Shown: piece by piece, positions 1 to 64,000 of the stretch
Position numbering within the stretch: position 1 is the stretch's first letter
Layout: every line of letters starts with the position of its first letter
From: Antedon mediterranea
Lineage: Eukaryota; Echinodermata; Crinoidea; Comatulida; Antedonidae
Assembly: GCF_964355755.1 (NCBI RefSeq)
Contig: NC_092670.1
Span: forward strand, 35,265,795 to 35,329,794
DNA: 64,000 nucleotides
Direction: 5' to 3'
Notes under the pieces: generated by a model
Databases searched by the model: none
The model's input: the letters and a program-made list of their open reading frames with translations, nothing else
Told to the model about the DNA's origin: nothing
Program-made: the position numbers and the translations under genes

Positions 1-223
1 TACTCTCTTTCCGTTTTACATTAATACACTAATTAATATTAAGACATAGGCATTTTTCGTTGAAATCCTTACTTGTGGATGGTTACGGTACAAAATCATC
101 ATGTAGAATTGGAACGCCAGCTTCATGTTTACACAATATGTAGAATTTACACGACAAATGTATTAGTCTCATCGATAGTGATAATGTATTATAATGTGAC
201 AGATAGAATACCATCCTGAGATG

Positions 224-340
224 AGAGCGCCTTTATTAATTACTCACCCCTTATGTGGTCTAATTATACGTCATTTTGGTATTTTCCATGGATCAGAAAT
301 TCTGAAATAAAAGATTGAATTGAATTGAATTTTTATCCAG
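224..340 (+). repeat. Possible LINE-type 3' end with (TTGAA)n tail
   Basis: The stretch ends in GAAATAAAAGATTGAATTGAATTGAATT, that is, an A-rich signal followed by TTGAA repeats. A similar end in the opposite orientation occurs near 6330-6400. Short pentamer tails of this kind are known at the 3' ends of CR1/L2-like non-LTR retrotransposons. No coding part remains. The rest of bases 1-1420 shows no gene. Confidence 0.4.
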
Positions 341-1420
341 ACAGGGATAATTGTGTAATATTTTGTATATAATAAACATTATGTAGTTTAATTCACATTA
401 AACACAATCTTGTTTTGTTAGGTAGACCAACAAATGATAATGTTAATGTCAAAACACTGTTTTACAATCCATCCCTTGCGTCTACTAAACAGTATTTTCG
501 ATGAAAAAAATATGTTCAAATAAATGAGGAATTATTGTGCAGATTGACTTTAAAATCCTAGTTTAAATTTTGTTAATATATCATTAATTAAAAACCTTTA
601 ACATAGGATAAGTGTAATGTGACTGAGTGATAGACCTACTGAAAATCAATATTAGTTCAACATACATCACGGTATATAATGATTGTTTACATTTATTAGG
701 CCTGTTTTCTATGCGCGAATCGAACATTTCTTGAGTTCTGATTGGTTGCGCATTTTTTGACGTCACAAAAAGTAGAAAACATTGATAATACTCATGCGCA
801 TTAGTTAACACTTTCGATTAGTGCGAATAAATTCGCCTAGTGAAAAACCGGCTTTACTTACGGGGTCAACTAGGATTTCTAGCGAGGTGCAGACATACAT
901 TGTATTTTCAAAGAAAAGAAGATTTTTTTTAAAGTTAACAAACTTATTTCTCAATACTTAAAGTATTCGACTTAAGCATGGGCGCATCGTGTCAGTGTAT
1001 CTTTTTATTTGATTGGTTTATTTCGTATGACGTGCCTTTTAGTACTATAGTTTTAAAATGTTCTATTAAACGGTTCTATTGCATGATCAGCTTTAATTTT
1101 AAACCTGCAACGTGAATTACTGGAGAACTGAGCGATGTAATTAGTTCCCCTACTTGTCTTCATGTTTGGTTATCTTTGAAATATTTTATGGATAATTTTT
1201 GTGTGTACATCGCTTAGAAACATTGCGCTATACAAGACTGCTATTATTACTATTATCATTTTCAATGTTTCTGGTATCCAAAATGGATTATTAGGTAAAT
1301 CTGTTTTCAGGATGTCCTTTGTCTACATTGTGACGTTAATATCTACCAATACGACCTTCGCCTTCTTGTCTAGTGTCATCACCTTTCCAATAGGAGACAC
1401 CCATTTCATTATTTTCTTAA

Positions 1421-1574
1421 AGCTCTGTCTACACTATCAAACTTTACAAAACAAATGTGATATGCCATTATATGGAGATGATGTCATATCACTACCATAT
1501 TTTTGCATATCACTACCAAAATTGGGTACATCCCACACTTTTTGTCAAACTAGTTTGATAGTGTAGACAGTGCT
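1421..1574. mobile_element. Family A short inverted-repeat transposon, copy 1
   Basis: Both ends carry the inverted motif AGCTCTGTCTACACTATC / GATAGTGTAGACAGTGCT. The inner part holds ATATGG and ATATCACTACCATAT blocks that recur in every copy of the family. It has no coding capacity, so it is a non-autonomous, MITE-like element. The flanks are TTAA on the left and TAG on the right. Confidence 0.8.
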
Positions 1575-1619
1575 TAGAAATATAATATTATATAGACGTT
1601 TAATACAGTTTGGACAGTT

Positions 1620-3450
1620 TAAAAAAAAAGATCACAATATACATTCATTCCCACGATTAGGAAGTTTCGATTTAGTTTAGATAACAAACACCCCGACCGC
1701 AATTCAAATGCCTTGTGTGTTGCATTCTTTATTAATAATAATGATAATGTCGTAAGTTCAACAAGTCAATGAAGTAGGCAAACGAATAGTTTAATTATTG
1801 GAAGAAATAGAACAGTGTAAATTACCGTATTATTATTACACGTATTATATTTAGTATAGTACGGTATTTTGCCATATAGGCCTAATGTATATATTTTTTA
1901 TTTTGACATAATTTACTCGATATATAAATGTTATTTCTTATAGTGTATTTTTCCTAAACTTCAATGCATTTTGCAATACAATTATGTATTTTTTATAGAA
2001 TTATTTTTATTGTTGTTTACCCGCAAATTATTTTTGTTTTAAATAAGTAAACAACATTTGAAAAAAACATAAATGTGCACACTATAATTATTGAGGCTGT
2101 TATATGCCTATACGTCTAAATTTATCATAACATATCAAAATACTAAATGTTGAAAACGTAAATAAAAGTTATTTATGTAACTACTCTACTTTTGCGCGGC
2201 AAGAACAATTAAAAAAAATCACCTGTCCGAATTTACTTTTTAAAGTTGATTTTAAAATATGGTAATGAGATGGCTGTTATTAGGTGACATTAGGGACGAC
2301 AACCTTTGAATTGTCACGTTTATCCGAAATGAATATATAACACTGGATTATACTAATCTATATGCAGTAATTTTCACATTATAGGATTAAACAGTTCAAA
2401 TTTATAAAATTTACGAATAATGATAGTGTCACTTGATAAAAAAATTTGTAAATTAATAATACAGATTGCATTAATATATTGAAATTGAAATCTTTAGGGA
2501 CATAATATTTAATATAAGAAATATGATGACATTGCGATGGCCGTTTCGGGTTGTTCGAGAGATTATTAAAAATGTTTTCTTGCAATTTTCAGGAGTAGGT
2601 GGGGATTTTAGCCACTTAGGCCGAGAGTTAAAGAGGGATTAGACAATATTGGTGTCCTGCTTAAGGGGAAAGCTGCTCATTTTCTTCTGGCTGAATATGC
2701 CACTGAGATTGGTTGATTTATAACATGGGCGTGTGTGGATTTAACGAGTAATTTTGATATACAATACAATTTCCACAATATAACAACGGCCTTATGCAGT
2801 ACATGAGATGTGTTTATGTTTACTCACAATTTACTGATAAATCACAACGTTTTTTATTCGTGATTTGATAAATAGAATCAAATAGCATAGTTATACAATA
2901 TTTAAATTCAATATTTGTACTAGGCTTAGTATTACTGTTATATACTTTACCATTGTCCTCGCGAGTAATATGCCTACTCGACAGATACTCGAGAAATTGA
3001 AATTATCCAACCTGAGGTGAACAAAATACAAAATGATTGTTAGCATTTTGTTATTTACTATATTATTTATATTATTAAAAAAATATAAAGTTAGGACGGT
3101 TGATGTTGTTTACCCTTATTAAACTGGGTCACTAGTAGTCAGAGGAACTGAGGATTCGGGCGGATTAGGTGATATGTACGCGACCTGTCTCGATTCTACT
3201 TCACATATCTTAAAATTATCCAACCACTCTTCGATCTACAATCGGAAACGTACAGAATTTCCTAAATACTTATTCAATTTGTTGTCGAAAAAAATAGGCC
3301 TAACCTGACATTTATATTAATTATGCAGTGCAAAACTACCATTTGTGTCGGTGGAACTTATAGCATCGGGTGGCCGACTTGGGCAACAGGATGTGAGGCA
3401 CTAAAACAATTGCGACACACTAACATTGGGTGGTATAAATTGGCGTAGAA
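1620..3450. other. Non-coding stretch, no gene seen
   Basis: AT-rich sequence with only short open frames, none with a convincing start, homology or splice pattern. I see no RNA gene or clear repeat apart from scattered AGGCCT words. Confidence 0.6.
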
Positions 3451-3461
3451 AAAATGTCTTA

Positions 3462-3699
3462 AGCTTAGTCTACACACTATCAAACTTTATGTGACAAAAC
3501 AAATGTGATATGTCCATATATGAACATGATGATAACATCACTACCATATTTGGGCATATCACTATACCATATAAGGAGTCGCAAATTTCGCGAGGATCGT
3601 CATTGCACAATGCATGATGGGAAGGGTTTGGAAGCAAACGTTATGACCCGTACGTACGCGTATTTTTTGTCAAACTAGTTTGAGATTGTAGACAGAGCT
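3462..3699. mobile_element. Family A transposon, copy 2 (long variant)
   Basis: Terminal motifs AGCTTAGTCTACACACTATC and GACAGAGCT are flanked by TTA on both sides (3459-3461 and 3700-3702). This is the clearest 3-bp target duplication in the family and fits the TWA duplications of PIF/Harbinger elements. The copy has an extra internal segment of about 80 bases, around 3570-3660, that other copies lack. Confidence 0.8.
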
Positions 3700-4312
3700 T
3701 TAGCAGAAAAGCCAAAATAAATTAATCTAAATGTTATAAATGGCTTGTAGCATACCGTAGGACTAAAGCTGGATGACAATCGTTTGATCTTCAATAAAAG
3801 CATCTCTATTGAAAAATAAATCGTGCATCGTTTGACCGCTTGGCGAAGGATGCTCCCAGAGGTGGTACCTATATTTATCTACTAGGCCCTACGCTTGTCA
3901 ACCATTAAATCTGCTACCAGTATTATACCAATGGGATCAGTTGTCAGACGACAAACATTGTGACGGCTTACTTTGATGCGTTGAAAAACCCGACATAGCA
4001 TTGTTCCCTACGTCACTGTTCTGTCAGCAACCGGAAACGCGTCATTCACTGGAAATAAAAGTTGATGACATTGATATGGATAAATATAAATGCAACCGTC
4101 GTCTGTATATTTACGTCACAATAATTCCCAAACTTCCCGCCAAATCTACCTCGCGAAAAATATGTCTAAAAATAGAAGTATAAATCTTATTTTATCTATC
4201 CAATATCAACTGGCTACAGATCGTATTTTTAATTTATAATATTTATTGTTACACTAAAATACATTTTCAACGAGCAATGGTAAGTAGTGTATACCCACAA
4301 TATTGTAATTTG

Positions 4313-4660
4313 TGCACTTATTTGTACCCCAAAAACATGAAAAATGAAGATTAATTAAATCAGACTTTTAATAGGTTATTTTGTAGTTTTAATACAGTTA
4401 ATCGCTTCCGTAGAAATTACCGAAAACAAATAATGTTGTCACTTAGAAAAAGACAAAATAAATGCTAAAATTCAACCAAAACCAATTAGCTGGCAGCCAG
4501 TTTGACTATTTTTTTGCTTTAAATTACAGTTTTTTCAGGTAAATACATTTTTTCAATCCAATTTTTGGTCAAAGTGGATAACTATTATTGACATTTAAAT
4601 GGCATATTTAACAAAAAAATGTTTAAGAATTATTTTTTCACGGGAACAATACATCTTTAA
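4313..4660 (+). mobile_element. Family C inverted-repeat element, copy 1
   Basis: The right end reads GGGAACAATACATCTTTAA. The degenerate left end and the interior (ATGAAAAATGAAGATTAAT, a GCTGGCAGCCAG-type block, TTTTTTCAGGTAAAT) match the copies at 8024 and 38272. It has no open frame and looks non-autonomous. Confidence 0.7.
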
Positions 4661-4984
4661 TATTTATAATTACTTATTCTCATATTGTATAATAATAATA
4701 ATTTGCCTTTGGATTTAAATAAACAATAAAGTATATGTCTATATGGATGCAAGAATATTCTAGATTTTTCAGCTTGTAATGAATGAAAAAAAGGAAAACG
4801 TTCTCAATCGGAAATTTAATATTTGAATAAATTAAAATCCAGACACAGACAATACGTTCTAATTTTATCTCATTTGTAAGAAGAAATTGTTTTATTCATC
4901 ACAATGAATCATTCCAAATATGGCAATGATGGAACAATGCTAGTTTAATTTAGTTTTTCATCATTTGACTTGTTTCATTCGTAA

Positions 4985-5138
4985 AGTCTACACTATCACA
5001 TGTTATGTGACAAAAAAATGTGATTTGCCCAAATATGGTAGTGATATACCAAAATATGGTAGTAATATGACATCATTATGTCCATATATGGTCACATCAT
5101 ATATTTTTTACATAAAGTTTGATAGTGTAGACAGAGCT
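4985..5138. mobile_element. Family A transposon, copy 3
   Basis: It begins AAGTCTACACTATCAC and ends GATAGTGTAGACAGAGCT followed by TTA. The interior carries two tandem blocks of the CCAAATATGGTAGTGATAT type. It lies about 200 bases upstream of the tRNA gene. Confidence 0.75.
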
Positions 5139-5345
5139 TTACTCTGTCAGCATCTGTACATTTATCTGTCCATCAATTTTGCTTTATTTTGTCAACTTTT
5201 ATCTACGGGTATAATCTTTATTTTTGTATTTCTTTTTTTTTATTGTTCTTTATATATATATATAGAGGACTAGTGCTGTTCCGCCGTACCACGCCAAGAA
5301 TGTTAAAGAGTCGCTATCCAATCGAGTTCGAACAATACCATGAAA

Positions 5346-5417
5346 GCCCCAGTGGTCTAATGGTTAGGACATCTGCATATCAAGCAGGCGGTCCGAGTTC
5401 GAGTCTCGGTTGGGGCG
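5346..5417 (+). tRNA. tRNA-like gene, anticodon AUC, Glu/Asp-type body
   Basis: A complete cloverleaf can be drawn. The acceptor GCCCCAG pairs with TTGGGGC. The D stem is GTCT/GGAC, the anticodon stem TCTGC/GCAGG with loop ATATCAA, and the T stem CCGAG/CTCGG with loop TTCGAGT. The discriminator base is G. The anticodon at 5379-5381 is ATC, which formally reads the Asp codon GAU. The D-arm (TGGTCTAATGGTTAGGA) is typical of eukaryotic tRNA-Glu, while G73 suits Asp. Glu and Asp tRNAs share U35 C36 and differ at base 34. An unmodified A34 is not normal in either. The internal A box and B box are present, and a T5 run follows at about 5420, as expected for Pol III. It could be a functional variant, a mutated tRNA-Glu copy or the head of a SINE. 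Confidence 0.75.
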
Positions 5418-5481
5418 ACTTTTTCTCATTCTCACAGATTTCCTCATCTTTATCGTTTCAAATTAATTAATTAAATTTCAG

Positions 5482-5589
5482 TATATCACCGGGCGGTTTA
5501 GAATTAATGTTCATTGCCTGATGTGTATATATATATATATATAAACAAATCAGGCAAAGAACATTAATTCTAAACCGCCCGGTGATATA
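5482..5589. repeat. Foldback element, 41-bp arms
   Basis: The left arm 5482-5522 and the right arm 5549-5589 are reverse complements with a single mismatch. The arms contain ACCGGGCGGTTTAGAATTAA. A 26-base TA-rich spacer separates them, and TA repeats continue beyond the right arm. The near-perfect pairing points to a recent foldback or MITE insertion into a TA microsatellite. Confidence 0.85.
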
Positions 5590-5774
5590 TATATATATAT
5601 ATATTTTATATTTTTAATTATTAATTTGTCAAAGTTAATTCCGCCACAAGATTTTCATTTTCTTGGGATTCTTCCTTCTTCCATTATTAATATGTTTCTT
5701 TTGTTCATACAATTCACAATAAATCATCTGAATTTATTTTTTGTCCAACTTTAGTCTAGTGTTAGATAATAAAA

Positions 5775-5898
5775 TCTGTCTAAACTAGTTTGACAAGAAA
5801 AAGTGTGATGTGCCCAAATATGGTAGTGATGTGCCCAAATATGGTAGTGATGACATCATCATGTCCATAATATGGGCACATCACATATTTTTTGGTAG
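5775..5898. mobile_element. Family A transposon, copy 4 (truncated)
   Basis: It contains AACTAGTTTGACAAG, two tandem GTGCCCAAATATGGTAGTGAT units and the ATGGGCACATCACAT block of the family. The outermost TIR is missing on the right. Confidence 0.65.
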
Positions 5899-5909
5899 TT
5901 AAAGGCTCA

Positions 5910-6803
5910 CTATATTTATTATAAGCTCATTTGAAATATTAAATTTTTGTAATTTCTTTTACTTTTTATTTACTTTATGGAAACATAAAGTTTAATATAT
6001 TTTATAATTGTTTATTTTAAGTGTTGAACAACATGGTGTTCGTATTCACGTTTTTTCTCCTTCGCATACTTATAAATAATAAATGTGAACCAAAGAAATG
6101 CCAATATATTATCTGTATTAAAAAAGAAACCTTTTAATTAATAATCCCATATCAATAATTATATTTCTTAAGCTCTGTCAACACTATCAAACTAGTTTGA
6201 CAAAAAAAGTGTGATGTTCCCAAATATGGTAGTGATATTTCCAAATATGTTAGTGATATGACATCATCATGTCCACATTACATTTTTTGTCACAAAGTTT
6301 GGTAGTGTAGACAGAACTTAAGAATTAATTAATTCAATTCAATTCAACATTTATTTCAGACAGTTGTCCATTATGGTATAATACATTACAAAGAAAACAA
6401 AAAAAAATGAAGGAGAGAGAACCAAAACTGTTATCTATTGGTATATAATGCCTCTCTCCATTTGTAGTACATGTTTGAATCCATCAACAAATATTTATAT
6501 ATACAAATTAACATTCTGTTTTCGCTTTTCATTATTCTTGTAAGAAATCAGTAAGTCGAAATCCTCAAATATTCATAAAATGATAATATAGCTTACTACA
6601 TTTTATAAGCTCACTTTAAATATTAAATTTAGTTTTAATCCAGTGGAAATATAAACTTTGATATAACTTTGTAATACAGCATTGCGTCTGTGTTCACATT
6701 ATGTTCTCTTCCGCCTACTTCCAGTAGGCTACTTATAAATATATTGTTTGTATTAAAAAAGAAACTTTTTACCTAATCCCATATAGATAATTATATTTCT
6801 TAC
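5910..6803 (+). repeat. Diverged tandem duplication flanking a family A copy
   Basis: Segments about 5910-6170 and 6590-6803 align over their length. They share TATAAGCTCA, GTATTAAAAAAGAAAC and the closing ATAATTATATTTCTTA. The second copy is diverged and shortened. Family A copy 5 and a reversed (TTGAA)n LINE tail (about 6333-6400) lie between them. Confidence 0.6.
6171..6318. mobile_element. Family A transposon, copy 5
   Basis: TTA precedes AGCTCTGTCAACACTATCAA, and the right end GTAGTGTAGACAGAACT is followed by TAA. This again fits a TWA target duplication. The interior matches the other copies. Confidence 0.75.
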
Positions 6804-7004
6804 AGACACTGTAATACTGTATACGAATCATTTTCGTAATGTTTCCCAACGAAATTGTCGCGTCGCAAAATTTCCGACGCATGGAATGCATTAATTGTCT
6901 GATTTTTACTATAGACATTAATATAACAGATCTGTCAATCATTTTTTATAGACAGTTTTCTACTCTTAGTATTCCGCGACAGCAATTCAAATGATTTATT
7001 ATAG

Positions 7005-7536
7005 GAAATTCAATTATTCAACTTATTAATATATAAAAATAGATATACGGTGCTGTATCATTTAAGGTGTGTATTCTTAAATGTTTTAACAAGTAAAAGG
7101 AATGATTATTGTTTTTAATATCATCATAATAATAGTAATTATGATAGAATAAATTATGTCGATAAATGTGCCGCATCAAACAGACGCATTCGAATAAACA
7201 CCGCATTCGAATTGATGGCTGATCATTCACAAATATTGTATTATTATTATTTGACTTCCAGTCCAATTATCATTATTAGGAAATTCAATTATTTAAATTA
7301 TTAATATAAAAATAGATTTACGGTGCTGTATTCTTAACGGCATGATACATTCTTAAATATTATAACATTTAAAAACAATAACACCATTGATTATTTATTT
7401 AAATCTCATCATATTAATAATTATGATAGAATAAGTGCCGCTGTCGATAATGTGTCGCAGTCAAACAAATGTCGCGTTCGAATAAACACCGCATTCAAAT
7501 AATTGGATTGATGGCTGATCATTCACAACACCTTTC
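7005..7536 (+). repeat. Diverged tandem duplication, about 240-260 bp units
   Basis: Units about 7005-7240 and 7279-7536 share AGGAAATTCAATTATT, TACGGTGCTGTAT, AATTATGATAGAATAA, CGAATAAACACCGCATTC and TTGATGGCTGATCATTCAC. Both are AT-rich and non-coding. Differences are spread throughout, so the duplication is not recent. Confidence 0.7.
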
Positions 7537-8023
7537 TGTACAATTAAACAAAATTGTATTATAGAATACATCAGAAGTATTTAAACAGCAGTTTACAAAA
7601 TTGAAGCATTAACATAAAATAAAAGAATTTGTTTTAAAAAAATGTTTTTAAAGTAGAAAACACGTCTGTTGGAAATTACCAATTTTCAAGTTTGCGGTTT
7701 AAAAAATTTATCTTACACTTATTTGCCTAATAACTAATCATTTTAGGTTCAAAGTTACCTATTTGAGTCAAGTGCCAAAAACGTCTAGCCAAATATCTTT
7801 AGGTGATCATGGAATTATTTTTCTGCCTGACTAGTCATTTCCCAGTGGGACAAAATTACTTTTGGTTACTTTCTTATTTCACCATTAATTTCAAGTCAGT
7901 GTTGTAATTATGTTATTGTTATAAGAATTACTGTAGTGTATAGGCCTATAGAATACACTGACATTATTTTGTGAATGTCAAATTTTACTTTAGAATAAAA
8001 GAAAGCAAAATGTGAATAGTATT

Positions 8024-8441
8024 TTAAAGATGTATTGTTCCCACAAAAACATGAAAAATGAAGATTAATAAAATCAGACTTAAAATAGTTTTTTTGAAGT
8101 TTTGAAAGTTATTCACTTCTGTAAAGAAAACAAAAATTGTTTCACAGTTAATTTTAACTAAAAACCATTGTCTGACAGACAATAACAAGTATTTTTAGTC
8201 GCGTGCAAATGCGACTCTACAGCTTACTACCTACCGGTAGGTGGTCGGTCGGTTGGTCGGTAAAACTAACTCAAATGAGCACGCGACTGCAGACATGTAT
8301 ATGGTCTTGTTTAATCTAAATTACATTTCTTTTCAGGTAATTTATTTTTCGATTCAGTTGTTGGTTAAAGTGAATATCTATTTTGTGGCATTGAAATGGC
8401 ATATTCAACAACAAAATTGAATTAAAAAAAATGTATCTTTA
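8024..8441 (+). mobile_element. Family C element, copy 2, carrying a nested family B insert
   Basis: The left end TTAAAGATGTATTGTTCCC is present and the right end ATGTATCTTTA is eroded. The interior matches copies 1 and 3 but is interrupted at about 8197-8312 by the family B repeat. That interruption explains its greater length. Confidence 0.7.
8197..8312 (+). mobile_element. Family B repeat, copy 1 (nested)
   Basis: It starts AGTCGCGTGC and contains the inverted motif GCACGCGACT at 8279-8288. It continues through CATGTATATGGTCTTGTTT, which is also conserved in the copy at 37757. It lies inside a family C element, so it inserted later. It has no coding potential. Confidence 0.7.
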
Positions 8442-9207
8442 GACATTTAAACTTTAATCGTTTCAAGTACAATAAAATACTGGAGTAACCCTAAATATAT
8501 ACTATTAGCCTAGAACTAAAAAGTAACATTAGAATAATATAACTTTAGTTCAGTGATTATTACTGAATTTATTTATTTATTAAAAATATATATATAAAGT
8601 GCTGCTTTAAGACTACCGCAAAACATTTTTATTACTTTTAGTATTTAAAGATAACAATTTTGATTAAATAATTTATAATTGAAGCTGAGACTCCCTTGAC
8701 ACAGAAATTCTTTTAATAAATCAAATCCAACAATTTGAAGTACAAGAGTGCATAATCAATAATGCCTTCTAATAAATACATAATTAAACTGGCGGTAGGC
8801 CTGACCAATATTTTGTTAATGTGATATCAAGTTATAGGCTAACTGGTGAAAGTAAAACTAACAATTCTCGAACATCAATTAGGTCACAAAGGACTAAATT
8901 GTATCATGTATTATTATACAAACATAATGTTTGTGTGTTCACTGCTTTGTGTCATGGGCTGTCCCCACACCCCCGATGTGTGTCTCGTTTCCGGGAATCG
9001 CTACTCTAGTTCCCGTCGGCACACGTCACAATAGTCTCAAAATAAATCCCGTAGCTTAACTTCTGTCACGTTGCCTTCCATACAATGTGACAATTTGTAC
9101 GGACAGACCAGACACCCATGTAGGTCCCTACTGACTCAACTGGTAGTTTCACTTTATACACGATAATTTGTCACGGATTTATTTAATATCAGTTTTTTAG
9201 TTTAAAC

Positions 9208-9254
<47 letters not shown>
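9208..9254. repeat. (TCTA)n microsatellite at a LINE 3' end
   Basis: About eleven tandem TCTA units. On the minus strand this is a (TAGA)n run directly after the stop codon of the LINE fragment. It therefore probably served as that element's 3' tail. Confidence 0.85.
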
Positions 9255-9664
9255 GGCATTAGTTCATCCATATGTTGAATGAAGCCCTCCTCATAACATT
9301 TCCATTTCTGTCTAATTCTTGCTGTCCTAGTCCATGCAGCCGTTCCAATGTATGTTGTTAGATCATCTCTCCACCTTCTTTTTTGTCTTCCTCTTTTCCT
9401 CTTTCCTACCCTTGGTTGCCATTCTGTTAATCTGTATGTCCATCTGTTATCTTGAAATCTTGCCACATGCCCAGCCCATCTCCATTTTGACTGTCTTACT
9501 TTCTCCAATATATCTGTAACACCTGTCTTTTTTCTGATGATTGTATGATTTACCCTGTCTCGAAGCGATAAGTTCATCTTTCTTTCTTTAAACCTATTAT
9601 CATTAATTGATTGTAGGGCCACAACTGTACAAATAGCACCCTTGCGGTCCTTACTAGTTCTCAT
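9248..9664 (-). pseudogene. Non-LTR retrotransposon ORF2 C-terminal fragment
   Basis: This is a 138-codon open stretch whose sequence is typical of the segment after the reverse-transcriptase domain in LINE polyproteins. It contains KWRWAGHVARFQDNRWT, the basic GKRKRGRQKRRWRDD and WKCYEEGFIQ. No ATG start, endonuclease or RT catalytic motif lies upstream, so the copy is 5'-truncated, as target-primed insertions usually are. The (TAGA)n tail follows immediately. I cannot assign the clade from this part alone. Confidence 0.8.
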
Positions 9665-9699
9665 GAGCGTGTGTAATAGTATCGTAAGCCCTAATTTAG

Positions 9700-11500
9700 T
9701 TTTCTTTCAATTTTTAATGGTTACATAGAACATCACATTTTAAAGCCTTGCCCGATTCAATCAATCAATATATAACTTTTGCTTATAACCATGTTCATTT
9801 GTATAGGCTTTTGCTAAATAATCCGTTAAACACTATCTGATATTTTATGTATTATCATTACTGTAAATAATCAATGTATATGTTTTATAATTATTTTTTT
9901 TTGTACAAATCACTACACTATACCGTTATTATGGTAATATTATGAATTCAGGATTGATTGAATAAAGTTCACAAGAAACAAGAAACAAATATGTGTTTTC
10001 GTCACACAAAACAACACACTCTCATTAATATCCTCATAATCAATATCATCATTCCAATAATTATAATAATATTATCATCATCTTTATATTATCATTCTGA
10101 CATCATCACCATCCCTAATAGACATCGTCCTGCCATCTTGATTACGTCATCATCCTCACCAACAGTAATTTAAAAATACGTAAATAAAAAAAACATTTGG
10201 AGTACTTTTTTGATAATCTTTCTAGATTATATAATAAATCTGTATAATTACATTCAACATTGATTTATCACATAATGTTGACATTTAATCCAATTCGGAA
10301 CGATATCAAATCTTTGCAGTTATACAAGTAATTAACCTTAGCCATTCTTCATTATCTACTTATAATATGTGACGTCACATTAGTATTACGTAACGTGAAA
10401 TGCGGAAATTGGAAAGTGGAGACACTACGAAATGTTGATGGAAACATTTAAGTACTGAATGAAATCAGAAGAAACTTCTTAAAACTTCTGTTTACAAATT
10501 CAACAGAATGGGTATGTACATATCAGTTAAGTTACATAAATAATACATTAAGACGGTACTAATGAAGTTAAAACCTATATACTTGTGAAGCAGTTTTGGC
10601 GGTCGGTGTGTATTTGGTCCCGGGGGAAACGGTACTGCTACGGTGTAGTGATCCCGGCCCGAAAGGTACAGCAATTTAGGCCTACGGAAAACAGACTAGA
10701 TAATATTATATTAGTCATCATTTGTTATTGTATTAATAAATTCTAAACTTAAAGTAATAGCTTAAAGCTAAATCAGCGTGATTTTCCATCTTTTTAAATA
10801 AGATAGTTAGATTTCGATGACTTGAATTTTATAGGGCATGATATGCCCTAGTTTGTATTGCACAATATGATGTATAGGCCTATATGCCGTAATAAATATT
10901 CATCATTTGTCTAAAGAAACAAAGACAAACTGGACATCGTATTAATACTTTTCAAAATTAGTTTACGTTTCTTTGTGAATGTCACTCCTTATAATCTACA
11001 GTTGTTTGAAACATGAGTCGACGGAAATTTACCTTTTTTTAAATCATAGGCCTTACACCATCACGACGCGCAGAATTGTCGCGTAGCCTACGTTCTATGC
11101 CGTTATTTATTTTACCCTTTTTCCTCCGCGGCTCGAGTGGCATGTCGGCCAACATGTTTCGTCCACATCTTTATACGGGGATTATGTTTAGACAAATTTT
11201 AAGTTTTAAGAAGTATTGTATTTTATTAAGAATATATTATATGACAATAAAAGTGGGACGAGTCCACGAAAGACAAAAAAAAGTTAACTAATAAATGGTA
11301 CGTTCAGTTGTAACTATTATGATAGTAAATACCTTTATAACCAACTCAGGTTGAAGATCTTGGTTGTACCAATGGATCTTGGTTGTACCAATGGAAGGGC
11401 CAGGCTATAATTGGTCCCCAACCTTTCATGTTCAGGCTACCTTAGAAGCATTAAATACCTGTTGTTTCGAAGTAAAATTGTTGGCCTATCGTGCTTTATA
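9700..11500. other. Non-coding stretch, no gene seen
   Basis: AT-rich sequence with short chance frames and simple ATC/ATT-rich runs near 10020-10150. No splice-consistent coding region, RNA gene or recognised repeat was found. Confidence 0.55.
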
Positions 11501-11508
11501 ACGTAGGG

Positions 11509-11540
11509 CCAGGGAAGAGTTAAATTTAACTCTTCCCTGG
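11509..11540. repeat. Perfect 32-bp palindrome
   Basis: The half-site CCAGGGAAGAGTTAAA is followed at once by its exact reverse complement, with no spacer. It could form a cruciform or be the junction of two inverted copies. No TIR element is obvious around it. Confidence 0.9.
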
Positions 11541-11656
11541 TAGGGCGTACTGTATTTTAATTATATTATTTAGACAAATTAGACTATGAAGTCTTTCTGT
11601 AGCAGAATTAGGAAGAATACTTATATAAATAGTGTTGATAAAACGAAAGTATTTTG

Positions 11657-11790
11657 TAGTGGAACTGTAGCTTAGTAGCCTTCCAATCCCAAGGTCCGGG
11701 GTTCAATCTTGACCAAGTGCCAAAGGTTGTAAATCACGATTTGTCAACTCCACTCACTAGGCCTCACGATGAATTATAAAATATTTTATT
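11657..11790 (+). mobile_element. tRNA-derived SINE fragment
   Basis: A tRNA-like head contains CTGTAGCTTAGTAG and a B-box-like GGGGTTCAATCTTG. A non-tRNA body follows. A related head (CTGTAGTTTGGTGG ... TGGTTCAATTCTG) lies at 17161. Both are diverged. Confidence 0.5.
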
Positions 11791-11799
11791 CATCCTCTA

Positions 11800-13005
11800 A
11801 TTGGCGAGTTACGTGTAATTAATCACACTAACTAATACCACTCTAAAAACATTGAGAAAACTATCAATTGACTAAATTTAAGAACAAGTTGTTGTTTGGT
11901 CTTCGGTGCAGGCCCTTATTCGTTTCGTCTCTGACGTCCCAAGTTTAGTTGTATTGCTGTTGTTTCATAAAGAAAAAGCTGTAACTCGATCGCTTAGTAT
12001 TCGGTTAATATCTAGATCTCTTCAAAACTGACGACTTAAAGAACAGGAAAATGTATAGCTTATTTATAAATTAGTAGGCGGGACATTTACTTGTTTGTCT
12101 GATCATCCGTCTGATACTTCTAGAACGATTACTTTTTTTTTACAATAGAGGGCGACACACTATTATACTACAGTAATTAATTATAACTACAAATGTCAAC
12201 GTAGTTTAAAAGACATAAATCGAATGTCTATATTATTAGAAAGTTTCTCATTTTAACACAAAAAACTACCACGGACTAATGCAGTGTACAATCAGCGCCT
12301 TCAATAATTGATTTCACCCGCAGATGAGGAAAGTCGTACGCTTTGCCTATAGGTCGTCTTAGGCCAACGTTTTGTAGACAAACCATAACCTGTCAGATCT
12401 GACACTGAAGTAGCAAGTTTCCTTTACTAATAACCCATTTATGACAGACAGTATCCCCTCTCTATGTTACTTTTATAATAATATATAATTATTCCAAACC
12501 ATTATTTGTTTGTTTCGTCCTTTACTCTTTCCTTTATGATGTGAAATAATGTCTTAAGAAGATACATTCTTAATCAAAGTGTCCCTTTGATAGCGGTTTC
12601 TGAATAAAGATTGCCACAGTGTTAACACATATGATTCTTCGTTCCATCATAAAGTGTCCCTTTAACATGTCCAAAAGTAGAGTTTCTTGGTTTTACAATA
12701 TATAACACAACGATTTATTTTCTCTAATGCTGTCTATAATTTATTCTTAACTCTGACCGAGAATATATTTATATTATACAAATATACACATTGCACCATT
12801 CTAAATATATTTTCTTAATTATAGTGTACAATCGACTGAAAACATTTGACTGTTTTGATCAACATTACAGTACAGTATTATACTTTTATTACATTAAGGC
12901 GTTGACGCATTTGGCGTTTCATAGTCCTTAAAGGAAAAATGAACGGCAATATTATCTTAAAGCTATATTAACGTAGTTTTAATAAATTAATCAATTGTAA
13001 TGATA
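11800..13005. other. Non-coding stretch downstream of the ZP gene
   Basis: No convincing gene or transposon was found. The minus-strand ZP gene ends just to the right, with its poly(A) signal near 13013. Confidence 0.55.
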
Positions 13006-13012
13006 TATAATA

Positions 13013-13018
13013 TTTATT
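13013..13018 (-). terminator. Poly(A) signal of the ZP gene
   Basis: AATAAA on the minus strand (TTTATT on plus), about 375 bases after the ZP-gene stop codon. It is the best canonical signal downstream of that gene. Confidence 0.55.
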
Positions 13019-13390
13019 TAACAATTCAATACGACATAACGGTTATATAGATAATTCTGATGTTTATAAATTTACCATCTTTAAAAGTAATAGTGTTGCA
13101 CATTATAAAACATTTACGGTACTTTACAAAATTACAAAACAAGAAAATGAAAATACACATAATATCCCATAATATATATATTATAGGAAATCGTTTGTGC
13201 TTTAGGCTTAACAACAACAACAATAATAATCCTATTATATTTAAAACAATAATCTAATATCGTTATAATTACTGACTGTTGTAGTATTGATATTCAAATG
13301 TCAAAATACCCACTGTCAGTATGATTTCTTTAAAGCTTGAACCGAACATTTAAGTCTGTTTATGAGTAATAACTTAATCGGGGTGAAGTT

Positions 13391-16300
13391 TTAGCCGCCT
13401 ATAGGTACGACAACGTCTGCCATGACGTCAGATTTGCTTGGTATGAGGATGGTATCAGATGGACACGATTGCCATGATAACTGGGTACATAGAGAGTCTA
13501 GATCACCCGGCTCACAGATTGCTGTTGTACATTTGACTAATACCTAGAAAATAAATAGGTTTTATAATATTGTTAATAATATTGAAAGAAAAGTTACCGC
13601 CAAAAGCTAAAAGCTTTGTGTTTTGGTTACAGCTGTTAAAAATAGTCTTTGATGTATTATTGTTGACATTGTTTTTTTTCATCACAAAAGAGGAAAATGG
13701 ACACGACTCTATTGGGTATACAATCAGAATAAACCGCTGGGGCGCTATTTCATCTATGTTTATACATGGATTGTTTTTATTAATCCCTGTCCTATTTTGT
13801 CATTTATTTTATCAGTACTTTTTCCAAACTGGTCTAGCTTCTTTGTCTTGATAGGTAAAAAAGACGCTCTTTATTAAGTTTTCAGGGGTATTATTGTGGT
13901 TCAATATTCCCTTCAATATTTTCATTTATAGACTATTACTACCATTTATCATATTAATAGTTCAATTGTATTTTCTGAATCGTAAAGTCTCATTTACATG
14001 TATGAACCATTTTTAAATTTAATGGTGTTTTGGTCAATATTTAGGAAAGGCTTACCTCTTCTGTTAATCCGGTGAACATGAAGCTAAATGCATCCATAGA
14101 AAATCTCCTCTCATACCGGTTGAATGCCTGTTCGAACTGAAGGGTTGGGTCGACAGGGCATCTTAAAAAAAGAATAAACAATGTAAATCGTATGGTAATA
14201 ATAATTCTTTTTTTTTAAAGTCGTTGAAATGTTTGAATAACATGAAGTCACTGGGTATTAACATTATTTGACTATATTTTCACTTCCCTACCCTGACGTA
14301 AATTGTAAATTTGAATTACTTGTGTAATTCTCGGGAGGGGGACTCGGACATCCAGATTACTAACCAGCTACTTCACAGTAGTTGTCACTTTGAATAACTT
14401 ATTTTGTTGTATAATACACTTACCCATCTTTAATGAATGTGTACTTGTCTGCTTTACACCCAGCCTTCTGTTTAGGAGTTGCCGTGCAGCTGACAATCTG
14501 GAGATCCTTTCCTTTATTTACTGCTTCCAATCCAAAGAACATTCTCTGGTTCAGGTCAACGGCTGTCGGCATGTCTTCTTTGGTATATTCTCTTGAAAAA
14601 GTATCGTCAGTGTATAGTTTGAGCATTGTGTTTAGCCTGGATTGTCCGCGTACAGTGATTGCTTCTATGGCATCTGACGGAGTAAAGCTAACGTCGTAAT
14701 AATCCAATCCCTCCACTTCACAAGTTACGTTGATTTTAATTTGACGATGGCTTCTGGTAACTGGTTGACCTTTAGCAATTGGCATCGGTACGTCCCGAAC
14801 GACGTTTTTGAAAATCAGACGTCCAGGCGCTGGTCTCTGATTATAATAAATAGAGCATTTATTAGTATAGGTTACGTTTTCTTTTCCTTTTCGTACTATT
14901 TTTCTTACAAAACTGCACTATTAGGTTTTATTATCATTTTTTTATGGCCCACAAAACCATATTTAAACAGCATTAATCTTCTAAAAAATATTATGCCTAC
15001 TCACCTCAGCCACCGTTCCACATTCTTCGTATCCTGTTGTCATCTTGTAGTGAGTAGAGTTGAATATTTGCGCAAAGCATTTTCTGCTCCAGTTATCAAT
15101 AAATCGTAGCTTATTTGGTTTTACGCCCTCTGCAAATCCTTTTGGGATGTACACACTTAGACTGGATGGTCCACACTCTACGGTTGGTTCAGGAATAGCA
15201 GCTAAAAGACCAAGGATAATTACAATTGATATTGTTGCTAGTTTAATACTTTTCAAAATATCAACTACAATGATTAACAACACACATTATTTTAAAAATA
15301 ACTTACGGGTCCTTATAAGCCATGACAAGTATTCACTAGGCTTGAATCCACAGTCGTATCCACACGCATCAGTGCATTTTTGTCCAGCCGTTCCTTGGTC
15401 AACGTTCAATACGTAATTAGTGCCTGGTTTCATTAGATCAAATGGGTTAGCAATAGACATGACGTCAGGCTTGTTAGGTGTAATTTTTACTTCATCTTTG
15501 TTTGAGACATCATATCTAGCAGCTACATTTCCCATCATGTCTGTGATTGAGATAAATGTTGGCTTGGTTGGCCTGACAACCTATAGAAAAAAAATGATTG
15601 TTTATCTGTTTGTTTCATTCCTATTAGGCCTATTCATCTTGACAAAATTAAGTAGACATATCTTAATAAATTTTTCCATTGATAGTATTACAATATTGAA
15701 ACAAATTATTGCATTATAGTGTTCTTACCGCTTTGTCGAATTTAATTTTCCACATTTTAGGCTTTGGTGAGATTTCAGAAAGTGGGGCAGGGGAGGACTG
15801 CATTGGTAGAATCTTTGGTGGTGATGGTTCTTGAATTTCAGCAACAAAAGCTACAAAAACGATATAAAATATAGATAACTTTATAGAAAACATTCTAATT
15901 CAATAAGGGTATTAAAAAAGTGTTTTAGCATTAGTGTGAATACTAAATATATCCAGGATTGTTCCTGCCAAGTTTTGTCTTCAATTTGCTATTTTCTTTT
16001 AAACTCAGAACTTTAGCTCAATTAATGCAACACTCACGTTTAACCAGGATGGTAAGCGTTTCGTAACTACTGTAAAATCTGTAAACAAAAACAAAAAATC
16101 AAATATATCAAGAATTATTTACAATAACAATATTAAATATGTAAACAAAGAACAAATTACGAAACTTAAAAGCTTTTTCAGAAAAAACTGATATATCATA
16201 AATAACAAAATGATTTCAAAATAATGTCATAATTACGTACCCATCACGATCCACTGCATGGAACAGTACAAAGTGTTTTCCAATGTCCGATACTTTTGGT

Positions 16301-19300
16301 GTCCAGGATACAACTCGGCTAGAATAGTTCCCGTGATTCTCCAACGGAGTCATGTCGAAATCTTGATTCGGTCGTTCAATTACCATAATTTTAACACTGT
16401 AACAAATCGAACTTTAGTTAGTCATTCAGTTTTTCAATAACGTACAGTGTAGAATTATGATTGATTGAAGTGTGATGGCACTAGTTACTGTTACGCGTGA
16501 TTAATTATTGGAAAGATTAGAAGGAAAAACAAATGTTGACTTACTCCGCACTGCTGTAAGCCTTTAGTTCATAACTCCAGTCTTGTCCTGGTTTGATAAC
16601 ATGACAGCGTTTATAGTTACCAAAACTCAAGAGTCTGCATTCGCCTAAAAATGAATACGATATGTTTAAATTAGACCTGATGTTAAATGTAACTTAACAT
16701 TCTAGACATCATAATCAATGTGACGTTGACTCCATAAATGTACTATATATACACAATACAGTCTATTTTTTACAGGGTAACGTTTTCTGATAATAACAAA
16801 CCAATATTACCTTTCGACTCGACCTTAATGAGAAATTGGAGGGGCACTTTGCTAAGTGCGCCACTTTCTAAACGTCCGGTAACTGATGGTCTGTGATCCT
16901 CAAGTGTGATCGGAACAGCGTACCATCCTGGTTCCATTTGGGACACGGGGAATGAATAGCGGCACTCATTTTCATCGATAGTGGCTCCAGGGAACGGGTC
17001 GCCGCACATACGGTGACTTGAACAGTAGCGTCCGTTGGAGCTGCAAGCTCGCTTAGGACACTCGTTTTCTTTGTTGGTCCATCGACATTTTACATTGTCG
17101 TCGTCTGCATCTGCCACTGTTTAAAAACAAACAAAATTGAATATTACTTCATGATCACTACGAGCTGTAGTTTGGTGGTCAATGTGCTTTCCATCTATCC
17201 AAGATCCATGGTTCAATTCTGACATAACTCCAGAGTTGTTCCTTAAGACTCTTTCTACTCCTACGCTTCAAATGAGACTTTTAGTTTATAGCATAATGCA
17301 TTATTAAATAATAGTTTATAGGCCTACCCCCTGTAATTGGTTTCTTGCCGTTTGGAATAATACACAAAACACTACTGTAGCCCCAATCATCGTTGTTAAG
17401 CCACCTTTAGGCCTAAGTACCCCGGCTTTACTTACCCTGAACAACATGCCACTGTTATTTATTTGTGTTATTGTTTTATAAATGTATTATTTATTTTTAA
17501 ATTTCTGCCAAATACAAAATTAAGAAATAGGCAAGGGAAGACCAAACAATTTCTAAATCATTATGTTAGTTGGTCAACCCGAAACAGAAAAATAAAATAA
17601 AATCCTTTACGATTTAATACTATCTAAACGGTAGTTAAAGAAGTATTATTTCTTCAAAAACAATGCCTTTAATCCTTACCTGGAATTTGGATAGAAACAT
17701 CGCCACATTCTTTCATGAGTGTGATCATTGCGGGATGTGTAGTTTTTGGTGATTCGTTAGAAACGTCCAAGTCAACCGTTGTAACCATTCTCCATGCGTT
17801 GCCAGGCCCACCGTAGTTTTTCAACTCCTGCATCCATTGGCTGTTGTAGTTGAATTTGTTAGGGGTTGTTGACTCCTGGTATCTGTTGAAATGCAAATTA
17901 ATACAATTATTGTTAATTCCACTTTATTTTCCGACTTAGGGTCGTAATGGACAGTCACCAAGTTTATGATGTTAGAACTTAATTGCATTTGTAGAATGTT
18001 TTCCCATCTCCAACAATTTCTAAAATTAATTTCTGAAATGTTAAATGATGTTAAGTATTAGTAATGCTTGAAATATCTTACAATAAACTAACAGTGACCT
18101 AGTAGTGTTAATAATACATTTACATTTAGGCCCCAATCACCATTTTTTTTTTCCTTTACTATATCGTAATATCTTTACCTGCAAGTTTAAATAATCATGT
18201 CTCTATCAATTTAGTTTCCAAATGGAAAGAGATTACACCGTATAATCTAATAAATGAACTAACCTAAACAAAATTTGAACTTTCAAAAACAACATTCCAA
18301 AGTGTGAATGAGTCCCATTCAGAAACTTACGAAAGTGTAAATTGTCGCATTCCAGGCTCGGGTGTATACGTAAATGATCCGACACCTGTACTCCAGTTCT
18401 CTGATTCATCCCAACTGGTACAATTGAGATCCAATTCTTTTCTATATATGTCGTGCTGGTTGCACTCCATACACAGCAGTCGTCCTTCCCCCACAATTGT
18501 CGTTTTGTCGTCTGAGCACATAAACCGATCCATTCCTTCGTAACTTCTCATCCATGACACTCTCCATGTGATCTCAACCTGGATGATTAAAATCAAATTC
18601 AAAATTTATTTAGTAATTTATTATTGAATTAATAATAATAATTTCTTACTTTCGATTTGACTTTCTATATTTGTTTTATTCAAAATGATTCAGCATTTAT
18701 ACTAGGGCTTTCTATGTTCAATTGGTATAGTAAGTGCTAACATATCAATCCTCTAATCAGATATTGTCTGCCTTTGTAAAATAAAAGATGCAGGATAGAG
18801 TGTGCGTAAACTGGTAAACGATCTTTCATAAATTAAAGGCAGAATCACATCACTATGTTATTGTATTGTCATGGTAGACTGTGTTTGACCTTAGTAAACT
18901 ACATGATGGCAATAAGTGTACACAAACATTAAGAATAGAAATCACTTAAAATGTTTGAAAACAAAAATGTTTCTTTTACTTCAGCCTGTCTTATGTAGGT
19001 CCAAAATAACTAAATACCAAGGCACATAGAATAATAGGGCCTACAACAAACGTATTTGTTTAAAATGTGACTGTAGTAGTAGTAGATAAATTAGTAGAAG
19101 TAAAGAACTAAGTTCAATGACCATACTATAGTGCAATGCGTAGTAGGAACTATTTAACATCAGATGTTAACTCGTCACCATTATACGATCTTAGGAATCG
19201 AGGTTAAGTGTTTCCTTTACAACGCGATAAAGTAAACTTAATTACCTCGTCATTGGTGCGTAGTTTGTTTTGTTTTGTGACGTCAAGAATTGACTTTTGT

Positions 19301-19889
19301 TATGATTAGGTCATTAACAGAATTGTTTCCTTAATTATTCCCGTTTATTCAGATAAATCTCGAAAAATATGGTAATAATAGGTTAGAAATACTCCTCAAC
19401 CTTGCAAAAACACATTACATAGTATCTGTACCTGTATTTGTAGCATGACAACAAACAGGATGCTTTAAAAAAATGTATAACCTCTGTTTTTTTTTCTCTT
19501 ATCGAGTTAGTTGATTATTGAATCGATGTTTATATAACTTAATTATTTATTATCGTAATTATGATTAAAAACATATTTAACGCAACGGTAAGTATATCAA
19601 TGCGATTAGATTACAGTATATTAAAATCGCATTGGTTTTGGTAATTTTTAAGTTTTTAATTCAATTTGGTAACATTATAATAGAAATATTGCGCTGCACA
19701 GTACTAGGCTATTTATTAGATAATGGGATTCTAAACTCCAAATTAATTACTTTTACTTAGTGTATAGTGTACGATATTAATTAATTTTACCTTTCCATCT
19801 TCTGCTGGTTCCCAACTAAATGTACCGCCTCGGTAATGCTTCGCACTGGTGACTGCAGCCAGCAATGCGATTAATATTAAACTTTTCAT
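13391..19889 (-). CDS. Secreted ZP-domain protein, 13 coding exons, 805 aa
   Basis: Exons in order: 19889-19791, 18578-18331, 17882-17680, 17116-16811, 16644-16545, 16396-16241, 16078-16038, 15850-15729, 15580-15307, 15201-15005, 14836-14424, 14161-14056 and 13543-13391. All introns are GT-AG and every phase agrees, ending at TAA. The ATG opens a signal peptide (MKSLILIALLAAVTSA). HYRGGTFSW follows, starting an N-terminal module of a kind I have seen in secreted invertebrate proteins but cannot name. Exon 4 (17116-16811) is cysteine-rich. Residues about 525-780 form a ZP module. It has a ZP-N part (VECGPSSLSVYIP ... CFAQ ... YEECGTV) and a ZP-C part with GCPVDP near residue 720, FSMDAFSFMF and CEPGDLDSLC. 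ZP modules polymerise extracellular matrix and egg-coat proteins. No transmembrane or GPI tail follows the ZP module, so the product is probably fully secreted, or a final alternative exon is missing. The exact role is unknown. Confidence 0.92.
17161..17275 (+). mobile_element. tRNA-derived SINE fragment in a ZP-gene intron
   Basis: The head GAGCTGTAGTTTGGTGGTC and the B-box-like ATGGTTCAATTCTGAC resemble a decayed tRNA. It is antisense to the ZP gene, in the intron between 17680 and 17116, and related to the fragment at 11657. Confidence 0.45.
18600..19785. other. First coding intron of the ZP gene, no other feature
   Basis: AT-rich intron of about 1.2 kb between the signal-peptide exon and the first exon of the mature protein. 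No nested gene or clear repeat was found. Confidence 0.6.
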
Positions 19890-20070
19890 TTCTATTTCAC
19901 GTTACAAACTGTAAACAAAATAATGAATGTTCTATAAAGATATACAATAGAAAAATCAACAGAACATTGAAAAACATAAAAGCGGTATAGAATAAAAAAA
20001 AAAAGAATGCACATATTTAAAATATATTGATTACTTTTAATTAATTAGCAACAATAGAGTATCGTAATTA

Positions 20071-20300
20071 ATAAGTGGTTAGGACACTTGACTGTCGTAC
20101 AGATAGACCCGGGTTCAATGCCCAACAACTCCCAGTTCACTCAGCTGTAAAATGAGTACCTGGTTGAAAATACTAGGGAAAAAAAAGGCGGCGTGGAAAG
20201 GAACTGGCCACCCTACCACATAATGCCGAGGCTTAGTACAATGAGCTCCTAACAGCTCATTCCCCTACGTTCAGAGAACACGGGACTCACCTCACCTCCT
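20071..20300 (+). mobile_element. tRNA-derived SINE in the 5' intron of the ZP gene
   Basis: The head holds AAGTGGTTAGGACACTTGAC and the B box CCCGGGTTCAATGCCC. The body contains CTGTAAAATGAGTACCTGG, GGAACTGGCCACCCTACC and ATAATGCCGAGGCTTAG. Such bodies recur in widely shared SINE families. It is antisense to the ZP gene, between the untranslated first exon and the signal-peptide exon. Confidence 0.7.
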
Positions 20301-20628
20301 CATATAAACATCATAATTTAAAACCATTTTAAATTAATATGCAGGGGATACAACTAAATACACGAATAATACATATGTTACCAAAATAATAATCATATGA
20401 ATATTTAATTTAGTATATAGTATTTGATAATAATAATTTTTATTTTACATAACTTAGATAAGAAAAAGACTGAAAATTCAAGAATTGTATAATGCTTAAG
20501 TTAACGAACAATATTTACTTATTAATTTAATTTTTAAAATAAAATTATTTAATTTAAGAATGTTTAATTAAATAAAAATAATTATTTGGAAGAAATATAT
20601 TACATTTTAAAATATTTTAGTAACTTAC

Positions 20629-20720
20629 CAATTAGTTGCAATATGTATTTAATACCAGTTGTTCTTGGAGCTGATCTTTTAATTTTCCTCCACTTTATCG
20701 TTTTCTTGCCGATGCTCTAA
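20629..20720 (-). other. Probable 5' untranslated exon of the ZP gene
   Basis: A donor GTAAGT follows 20629 on the minus strand, and an acceptor TTTACAG lies before 19908, just upstream of the start codon. The left limit is set by the donor. The transcription start near 20720 is inferred from the TATA box about 30 bases upstream. Confidence 0.6.
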
Positions 20721-20743
20721 TGCCGATCTTCATTACGATACTA

Positions 20744-20751
20744 TATTTATA
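20744..20751 (-). promoter_or_regulatory. TATA box of the ZP gene
   Basis: TATAAATA on the minus strand, about 30 bases before the inferred start of the 5' untranslated exon. A well-formed TATA box suggests regulated, tissue-specific expression. Confidence 0.6.
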
Positions 20752-20899
20752 AGAGCTGGGGCCGTGCCCACACGTGGCTACGTAATTTCAAACCCATTGC
20801 TGCAGTTCCGGGTCGGGCCTACAATATTCAGACGTCCCAAAATCTGTCGAGACACCAGAGGGCGGAGTTATGGTTTCTAGGACCTAAACCGGAAACGCG

Positions 20900-21755
20900 T
20901 CACGGACAAGGACAGAAAGTTCAAAACACATTGGTATCAGTGTTGATTCATTATTATGAATCATTTCACATTTAATATTTTTCGGGTCAAAAAGTCGAGG
21001 GTAAACAGTGGTTCACAAGTAGTGTGTCGGTTTTTGAAATATGAAAAAGGCTAATCGGCGAGACACTAACTTCCTTTTATCTTTAGTTGAAGTGCTGGGA
21101 ATCGATCAAGCCAGGCATCACCAATAATATTACATTCATTCAAGATATTAAAGTAAAGAAGTACAGATAATTTCTTCAAGATAATTATTTAAGCACCATG
21201 AGGCATTCATTCTAGACGTTCTATATTTATTGTCATTTAATTTTATAATTAGTAGGTCTTATTATTAGTCGACGTTTCGATTTTTGTCTGGAATTACGTA
21301 TAAAACGCCACATGTGCCAAAATATTTGTACTATATTTATCTTTTTACTAATTACCGTATTAATTCGAAACACATTCTAGGATGCATGTCTTTTTTTTTA
21401 AATTCCTCCAGTGAATTTACGTTTGCAGATGTGATTTGATTTTCACTACGACATCAGTAGTTTTACTTTAGGTTAGGCCTACTTGGCAGCCGCCTGGACT
21501 TCCTATCCGTCTTGGTTACGCGCTTATCGTCTATCTGTTGCCAAACAAAACTTAGGTCAGTAAGGTATGTCACGTCTTTCAAGACAGTTCCAGTTTAGCA
21601 TGCAGTCATCATTAATTATCATAATAAGCGAAACTAATTTAAAGATGACTGATATGAAATGATCAATAATTTCGAATTTAGTTTCAGAACCAAGTTTATT
21701 TAGGTATCTTGGTGTATGATGAAAACTGAGTATAGTAATTCCGCAGGCAAGTGTG
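20900..21755. other. Non-coding stretch upstream of the ZP gene
   Basis: No coding region with a supported start was found. It may hold ZP-gene regulatory sequence, but I see no distinctive site. Confidence 0.5.
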
Positions 21756-21760
21756 AGGTG

Positions 21761-21892
21761 TAAATGTGATGTGCCCATATACTGTATGGACATGGTGATG
21801 TCATATCACTACCATATTTAAGCATATCATTACAATTTTTGGGCACATCACACTTTTTTTTGTCAAACTAGTATGATAGTGTAGACATGGCT
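21761..21892. mobile_element. Family A transposon, copy 6 (left end lost)
   Basis: The interior GTGATGTGCCCATAT ... CACTACCATATTTAAGCATATC and the right end GATAGTGTAGACATGGCT match the family. The left TIR is missing. Confidence 0.7.
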
Positions 21893-21949
21893 TCATTGGT
21901 GAAAGTATAGGCGTCTACTTGAATTATGCCAAAAGTTACAATATCAGCT

Positions 21950-24100
21950 TGATTATTTTTTAAACACATGTGGAGTATTTCAACATTTGAGTTTTTTTCT
22001 ACTTTTAATTACATAGAATGGAATTTTGTTAGTAATGAAATGCAAGAAAAATTGCTGTTGTTGGAACACGTTCATTTACTTTCTTGTGACGTAAGAAGCG
22101 TTTTAATGTTTCACGTTTTTATTTACCACTGAGCCTTACCTGGCAAAATTTCAACACGAATATTGGGGATCTTGCTTCCTATCAATCTTCCACTACTTCC
22201 CCTTCTAACCACAAGAAAAAGGATTAAAAAAATATCAGTCAATCCTAAAAATATAATTTCACAATGATGCGTTTCATTTTGATGTACTTGTAAGTTAATA
22301 GTTTCCGAGTGGGTTGTTGTGTCCGTATCGTTAATAAAAATATTGACCAAGCGGTTATAAAATTAAAATTCTGTTTTAGTCAACAATATTATTGATTGAC
22401 ATTTATTAGATTAGATCTTGGCCTTCTAAAACAAAATGTTGTTGTCATTAGAATATTAATATTACACATGTAGGCCTTATTATTACAATGTAATTCCGTG
22501 TGCAAGTCCTGTTAAGACGCATAGATTTTATTTTTCATTGCTTTTCTGTAGATGATTCTTTGTGTATTTTGTAATACCGTACAGCGTTAGAAAACTGTAA
22601 TTTTTCGAGATCCAAACATAGTAAACAAAAGCAATATATATATATTTTGTTAAGGCCTAATTATAACTACTTGATGCAAACTCTAGAATGTGTAAAATAT
22701 TGATTTCTACTAAGTTTTTTTAGTGAATATGGATAATTAAAGAAATTAAATGTTGTTCGTTACTCAAAAAGTACATTTTAAATATTAAAAAAAATCAAAA
22801 TTACTAGCCGACTAATATTATTTGTTACTTGCTTTACTTCCTTTTTATTTAAATTAGACTTGATATTTGTACGTTTTAGTTGAGATTTGGCAATTTATTT
22901 AAGTAGTATCATCATCCACAAAATAATATACAACTCTTTCTAACAGTTTAGTATAATCTGTATCAAAACATAGAAACTGCGAAATATAAGGTACCGGTAG
23001 CTGTGGTGTTTGAAAATCGGTTTACAGGTTACTGTGTTTTAGCATATAGGCTAATACGGTACTCATTACAGATACACAGTTTCAAGTCTATCAGAGGCTT
23101 TAGGCCTACTATTATTTCTTAAACATGTTTTAATCTAAGATGACAGAAGTTACCAAAGGCAAATCGTCATTATTTATCAGGGGACAGTCTGGTGATTGGA
23201 GACTACAAAAGTCACGATAAAATTGAATAAGCCGGACGAATCTATTAGCTTGATGTCTATCTAAAGTAAATATTGGATTTTGTAAAATTATGAACGACAC
23301 AGGAATGTCTTGTTTGCTGACGAAATCGGGGAAACCTTAATTTAGACTGACTGTGAAAGGACGGTGAAAGAAACAGTACGAAGCGCGTACGCCAATGCGC
23401 CTCTGGTTGACCTGCGCGATACCTTTGATCTTTACCGCATGGATACCTGGGGTAATTTTGTTGGAGCTGTGTAGAAACTCATCTATCATTAAACTCGACA
23501 GTTTTCAGTACAACTATTATACACCACTGCTATTTGATAAATAATCATTCGCTTTGTATTTATAGCACGTACATCATCATTCTCACCAGATCACACAGCA
23601 AGTTTTGTTATTTTATTATAATTTTATTCGAATGGAAACCTCGGTATTTTAGCTTGACTAATTTGTTTTGATTCATATTTTGCTTAATAAAGATATAAAA
23701 TACTCCAGTGGAATTTGTATTTTTTCCGTGACACAAAAGGTTTTTTTACACCTGTTCCTGTCCGGCTCCGGTAAATAAAATCGAACGTCAATGTTTTTAG
23801 TTATTAACGTAAATAAAACGTAGCGTAAATCGAACATATGAGCTCTGATTGGTTGCGCATTTTATTAGCGTGGAAAATAACTTTACTTTCTTTTTTTTTT
23901 CCAATACCAGATTTATTATTCCACTTTTTGTATTGTATTGGTACCGTACGGTACTCTTCTAAAATTTAGACTATAATAAATACATCAAAAAGGAACTATT
24001 GATGGTTGACAAACTCCGATTACATCTCATTTAAAAAATAATTTCATAATTCAGTTTCAGTTTTTAATAGTTATGTTAGGTTCTTTTAAGCTACTTACTA
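21950..24100. other. Non-coding stretch, no gene seen
   Basis: Short chance frames only. Around 23825-23870 lies a block (AATCGAACAT ... CTGATTGGTTGCGCATTTT) that also occurs at about 717-757. That is a dispersed repeat of about 45 bases with an inverted CCAAT core. Confidence 0.5.
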
Positions 24101-24105
24101 AATCA

Positions 24106-24241
24106 TGCTCTGTCTACACTATCAAACTTTATGTGACAAACAAGTTTGATGTGCACATGGACATGATGATGTCATATCACTACCATATTTGGGCACATCA
24201 CACTTTTTTTGTCAAACTAGTTTGATAGTGTAGACAGAGCT
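24106..24241. mobile_element. Family A transposon, copy 7 (most complete)
   Basis: The ends TGCTCTGTCTACACTATCAA and TTTGATAGTGTAGACAGAGC are almost perfect inverted repeats. The left flank is TCA and the right TTA. The interior is the shortest and most regular of the family, so this copy is a good reference. Confidence 0.85.
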
Positions 24242-24259
24242 TTATGAAAACATTACTTC

Positions 24260-27200
24260 GGTAATGTTCCAACATAGACGAAAATGCAGAGCATGATTTT
24301 AGTAAGTTGCTTACCACTAAAAAAATACAATGAAACTATTATTATTTGTTGATTAATTAGGCATAGCATGACCATTTATTACCAATTAAACAAGACATTA
24401 TTATTAAGAAAACCTTTTTCTATTACTGAATGTGCTCTATAACAGAGCGCCACTTTATTACACCTGAACATTCTCTGTAAATTGATATGTAAACATATGT
24501 TCCAACAAATTATGTACTTATAACGATTAGCCACCCGTTGATAGAAAAATGTACAGAATCAGATCTGATATACAATACAAACTCTCAAATATTTCTCTTA
24601 CACGAATATAAAAGACAGTTCAAAATACTTTTCGATTGTCACTCAAAAGCAGCGATAATTTTTGTAAGGTTTGAGACATAATGTATCATTTTCAAGTTTA
24701 ATGTAATTATAAACTGAAATGAAATTTGTAATGATCATAATTGATTTGATTTTATTCCGTTTCAACATATGATTACAAGACAATATGAATTCAAACAATG
24801 TACAAGCAAATATAGCCCATAAAGTCGAGAAAAAAAATCAACTTAATTCCAATGGGGTCCTTTAAAAACAGTATAAACAATCACAACAAACACCATAGAC
24901 AATCACAACAAACAGCATATACATACAAATCAAACACGCATAAAATAAAATATGGCAGAAGATTTACAATTTAAAAAAAAAAAAATATGAGACAATAGCA
25001 ATTGGATGAGCTAGTTTTATTATCGAATTGAAAGAAGCAAAACAATTAAACTATAACTCTTAATTTGGCTGACAGCAAATGTATGCGTTTTGATAATAAG
25101 TATGTAAATCAAACAGAGTTGTTAGATTTTTGCTAAGTATTTAGGCATCATTCAGGCATCAAATGTGAACACGGTGGAAAGAGGATAGGGTTAAGTTTCA
25201 TTATGATCCCACATCATATTATAGTTTAGAAAAGCAGAGGTTTGGTTTTGCTGCTAAGTAAAAACAGTATGCTAAATTATTTTAATTAAAAAATATTATA
25301 TTTGAGGTGATCTTTGGTTGGAAATTTAACATAGAGCATTCATTCATCCTTTATAGAAGGAGAGAAAACTTCTGTCAGTTAATATCAGTCAACGACACAA
25401 AATGATAATATACAAAGAATCGTTAAACAAGTAAATCGTCTCAAATACTTCCCATTGTCTAGAATATCTACAAGATTGTTATCTTTAATTGAACGTGATT
25501 TTTATATAACTAGACAGAATTATTATATTTTATCGTGGGTAGTTTAAAAAATAAATTAAATTAGATTTAATAGTAATTATGTAGACGGTACACCGTCTTG
25601 TTTGTGTTGTTGACAATTTTTCAGAGAGTGTCAATGACTCGGACATCGTAGGGGGATGACCAATATTTTGGTAGTAATGACCTCGAATTAGAGGTGGACA
25701 ACCGCATTTATATTTTAAGAATATCAAAGCTGTCACAGAAACCTAGATAAGTAAGACAATTATTTCTATGTTTCGTATTGAATGTATCATGCTTTCTTCC
25801 AATTGTGTTTACTGAAAAATAGAAAATGTTTAAAACTTAATTTAAAAACAAAGCATTTTAAGAAAGAAATTAGGAAACTCAACTCCATAATTTTAACCAA
25901 CCGATGTTCTAAAATACTATACTCAAAGTGTATAGTGAAAGTGAATGAAGATGATTTTTCGTGATTAAATTTTGTTGCATAGCATTTCTACTTATTTTAT
26001 CTAGTTTATGGCAAAAGTATATAATACTGTACTATGTTTTTTTAAAAGAAGATTGTAAATTAGATATAAATAAAATATATAAAAAAAAATTAAATAAAGT
26101 CAGTGATCGAACAATCAACAGGTTATAATTTGTAGGCGTATGTATAGGCTACCGGTAGTATCTTGACGAGCTGCAATTACATACTCAATTATCAAGGTCG
26201 GGTGAGTCGATTACCCTTTACCTATAATAATTTTAGAGAAAAAAGAGAGAGTGGGTTCAAATATATCACAGGTATCTCAGTCACTAACCTCGAAAGATGG
26301 ACGTCGATATAAAGATTAAGGTACTATATTATAACTAGAATTAGTTAGGCGCAAACGTAACGTGCATGTACGTACGCACGCTAAACCAGGTGTGCGTTAT
26401 TAGGATGTATGCTATACTATGACCTGATGTTTGTTAACATTGTTAAATTTAATGAGGGTCCCTAATGATCATGGATGAACCACTCTCGTTAAATATTGTT
26501 GAAATAAAAAATAAAATAAACTAAAAAAGTCGATTTTGTACAAACACAATATGTGATGCGCAGATGGTGTATATAAAAAAAAAACAAACAAGCGCATACA
26601 ACTCGACGCAAACTTCGTTAAACTAAATACTGTAAATACAAAAATAGGCCTACTGCAAATAAATAAATATATGAGCGTTAATATAAGCGTTATATGACTT
26701 CTGTATGCACTAGTAAGAATTCCACTATAACATAAATAACGATTCATAAATAAAGATTTTAAAAATGCTTTTACTTATTTAATTAATTATTAAACGAAGA
26801 CCTTATTATAATGGGCTAATTGATGATGATGCCAATTTATACGTCATTTAAGCCTATGGTACATTTTTCTAGCACGTACGTTTACCTAGTTTTATGAGAC
26901 TGTGGGATGACTTCTTGGAAAGAGGGCTGTCTAAATTAAAATAGGAAGTAGGTAACTACCGGCATCTACTTTAACATTAAATTAATGTGTAGTTCCAATT
27001 GTTGCACAAAATAAAACTAACCCGGTTTAAATCAAGAACAAATTATCATTATTATTTTTCCAGCATTTATGATTTGGTGGAAAATGGCTTTGCACGTGTA
27101 GTCTATGCGGTATTGACTACGGTATTGGAAGCAAAAATGTGCTAAAATTATTCTAAGCTGACACTTAAATGACTTTTGAGGGATGACAAAGGCTATAGCA

Positions 27201-27835
27201 TAATCTTGTCACACCAATGTCAAGAAAAGGCGGGTGGGCTAAATGTTAACTTTATAGCCTGATTCCTTCAATCACTACGGAGCTCTGCCAGCAAAGTAAT
27301 AAATCAAGAAAAGGAAATGAAAGTAAATTAATTGATGATAGATCTATTCAACATATCCTATAATTTCCTATCTGCTAATGATCGGTCAAGTCACATCATA
27401 CTCTTACAATCAACTCAATCAGTTACGCACCGGAAAAAAGTGTTAACGGATCAGTCTCATCGGTCAGTAAAATGGTCAATCATAGACGGACTTGCTCTTC
27501 GGGGCCTACCAATGTTAGCTACAGGGCATTAGGGAGCCTCTGTACACTGCACGGAAGTTAAAGCAAGGGAAAGGAAAGTTTATGCAAAGTGGGGGCGCTT
27601 CGTCCACTAGACTACAGCATGTATTATATATAATAAAAAAATCAAAATAATAGAAAAATAAATAAGATAATTTACATATTTAAAAGATGAATATTATATT
27701 ATTAATACTATAGTATTTAATATAATATCCATGTTTAAATATCTAAAATATCTTATTGATTAATTAATTAATACTTATGTACATAGTGTATTTTGAGTAC
27801 TATTTTACTTAATTTCACCCGATTCTGCAGTTTTC
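24260..27835. other. Non-coding stretch, no gene seen
   Basis: AT-rich, with short frames only. No SINE, TIR pair or RNA gene was recognised. Confidence 0.5.
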
Positions 27836-27847
27836 ATTAGATACTCT

Positions 27848-27934
27848 CTAACTGACTACTGAGAGTCAGTTAGTCTCTAACTGACTACTGAGAGTCAGTT
27901 AGAACTATCTAACTGACTATTGAGTGTCAGTTAG
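27848..27934. repeat. Three tandem 26-base hairpins
   Basis: CTAACTGACT, a 6-base loop and AGTCAGTTAG form a 10-bp stem at 27848-27873, again at 27877-27902, and with one mismatch at 27909-27934. Spacers are 3 and 6 bases. The third loop differs (ATTGAG). Confidence 0.9.
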
Positions 27935-28729
27935 AAGTCTGGTGTATTAAAAGCTTCTATGTTATGTTTATTTGAATATGTCCAGAAATTATTTTGTCTT
28001 GACTCAAATCGTTGTTTGTGAATATTTCTTGAGTAGCCTAAAGTTGTTCATCGTGTCACAGTCGGCTTATGCTATCATTATTATTTAATTATTTTAATTT
28101 AATCAGTAATTCCAACCTGATCATTGTCAATACATTGAAATAATTAGGCATTAATTTAAGTAATTGTATTAAGTTGTGTCTGAAAATATCGAACTATGGG
28201 CGTGTTTAAAATCGTGATACATTCGGTATTTTAGTACAGTATTTGTAAACCTTATTGTGTATATTAAAACAAGGTTAATTCATGTCCAACGTGCTTTACA
28301 AGCGGTAAACACGTCTTTAAAATAGCAATATATAATTGTATTAGTATCGAATTAGGAATATTTGTCTAGGTTGCCTAAAGCACTTCTAAAATGGAAAATT
28401 ATCTGATACAATTTGACTTGACAGAATACTGTATGTCCACTAAAGCTTGGTTCACACTAAGGTCATAGTGTAATGTAAAGTGATTTGACCAATCACAAGC
28501 GATATATTATTCAAATTGTCGCTTGTCATTGGTCAACTCGCTTGCGTTGCGTCTCTAGTGAGAACGCTTAATGTCAAAACAATTTACGGCGTGCGTAGGC
28601 CTTATGTACGTGTAGACGCACTCGTAGACACCAGTAACTTCACTCTTCTCTGTTGAATTTGGCAGAACTTAAACACTTGAAAATAAAATACTAAAATGGA
28701 TGGAAGTACAGTATAGATATATATTCCCT

Positions 28730-28828
28730 CACTTGCACTGATGAAGGGCTAGTGTTTTCTGACTGTTTACTTTATCGTTTTGATTTAGCTTTTCGCTTTT
28801 TTTTTTGTATCTCCATTGACACGATATT
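28730..28828 (+). mobile_element. Degraded Penelope-like terminal repeat
   Basis: It shares CACTTGCACTGATGAAGGGC, TTTACTTTATCGTTTTGATTT and TGTATCTCCATTGA with the minus-strand copy at 41107-41222. It has lost the GCCCGAAAGC part, so its ribozyme-like core is broken. Confidence 0.5.
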
Positions 28829-28849
28829 ATCACGGTATTCAACACGCCC

Positions 28850-30050
28850 ACCACCACAACGCTCACTGCAACATTCTCTCTTTTAAACTAAAAGATATAT
28901 ATTTCAATGTAGAAAATTACTATTTATGAATCGTTTATATTTCCAAATACATTAATTTTTATTAGCTTTGATATTAACTTAGTTTAGAAAATGGCATGGA
29001 TTTAGTTTCATCATGTGAATTGACAGTGGCTTCCTGGGTCGGGTGACTGTGAGATAATCACGTGACTAACTAACCTTACTGAATAAGTGAAAGGGACATA
29101 AGTTACCCCAATGTTTGAAACACACATTTACATCGTCAGAAAGCATTTTGTAATTGGAATTGATTATACGGTCCCATATAGATAAGTATCATTTCAATGT
29201 TAGGTATGAGCTATGTTAATTAGTTCTATGGTACCACTATTACGTGTTCAAAATGTCTGGTCAATGTTTAGATTTTCAGATACAGGACATAACCATCAGG
29301 AATTGCAGCAGATAATTACTATACATAATTTTAAATGAGTTTGTTTTATTGAAACTTTTCATATAATTATTTCATTATCTTTTACATTCCTATTCTTTCT
29401 GATGTAGTAATCTTCTTGTATTTAAAGTTGTCATATATTTAACTGGAATAGCGCATAAATAGTTTGAAACTATATTTCGAAAAAAAAAACTGGCTTAGTT
29501 AGAAATGGTTAAAAACAAATCTTTAACTTTTAAGTAAAATTAAGCCTAGTGTATATTTAATCGAGCCATCTTTAATAGTTACTTAAATTAATTGAGAAAC
29601 AGACGCTTTTCTATTTTTTTTTTCAAGAAAAAAGCGAAAGGTTTTTTTAATTAGGTCAAATAATTGGGATGGTTACTCACATCGTATTAGTGTACTGACC
29701 TATTTTCTCACCAATGACTATATATTTTACTATTATAGGTCACTTTTTGATTTTGAAATAGAATTGCCTGTTTTTGCCCGCTTAGAGAGTTCATAATAAG
29801 TAATATAATATATTTCGTTCAATATTTTATACTTTATGGACTTTATTATTACAAAAAAATTTGCAAATATTTAAGATAATTACAAATTAAATTATTGGCT
29901 GGACCGAGTATAGAAAAGTTATGTTTTTGCGACAAACTGTGTTAAAATTAGGAATACACATGCCTACATTATCTAAAATGAACGAAAAAGTGGGAACAAC
30001 TTTGAGCAAGGAATCAAAATGAATTTAGCAAAGGCAATACTTTGCTCTGT
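28850..30050. other. Non-coding stretch, no gene seen
   Basis: Only short chance frames and poly-T/poly-A runs. No feature could be supported. Confidence 0.5.
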
Positions 30051-30055
30051 ATTAA

Positions 30056-30310
30056 GTGAGTGAGTGGCCAAGCAGTTAAGACAGTGGAACCGTAATTACG
30101 TAGCCATAACATCGGCAGGGGTTCGAGGCTCACTCACTCCATGGTTCTGGTGGTAGAACGAGTCTTCTCGGATAAGGACTATAAACCGTAGGTCCAGTGT
30201 ACACATCTAGCTCGTGTGCACTTTAAAGAACCTAGTACATCTTTCGAGACGTGTAGGGGGTTACCCCGGTGTATTAGTACATCACAGCCACTGATCACCA
30301 ATTCAATTCA
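30056..30310 (+). mobile_element. SINE with a type II tRNA-like (Leu/Ser) head
   Basis: The A box TGGCCAAGCAGTTAAGAC is typical of tRNA-Leu/Ser. GAGTGAG (30058-30064) can still pair with CTCACTC (30129-30135) as an acceptor stem, and the B box reads GGGGTTCGAGGCTC. The body (TCTCGGATAAGGACTATAAACC, GTGTGCACTTTAAAGAACC) resembles the central domain shared by many marine invertebrate SINEs. It ends near an AATTC-repeat tail. Confidence 0.75.
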
Positions 30311-30479
30311 ATTAGGGAACACACTTCATTTCAATTATACTTTTAGAAACCGCGACGTGATATATTTTTACTATAATTTTGTTTTGCTCTTTCATAATAT
30401 AGAAAATAGTCTGAAAATGACGAAATACCGTATTGTGAACAAGGGAAAAGACTCTTTCCTGAGTAAACTAATATAATCG

Positions 30480-32020
30480 TCAAATTATTATTATTATTTT
30501 TTATTTATTGTACATCCAACAGTGTAAACACCAATAACAAGATGAAATATACATATATATAAGAACTATTTAACATCAGTAACGATTAGAATCATATTTA
30601 AACATTAATAAAAATGTTTAATTATCTAACTTATGTATCAGACATTTAAACTTAATTTTAACATTAAGACGTGAGAATTGTACATTTATAATTACTTTGG
30701 GACGGAGATTATAGACAGGGACATTAAGATAAAAATTAGAAATGAGATTACAGGTAAACATAGAATTTAAACACTTGTACAAAAATAGTAGATCAATAAT
30801 TTGTCTTCTCAATTTTAGAGAGGTAATGGGACAGAAGACAATCCATTAATATTATTATTATTATTATTGTTTTTTTTTATTTAATTGAAAAAATATACAT
30901 AAGAAGGTTACCGGAAAAAGGGTGATTTGAAAAAAAAAATATTATTTTTTATTTTTCACATACATTTATTTATAATATCTTACATCATATAAAAGAAGTG
31001 TAGCAATTACAAAATAATTTAGTGGACTAATTGCAAAAAAAGTAGTGCAGGTCGTCATAAAATCTATACAATTATGTCAACGTACTTGCTAAATGATTAC
31101 TCAGGATTATGATATTAAAACCATGTTTTAATAATATCATCAACAGACATTTCAACCGATTTCATGACTTTCGTTTTGGCCATATTTTTTATATAGTTTA
31201 ACTTTTATGTGACCTTATGTCAGATAGTCAGGCACATTAAGATAATGAGATAAACGTTTTTCGTACGCGTAAAAATTCGTCAACGTAAAATTACGTTACG
31301 TTACGTGGTTTCACTGTCGATTCCACTGGGAAGTAATAGTTTATGACAATAATAACAATACACATTATTAATAACTATCAGTACCATTAATTTTTACTGC
31401 GCAGTTATTGTTTTTAGCTTTTGACACTTGAATGAACAGTATCTTCACAGGCACTATTTAGGCTATGAAAACACCAAGAAAATGTCTTTTTCTGAAACGT
31501 ATACCACACTGTCAAATCAATTAGTCCTTCATGTCACGTCTTATTACATTGCTGTCATACAACATTGTTATTTTTCTATAATTGGCCACATCTCTCACGG
31601 GAGTTATCGGCTAGACTGCTTTGATCACTCGTGGGAAGATCTTCACCAGTCGTACCTGGTGGTAAGAGTAATGCGGCTAGATAACCACGTGACCACTTAC
31701 ATAGCTTGACGTGAATTGGCGTAATAATATATCTATGACGTCACCGCGACCAAAGCGCGACATTTGAGTAGGTAAAATGAGACAAAATAAAAGTGTTGGT
31801 TGACGAGGCTGCCATGATCAGTCAACACGAGTGGATTATGAAATTGAATCGCAATAATAATATATTTATTATGAAAGTTTACATCGAACGTGCAATACAT
31901 ATAATAACATTTGACATACATAATGTGTTTAACCAGATCAAACATTGGTTCATTGTTATGCCTCCTTAGAGAGGAGATGGTTGGTATAAAAAATGCTTGA
32001 TGTAATATTTACAGCAAAAA
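30480..32020. other. Non-coding stretch, no gene seen
   Basis: ATT microsatellites lie near 30485 and 30845. Short frames only. The longest starts at TTG and has no recognised similarity. Confidence 0.5.
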
Positions 32021-32029
32021 AATGTGTTA

Positions 32030-32190
32030 AGCTCTGTCTACACTATCAAATTAGTTTGACAAAAAAAGTGTGATGAGCCCAAATATGCTATGTGATATGC
32101 TTAAATATGTCATTGATATGACATCACCTATCCATATATGGGCTCATAACATTTTGTTGTCACATAATGTTTGGTAGTGCAGACAGAGCT
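32030..32190. mobile_element. Family A transposon, copy 8
   Basis: TTA precedes AGCTCTGTCTACACTATCAA, and the right end is GTAGTGCAGACAGAGCT followed by CTA. The interior is diverged but recognisable. Confidence 0.75.
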
Positions 32191-32199
32191 CTAGACAAG

Positions 32200-35100
32200 T
32201 AAGAGGTGTGAATTTCACTCTTCCCTATCTAGGTTAGACCTATAACAAACAATACACCTTTTAGTGTTTTTAAAATGTATCTTTCAACGTATTATTTACT
32301 TATAAGTTTAATCATTCGATTTAGACAGGGTAGTTAATTAATGATATTGAATCGTACAAAGCAAATCGTAAATTTGTGCGAATCAACACGATCGTGTAAA
32401 ATATAAATCAGCAACATAATTCACTTATACCCAAAATTCCCCCAAAACTGTAGCTAATGTTCTTTTTCTTTTGTAGTTTTCCCACTTTTATTTCATCGTC
32501 ATTAAAATTGTTTCATTCATTATGTTTTTTACATTTATGCATCTAATCTAATTCATCATAATTACATATTTACAGTATTCGGTTTGTACCATGCTACAAA
32601 TCATAACCAAACTATTTACAGTATGGGAATGTAGAAAACATATACCAATATAACATACACATCTATACATTCACACACCTTAGGCCTATACTAATTCATA
32701 TCTTTTCTTCATTGAAACGTATTCATCAAATTATCTAGTTTTGTTTATTACCCAATGTTATTAAATTTAAACTTGATATAATATGTCATTCTGATGACCT
32801 GTTTTAGTAATCAATCCAATCCGACAGCCAAACATGTCGCGTGGTAACAATGTCATAACATAAACCACTAAATACCCCAGCATTACGATTCAAGTGTTTT
32901 CAAGTCGATGTTAGCACAACAATGAAAACAAACCTAGGAAACGATTAGTGGTTAATGAAATATTAATGTACTAGACTCAACTCAGTACCATGTCTACGTA
33001 AAATAACAGATTTAACAGAATTCAAATAAAAACATTAACTCAAAGATGTAAACACTTCTTAAAAACAAAAAATATTGACGGGAATGAACTGAAATTTCAC
33101 CTCGGCTATTGTCATTTCCAATACAGACGGAAGGAGGTGGGGGATACATTATTCCACCAACCAAACAATAAACGACACTAACAAATAATGTACATAATAA
33201 TAATAAAACAGAACCGACCCACGTACTTCTAATTAAGTTAGGAAATTAGGAAATATTAAGGTCTGAAACATAGTTAGTTAATCAATAATATTTTATTCAG
33301 TGAGGCCTTGAAATATTTATCGAAATATTTTAGTAAAACTTTGTAAAGTTCACAATATAGTACTGGTGATAATTTCATATTCCATACCATCAATACAACT
33401 CTATTTTGAATGTTAAAAACTGCCGCAAGATGGCGCAGTCTCGGAAGTGACTTCGGCGAATCGAAACCGGAGGTATGACCGCTTGAGTTAAAGCGCCACG
33501 AAATCGAAAAATTTAGGATCCAAAATACTTCATTTTCTTATACTAAGAGACAAAATATGGAACAATTATAATGTAATTGTACTAACATGTTAACATGAAT
33601 CTACCTATCGCGGAACATCTAAGACAGCCAGGGAAGACGGTTAGGCATATCGTTGCATTGTCCATCTACTACCTCATCGGAAAATTAGGCATAATTTATT
33701 GAAGATAAAACGTTCGTTGATAGAAGAGAATAAGATACAACATACAGCGACATAATATCTCTAGTAGACTGGTGGAAATAGCTCAAAAATAGCCTTTGAG
33801 TCAAACAAATTGTAAAAAAAATTGTTTTATTGTTAAAATATGTTCAAAATCCACCCTGATCTGCCCCAGTATAAGTGACCTAATTTGCATAAAATCAAAA
33901 TGGCTGCCATTTGACATTTTTCATCGCAATTATAATGATACAATGAACGGTTTTCACTGTCACTTACTAATTTATACAAATACATTCTGTTTACTAAATC
34001 GTTTTAAATGTAGCCTTGATTAATTTACCTTTTGCTTTTAAAGTTTACGTCATGTTACCGCACTAATGAGCTATTGATTAGTGTCAACAATTTCCTTAGT
34101 TTTGTTAAGAGTAGGCCTAGTAATGATCAGCACGTTCATTGGCCTGTGTCCAGATCTTGACCAGATAATTATTAATTTAAATTAAAATCCTGTTTGGTCA
34201 AGTTCCAAATACAAATTAAAAATAAAATAATAATAAAAGGCGTCTTCAAATTATTATAAATGACAAGTTTTAATCTTGTTTTTTTGTTAAAAATAAAACA
34301 CTTTCACAATTATTACCAACATGGATAACTCAATATAAAGTACAATTTTGTTTTTATAAAATTATCTGCGGCCTAAAATGAATCTGTTCAAAAAATTGCA
34401 GAGAGCAATTAATAATGAATAAAACGGACCTCCTTGCCAAGTTTTTTAATGTTTAGTAGAGGGCGCTGACATATATTTATTATATATCTTAACATGATAA
34501 TTTTATTCATATATCCCGATTTGTATGCCTAATATTCCTGGTATACGCTGCGTAATGAGTAGCCTTTTAAATTGTGAATCATTAGAAAACAAAATCGTAG
34601 TAGTTAGACTAGAATTTGACTTAATTTTACTTTAGGCCGATAAATGTTTATTTTGACAACGTCTGTGGCACCAAAAAGATTCATAAACGTAATACTGTAA
34701 GGCAACATGCTGCAATAAACTTTATTTTAAGAGATTCATGGCATTTCTATGGCATTTCTCGTCGTGACGTCATTGTAACTATAGTTTCATTCCGTTAAAC
34801 GTAAATAATTTTGCTTTAAATACATAAAGTGGAATCATATTTCATATTTATTTCTATAGCTATTAAAATAACAGATGACTTCTTTTAAAGAATTATTAGG
34901 CCTAAAGTCAGATGTAAAGAAAACATAATTATAGTGAATATAAATGGTTTCGTGACTTTATTTTCATGTATACTGCCCTCTTATTTTAATAACGAATATT
35001 TACGAGAGAGTTATGGTACAAATATTCCATGAGGTTAGAAATAAAACCTGGCCTAGACTGTTTTAACGTGGAATTTGTTTTTCGTACCAAAAAAATAAAT

Positions 35101-35290
35101 GAAAACAGGTACTATCATCACACGATCGTTAAATAGTATACAAATAATGAATGACGTTTATGAGTGGAATGTTTGAAATATAATCTTTCATCATTCACCG
35201 AATGACATTATTTTTAGCATTCCACGAATATAAACATACATATGTGTTTTATGTAACATCTAAATAGATTCCTGTCATTTGAATCAGATT
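32200..35290. other. Non-coding stretch, no gene seen
   Basis: AT-rich sequence with no supported gene, RNA or transposon. Confidence 0.5.
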
Positions 35291-35294
35291 AAAT

Positions 35295-36024
35295 AAAAGG
35301 TATAGGCCTTTCCACAGTAATGGTATTAAAACAAATATTTTCCAAACGCGAAAAGTACTATTGCACGCTAGACGACCCACAATCCAGTACCTGTAATGAA
35401 CAGATATTACTAACCCGCTCCACAATCGTTTAATCAAATAAGAAGAATATATTTAGTTATTTTATAATGATGCCTAGCTACGCCTTTATTTGAGTGCTTG
35501 CATTTAATTTGTATAGAATATTACTTGTGTTTTACACAAAAGGTATAGGCCTTTCCACAGTAATGGTATTAAAACAAATATTTTCCAAACGCGAAAAGTA
35601 CTATTGGACGCCAGACGACCCATAATCCAGTACCTGTAATGAACAGATATTACTAACCCGCTCCACAATCGTTTAATCAAATAAGAAGAATATATTTAGT
35701 TATTTTATAATGATGCCTACCTACGCCTTTATTTGAGTGCTTGAATTTAATTTGTATAGAATATTACTTGTGTTTTACACAAAAGGTATAGGCCTTTCCA
35801 CAGTAATGGTATTAAAACAAATATTTTCCAAACGCGAAAAGTACTATTGCACGCCAGACGACCCACAATCCAGTACCTGTAATGAACAGATATTACTAAC
35901 CCGCTCCACAATCGTTTAATCAAATAAGAAGAATATATTTAGTTATTTTATAATGATGCCTACCTACGCCTTTATTTGAGTGCTTGCATTTAATTTGTAT
36001 AGAATATTACTTGTGTTTTACACA
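35295..36024 (+). repeat. Three tandem 243-bp units
   Basis: AAAAGGTATAGGCCTTTCC recurs at 35295, 35538 and 35781, exactly 243 bases apart. The units differ at only a few bases (for example GCACGCTAGACG, GGACGCCAGACG, GCACGCCAGACG). They share ATTTTCCAAACGCGAAAAG and TAACCCGCTCCACAATCG. The high identity means a recent expansion. No coding role is apparent. Confidence 0.9.
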
Positions 36025-36059
36025 TAAATACAATACATACAAAATCAAATGATATAAAT

Positions 36060-37750
36060 ATTGTTGTTATTTATTATTTATTATTTTATTATTTTTATTC
36101 AAAATTTATAGCAAAAATACAATTCTTTGTCGAATTTGACGTTCCATAGCATAACTAACTATCACGTATCGGTATGTCCATACCTAAAATGTTTGTATTT
36201 CAATGCGCATCCTCCACATCACTGCTAAGTCAATATAAAATGTAAGGTAATCAATATCAACGTGCCGTCTCTACGAGTAATAACACGAAATAGTATCTTA
36301 CGTGCATGCATGAACTGTCATTAATTCGTATCGGGGATAAAATGAGTGATTTATGAGGCGCAAATGCGAAAACGATTATAGGAGGCCTACGGGCGACATA
36401 ATAAAACAAAATAGAATGTAATTCAATGTTTATCAATAAAGATAGCAATATAAATGGTTATAATGATAAGTTTTGTTTTATAGACTTCTAGAGCGAATGA
36501 GAGTTAATTGCCGAGGAAGTTCTATCAAAGACTTCTATGCAAAGTACTGTATCATACGTACGTCTCGACTATATAGGCCTAATTTCCATACATAATGCAG
36601 ACATAGATTGAGGAAAATGATACATTCCATGGATTATATTACTAATTAAAGGCAATTGGAAAGATCATTATTAGGCCTAACTAAATTTGAGTTCTGGTCA
36701 GAAGAAGCGTCATGGGCCGAGAAAACACATTTCTCCCTGCTACACTCGCGATCACTACCCGCCCCCATACGTATCCTAAATCTGAAACGTCTACATTGAT
36801 TAGTCTTCAACAATTTGAATAATTGGATTGAACATAGAACTTGATTAGCTGAACAATGAATGAAACATTTTTTTGACTGGGCGAGGTGGATGCACGTAAG
36901 GCCTACCCAATGTAAAGCCACCAACAACGCAATAAGCCTACACTTGTACAACCAAACAAATGCAATTAAAACGCAACCTTAAAGCTGTTCATACTGTGCG
37001 TCAAACTTATCCTATTAATATTGCTCCATGTGAACGTAACTTATCAACAGTTTTAAGGCTGTTTCACACTATTAAGCATTCGAACGTACGTTGTTCGTCG
37101 TCTGCAGCAGTGTGGACGCCATCGAATTGGAATTGTTTTAATGCACGTACCAGTCCTTTAAAATCCAATTCAGTTAACGTAGACATTCAATAAACTAACA
37201 ATAAATATTTCCACTTTATCTAAGCAATTTGTATAAACAGATTGTCCACTTGAAATGTACGTTGTAGAGTAAAACTTAAACATTTTACAGCAAATGTCAC
37301 CTCGGAGTAAAATAATGAATATATCAAATAACGTTGAATAAACTTTTCAGATTGAATTTGCCAATACGGCCTCTAGGCTCATAAAACGAGAATGGAAATT
37401 CTAGAGTGTTTATTCTAATCGCCAGATGAACCGTTCTATCCAGGCAAACATAACGACTCACTTTAAACATGAATTCCTAGAATGTTTTTTTATCCTCAGT
37501 AGAGGAATGTAAATGGGCTGTGATTTATAGTGTCAACTAACTCCGCAGTGGGCAGTCTTCCAGTGGGCCTATGGTCGTTGACATAATGTTTCCCCAGTAT
37601 CCTTTATATACAAGATGAGTTGGTGTTGTTTTTTGTCACAGGTGCCGTAAAGGGACATTTAGCTAGCAATTATGGATCAGAGTAGTTTGTCTTAGGTATT
37701 TGAATTGGATCAACGATGAACGTTGTAAACCTATCAGCATATTCAATTCA
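36060..37750. other. Non-coding stretch, no gene seen
   Basis: Short frames only. One at 36646-36951 (minus) begins with a signal-like peptide but lacks an ATG. Confidence 0.45.
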
Positions 37751-37756
37751 ATGTTT

Positions 37757-37865
37757 AGTCGCGTGCGTGCAACGCGACTCTACAGCACACTATTATGTCG
37801 GTCGGATGGTTGGTAAACACCTCAAATTTGAGCACGCGACTGCAGCCATGTATATGGCCTTGTTT
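37757..37865 (+). mobile_element. Family B repeat, copy 2
   Basis: AGTCGCGTGC opens it and GCACGCGACT lies at 37832-37841. The conserved extension GCAGCCATGTATATGGCC and CTTGTTT matches copy 1 at 8197. Confidence 0.7.
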
Positions 37866-38271
37866 ATTTCCGAATTTCGTATAAATTAACAAACAAAACA
37901 ATCTGACACACGACATTGATGATGATAATGATGATGATATTCGTTATGTAGAGTATTGATCTGTTAGTGTAAAGTTTTACGAGGCAATCGTAATACCTTG
38001 ATAGAAAACAAATGGTTTGTAAGCACCTCAATTCATTAAACATCAAACCTGCGATTAAATGTTGATTGACTTCGCAAAGTTGCATCTCTGAACTGAGTAG
38101 CGTCATGACAAGCAATGTCAGTACAAAACTACTCTAGGCTGACATCGTAAAATAAAGCCGTTTATACGCGTGTCTAAAATTAGCCACTGTCACTTTTGAT
38201 TTTCCGTAAAGGCAGTACGAGTACAAAAATAAGAATGGTCCCTGAAACCATGGAACTGAAACATAGGCCTA

Positions 38272-38613
38272 TTAAAGATGTATTGTCCCCTGAAAATAAT
38301 ATCTTTTTTACATTTTTTTTTCACACAATATTAACTATTCACTTTGACCAAAAATTGTATCAAAAACAAAAATTATTTAAATTTGCCTGAAAAACTATAA
38401 CTTAAAACAAAAAATAGTCAAATTGGCTGTCAGCCAATGGGCTTTTGATTGAATTTAACCCTTTATTTTGTCATTTCATAAAGTGAATACATTATTTTGT
38501 GTTTATTTTTTCTACGGAAGTAATTAACTTGATTAAAACTAAAAAATGACATATTCAAAGTCGGATTTAATTAATCTTCATTGTTTATGTTTTTGGGGGA
38601 CAATACATCTTTA
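38272..38613 (-). mobile_element. Family C element, copy 3 (both ends intact)
   Basis: TTAAAGATGTATTGTCCCC on the left mirrors GGGGGACAATACATCTTTA on the right. The interior is inverted relative to copies 1 and 2. This copy best defines the family ends. Confidence 0.8.
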
Positions 38614-38649
38614 TAAAAAAAACCCATTGCATTTTACAAACAGATATTG

Positions 38650-39710
38650 ATAGCCATTGTGGCTAATGATATTGTTTATGATAATGAGTAATGCTGTATT
38701 ATGCTTATGTATGCTACAGCAGTTATGTGACGCCGATGTTTCATTTCGGGCAATGACTTGTTTTGCCCGTCTGGCGTTTCATACCCGTTATACGTTAGAT
38801 CAATATACGAATTAATTTTGATCATCAAACGTGTCTCAATATAATACGACCGTAGTTCATCAAATAACACAAATATTAATAGAGATAAACAATAATTAGG
38901 TACACGTGGTAAATCTATATATTTTACTGGGTTCAGTATTTTCTAGTTCAAAGAGATCTAAGGCCCTTTTTGAGATCATCCAGACGTATTTTTTTTTCTT
39001 GGCGGCTTAGTTGTCGTATCGTACTTTTCGTGTCGTTAATTTTGTATCGACTGTAATGTAAAAACGCATGGCAGTAGGCCTACATGGTGAAAAGAATATA
39101 CCGACAGTAACGTTTAGTAGATGACACCGTTTGACGGTGACGTTAAATAACGACAATGTTATTTAGGATGTTTTGGTATATACTTGCATACTTCATTACA
39201 TCAATATGTTACATATTACTAATATGTAATGAAAATGAAAAACCATAGCCCGGTCTCTGCGTTAACGCAAAACGTAACAGTGTAGAAAGATTTGAACGTT
39301 GAGTCCCGGGTATCCTGACTGTAAGATAATGCAATCCACTTAATCAGGGGAAGATTACTTTTTCCTGGTTTAATAACCTAAAGCTCTAAAAATACAGGAT
39401 ATAATACTTTTTTTCTTGTTTTTAGTGATGCGGGTTCAATGACGCTGGTAAAATACTGTTTTCAGAATAAGCCCTACTATTGTATTATTTCTTTGAAATA
39501 GTTAATGTACTAGTTTCGTAGATACTAATTGTCTCGACCAGTGTTGATGCAAATATGTTCTGATTGATATGTGATAGAAAAAAAGGGTTTATAACATTAA
39601 TCAACGTTCATTGACACTGGTAATAAAGATGTGAAGCATTTGTCTCTTAGAAACATGTCTAGTTAAGCATGCTAGAGTTCGGGGCTATCGTCCGGTCTCA
39701 GAGTGTTGAT
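38650..39710. other. Non-coding stretch before the 50-bp satellite
   Basis: No gene or transposon was recognised. It holds short frames only. Confidence 0.5.
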
Positions 39711-39718
39711 ATCTTAAA

Positions 39719-40660
39719 CAATGATTAAACGTGTTTATAGCGTTTACAGTACGTCGATTAGTGTGCGATCATGATTAAACGTGTTTATAGCGTTTATAGT
39801 AGGTCGATTATTGTGCGTTCATGATTAAACATGTTTATAGCGTTTACAGTAGGTATTGTGCATTCATGATTAAACGTGTTTATAGCGTTTACAGTACGTC
39901 GATTATTGTGCGATCATGATTAAACGTGTTTATAGCGTTTACAGTAGGTCGATATTAGGCGTTCATGATTAAACGTGCTTATAGCGTTTACAGTAGGTCG
40001 ATTATTGTGCGTTCATGATTAAACGTGTTTATAGCGTTTACAGTAGGTCGATTATTAGGCGTTCATGATTAAACATGTTTATAGCGTTTACAGTAGGTCG
40101 ATTATTGTGCGTTCATGATTAAACGTGTTTATAGCGTTTACAGTACGTCGATTATTGTGCGTTCATGATTAAACGTGTTTATAGCGTTTACAGTAGGTCG
40201 ATTATTAGGCGTTCATGATTAAACATGTTTATAGCGTTTACAGTAGGTCGATTATTGTGCGTTCATGATTAAACGTGTTTATAGCGTTTACAGTACGTCG
40301 ATTATTGTGCGTTCATGATTAAACGTGTTTATAGCGTTTACAGTAGGTCGATTATTAGGCGTTCATGATTAAACGTGTTTATAGCGTTTACAGTAGGTCG
40401 ATTATTAGGCGTTCATGATTAAACGTGTTTATAGCGTATTACAGTAGGTCGATTATTGTGCGTTCATGATTAAACGTGTTTATAGCGTTTACAGTACGTC
40501 AATTATTGTGCGTTCATGATTAAACGTGTTTATAGCGTTTAAAGTAGGTCGATTATTAGGCGTTCATGATTAAACGTGTTTATAGCGTTTACAGTAGGCT
40601 ACGTCGATTATTGTGCGTTCATGATTAAACGCGTTTATAGCGGTTACAGTACGTCGATTT
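39719..40660 (+). repeat. Satellite, about 19 copies of a 50-bp unit
   Basis: The unit contains ATGATTAAACGTGTTTATAG, CGTTTACAGTAGGTCGATTA and a variable end, TTGTGCGTTC or TTAGGCGTTC. TAAACG and CGTTTA form an internal dyad. Units come in three types, and between 40065 and 40364 they follow each other in the same order twice, giving a 150-bp higher-order period. The edge copies (39719-39965 and 40566-40660) are more diverged. Confidence 0.95.
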
Positions 40661-41106
40661 AGACACACGCACAGTTTTAACCCAGTTGATATTTTTTGTC
40701 TTTGACAAGTATTATAGATATATACCGGTTAATCATTTCCACCTTTTAGAAACATACTGATAATGAAATGATCGTTGTTTTAGAGAGAAATTGATACAGC
40801 ATTCCAGAATATTCCACCGAAGATTGCAGGCTCCTTTTGTATTTCTGTAGGCTTATTCATTTTAAATTGTTTTAAATCATTGTAATCATTATATTCAAAT
40901 TGCTGTTTGTATAATTTTGTCAGTTTAGTGCATTTTACTCTCAGTGAAAACTACCTTTTTTGTTTTGCTGAAAAAAAAAGATTGTTTGTCTTTTCTTAAA
41001 ATTAATTATTTGCCTTGTGCCTTTTTGATATTTCTATTTATGTATATAAATCCAAAGGCAAATAACTGAAAAAATGACAATGATGTGGGTATCAGTGACT
41101 GGATCT

Positions 41107-41222
41107 CAATGGAGATACAAAAAAAAAGCAAAAACTAAATCAAAACGATAAAGTAAAACAGCTATAAAAGTTAGCAGAGCTTTCGGGCAACACTAGCCCT
41201 TCATCAGTGCAAGTGAAGGAAT
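41107..41222 (-). mobile_element. Penelope-like terminal repeat with hammerhead-like core
   Basis: On the minus strand, CTGATGA (41201-41207) is followed by AGGGC, a loop, GCCC and GAAA (41181-41184). These are the conserved core and stem II of a hammerhead ribozyme. GC-TCT-GC then gives a two-pair stem III and a CTA cleavage triplet. Hammerheads of this minimal type occur in Penelope-like retroelements. The sequence forming stem I pairs poorly, so activity is uncertain. Confidence 0.5.
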
Positions 41223-41229
41223 TTGGATA

Positions 41230-42080
41230 ACGTCATAGTATAAGAACTGGCAAGTGCTGCCTTGGTGGACTATGATTATTTATGTATGTATCCTTATATG
41301 ATGAATGGAAATAAATAATTAAAGAAAGAAATAAAGAAGAAAAGAAATGGTACAACCTATTTATATCCGGGCATCTTAGATGATATCCTATATGTTTGTT
41401 TATATATTTCCGGACACCTTCCTTTGAATTTTTGTCCCTATTAATTTCATTACTTTTCATTTTCATTGACTTTTGTTATGTATGAATTTCGCATTTTTTT
41501 ATATTTTTGCTTCGCTGTTAAAAACATACCTTAGAGGGTTGTGAAAATGTCATAGTTAACTATAACGGAAATAATGGGCACATCAATTTTAACAAACAGA
41601 GGTTCAGTAGGCAATAGGTTTTAATTTGGCCTACTTTTACAAATCGCCGTAGGAGAGGTTGATGTTATGCAACTGTAACTGGCCTAGGCCAGGTTTAGGC
41701 TTAGGCTAGGCTGGTTGAAAAAAAAGGGATCGCCGAATGTTGGGTACATGACAGTAAGGGCCATAATTATTCCCTGTAATGACATTTTACTAATTATAAA
41801 ACTGAAAACATTGCTGCTGCATATACGGAGAAGTGACATCATGCTACTTTTATCACTTAACTGTGATTATATTTGTGTTAAAAAATTGATCGATTCAAAC
41901 CTGAAATATATAAACACAATTATTGGAATATAAGTTTGAATCATTTATGGAAAAAAATTTCCAACATATTTTATGATGGGCCAATACATATTATCTTATT
42001 ATACTTCTTCTTAGCCTAAACTTTCCCATTATAACTAAACTAAACTAAACTAAACTAATTATGTTTTAATTTTAGGATGA
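41230..42080. other. Non-coding stretch, no gene seen
   Basis: Short frames only, and an (AACTA)n microsatellite at about 42033-42057. Confidence 0.5.
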
Positions 42081-42099
42081 ATACAAAATATGGAAAAGA

Positions 42100-42490
42100 C
42101 ATTATAGGCCTACAACAAATCGAGTGTGGATAGCCCTTATACAGGTAAATCCTTCACTCTTTTGTTTCGTGGTTATTGCATGCTGGTTTGTAAAAAGTTA
42201 TTTTTAAATCTCTATGAACTCCTTCTGACTTGTATTTGGATGTCAGCGAAATGTTAATAAAATGTCTGGCAAACAATAATTAGGACGACTAAAATATGTG
42301 GAAACGACACTATGCTACAAATCGAGTGTGGATAGCTCTTATGCAGGCACACCTTTCACTTTTTGTTTGGTGGTTGTTGTTTGTTTGTAAAAAGTTATTT
42401 TTAAACTCTTACTGAACTCCTTCACGCTCACTTGTATTTGGGTGTCAGCGAAATGTTAATAAGAATGTCTGACAAACAATTTTCGTTTCA
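42100..42490 (+). repeat. Diverged tandem duplication, about 200-bp period
   Basis: AAATCGAGTGTGGATAGC recurs at about 42117 and 42318. GTTTGTAAAAAGTTATTTTT, GAACTCCTTC and GTCAGCGAAATGTTAATAA also recur in order. There are scattered substitutions and small gaps. Confidence 0.75.
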
Positions 42491-42499
42491 CCTGTGATT

Positions 42500-45400
42500 G
42501 CCTTCAGTTTCAAAACAGATAATCCAATTTCAAAACGATTTCTGACAGAACATAACAAATTGATTTAATTGAGATGATTTGATAAAGTTGGCAACAAGTG
42601 TATCGATTCAATCTAACAGTGTGTCATATAATCTAAACTGAATGCGGGGAATCAATGACGTCACTTTCTAGATCAGATATCTAAAAAAATTATGATACAC
42701 CATAGACATTTAATATTTCAGGCACAAAACTACTTTACACATTCTAAACGCGACGTAACAGATATCACCACTTGGGTTTTCAAGCTTGTTTAACTTGTGA
42801 AGCTAGATGCATCCGTAGAGAGCGCTGTTTTTGGGGCGCTATACTTTCATCGCCTACTTGACTGCATGCATTTTGCTTCTCTCCAAAGCGCTCGAAACAC
42901 AAACAAACAAAAGCTTCGAGAAGGATAAGGACATACCATCTACCATCGGATATCCGCACATGCTTGAACCACAGCCTCATAAGGTAAAAACATCTTATAT
43001 ATTTGTAATCATAAAGAAGACAAAGGCATCAATAAATCCTCCGAACAAATAAGTAGAATATAGTTATTTAATGTAAGTCGTGACCAACAACTGCTGACAT
43101 GACATGTACAGCAGATCTTTTTAAGTAGATCAAACTAATTTGTCTTTTTTATTTTACTCGACAATTATTTCTTTCTAGAGTAACTGTTAAGAATGTTGTA
43201 GGTTAAAACTATATTTTCTGGAAAAAGGGAAGTAAAATACGTATCAACCAGATTCCTAAATAGGCCTATATCGGCTAGCGTCATCATTACTATGGTTTAA
43301 ATCCATGGGCCCGTGAGACGTATCGATCTAAATCTCTATTATATTGACAAAACATTCATTTACCACCAAATAATTATTGAAATAATATTTCATATATATA
43401 TCATATAACGTTGCCCTAACATGATCTCAACCGAGGGATGAGGTCAGTCGGGTTGAGTAGGCCTAGCTACCCAGACATAACATTCCAATTCAAGCAATTC
43501 ATTTCCGTAGAACCGCGTGAGACCATTAATGATTGTATCTTAATTGACACCGATGAATTGCCTGTTCCATTTGCTTCCTGAATGCCATTAGTTTGGTATT
43601 TAAGCACAATGCTCTTGCCAACCTAGCCTAGCACATACTTTCATGGTCCGGCAAAAGTTCTCGTAAATTAGACCTATTGTTATGCGTTATTTAACAACAT
43701 TGCGCGCCGTCCAAACGCTGATAAACCCACGTGACTAATGTGCGTACAGTGTACTTATCAGGCTATAGTGGAAATGAGATCTTGACCGGACGAAAACATT
43801 TCATTAGTTAAAATTAGTAAATTGGTCTAGTGCAACAGAAATTTCGGCCACCAAATGTGAAGATTGATATACTTACGGTTTATATGGGACATTTGAGGTT
43901 AGGGTTAATAATCGTAGCTTCTCGAGTCGACTGTATGTCTCCGTTGGGTCACTGACCAGTTCGGTGAATTTTGAATTCATTCACTATGCCTTGACTTTAA
44001 ATATGTAATAAAAGTGGTTATTACTATTTATAAAAGAAAAGGTCTTCACTCCAAAAACACGCCTTAAATCTTACCCTAAGGGTTTTTTTTTTTGCAGAAG
44101 CGCCACTAGTTTGGAACTAGTTTTCAATCCATATCGGTCAATTAAGTCTTGTTGGTCTTTAAGCGCTGTGAGGGCATTAGTAAATAGCGCTTTAATAAAC
44201 AGTTTATCAATATTATTATTATTACTTTACTTAACTGTTATTGAATTATAAGCTATGCCTTCTAATTATATAATTGGTAGGCCTATATTAAACAGAAAAT
44301 AAACCAAAATCAAATTGACAAAAACAGTGGGTGTAGTGTGAATTACCTATGACTCTCTTGACAAAAATAATGAACATTACCCTTAACAAAAACAACTTTA
44401 CAGATTAAGAATTATGTAACTTCTATACCGTATCGCATAGGGTTCAGTATAACAGTTACTGTATGATATATTTAAGCCTGCTAGCCACAACGTGATCAAT
44501 ATGTTACTTTAATTGCTGTTGTTGTCAGTGAACTTGTTTTATAACTTCCGTTTTCACTGCTTTAAAAGTTTATTCTGGATTTAGTTTTTGTAACATGTCT
44601 ATTTTTATCCCCCATAATCATCTTAGTTTATTTGATGGGATTGAGGATAAATGTAACAACTCACTTAAGTATTATTAAAGCTCATTCACATTTCTACTGA
44701 CATTTAACTTATTGAATATTCAACACACTATTAATGCCCGTAGCTAGCTAGTGGATACTAACAGGTCTTCACCTTTTGGATATCCCTTTAATAGAGGTGT
44801 CCCCTAAATTAGGAGTTGGTAAAAAATATATTTCCCGTCGCTTGTCCGATGAATTTCCACAAGAAAGTGTTCCCATAGTGGCTGTAAGCTGAAGAAATTC
44901 CACATTCACCAACAAACTTTAATATAAAGTGTTAGATGCGTATGAAATAAAAGAGAAGAAAGTGTCCCGTTAGTAACTGTAAGCTGCGGTGACCCCGCAT
45001 TCGTCGACAAACTTGCAGATAAAATAGTTGATAATTACCGGTTCTGGGCATAGGCACAAGTGTACCACAAAAATAGCCCTTGTGATATCCCCAACAAAAC
45101 AATAACAGTACTTTAGTTTACCATACTGATGCCAAAGAGTAACGTGTTGATTACATAATTTGAGGCAATACGATGGTCCCATACATATGGAGCGTCGTAG
45201 TGGACAAACTTATGTATTGAACATTAATTATAGAGTGTCCACTTGGGATTTTTTAAATAACATTATCGACAATAGTAGGCCGATTTTTATTGTAGGTCTA
45301 TTAGTGATATATGCCGACGATACGTCTGAACTTGATCATGCTCTGCGGAATTCCAGGTATAATTTAAATAGGCACATTTGATATTGTAAATATACAATAC

Positions 45401-46750
45401 AACAATCCCAAATAATGCCAATGTACGAACTATTTTTTTTCTTCTATAAGTTATGCTATGTGAATGATGACATGGTAGGCTATATTTGCTGTATTATTTT
45501 GCATTTTTAGAATCTTTAAAAAGAAAAGATTAATCCATAAATCACAATAATATGGAAGTATCTTACGCTACACGTGCATTTACATATTTACCAAAGATTA
45601 ATAATTACAGCTAAAACTGTTCTGTCGTTTAAAATAACAAACGTTTACGCATGCTTAAATTATTGTTGCAATTTTAGTGTTAGTTTAGTGTTTTTATTTT
45701 CTTGTCTGTCTATTTTATGTTTGCTAATCGGCCGATAATTATAGCTTTCAATATTGAATTACCGTTATTTCTACTATTGTTATTGTTTTTTAACAATGGC
45801 TTTCAATACGTGATATTTTAACATAGTATCATGTTAATCGTATTAAATAAATGACTTCTGGGTTGTCGGATCTTGGTTGCTTGGCAACGTGAACCCAGCT
45901 ACTGCTATTTGACCGACGATGCTATTGTCACGTAGCTATTTGTCCCCAGGGACACTTTTGTACTTTTTTTATGAACTTTTTCTTAGTTTGTATATAGTAC
46001 TGTATATGTAAACACAGTTTTCAGTACCTATAAGACTCTGTATATCTTGGATCATTAACCATTTTAATTAGAGCCTGTGACTTTACGACGAACAAATAGC
46101 GATGCGTGCCCGTCTTTCTAACTTTAATTAAAGAAAATGATACATCGAATAGAAATCTAGAATACACTGTGTAGTATATACGATATATGAAAAGACGAAT
46201 ATAAGAATCCCAAACTTACTCCTATATTTACCATAAACCTTACAAAACCGCAGCATTAGGCCGACATTCGTTCGAGAGTCTATTAACAATGTTTACGTTC
46301 TTTCAATAAAGTTTCGATTATGTTATGACAATATTTTTTGATAACCTTATCGTCCTAATCAATATTCGTGGTAATGTTTTATTGTAGATAAGCTTTGTGC
46401 GGCCAGTGCTCTCAATATGCGCAGTTGAGATGAAAAAAACCCCTCAAACTTTCTATATTGTGTTACATTATAAATAATATACAAATTACCCAATTATCTA
46501 TTAACAATTTTATATCACCAGCTATTATAAATATTGGATGTGATACGTAAACGGTTTTCACAGCAAGATCCAAACCGTAGGATATTCCAAACCCTAACTT
46601 ATGATATTGAATACGAATGGCATCGGGTGGTATGACCTTTCCGATGGACAGTTGTTGTGTTATTTTACATTTCCTTATGGACTTACTGGAATGCCATAGT
46701 TTCCTTTTATATAATATATATTATTGTTATAGCATGTAGCCTAGTAATAA
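42500..46750. other. Non-coding stretch, no gene seen
   Basis: Short frames only. A frame at 42831-43052 begins at TTG and has a hydrophobic start, but no ATG. A partial local duplication (AGAAAGTGT ... TGTAAGCTG) lies at about 44868-45025. Confidence 0.45.
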
Positions 46751-46758
46751 CAAAACAG

Positions 46759-47093
46759 GCCGAGTTTCCGCTGCCGTAACAAAATTATCGGTTAATTGTT
46801 TAACCAATCAGATAATTACTAAAAAAAAATAAAGTGCGCATGATCAGATTTTACCGAACAATCAAGTGCCCAATCACAACGCAAAGATTTTTCCTTCAGG
46901 TCAAAGGTTAAAAGTGATCGCATTTATCCAATAATTATCTGATTTGAATGAGATAATTTATTTATTTATTATAATTAAATTTTATTTTTTCTCGAGCGGA
47001 ATCGGTTAAACCCCGTTTCCACAGGCGGTTTATCGTTTAATTTTCATCGGTTAAAAATGTTCATCGGTTAATTTTTGGCTGCGGAAACACGGC
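46759..47093. mobile_element. Possible inverted-repeat element
   Basis: The left end GGCCGAGTTTCCGCTGCC matches, in reverse complement, the right end GGCTGCGGAAACACGGCA, with three differences in 18. The interior has several TCGGTTAA motifs and no open frame. No clear target duplication was found. Confidence 0.5.
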
Positions 47094-47349
47094 ATCGAAG
47101 ATTCCTTTTATAACATACTGTAGTAGCCTAGTAGCAATCGAAAAACAGTTTATACGCCACGACATTTGTACGAATTGATAATGCAAATATACAGTGCGTG
47201 CCGTGATTACTTTCACTTTTGTATTAACGATTATTATACATCACTTTATATGCAATGCTTTACTACAGTACTATGGAAGGCGAACACCGTCAAAATACAA
47301 TTACAAACACAACGTACCTACTACTACTACTATTACAAACATATGTAAT

Positions 47350-49470
47350 AAAAAAAAAAAAAAAAAAAAAACCCATAAATATGTAATTTCTAATAATTCA
47401 GAGGCAGCATGAAAGAAAATTGCTCTAAAACCATCCCGACCACTAGCATTTATAAGTATAGTCTCTTTTTGTACGATCACTCATGTTAATTTAATTATTA
47501 AAAAAAAAAAACCGCTTTAGGGCCTAAGTAAAAAAAATAATGGTAAAAAAAATGTTTAAATGTAGGCCTAATTGCCATGTCAGAACGTATACGTATGAAT
47601 AGACAACCGATTTCTTGACCCGTGTAGTCTTATAAGAAAACACAGTAATAAATGTCATGGCATGTATTTTATATAGATATCTTCTTTCTACCCATCTTGG
47701 GCCTCTAATAGTTCTATCTCCTGAAACTGTTGTTGATACTGGCTTCGAGCCTGAAGACACATAACTGGTTTGATAAATCTATAATCTTCGCCCAAGTTAT
47801 TTCTGGTGGTTTTCCATGATTTTTATAAATACTGAATAAATAAAACGCGGATTATTTATTGATAAAATTTGTACCAAAGTTACCACAGCCGTCTATCAAA
47901 AATGCGTAAGCATTGGACTATTAGTAGGGAATGGAGATGTTCAGTCATTTCTAGTTTCCTTGCAGTCGTTTTAAAATGATTGCTAGTTTCCTTACAGTCG
48001 CTATTCTCAAAGTAAAGTAATAAGTTCTATTTCGACTTCTAAAGTACAGTGAGCAACATGATATAGACAAATTAAGTTTTGCTAGTCTAAATCTAATAAG
48101 TACAATTTTTACTAATTTGTATTCCATTAATACTAATTATAAGATGCTCGGCAATGTGCATTGTGCATGACAGAGTGTATTGTAAGATTGCATATTGTAA
48201 TTTATACCTATGTTCAGTTGAACGCTCCTTGTCGAGGATTTAACAAACATGCAAATTGTCAATATGTAATATGCCTATATCAAGAGAGAGAATAAATTAT
48301 TTCTTTTTTGTTTTATTTGTAAGGTCTATCTTTCAATGTGTACTACTACTGTAACTGTGGCCTCACTGGCCACTTCTTTGAGTTGAAAGAACACTGAGGT
48401 CTTGAGTTGTATTACGATTGTGTTACAGTTACACTACTATATTGGGAAGTTAAAATACTATTATTGAACGTTATAAAAATAAATTGATTGTGGCTTGATT
48501 ACAAATTGTTCGTGTTCTTTCTTATGTATTATCTAAACTCGAAGAAGTTGCCAGTAAGGCCGCAGTTATAACTATTATATTTTATGGCCCCAGATTGCCC
48601 CAAATGTATAAAATGCACTGATATTTCCCCGTTCTAATTTGGTACGTACCGTACTAGGTTACTGTACAGTAGTTCCGCAGTACGATTACAAATAAACTCA
48701 ACTCAATTCAATTGCCTTTCCACACTTCATCCTGGTACCGATGTAGATATAAAATCAGTGGTGGTGTAACATACAGCTCCTGGTTTAGGAACCCTAAGTT
48801 AAGAGGCCCTACAATGCTGGAGGCCTCGAGCGTTTTTAGCCTTTTTTTCGTAATGCCTGTTTTTTCCCCTGGGCACTGATCAGGGGCCCCATAAGCTACA
48901 GAGCCCTTGAGTTTAGCCAGTGAGCGCTCATAGCCGTTACGCCATGACTGTTATAAAATGTGACGATGATGTTCTACAGTAATAACTGATATAAGGCGAT
49001 ACACTAAACGTGTTTTCCAAAATGTATTAGGGACATACACTTATCGGGCAATGAATAGTCATAATTAACTACGCGGCAATAAAGTAGACCACCAAAGCAT
49101 GTCCTGAGACCACGTGATATATATACATGCACATTGTATTTAACCGGATACAAATGGTCTGTCATCATCTCCATAGTTATTTGTAACTGAGCTAAGTGTA
49201 TGATATTTTCTTACATTAAAAGGATTTGGCATTTTAAAAGTGAAGATAGTGCACCATTGATTGATATTCGCTTTAAACCACAATTCAGCATTCATTATGT
49301 CGCTAGAGGCATTGTAGTTTAAAAGCTATTTCTGAAAAAAATATACTGAGTATACGATGTTTATGTAGCTTGCGATTCACGTTGGGAAGATACCCAAGTA
49401 AAGTTATCCAGCCGGATCCTATGTGAAAATATTCAGACATGTTTTAAAGCAAAACAAAGATTTTTAATGG
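47350..49470. other. Non-coding stretch left of the two-gene transposon
   Basis: An A20-type run at about 47350-47371 and short frames. A small local duplication (CTAGTTTCCTTRCAGTCG) lies near 47951-48001. No gene was seen. Confidence 0.5.
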
Positions 49471-49475
49471 GGGTC

Positions 49476-49479
49476 TTAA
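49476..49479. repeat. Left TTAA target site of the two-gene transposon
   Basis: TTAA directly abuts the left terminal inverted repeat and is matched by TTAA at 57813-57816 beyond the right one. Four-base TTAA duplications are typical of Kolobok and piggyBac elements. Confidence 0.7.
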
Positions 49480-49507
49480 AATGGATATGAAACAATATCA
49501 AAATATC
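49480..49507 (+). repeat. Left terminal inverted repeat
   Basis: AATGGATATGAAACAAT is an exact 17-base match to the reverse complement of the right end. Beyond that the two ends stay alike but imperfect for about ten more bases. Confidence 0.8.
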
Positions 49508-49627
49508 AACAAAAATAATTTTGTATGAATGCTTTACATATGAAATAACACCACACCAAAAATTAGGTTTAAATACCTTGTAAAACTTGAGAAATAAATA
49601 AGTTAAAATTCAGTGTAAAACCATCGA

Positions 49628-49657
49628 AAGATGGCCGACCAACCATCATGCCATCTT
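49628..49657. promoter_or_regulatory. Dyad AAGATGGC/GCCATCTT in the left subterminal region
   Basis: AAGATGGC at 49628-49635 and its reverse complement at 49650-49657 face each other, about 150 bases inside the left end. AAGATGGC resembles YY1-type promoter sites. It could also be a transposase binding site. It is too far from the start codon (51036) to assign firmly. Confidence 0.35.
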
Positions 49658-49699
49658 GGATTTTATTAACGTTCTAAACAAACGTACGCGGAATCTTCC

Positions 49700-51030
49700 G
49701 ATTAATTTAAAACGCCCGCTTTTGCATCCACGGCAGCAGCTGTTTCGTGATTGGTTAAGAATGCCCAACTACAGCCAATGAGCTTCTTTCAAAGCGGACA
49801 GGAAGCGAACGTAAACAACACACGTCATACATCACACACACGATACACACATGTCAAGCCGATTCTAGGCTAGGCCGGCCGACCGAGTGTTTACATTTTC
49901 TCCAATATTTTTACCTAATGAAGTTTTTTGCATAAAACCTAATATGATATAAGCCCAATTGAAGGACAATGGTAGTAGTAGACGGCAAAAGACGAGAGCA
50001 CCTCTTGAATGGACCTTGAATGATGATGGATTGCCTTGAATATCACGCATCGTGCATTAAACTAAAAAGGTGGACAATTTGTACCTGATGAAAAAAAACC
50101 GGGTAAGCTCTACTTTTTTATTCGTGACTCTAAATAATGGCCATCATATAAACTGTAGTACAGTATTATTAAATATATGAATTATATTATTTATTTAATT
50201 TAACCTTTTGTTTACTAAAAATACTGCTGTTAATTCAAGTTACAAGCTTGACCTATATATTATTATTACTCAAACTTTGTTTACTCGACCATTACTGGGC
50301 AGTAGCTAGGCCTACCTATGGTACCAGTCGAGTTTTAGGGGCTATACCAATTACCTTTATATATATTATATACTTACTATCTTTTATCTTTGCAGATGGA
50401 ATATTGACTTGTTGTGGCAAGAAATGCAAGGAATTAAAAACTGATTTTACAGCATTGTAGATTTATGTTGCATTAATAATAATTCTATTTAAACATAGAA
50501 GAATCTTAAAATGTGGACCAAGGAGTATTGTTCAGATTTATAAACATTTTAATTATATAATAAATAATATTAATAAATGTTTTAGTCAATTTGAAAGAGT
50601 AGGGCCTATATAATTTTATATTTATTTAATTTCTTGCTGAATGAAAATAAATGAATTAAATGTACACTTGTCTCAATACTATTTTTTATATTACACACCT
50701 AGTCAACCATTTTCAAACATTGGCCTATTTTTGTTCACCATTTATTTATGATGTAGCTGTCTACCTAGTTGTTGAAATATTGGATCGTTATCAAGCTTGG
50801 TTAAAAACAATGGCCAATACTGTATATACTTATATAGGACAGGCAGCTCTATCATTGCAAAAAAATTTCAGAAATTTGTCTGTCCAGCGTCAGCGTGTGA
50901 CACACTGACATGACCCTTTGGAAAATCCATAGAGGAGGCATGCGCGTCCTCTGGGACACGTTGGTTTGAGAAAAAATCGAGTTGAATACAGTGCAGTCGT
51001 CCAGTTGGATAGTACAGTATAAGGTTTTCC
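49700..51030. other. 5' region of the transposase gene
   Basis: No complete gene. A donor-like CCGG|GTAAGC at about 50100 and an acceptor TTTGCAG before 50396 are followed by a short frame, DGILTCCGKKCKELKTDF, ending in TAG at 50459. This could be a small upstream exon or a relic. I could not connect it in frame to an ATG. Confidence 0.4.
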
Positions 51031-51035
51031 GAACA

Positions 51036-54000
51036 ATGCCTAATGCGTGCTGTATTGGGGGGTGCAACAGGACCCCAACATCCCACCCACATGTATCCTT
51101 TCTCCTTTTTCCAAGCCAAGTGGACCAAGTGGAAACTTTCAAAAAATGGGAGGATTTCGTAAAACTAACTAGAAAAGGATACATCTGGAAGCCGTCTCAT
51201 AAAATATGCACCGAGCATTTTTGTATAGAAGATAACATAAACCACACCGAAATACAAGAGATGGGAAAGAAGGGGAAAAAAATAAGATACCGTCTTCGTC
51301 CTGGCGCTTTCCCAACATTGAAATCGCCAGTAATAGAAGAGAATAGGGATGATAGCACGAAGCCAAAAAAGAAGATGCGGACCTGTTATCGGAGGCGAGA
51401 GGTCAATAGGGTAGGCATACAGTACTCAAATCACAAAACATTTTGTTTATCATAAATTGCCCAGATAGAATATTGGTATTTTACTAAAATACAACTTACG
51501 AATAGAAACAATCTCCATTTAGGCCTAGGTCCTAATTTATGAATTGAAATATAATAATTGTGGATAGAAATAATCTCCGTGTAGGCCTAAACTTCTTCGT
51601 AGATGCATGACGGCTAATTTAAAAATAGCCAAATTTTGAACGCGCGTTACGCACAGTACTTTTTAAATTGCCGTACGAAATAATGGAATGCGGCATACAG
51701 GGTCTAGCATTGTCACTAGACTCTATAACTTATTATACCGTCTTAGGCCTACAATCGTTTTAGATTAGTTCAATCTGGTAAATACGCATAGGCCAAAAAA
51801 ACGCAGAAATTATTTATTTATTTCTTCTTTTTTTTTTCAGATTTTAGCCAGCCGTGGTCCAAGTACATCGTCGGTAAGTAGGCCTTTTTCACGGATGGCA
51901 AACAATGCTGTGCAGGGAAGCGTAACCAACAGAAATAACATAGCACACCACAGTAGTGTATAAAAGCATAATAGGCGCCGCAACTGCATCGCGGGAAAAA
52001 CGGTGGTGACAAACGCTTATGCTTATACACGGGTGTTTTTTTTTTATGGATTTTAAGCGAACAAAAAAAACAATTTCTAATTTTTTTTCAGACATACAGT
52101 GATGTTTTAGGCCAATCTTTTAAGAAAATGTTACAGTAACTTTATTTTCTCATACGATCATCCATCCGTTCAGGGGTTACAATTTTTTAATTAACATGGT
52201 GTCTTCACTATTTTTTTTTACGCTTCCCTGCACAGCATTGTTTGTCATCGGTCGAAGATGTCTTCCATTTCGTGAAAAGGCTTATACAAAAAGTCTATGC
52301 CTATCTACCAATTAAAATTAATGCAGGGAGTCGTCATTAGATTAATTTTGATTAAATCCCTATGGAAACTATTACTAGTACTGTTTTTTAAATGTAATAA
52401 TTACTATATTTTTGTACATAGGCACAAGGACAGTATGTGCAGTCTTCAGGTAATGCCAATATTAATACTAAACTTTTTTACATTGATGATTCTGTCTTCA
52501 CTATCAAACTACTATGCTTACATATGATGGTTCTATGACATCATCATGTCCATATATGGGCACATCACATTTTTTTGTCACATAAAGTTTGACAGTGTAG
52601 ACAGAGCTTTAGGCCAATTGTTTTTATTGCACACTTATATATCTTAATTTGATGTAAATCAAATACTTGTCAATGCTGTTTTTTGACATGACAAATTTAC
52701 TTACACAATAGATTCAGATGATGAAGGAAGAAATATAAGAGGCACACGTGGCGCATTCAATTTATATTCGGAATCCGACAGTGATAGTGACCATGACGAT
52801 GCAGATGCGGACTACATTGCTCCAGATGACCAAACAGATTATATAGAACCAGCGGATACTGTTAGAGGTCAGCGAAAATATATCGTTGGTCAAAGAGAAT
52901 TAATGGCTCTCTTTGACAGGTGTCGGCAGTGTGGAGGGAAAGCAGATAGAAAAATAAAGAGAGAATGTGGAACAGCAGTAGAGATAGAGTCAAAGTGCAG
53001 AAATCGAAGTTGCGGCTATCAATTTGAATGGATGAGCCAACCAAAACATGGAAAAATGTTTTTGTTTAACATTCTTTTGTCTGCCGCTATTCTTGTGTCA
53101 GGTAAGATAAGGTTTATTCTTTTTAATTTTTATGAAGGCTTGAAATAATCTAAAAGTTTACGGTTCAATCAACATGGACACTATTTACAGTACATAAATA
53201 CATTTTTTTATATTTCTAGGTTGTTGTATAACACAGTTTTTAAGAGCTATAAGATTTTTAAACATTGCAGTTTTTACTGATAGAACATATTTTTACCACC
53301 AGAAATGGTAAGTACAGTACAACTATTATTATATTTTTTAAATGGTCTATCGCATTCATTTACTTCTGCTGCCTCTCGCTTATGGAATGACCTACCCGCC
53401 TCAATTCGATCATGTTCTTCTACTATCGCCTTTAAATCTGCCTTAAAAACTCAAATTCAAATTAGCTCTCTCATACACCGTGCCTTTAATCACTTACTGC
53501 TGGAATTGGCGCTTTACAAATTTGTATTATTATTCACAGCAATAAACGCTCATTGGAGCTCGATGATGTGTTATGTTTTTTTTTAGGTATTTGCTGCCAG
53601 CTGTGTCCTGTGTTTTCGCAGCGCAGAGAGAACACAATTTCAAGAGCAACATGAATATTTCATGTGATATGCGCTGCGATAGCCCAGGACATACAGCCAA
53701 GTTTGGCACGTATACCACAATTGATGCAGACACCCATAAAGTAATCCACATTGAAGTGGTCCAAGTAAGTCGTCAAGTCAAATTTTCTCCATCTTCATTG
53801 TACCATAATACTTTACCTGTACTGTGCTTATAACAATTATTGGTAATAACTTTTTAACTGAATTTGTTTTACAGAAAGATGAATGTTCGAATTCACCAGC
53901 AATGGAACTGGAGGGGCTGAAAAGAACATTGATGGTTTTAAAAGGTTACGGAGTTACCGTGGAAAGAATTGTTTCCGACAGACATAGTAGTGTAGCTGCC

Positions 54001-55402
54001 TACCTCAAAAATTCCATGCAGAATATAATACACTACTTTGATGTGTGGCATGTTGCTAAAGGCAAGTATTTAACTACTTCAATTCATCACCTTTGCTGGA
54101 CCAGCACTAATATGGTACATGATTATTATTATTAAATTATACACTCAACTGTTCAGTACAGTAGTCCATTTAATTGCCAACAATCTTTAAACACAATTTT
54201 TTTATTTTTTTAAAAATAAAAAGCGTGTATACTATTTGAAGATGTTTAATATGATCAAACTGCTTAGTTAAATAATATAAAAACTGTATTTTCTTAAATT
54301 GACATGCAGGTGTAAAAAAACAATGTCTGAAGGGTGGAAAGCTTAAAGACTGTGACCAGATAACAAAATGGATCAAATCTATTGTAACTATGATTTATTG
54401 GATTGCGTCAACTACACCCGAGACTAAAGATTTGAGTTACGACAAGGAACTAAGAGTCCAAAAATTTAAAAGCATATACAATCATGTAAGAGGGATACAT
54501 GAACATGAAACTCCATTGTATCCCAAATGCATGCATGGTGAACTGGAAGAACGGGATTACATTCTCCCAAGTAAGTATCTCATGTGTATAATTAAGTAGT
54601 AACCAATCTCAATCAAGGGAAAAATTGCACACTGACAAACGAACATTTTACAATTTTACAATGTTTACTGTAATGTCTAAACACATGATTTGTTATTATC
54701 TCGAATACAGGCTCTAAAGCTGAGGAAGTTTTGTCAAAGATTCTGAATTCTTCATATCTTTTAAGATCAGTTCAACAGTTATCACCTACTATCCAGACAT
54801 ATTCTAACGAATCATTCCATCAAGTTATCAATCACTTCGCTCCAAAAATGCATCCATACCGTTTCAAGGGAATGATTGCAAGGTAGTATTATACATCTTC
54901 CCAAAACAAGCTAAAAAATGAAACAAACAAAAATAACTCGAGTCATTGGAATGGTGAAAGACAAACAAATTTTTTACTATTTTCAGAACGTACATTGCTG
55001 CACTGCATTGTAATGAGAATGTCGGACGGTGCCAGCAAGAAAATAAAAAAGGCGAGAAAGAGTATTCATTGTGGTATTCTAGAGCCAAAAAAGACTGGGT
55101 GGCAAAAAAACATTTAGTTAACCCCACTTTTGGTAAGATTGATTTATTTATTTAAAAAATATAACATAATTATATGTTTTCTGTAATCGAAAAGTCTTAT
55201 TAATATTTATTTGGTTTTCCTTTCAGAATACGCAATTAACGTCATTGAAATGGCAATGTACATGGCAAAAACAAATACAAAAGAACTATATTACACACCA
55301 GAGATAATGTGTGACCCAGGCACTATTGCAGAGAAAATGCCAAAACCTGACAAAAATGAGTTTGTAGCCCAGTTATTAAGCAGATTTAAACCTACAACAT
55401 AA
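51036..55402 (+). CDS. THAP-domain DDE transposase, 10 exons, 664 aa
   Basis: Exons: 51036-51410, 51852-51873, 52712-53101, 53220-53307, 53587-53764, 53875-54061, 54310-54570, 54711-54882, 54987-55132 and 55227-55402. Exon 3 onward is phase-consistent to TAA. The tiny second exon is the least certain: acceptor 51851 makes the phases agree, while acceptor 51840 would need a different first donor. The first ATG opens a THAP zinc finger (MPNACCIGGC, C5-x4-C10, then C58-x2-H61 and GAFPTL). An acidic linker and a C4 cluster (CRQCGGK ... CRNRSCGY) follow. Candidate catalytic residues are D319 or D323 in SCDMRCDSPGH, D386 in VSDRH and E568 in CNENVGR. D407-V-W-H410 is a DxxH motif. Proteins of this type cut and rejoin transposon ends. 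Intron 6 begins with GC. The superfamily is inferred as Kolobok-like. A domesticated gene is the alternative. Confidence 0.92.
51899..52244. repeat. 27-bp perfect inverted repeat in transposase intron 2
   Basis: 51899-51925 and 52218-52244 are exact reverse complements (CAAACAATGCTGTGCAGGG ... CCCTGCACAGCATTGTTTG). Weaker pairing continues outside (CCTTTTTCACG against CGTGAAAAGG). It is probably a small nested inverted-repeat transposon, beginning just after the exon 2 donor. Confidence 0.75.
52490..52608. mobile_element. Family A transposon, copy 9, inside the transposase gene
   Basis: The left end CTGTCTTCACTATCAAACT and the right end GACAGTGTAGACAGAGCT followed by TTA match the family. 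It lies in intron 2, so the element jumped into the larger transposon without harming it. Confidence 0.8.
53345..53534 (+). pseudogene. LINE ORF2 tail fragment in transposase intron 4
   Basis: The encoded peptide SHSFTSAASRLWNDLPASIR followed by STIAFKSALKTQ is the standard C-terminal end of CR1/L2-type reverse-transcriptase proteins. The 3' end GGCGCTTTACAAATTTGTATTATTATT is the usual LINE/SINE tail. It is heavily 5'-truncated. It makes up most of a 279-base intron. Confidence 0.75.
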
Positions 55403-55418
55403 TGAATTGGAGTCTACC

Positions 55419-57298
55419 TTATCTATCCAATGGTGGATATTTGAACCCTGTGTAATTGTTGGCTTCATCTGGGAAAACATCTCGTATTTTTTTCATAACA
55501 CAAGATGGCATTGGTATTCTTCGGTCCTTGCCAAGAAACCCCCAGCACCAACGTACAAATTGGCGGTATGCAGTATATCTGTATCGCCTGGAAAAATGTA
55601 CAAACAAAAGAAAAATACATGTTATTGTGTTCAAATTATTTATTTATTTGTCTTGTAAGATTCCCGTCATGTACATTCCTCCAGTTGGAAATTAATAGTA
55701 GATTGATATACATATGATATGATGTAATATATTTTTACTTTGCTTTTTACTTTTACTCTGTACAGTACCTTTCTATTGCACCTTCCACCACATGTTCTTG
55801 GTATTGCGAGACATACTGCCAATACGCAATTTGTAGTGTTGCTGGGTTTAAAATTGCAGGTTCGAACCATGGGTGTGTTGTTACGCACCCAGTGTGCTGA
55901 GGTCCCTCCTTATTTTTGTTGTTGATTTTTTCTACCTGTAACAAAATACAAAGAAAACATGTAAAAAATTTATTTAAAGCCAAAAAATAGTTGGTCCGAG
56001 TCAGATTTAATGGGTTTTTGGTTATATTAAGCCATTTATTTTGTCTTTTTATTTACTAAAACTGTAAAACGGCCTACCGTACTATATTCGAAATTTGATT
56101 TTATATCTTCATTCTTCATGTGACAATGCAATTCTTGAATTTGTGTTTTTTCTGAAAATAATTAATTATTAGAAATTAATATTACCTGTTGGCAACAGTA
56201 TCTATTCTCCCATGTTTCTTCTTCCACACAGTTTCCACATTCACACCTATTTAAACAAAATCATAGATTACACATTAATGTGGCTCATTGTTTCCTACTT
56301 TCGCAACGTGTATAGTAGAGCCCTAAATATATACAGTAGATAATTAATATGATTTGTGAAAGTGTAGTTGCAGTAATTTTAATGTACTGCCTAATTTAAT
56401 TAATTATGCCTACATTTAGTCATTACATAATAATAGGTTGTACTAGCATACTATTACTAGCCTAGGCCTAATGTACAAAATGCTAATATGGTGGACTGCC
56501 TCTCTGCTTAGCTAGCCTACCATACATACCTACTATACTAATCTACTCTGTAGTCTATTTTTTATATTCTAAAAGTAATTCTCCTACCTAGCCTAAAATA
56601 ATACTAATAGTAGCCTACTACTAGGCCTGGTAATTATAATAACTACAACTTCCTGATACTGATAGTACTAACTAGCCAGGACTAGGCTAGGCTATATCAT
56701 ATATGAGCCTACTAGTTAGGCCTATAATAGTAGTAGTAGGACTATTGAATATAGCCTAGGCCTCTAGCTCTATCTCTAATATAGCTAGGCCTAGTAGCAG
56801 GTGGACTATATTTATATAGGCCTAGCTAGGCCTAGGCCTCTGTACTAGGATAGGCCTAGGTTCAGCTAGCCTAGGCCCTTAGCCTGGCCCTACTAGTAGG
56901 CCTAGGCAGGACAGGCAGGGAGGCTTTATTTTCGCGTTGAGTACAAAGAGTGAAAAATCTAAAAGGTGGGAACAGCAGTAACTCCAAAAGAACTCCAAAA
57001 GTAGGTCTAAAAAAACGGGGGGGGGGGGGGGGGGTCCCATCACATTTCTCTTACTTATCGCTTACCATTCTCGACCTTGCCTAACATGCATGTTAGGTGG
57101 AAGCCCAAACCGTCCGAATTCCCTGGCCCGACGAGCGTCAGGAGGTAGGCCTAGGCCTAACCGATCGTCTGCTGCGGGCCTTTGCAATGGTGGTAGACGT
57201 GGGTCATTATCGAACGGTCTTAAATTGTCAGGATTTACTGGTAATAAATCTTCTTCTATTTCTATATCCGCTACAAAATATTCCTCTTCACTATCCAT
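55419..57298 (-). CDS. P2X7-ballast-like cysteine-rich protein, 4 exons, 209 aa
   Basis: Exons on minus: 57298-57066, 56246-56186, 55935-55769 and 55587-55419, all GT-AG with agreeing phases and a TAA stop. The first in-frame ATG (57298) opens an acidic segment (MDSEEEYFVADIEIEEDLLP) and a Pro/Arg-rich linker. The rest matches the intracellular C-terminal domain of P2X7 receptors in order: WCECGNC, YCCQQ, GCVTTHPWF, YRYTAYRQFVRW, IPMPSCVMKKIRDVFP and NYTGFKYPP. In P2X7 this 'ballast' binds two zinc ions and a guanine nucleotide. Here there are no transmembrane helices or ATP-binding ectodomain, so it is a soluble stand-alone form. It converges on the transposase gene. A role as a transposon accessory protein, for example in nucleic-acid or nucleotide binding, is inference only. 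Confidence 0.88.
56440..56920. repeat. TAGGCCTA/CTAG-rich low-complexity tract in an intron
   Basis: Dense, irregular repeats of GCCTAGGCCT, TAGGCCTA and CTAGCTAG-type words, nearly all self-complementary, in intron 1 of the ballast-like gene. There is no fixed period. The same AGGCCT core is scattered through the whole window. Confidence 0.8.
57017..57034 (+). repeat. Run of 18 G
   Basis: An uninterrupted G run on plus, so C on the strand of the ballast-like gene, just inside its first intron. It could form a G-quadruplex and is prone to length change. Confidence 0.95.
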
Positions 57299-57660
57299 TC
57301 CAAAATGATGATAAAAATAAACTAAACACTCCTCCGCCGTCGATAGTGGAAAAAAAATGGCGTCGGGGTTTCTCCATAGCGATCGTCGTGTAATTGATAT
57401 TTTCACACATGCGCACTGTATCTACGTTTCTCCAGCTTCCCGGTGCAAAACGTTAGTCAATTTGCAGAAGATCGCCATAAGAACAGATTTTAAAATTCAT
57501 TTTAAAAAATAATCGGTTGACAAACAAACAAAAATTTTATCCGAAAACATTTAAAACATATTCATAAACAAAAATGTAAAGCGGATAAGCCAACGCTGTA
57601 ATAGTATAGAGCCAATCTGCAAAAGTCTGTGAATGACGGATTCTCCTAATGCAAATTTTT

Positions 57661-57682
57661 CTTTTTGTGACGTCACAAAAAG
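57661..57682. promoter_or_regulatory. 22-bp perfect palindrome centred on TGACGTCA
   Basis: CTTTTTGTGAC is followed by its exact reverse complement. The centre is a consensus CRE (CREB/ATF) site. It lies about 365 bases upstream of the ballast-like start codon and 130 bases inside the right end, so it may be a promoter element or a transposase site. Confidence 0.6.
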
Positions 57683-57784
57683 ATTTTTTGTCACCGATTG
57701 AGGGGGACCCAGACGTCCATAATATTTAGCATAAAGGTCACTGACATGATTCTATGCGTACTTTCCGATAATGAAACTAACTCA

Positions 57785-57812
57785 TTTTTTTTAACATTGT
57801 TTCATATCCATT
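57785..57812 (-). repeat. Right terminal inverted repeat
   Basis: It ends ATTGTTTCATATCCATT, the exact reverse complement of the left end, followed by TTAA at 57813-57816. Confidence 0.8.
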
Positions 57813-58030
57813 TTAAGATTACGAACTCAGTCGTGTTGAGGCATAATTAAGGTGTTCAAGTATTAAAATCGATCGCTGGTGGTAGGTGAGTATTGCGGCT
57901 ATATAAACGATTAAGGTTCCGTATCATGTTAAAATAAATAAATCAAATCATTACGGATAATAGCATAAATAGCCCGGCAGTAATAGCTATTCTATACTTG
58001 GTATTTCAGCTTTCTATTTACAGCTTTCTT

Positions 58031-60290
58031 TCCTCGGGATCTTCCGCATTTGTACCTCAACTCCCGTCGGGATCTACCGAATTTGTACCTTATCTCCCCT
58101 CAGGATCTACCGAATTTGTATCTCATCTTCCCTCGATATCTACCGTATTTGTACCTCATCTCCCCTCCGGATCTACCGAATTTGTACCTTATCTCCCCTC
58201 AGGATCTACCGAATTTGTATCTCATCTTCCCTCGATATCTACCGTATTTGTACCTCATCTCCCCTCGGGATCTACCGAATTTATATCTCATCTTCTCTCG
58301 GTATCTACCGTATTTGTACCTCAATTCCCCTCCGGATCTACCGCATTTGTACCTTACCTCCCCTCGGTACCTACCATATTTGTACCTCGACTCCCCTTCG
58401 GATCTACCGCATTTGTACCTTATCTCCCCTTTGGGATCTACCGAATTTGTATCTTGTCTCCCCTCCGGATCTACCGCATTGGTACCTTATCTCCCCTCAG
58501 GATATACCGAATTTGTACCTTATCTCCCCTCGGGATCTACCGAATTTATATCTCATCTTCCCTCGGTATCTACCGTATTTGTACCTCAATTCCCCCCCGG
58601 ATCTACCGCATTTGTACCTTACCTCCCCTCGGTACCTACCATATTTGTACCTCGACTCCCCTTCGGATCTACCGCATTTGTACCTTATCTCCCCTTTGGG
58701 ATCTACCGAATTTGTATCTTGTCTCCCCTCCGGATCTACCGCATTGGTACCTTATCTCCCCTCAGGATCTACCGAATTTGTACCTTATCCCCCCTCGGGA
58801 TCTACCGAATTTATATCTCATCTTTCTTCGGTCTACCGTATTTGTACCTCATCTCCCCTCCGGATCTACCGCATTTGTACCTCAATTCCCCTCCGGATCT
58901 ACCGCATTTGTACCTCATCTCCCCTCGGGATCTACCGAATTTGTACCTTATCTCCCCTCAGGATCTACCGAATTTGTATCTCATCTTCCCTCGATATCTA
59001 CCGTATTTGTACCTCAATTCCCCTCCGGATCTACCGCATTTGTACCTTATCTCCCCTCCGGATCTACCGTATTTGTACCTCAACTCCCCTCCGGATCTAC
59101 CATATTTGTACCTCATCTCCCCTCCGGATCTACCGCATTTGTACCTCATCTCCCCTTTGGGATCTACCGAATTTGTATCATCTTCCCTCCGGATCTACCG
59201 CATTTGTACCTCATCTCCCCTTTGGGATCTACCGTATTTGTACCTCATCTTCCCTCGGTATCTACCGAATTTGTACCTTATCTCCCCTTTGGGATCTACC
59301 GAATTTGTACCTTGTCTCCCCTCCGGATCTACCGCATTTGTACCTTATCTCCCCTCAGGATCTACCGAATTTGTACCTTATCTCCCCTTTGGGATCTACC
59401 GAATTTGTACCTTGTCTCCCCTCCGGATCTACCGCATTTGTACCTTATCTTCCCTCAGGATCTACCGAATTTGTACCTTATCTCCCCTCGGGATCTACCG
59501 AATTTATATCTCATCTTCCCTCGGTATCTACCGTATTTGTACCTCATCTCCCCTACGGATCTACCGCATTTGTACCTTATCTCCCCTCAGGATCTACCAA
59601 ATTTGTATCTCATCTTCCCTCGGTATCTACCGTATTTGTATCTCAACACCCCTCCGGATCTACCGCATTTGTACCTCATCTCCCCTCAGGATCTACCGAA
59701 TTTGTATCTCATCCTCCCTCGGTATCTACCGTATTTGTATCTCATCTTCCCTCAGGATCTACCGTATTTGTACATCAACTCCCCTCCAGATCTACCGCAT
59801 TTGTATCTCATCTCCCCTCAGGATATACCGAATTACGAATTTGTATCTCATCTTCCCTCGGTATCTACCGTATTTGTATCTCAACACCCCTCCGGATCTA
59901 CCGCATTTGTACCTCATCTCCCCTCAGGATCTACTGAATTTGTATCTCATCTTCCCTCGGTATCTACCGTATTTGTACCTTATCTCCCCTCGGGATCTAC
60001 CGAATTTGTATCTCATCTTCCTTCAGTATCTACCGTATTTGTACCTCAAATCCCCTTCGGATCTACCGAATTTGTATCTCATCTTCCCTCGGAATCTATC
60101 GTATTTGTACCTCATCTCCTTTCGGTATCTACCGCAGTTGTGTCTTGTCTGGCCCCAAGATCTACCTCATTATTTTGTACCGCATCTCCTTCGGTATCTA
60201 CGGCTTTTGTATCTCATTATTTCCCCTCGGGATCTATCGGATTTGTAACTCGTTTCTCCTTGGGATCTATCGGATTTGTATCGTTGTCAG
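58031..60290 (+). repeat. 33-bp minisatellite, about 68 copies
   Basis: The unit is GGATCTACCGAATTTGTACC plus TYATCTCCCCTCG, with variants (GAA/GCA/GTA; Ser-codon changes; occasional 34-base units with CTTTGGG). Because 33 is divisible by three and the unit has no stop in any plus frame, all three frames stay open (up to 765 codons at 57998-60295). They read 11-residue repeats such as GSTEFVPYLPS, DLPNLYLISPR and GIYRICTLSPL. The long frames start at TTG rather than ATG, and 34-base units shift the register. A protein is therefore unlikely. Confidence 0.92.
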
Positions 60291-60300
60291 TTTGAACACA

Positions 60301-60479
60301 GGTACATTTTCTTTTCACAAAATGGGATTTTGGTTAAATTTAACTTTTATTTTGTTTTTTTTTATAAGGGAAGTCAAATATTTTGTGTTTTTGTTATGGC
60401 CGTAAATAACTTAAAACTGCAAAATGGCATTCAGTATGATTTTATTGATCTTAATTTTGAGGGACAATACATCTTTAAA
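60301..60479 (-). mobile_element. Family C element, copy 4 (partial)
   Basis: Only the end GAGGGACAATACATCTTTAA and part of the interior (TTTTGGTTAAATTTAACTTT) remain. It directly follows the minisatellite. The orientation is as in copy 3. Confidence 0.6.
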
Positions 60480-60489
60480 TTAGATTAAT

Positions 60490-61030
60490 ATACATACGGA
60501 TGTAATATAAGGTCAAAAGAAATAAAGAAACAAATTGTGAGTACTGATTTAAGATATAATACAAGAAACAGCTACTTTTTAATACATTTCTTAATATAAA
60601 GTAAATTTAAATGATAAATAGTTGTACTTTTACTATAACTTGCAATAAACATAAAATGTACGTTTTTAAAGCATACTTTTACTCCATCGATTTTATGTAC
60701 ATGTATAGATATAGTGCCTTTTTAGCTGTTATATTGCATTTTATTGTTCTTTATTTTATAAAAATGTATGTATGTTATGTAATATATATTTGTAAAAGGA
60801 ATGAATAAATGTGGGTGACCCCCACGAAAGAGAAAAAAAATATACAACTAAAAAAGAACAGACCTTGCAAGGAAAGTCCTTGCTCTTTATTAAACTTAAC
60901 TTAAAGCTACTATATATCGCAACCAGATTAATTTGGAGGATAAATCCGTACTCCTTACTATATTTTTCGATTTTGAAAGTTTTGTATCTTTATGTTACTT
61001 GAATAAAACTTTCAAAGTAACACAAGTAAG
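60490..61030. other. Non-coding stretch, no gene seen
   Basis: Short frames only, AT-rich. Confidence 0.5.
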
Positions 61031-61037
61031 ATTTTAC

Positions 61038-61210
61038 CTAAAGTTCTTTGTATCAAACTAGTTTGACCAAAAATGTGCTAAAAAAAATAGTAGTGATGTG
61101 CTTTAAATTCAGAAACATCACTACCATTACTATCATGTTTAATATGAAAGTGATATGACATCATCGTGTCCATGTATAGTCACACATTTTGTCACATAAA
61201 GATTGAGCTT
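61038..61210. mobile_element. Family A transposon, copy 10 (diverged)
   Basis: ATCAAACTAGTTTGACCAAA, ATATGACATCATCGTGTCCA and TTTTGTCACATAAAG are recognisable. Both outer ends are eroded. Confidence 0.6.
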
Positions 61211-61219
61211 AAGAATTGT

Positions 61220-62470
61220 TTGTGCTCATTTAGCAGACCGAAATAACATCTGAAACATTCCAGTCAGTAAATTGTAATATAATTATTATGCATTATGCAC
61301 TCCTATTACAGTATAAGTAAGGGAATGCATCCGGCACACAATAATGTGTCCCCTTGATTACGATGTCCCCTGCATACGGTCGTCCCAAAAAGGAGAGGGT
61401 TTCGACTGATTGCGTGTTTTTGTTGCATCTAATAGTGAACCAAAGAACTGGAACGATCATTGTTTTTACAAAGAATTGCGTCCAATTAAACTTTATCAAA
61501 TAAGAACGCCCACATCAAGCTAAAATAGCGAAAGTATATTAACAACAGCAAATAATTGGTTCTATTCTAGTAGTAGGTTGGTGATAACAGCTACTCTATA
61601 CTACTACGTGTTTTTGTTACTTATTTTGCTATTATTTTAATCAAATGTGTTGAAGGAAATTTATGAAACAAAGTACAAAGCATTTATATAGATTAATAAT
61701 ATGCCTGCACATATATATGGCTATAAATTGTCTTTACCTATCTGCACTAAGGTCTGAAGTCTGTCTGATTATGGTAAATACAACAGTTATTAGCTACACA
61801 GATGTAAACAAACAAACAGATCATCTGCGCATGTGTATTATTTTCTGAGTGAGCACAAACACATAAACAAGTACGCGATCTTGTAACATTTATTATATAG
61901 CTCAGTTTTCAAATTTCAAAGTGCATAGTTTTAAAACCATCAAACATACACACACGTAATAGTTAATTACAAGAAAAACAAATTCGAACATAGGTGATGT
62001 TGTTGTACAGGGTAATAAATGAACATCACAACACCAGCATAGAAACATCATAATGTTAGCATGATATTCTGCATGCAAATTGTGAATAATAGCAACATGA
62101 ATACACTTTATTGCAAACATCTATATGTCTATGTCTATTTATATTATTGCAAACATGAACAAAAGTAATTGTAATCGTATACTTTACTATAGAAGATGAA
62201 ATACAGTAGTGTATTGTAATCGTATACTATAGCAGTAAAAAACATCAGTAATTATCTTCTCCAGAAAAAAATAAAAGTCAAGAGAGCTTAATAGAAACAG
62301 AATCCGTAGATTCTTCAAAGTAAGGACAGCGAAATGACCTATATAGTTTCATATTATCTATTTTGAAATTATTACATTCTAGCATAAAGTTTAGCCATCG
62401 TCTGTCTTTTCATGCCTATTTGGAATTAGAATTATATATAGCGAAATATTTCTATTAACAATTAAATTAC
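61220..62470. other. Non-coding stretch, no gene seen
   Basis: AT-rich, with short chance frames. No feature could be supported. Confidence 0.5.
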
Positions 62471-62481
62471 ATTACAAGATT

Positions 62482-62689
62482 ATGGAACGCCGTTTATGCA
62501 ACATTTCGATGAAATAAATTTTATGACGCGATATCTGAATTTCATTCAAAAACATTTCATTCACAAATTTCAATTTAATTAAAACATTTTTTATTCAAAA
62601 CAGTTCAATCAATTCATATCGATGCATTTCATTCACATATCGCGTCATAAAATTAATATCATTGAAATGTTGCGTAAACAGTGTTCCAT
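62482..62689. mobile_element. Family D MITE with 8-bp target duplication (hAT-like)
   Basis: The left end ATGGAACGCCGTTTATGCAA and the right end, read in reverse complement, ATGGAACACTGTTTACGCAA, are alike over about 54 bases out to TTTTATGACGCGATAT. The 208-bp element is flanked by ACAAGATT at 62474-62481 and again at 62690-62697. Eight-base duplications point to hAT (or P) transposases. The middle has CATTTCATTCA sub-repeats. Confidence 0.9.
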
Positions 62690-62709
62690 ACAAGATTGTT
62701 GTTTTTTCA

Positions 62710-64000
62710 ATAGAGGCGAATAATCGTTTTAAAAATAATTTTTAAGGTTAACAATATTCCTTTTACTTTTATGATGTTGTTTTAGGCAGTTACAATAAAG
62801 AAGAAGGAAGCATTCGGAAACTGTATCACGCGAAAGCTTACCGAATACTTACTACGGCTAACAAAAATTAGTATTTTGAAACTGGAACTGGGCATGCGCA
62901 AACACCAAAGCACGTCTGGGAAAATAGAGTCTATGCAGACAGTAGTAAGACCTTTTCAATAATAAACAATGTTTTCATTTTGCGTTTCAGTTTATCTTTG
63001 TAAAAATATGGTAAATATTTTTGGTGAATGATGTAAAGATGGAAAATTGCTTGATTAATGAGTACGTTTGTGGGCGTCTGGAAAATTAGAATCACGGCCT
63101 TGCTGAGTAATCCCGGAGTACTGTACTAAGTTTAGCTTACTACTGATTGTTAAACAAAAAGGCCTATTTCTTACAATTTTAAAATGGAATATCAATAAAA
63201 ATGCATCATTTAAATGAAGAAAGAACAATAATTAAAACTGATACGTCAAAAAGTCGGGCGGCGTTTTTTGTAAGAAATATTTCTTGTTTCAACAATGATT
63301 GTTTTAAAAATAATTTCTAGATTGTATTTTTGTCAAAATACCGATGTTTCTTCCTATAGCTTATTTACGTGCGTGGGTTCAAGTGTCATGTCAAATTTAA
63401 CGACTTGCTATTTGGTCTACAAGTTAAAAATACATCTAATTATTTATATTATGAAGTGATTTATTGGTGTTCGAAATGTCCATAATACCTAGCATTGCTG
63501 TGTCACTGGAGTTAAACGTGATGTGGTATGAAACGCCAAAGAGAAAAACATTTTTCCATCTCCTTATTCGAGAGAATTTTATGCACCATTCAAAGTTGTT
63601 TAATATAGTATTGTATTACGCCTCTATTGTTAAATTGCCATGGTTGATAATTCCTAAGTGTATTAAAATGTTTCAGCGAGATCGAGTCAGTAGACCAGAA
63701 GGCTTATTGGAGACAAACTTACACTGTTAACCAGAACACCTTCGTGTTTTAAAAACTGAAACATATGTCTTTTTACATACCAAGGGGCCTAACCTAAATG
63801 GCCAATACTATTTCCAGTTTTTTTCTTGGACCTCTCAAAATCCTAATAAGAAGTCACTTGGTAATGGTATAAGCATATGAAAACTAGCACCCCCAAGCGG
63901 TTTGTTATGATTTATACTCACTTGATTTGTGTTTGATCACCATTTTTCTCTATTATCTTAAAAGCGAATTTTATAGGCCTATAATTTGAAAATATGCGGA
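62710..64000. other. Non-coding stretch to the window end
   Basis: Short frames only. The longest (63464-63730, plus) has no recognised similarity and no splice support. Confidence 0.5.

Follow-up and report, generated by a model that had tools for sequence, protein, structure and literature searches.

The 64,000 nucleotides of Antedon mediterranea DNA analysed here (the window) contain a transposon of 8,341 bp (49476..57816, both TTAA copies counted, assigned to neither strand). It is very likely an autonomous Kolobok element of the Kol0 type in which a KolX gene lies convergent with the transposase gene and encodes a P2X7-ballast-like protein with seven cysteines, which probably binds zinc and on which the element itself depends. 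The preliminary description had placed the ballast gene physically within the mobile unit. This is borne out, and KolX is a functional part of that unit, since both genes are enclosed by element ends at six of seven loci from other families, since many families pair KolX with the transposase, and since KolX is constrained in the one pair of families compared. The pairing of KolX with a transposase and its link to P2X7 are not new, having been published in 2022 (PMC9587614). What is added here is a young, intact two-gene copy, a test of selection, the finding that the pair recurs in different families, and a nonautonomous family that lacks the transposase and in which KolX appears to be broken.

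The element is flanked by TTAA at 49476-49479 and 57813-57816. Its left terminal inverted repeat (49480..49503, + strand) starts with 5'-AA and matches the right one (57789..57812, − strand), which ends with TT-3', at 22 of 24 nucleotides; the 30-nt inverted arms (49474-49503 and 57789-57818) are 93% complementary. The stretch singled out in the preliminary description (49480-57812) is exactly what falls between the two TTAA copies, with the matching ends inside, and the TTAA and inverted ends do enclose the two genes reported there, a THAP transposase gene and a stand-alone ballast gene, both of which prove to be intact. Among the 20 largest of the 57 direct-repeat families listed for the region there is no long terminal direct repeat. 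An empty site was not found and could not be demonstrated, because the flanks are unique (when joined, they match the window locus only) and a single assembly was searched. A 33-bp tandem array of ~68 copies (58032-60280), overlapped by a 765-codon open frame, adjoins the element.

An element that targets TTAA could instead be a piggyBac transposon with an acquired KolX-like gene, and some published piggyBac families do have a C-terminal part resembling KolX (PMC9587614). Both ends of the window copy have the form 5'-RR and YY-3' (AA...TT), and RR...YY termini are the mark that separates Kolobok from piggyBac (PMC9587614); by this rule the termini argue against a piggyBac element. The proteins point the same way. 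In a Pfam scan with E values up to 1, the transposase matched THAP alone (PF05485, E 1.2e-10) and no piggyBac domain, and KolX has all seven cysteines, whereas the piggyBac versions lack most of them (PMC9587614). We therefore regard a piggyBac origin as extremely improbable.

The transposase gene (51036..55402, + strand) encodes 677 amino acids in 11 exons (51036-51410, 51841-51873, 52422-52449, 52712-53101, 53220-53307, 53587-53764, 53875-54061, 54310-54570, 54711-54882, 54987-55132, and 55227-55402), with the THAP domain in exon 1. The KolX gene (55419..57298, − strand) encodes 209 amino acids in four exons (57298-57066, 56246-56186, 55935-55769, and 55587-55419). The genes lie on opposite strands with their stops 16 bp apart, and are thus convergent. 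Both gene models are stop-free, and 12 of their 13 introns have GT-AG borders; the exception is a GC-AG intron of the transposase gene, after 54061, the other nine transposase introns being GT-AG. Reading by eye, we found RCDSPG, VSDRHS, DVWH, and YSNESFH in that order in the transposase, as candidates for a DDE core with a C/DxxH motif and with no profile match over them, and a single cysteine with no CCHC finger between the first and the second D. A CCHC finger after the first catalytic D is described for KolobokP, KolobokE, KolobokD, and Kolobok5, and Kol0 is described as having none (PMC9587614). Kolobok transposases are usually THAP-bearing (PMC6004289), and a C/DxxH signature is common to Kolobok, P, hAT, MuDR, and Dada (PMC9587614). 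Nested in transposase intron 2 is a foldback repeat (51880..52263, no strand assigned) with 46-nt arms that are 85% complementary. It is present in all three transposase-bearing copies that we opened (the window and two copies on C4), and dozens of relatives at ~75% identity are dispersed in the genome.

According to Kojima and Bao (2022; PMC9587614), Kol0 elements code for KolX in addition to a transposase. Like the window element, Kol0 of the Kolobok-1_XT type has a TTAA target, RR...YY ends, and a second gene for a seven-cysteine KolX; its transposase is of the DDE type, for which the window transposase has candidate motifs (PMC9587614). Against Kol0 we see no difference in kind. The window copy has many introns and is both intact and young; its placement in Kol0, by the features shared with that lineage, is probable. 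KolobokP, KolobokD, KolobokE, and KolobokH likewise combine a Kolobok transposase with an accessory protein, which in those lineages is a nuclease or a helicase and not KolX (PMC9587614).

With the corrected gene model, the sole match of KolX is to the Pfam family P2RX7_C (PF20478, E 7e-19), and residues 67-205 match the P2X7 structure 6u9v (2.4e-14). Published KolX proteins match P2X7 residues 476-595 and have seven cysteines (PMC9587614). We aligned KolX from seven of the eight families opened, leaving out L034, in which one exon was not identified. All seven cysteines of the published zinc motif are invariant in this alignment, as are R82, Y86, R87, W92, R102, I113, R114, and P118. Mapped through the 6u9v alignment, R82 corresponds to rat R546 and R114 to rat R578. 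In P2X7, GDP is contacted by R546, H547, R574, R578, and K583, and R546 and R578 are conserved in invertebrate ballast proteins (PMC7016195). The window KolX keeps two of these five contacts, with Y in place of H547, M in place of R574, and D in place of K583. Given the seven invariant cysteines, KolX likely binds zinc; nucleotide binding is possible, although just two of the five contacts remain. The likeness to the P2X7 ballast thus comprises the sequence match, the seven cysteines, and the invariant R546 and R578 positions, and the difference is that KolX stands alone, with no P2X channel part.

Upstream of the first KolX cysteine cluster, four of the eight families (L033, L035, L036, and L037) have a motif [PG]Yx[FLYM]EP, in the forms PYx(F/L)EP or GYxFEP, which may be a docking peptide. 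It is absent elsewhere in the same stretches in all six frames. As the window copy does not have it, the motif forms no part of our explanation.

Selection was compared in one family pair, the window element and a relative on C2 (L038), between which silent sites are saturated. KolX exons 2-4 gave pS 0.78 and pN 0.15, and six of the eleven transposase exons gave pS 0.83 and pN 0.13; KolX exon 1 had no match in L038 and was excluded from the counts. In this pair, the constraint on KolX is about equal to that on the transposase.

We then scanned the genome (18 contigs totalling 354 Mb; the window belongs to C1) for both genes. The P2RX7_C model gave 70 matches, merged into 66 ballast loci, and there were 120 matches to the transposase core and 75 to THAP. 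Within 12 kb, 37 ballast loci have a DDE match, 37 a THAP match, 43 either, 31 both, and 23 neither, where random placement with approximate contig sizes expects 0.40 loci with a DDE neighbour and 0.42 with a THAP neighbour. The arrangement also recurs: the nearest DDE match is on the opposite strand and on the 3' side of the ballast gene at 33 of 37 loci, and the nearest THAP match at 35 of 37. Seven further families were each represented by one opened locus. In six of them, TTAA-RR inverted ends enclose both genes, so the two genes do recur together between TTAA-flanked inverted ends, each time in another family; at the seventh, L034, enclosing ends were not found. The end scan of these families sought RR...YY only, and their RR...YY termini are no independent test. 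As a chance control, 2,775 mismatched pairs of ends from different families gave no inverted-end match.

These results bear on whether a single Kolobok insertion might have picked up the ballast gene by chance, as a host gene or passenger. A THAP or ballast host gene could in principle adjoin an element, and three Kolobok-type loci have no detectable KolX (see below). Against this stand the recurrence of the tail-to-tail pair at dozens of loci, the enclosure of both genes by TTAA ends at six of seven loci of different families, a constraint on KolX about like that on the transposase in the compared pair, and the absence of any listed ballast match within 1 Mb of the genome's two P2X receptor loci, both on C3. 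We consider a chance host passenger highly improbable; on recurrence, end controls, and selection we rejected a chance repeat or a host passenger gene as the explanation.

KolX is not universal among Kolobok-type transposases in this genome. Of 69 transposase clusters, 37 have a ballast match and 32 have no P2RX7_C match within 12 kb. Seventeen of these 32 are single-match clusters, two of which are whole single-exon cores, one with a ballast match 19 kb away; another of the 32 is the copy at C4:14.21 Mb, which ends before KolX. We opened four ballast-free clusters and found a broken KolX at one and no detectable KolX in the stretches of 7.4-9.5 kb at the other three, from which the lack of universality follows. 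Kolobok lineages with a transposase alone have also been published (PMC9587614). Three tandem Kolobok-type transposase units with ~7 kb spacing lie on C5 (G000:C5:15229361-15246140); in the middle one, the unit that we opened, KolX was not detectable.

Within the window's own family, the exact 21-mer of the ends occurs 12 times, and allowing up to two mismatches gave 87 matches, against 4 for the reversed control. The left 625 bp has 40 scored matches among 89 candidates, self included, and nine reach at least 82%; the right 658 bp has nine matches, self included, one of which is a 40-base fragment. At the window and eight other loci, the family ends have TTAA in 10 of 11 cases and TTTA in the remaining one, with unrelated flanks. 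Three of the copies that we opened, namely the window, C4:13.68 Mb, and C4:14.21 Mb, contain transposase exons, with a DNA identity of 93-100%. At C4:13.68 Mb, every exon of both genes was matched (transposase exon 9 partly and exon 10 with gaps) in a copy that lacks its first 133 bp and has two insertions. At C4:14.21 Mb, only element bases 1-5439 were matched, so that this copy stops before KolX. Hence the copies of this family are not consistently ballast-free, which would have counted against the preliminary description: the window and C4:13.68 Mb have both genes, and C4:14.21 Mb is cut off earlier.

Six shorter relatives count against that description. They consist of ends and internal noncoding DNA (one, of 2.4 kb, has both ends), and the stretches fetched contain no transposase exon and no ballast-core exons; a piece of KolX exon 1 is retained in four of the six. 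At four further loci with ends at 81-93%, the transposase-core search listed no match. At C4:12.47 Mb, one transposase exon has 95% amino-acid identity and others have stops, with no ballast match within 12 kb; this locus and the three Kolobok-type loci with no detectable KolX likewise count against that description. Substitutions between the window and C4:13.68 Mb affect 0.48% of KolX (3/630), 0.85% of the transposase, and 0.76% of the noncoding DNA. These values do not differ significantly, and no constraint is measurable between these young copies. The two are recent copies that are drifting, and absent constraint is expected of recent insertions.

The THAP domain of the transposase would recognise the element ends, and the RNase-H/DDE core would excise the element and insert it at TTAA, by a cut-and-paste chemistry that we infer from the family. 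KolX may serve the transposition complex as an accessory factor, and with moderate confidence we take it to be such a factor rather than one of expression control, nuclear localisation, or host defence. Alternatively, KolX might be kept outside the transposition complex for its interaction with the host, by damping DNA-damage or innate sensing or by controlling expression. What the GDP and zinc sites do in the P2X7 ballast is still to be established (PMC8410900), and Nanor is proposed to be a domesticated KolX (PMC9587614), both of which leave room for a host-directed role. We find this less probable, though deserving of some weight, as KolX follows the transposase gene in position and, in the compared pair, in strength of selection.

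The P element suggests a more specific form of the accessory-factor reading. In its transposase, which also bears a THAP domain, the RNase H core is split by a GTP-binding insertion domain whose task is to position the end of the transposon (PMC7776569). The window element resembles it in the THAP domain, and guanine nucleotide, a proven cofactor of the P element (PMC7776569), also binds to the P2X7 relative of KolX. The difference is that the GTP-binding domain of the P element lies inside the transposase, whereas the ballast-type protein is encoded separately. By analogy, KolX might act in trans as the guanine-nucleotide module, which in the P element is built into the transposase, GTP or GDP on KolX might gate Kolobok transposition, and the P2X7 ballast would then be a captured cofactor whose nucleotide and zinc sites are relics. 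We offer this as a speculative proposal, and a rather unlikely one.

The preliminary description had also proposed that a ballast-bearing transposon offers a route for the spread of the domain. Both the pairing and the P2X7 link were already in the literature (PMC9587614). There, P2X7 is proposed to have arisen by fusion of a P2X4-like gene with KolX. Capture of an ancient ballast domain by P2X7 had been argued earlier (PMC7016195), in a paper whose available text contains neither 'transpos' nor 'Kolobok'. That the P2X7 ballast is a captured KolX remains a published proposal (PMC9587614), and nothing here contradicts it; the P2X loci on C3, with no listed ballast match nearby, fit the published view that the capture took place on the vertebrate line. 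Being clean, apparently young, intact, and two-gene, the window copy lends itself to work on the function of KolX, and that function would be relevant to the presence of a zinc- and GDP-binding ballast in a mammalian immune channel.

Lastly, 13 of the 23 ballast loci with neither a DDE nor a THAP match within 12 kb, all at 45-48 bits, belong to a nonautonomous Kolobok family of ~3.1 kb (L004-L017 and L019-L023, e.g., G000:C1:7266652-7269769) that has no transposase match. Four of the 13 were read at both ends and are ~3.1-kb TTAA elements, and across the genome their ends pair up 14 times, at spacings of 3.09-3.15 kb and flanked by TTAA at either end. The same ends bound two-gene loci at C3:31398484 and C5:9447872. 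KolX in this family is inverted relative to the ends and has 72-73% DNA identity to the two-gene KolX (11 above-threshold copies). In L004, the one copy translated, it is out of frame and interrupted by stops in the stretch from the CC pair to the CIT cysteine, and this stretch is common, bar small indels, to 16 of the 17 copies aligned (from 20 loci). We rejected ballast-only elements as a separate functional kind, the KolX being apparently broken and the ends shared with two-gene loci. From the shared ends, the inverted and out-of-frame KolX of L004, and the stretch common to 16 of 17 copies, we read the ~3.1-kb elements as probable nonautonomous hitchhikers, and not as evidence for the usefulness of KolX alone.
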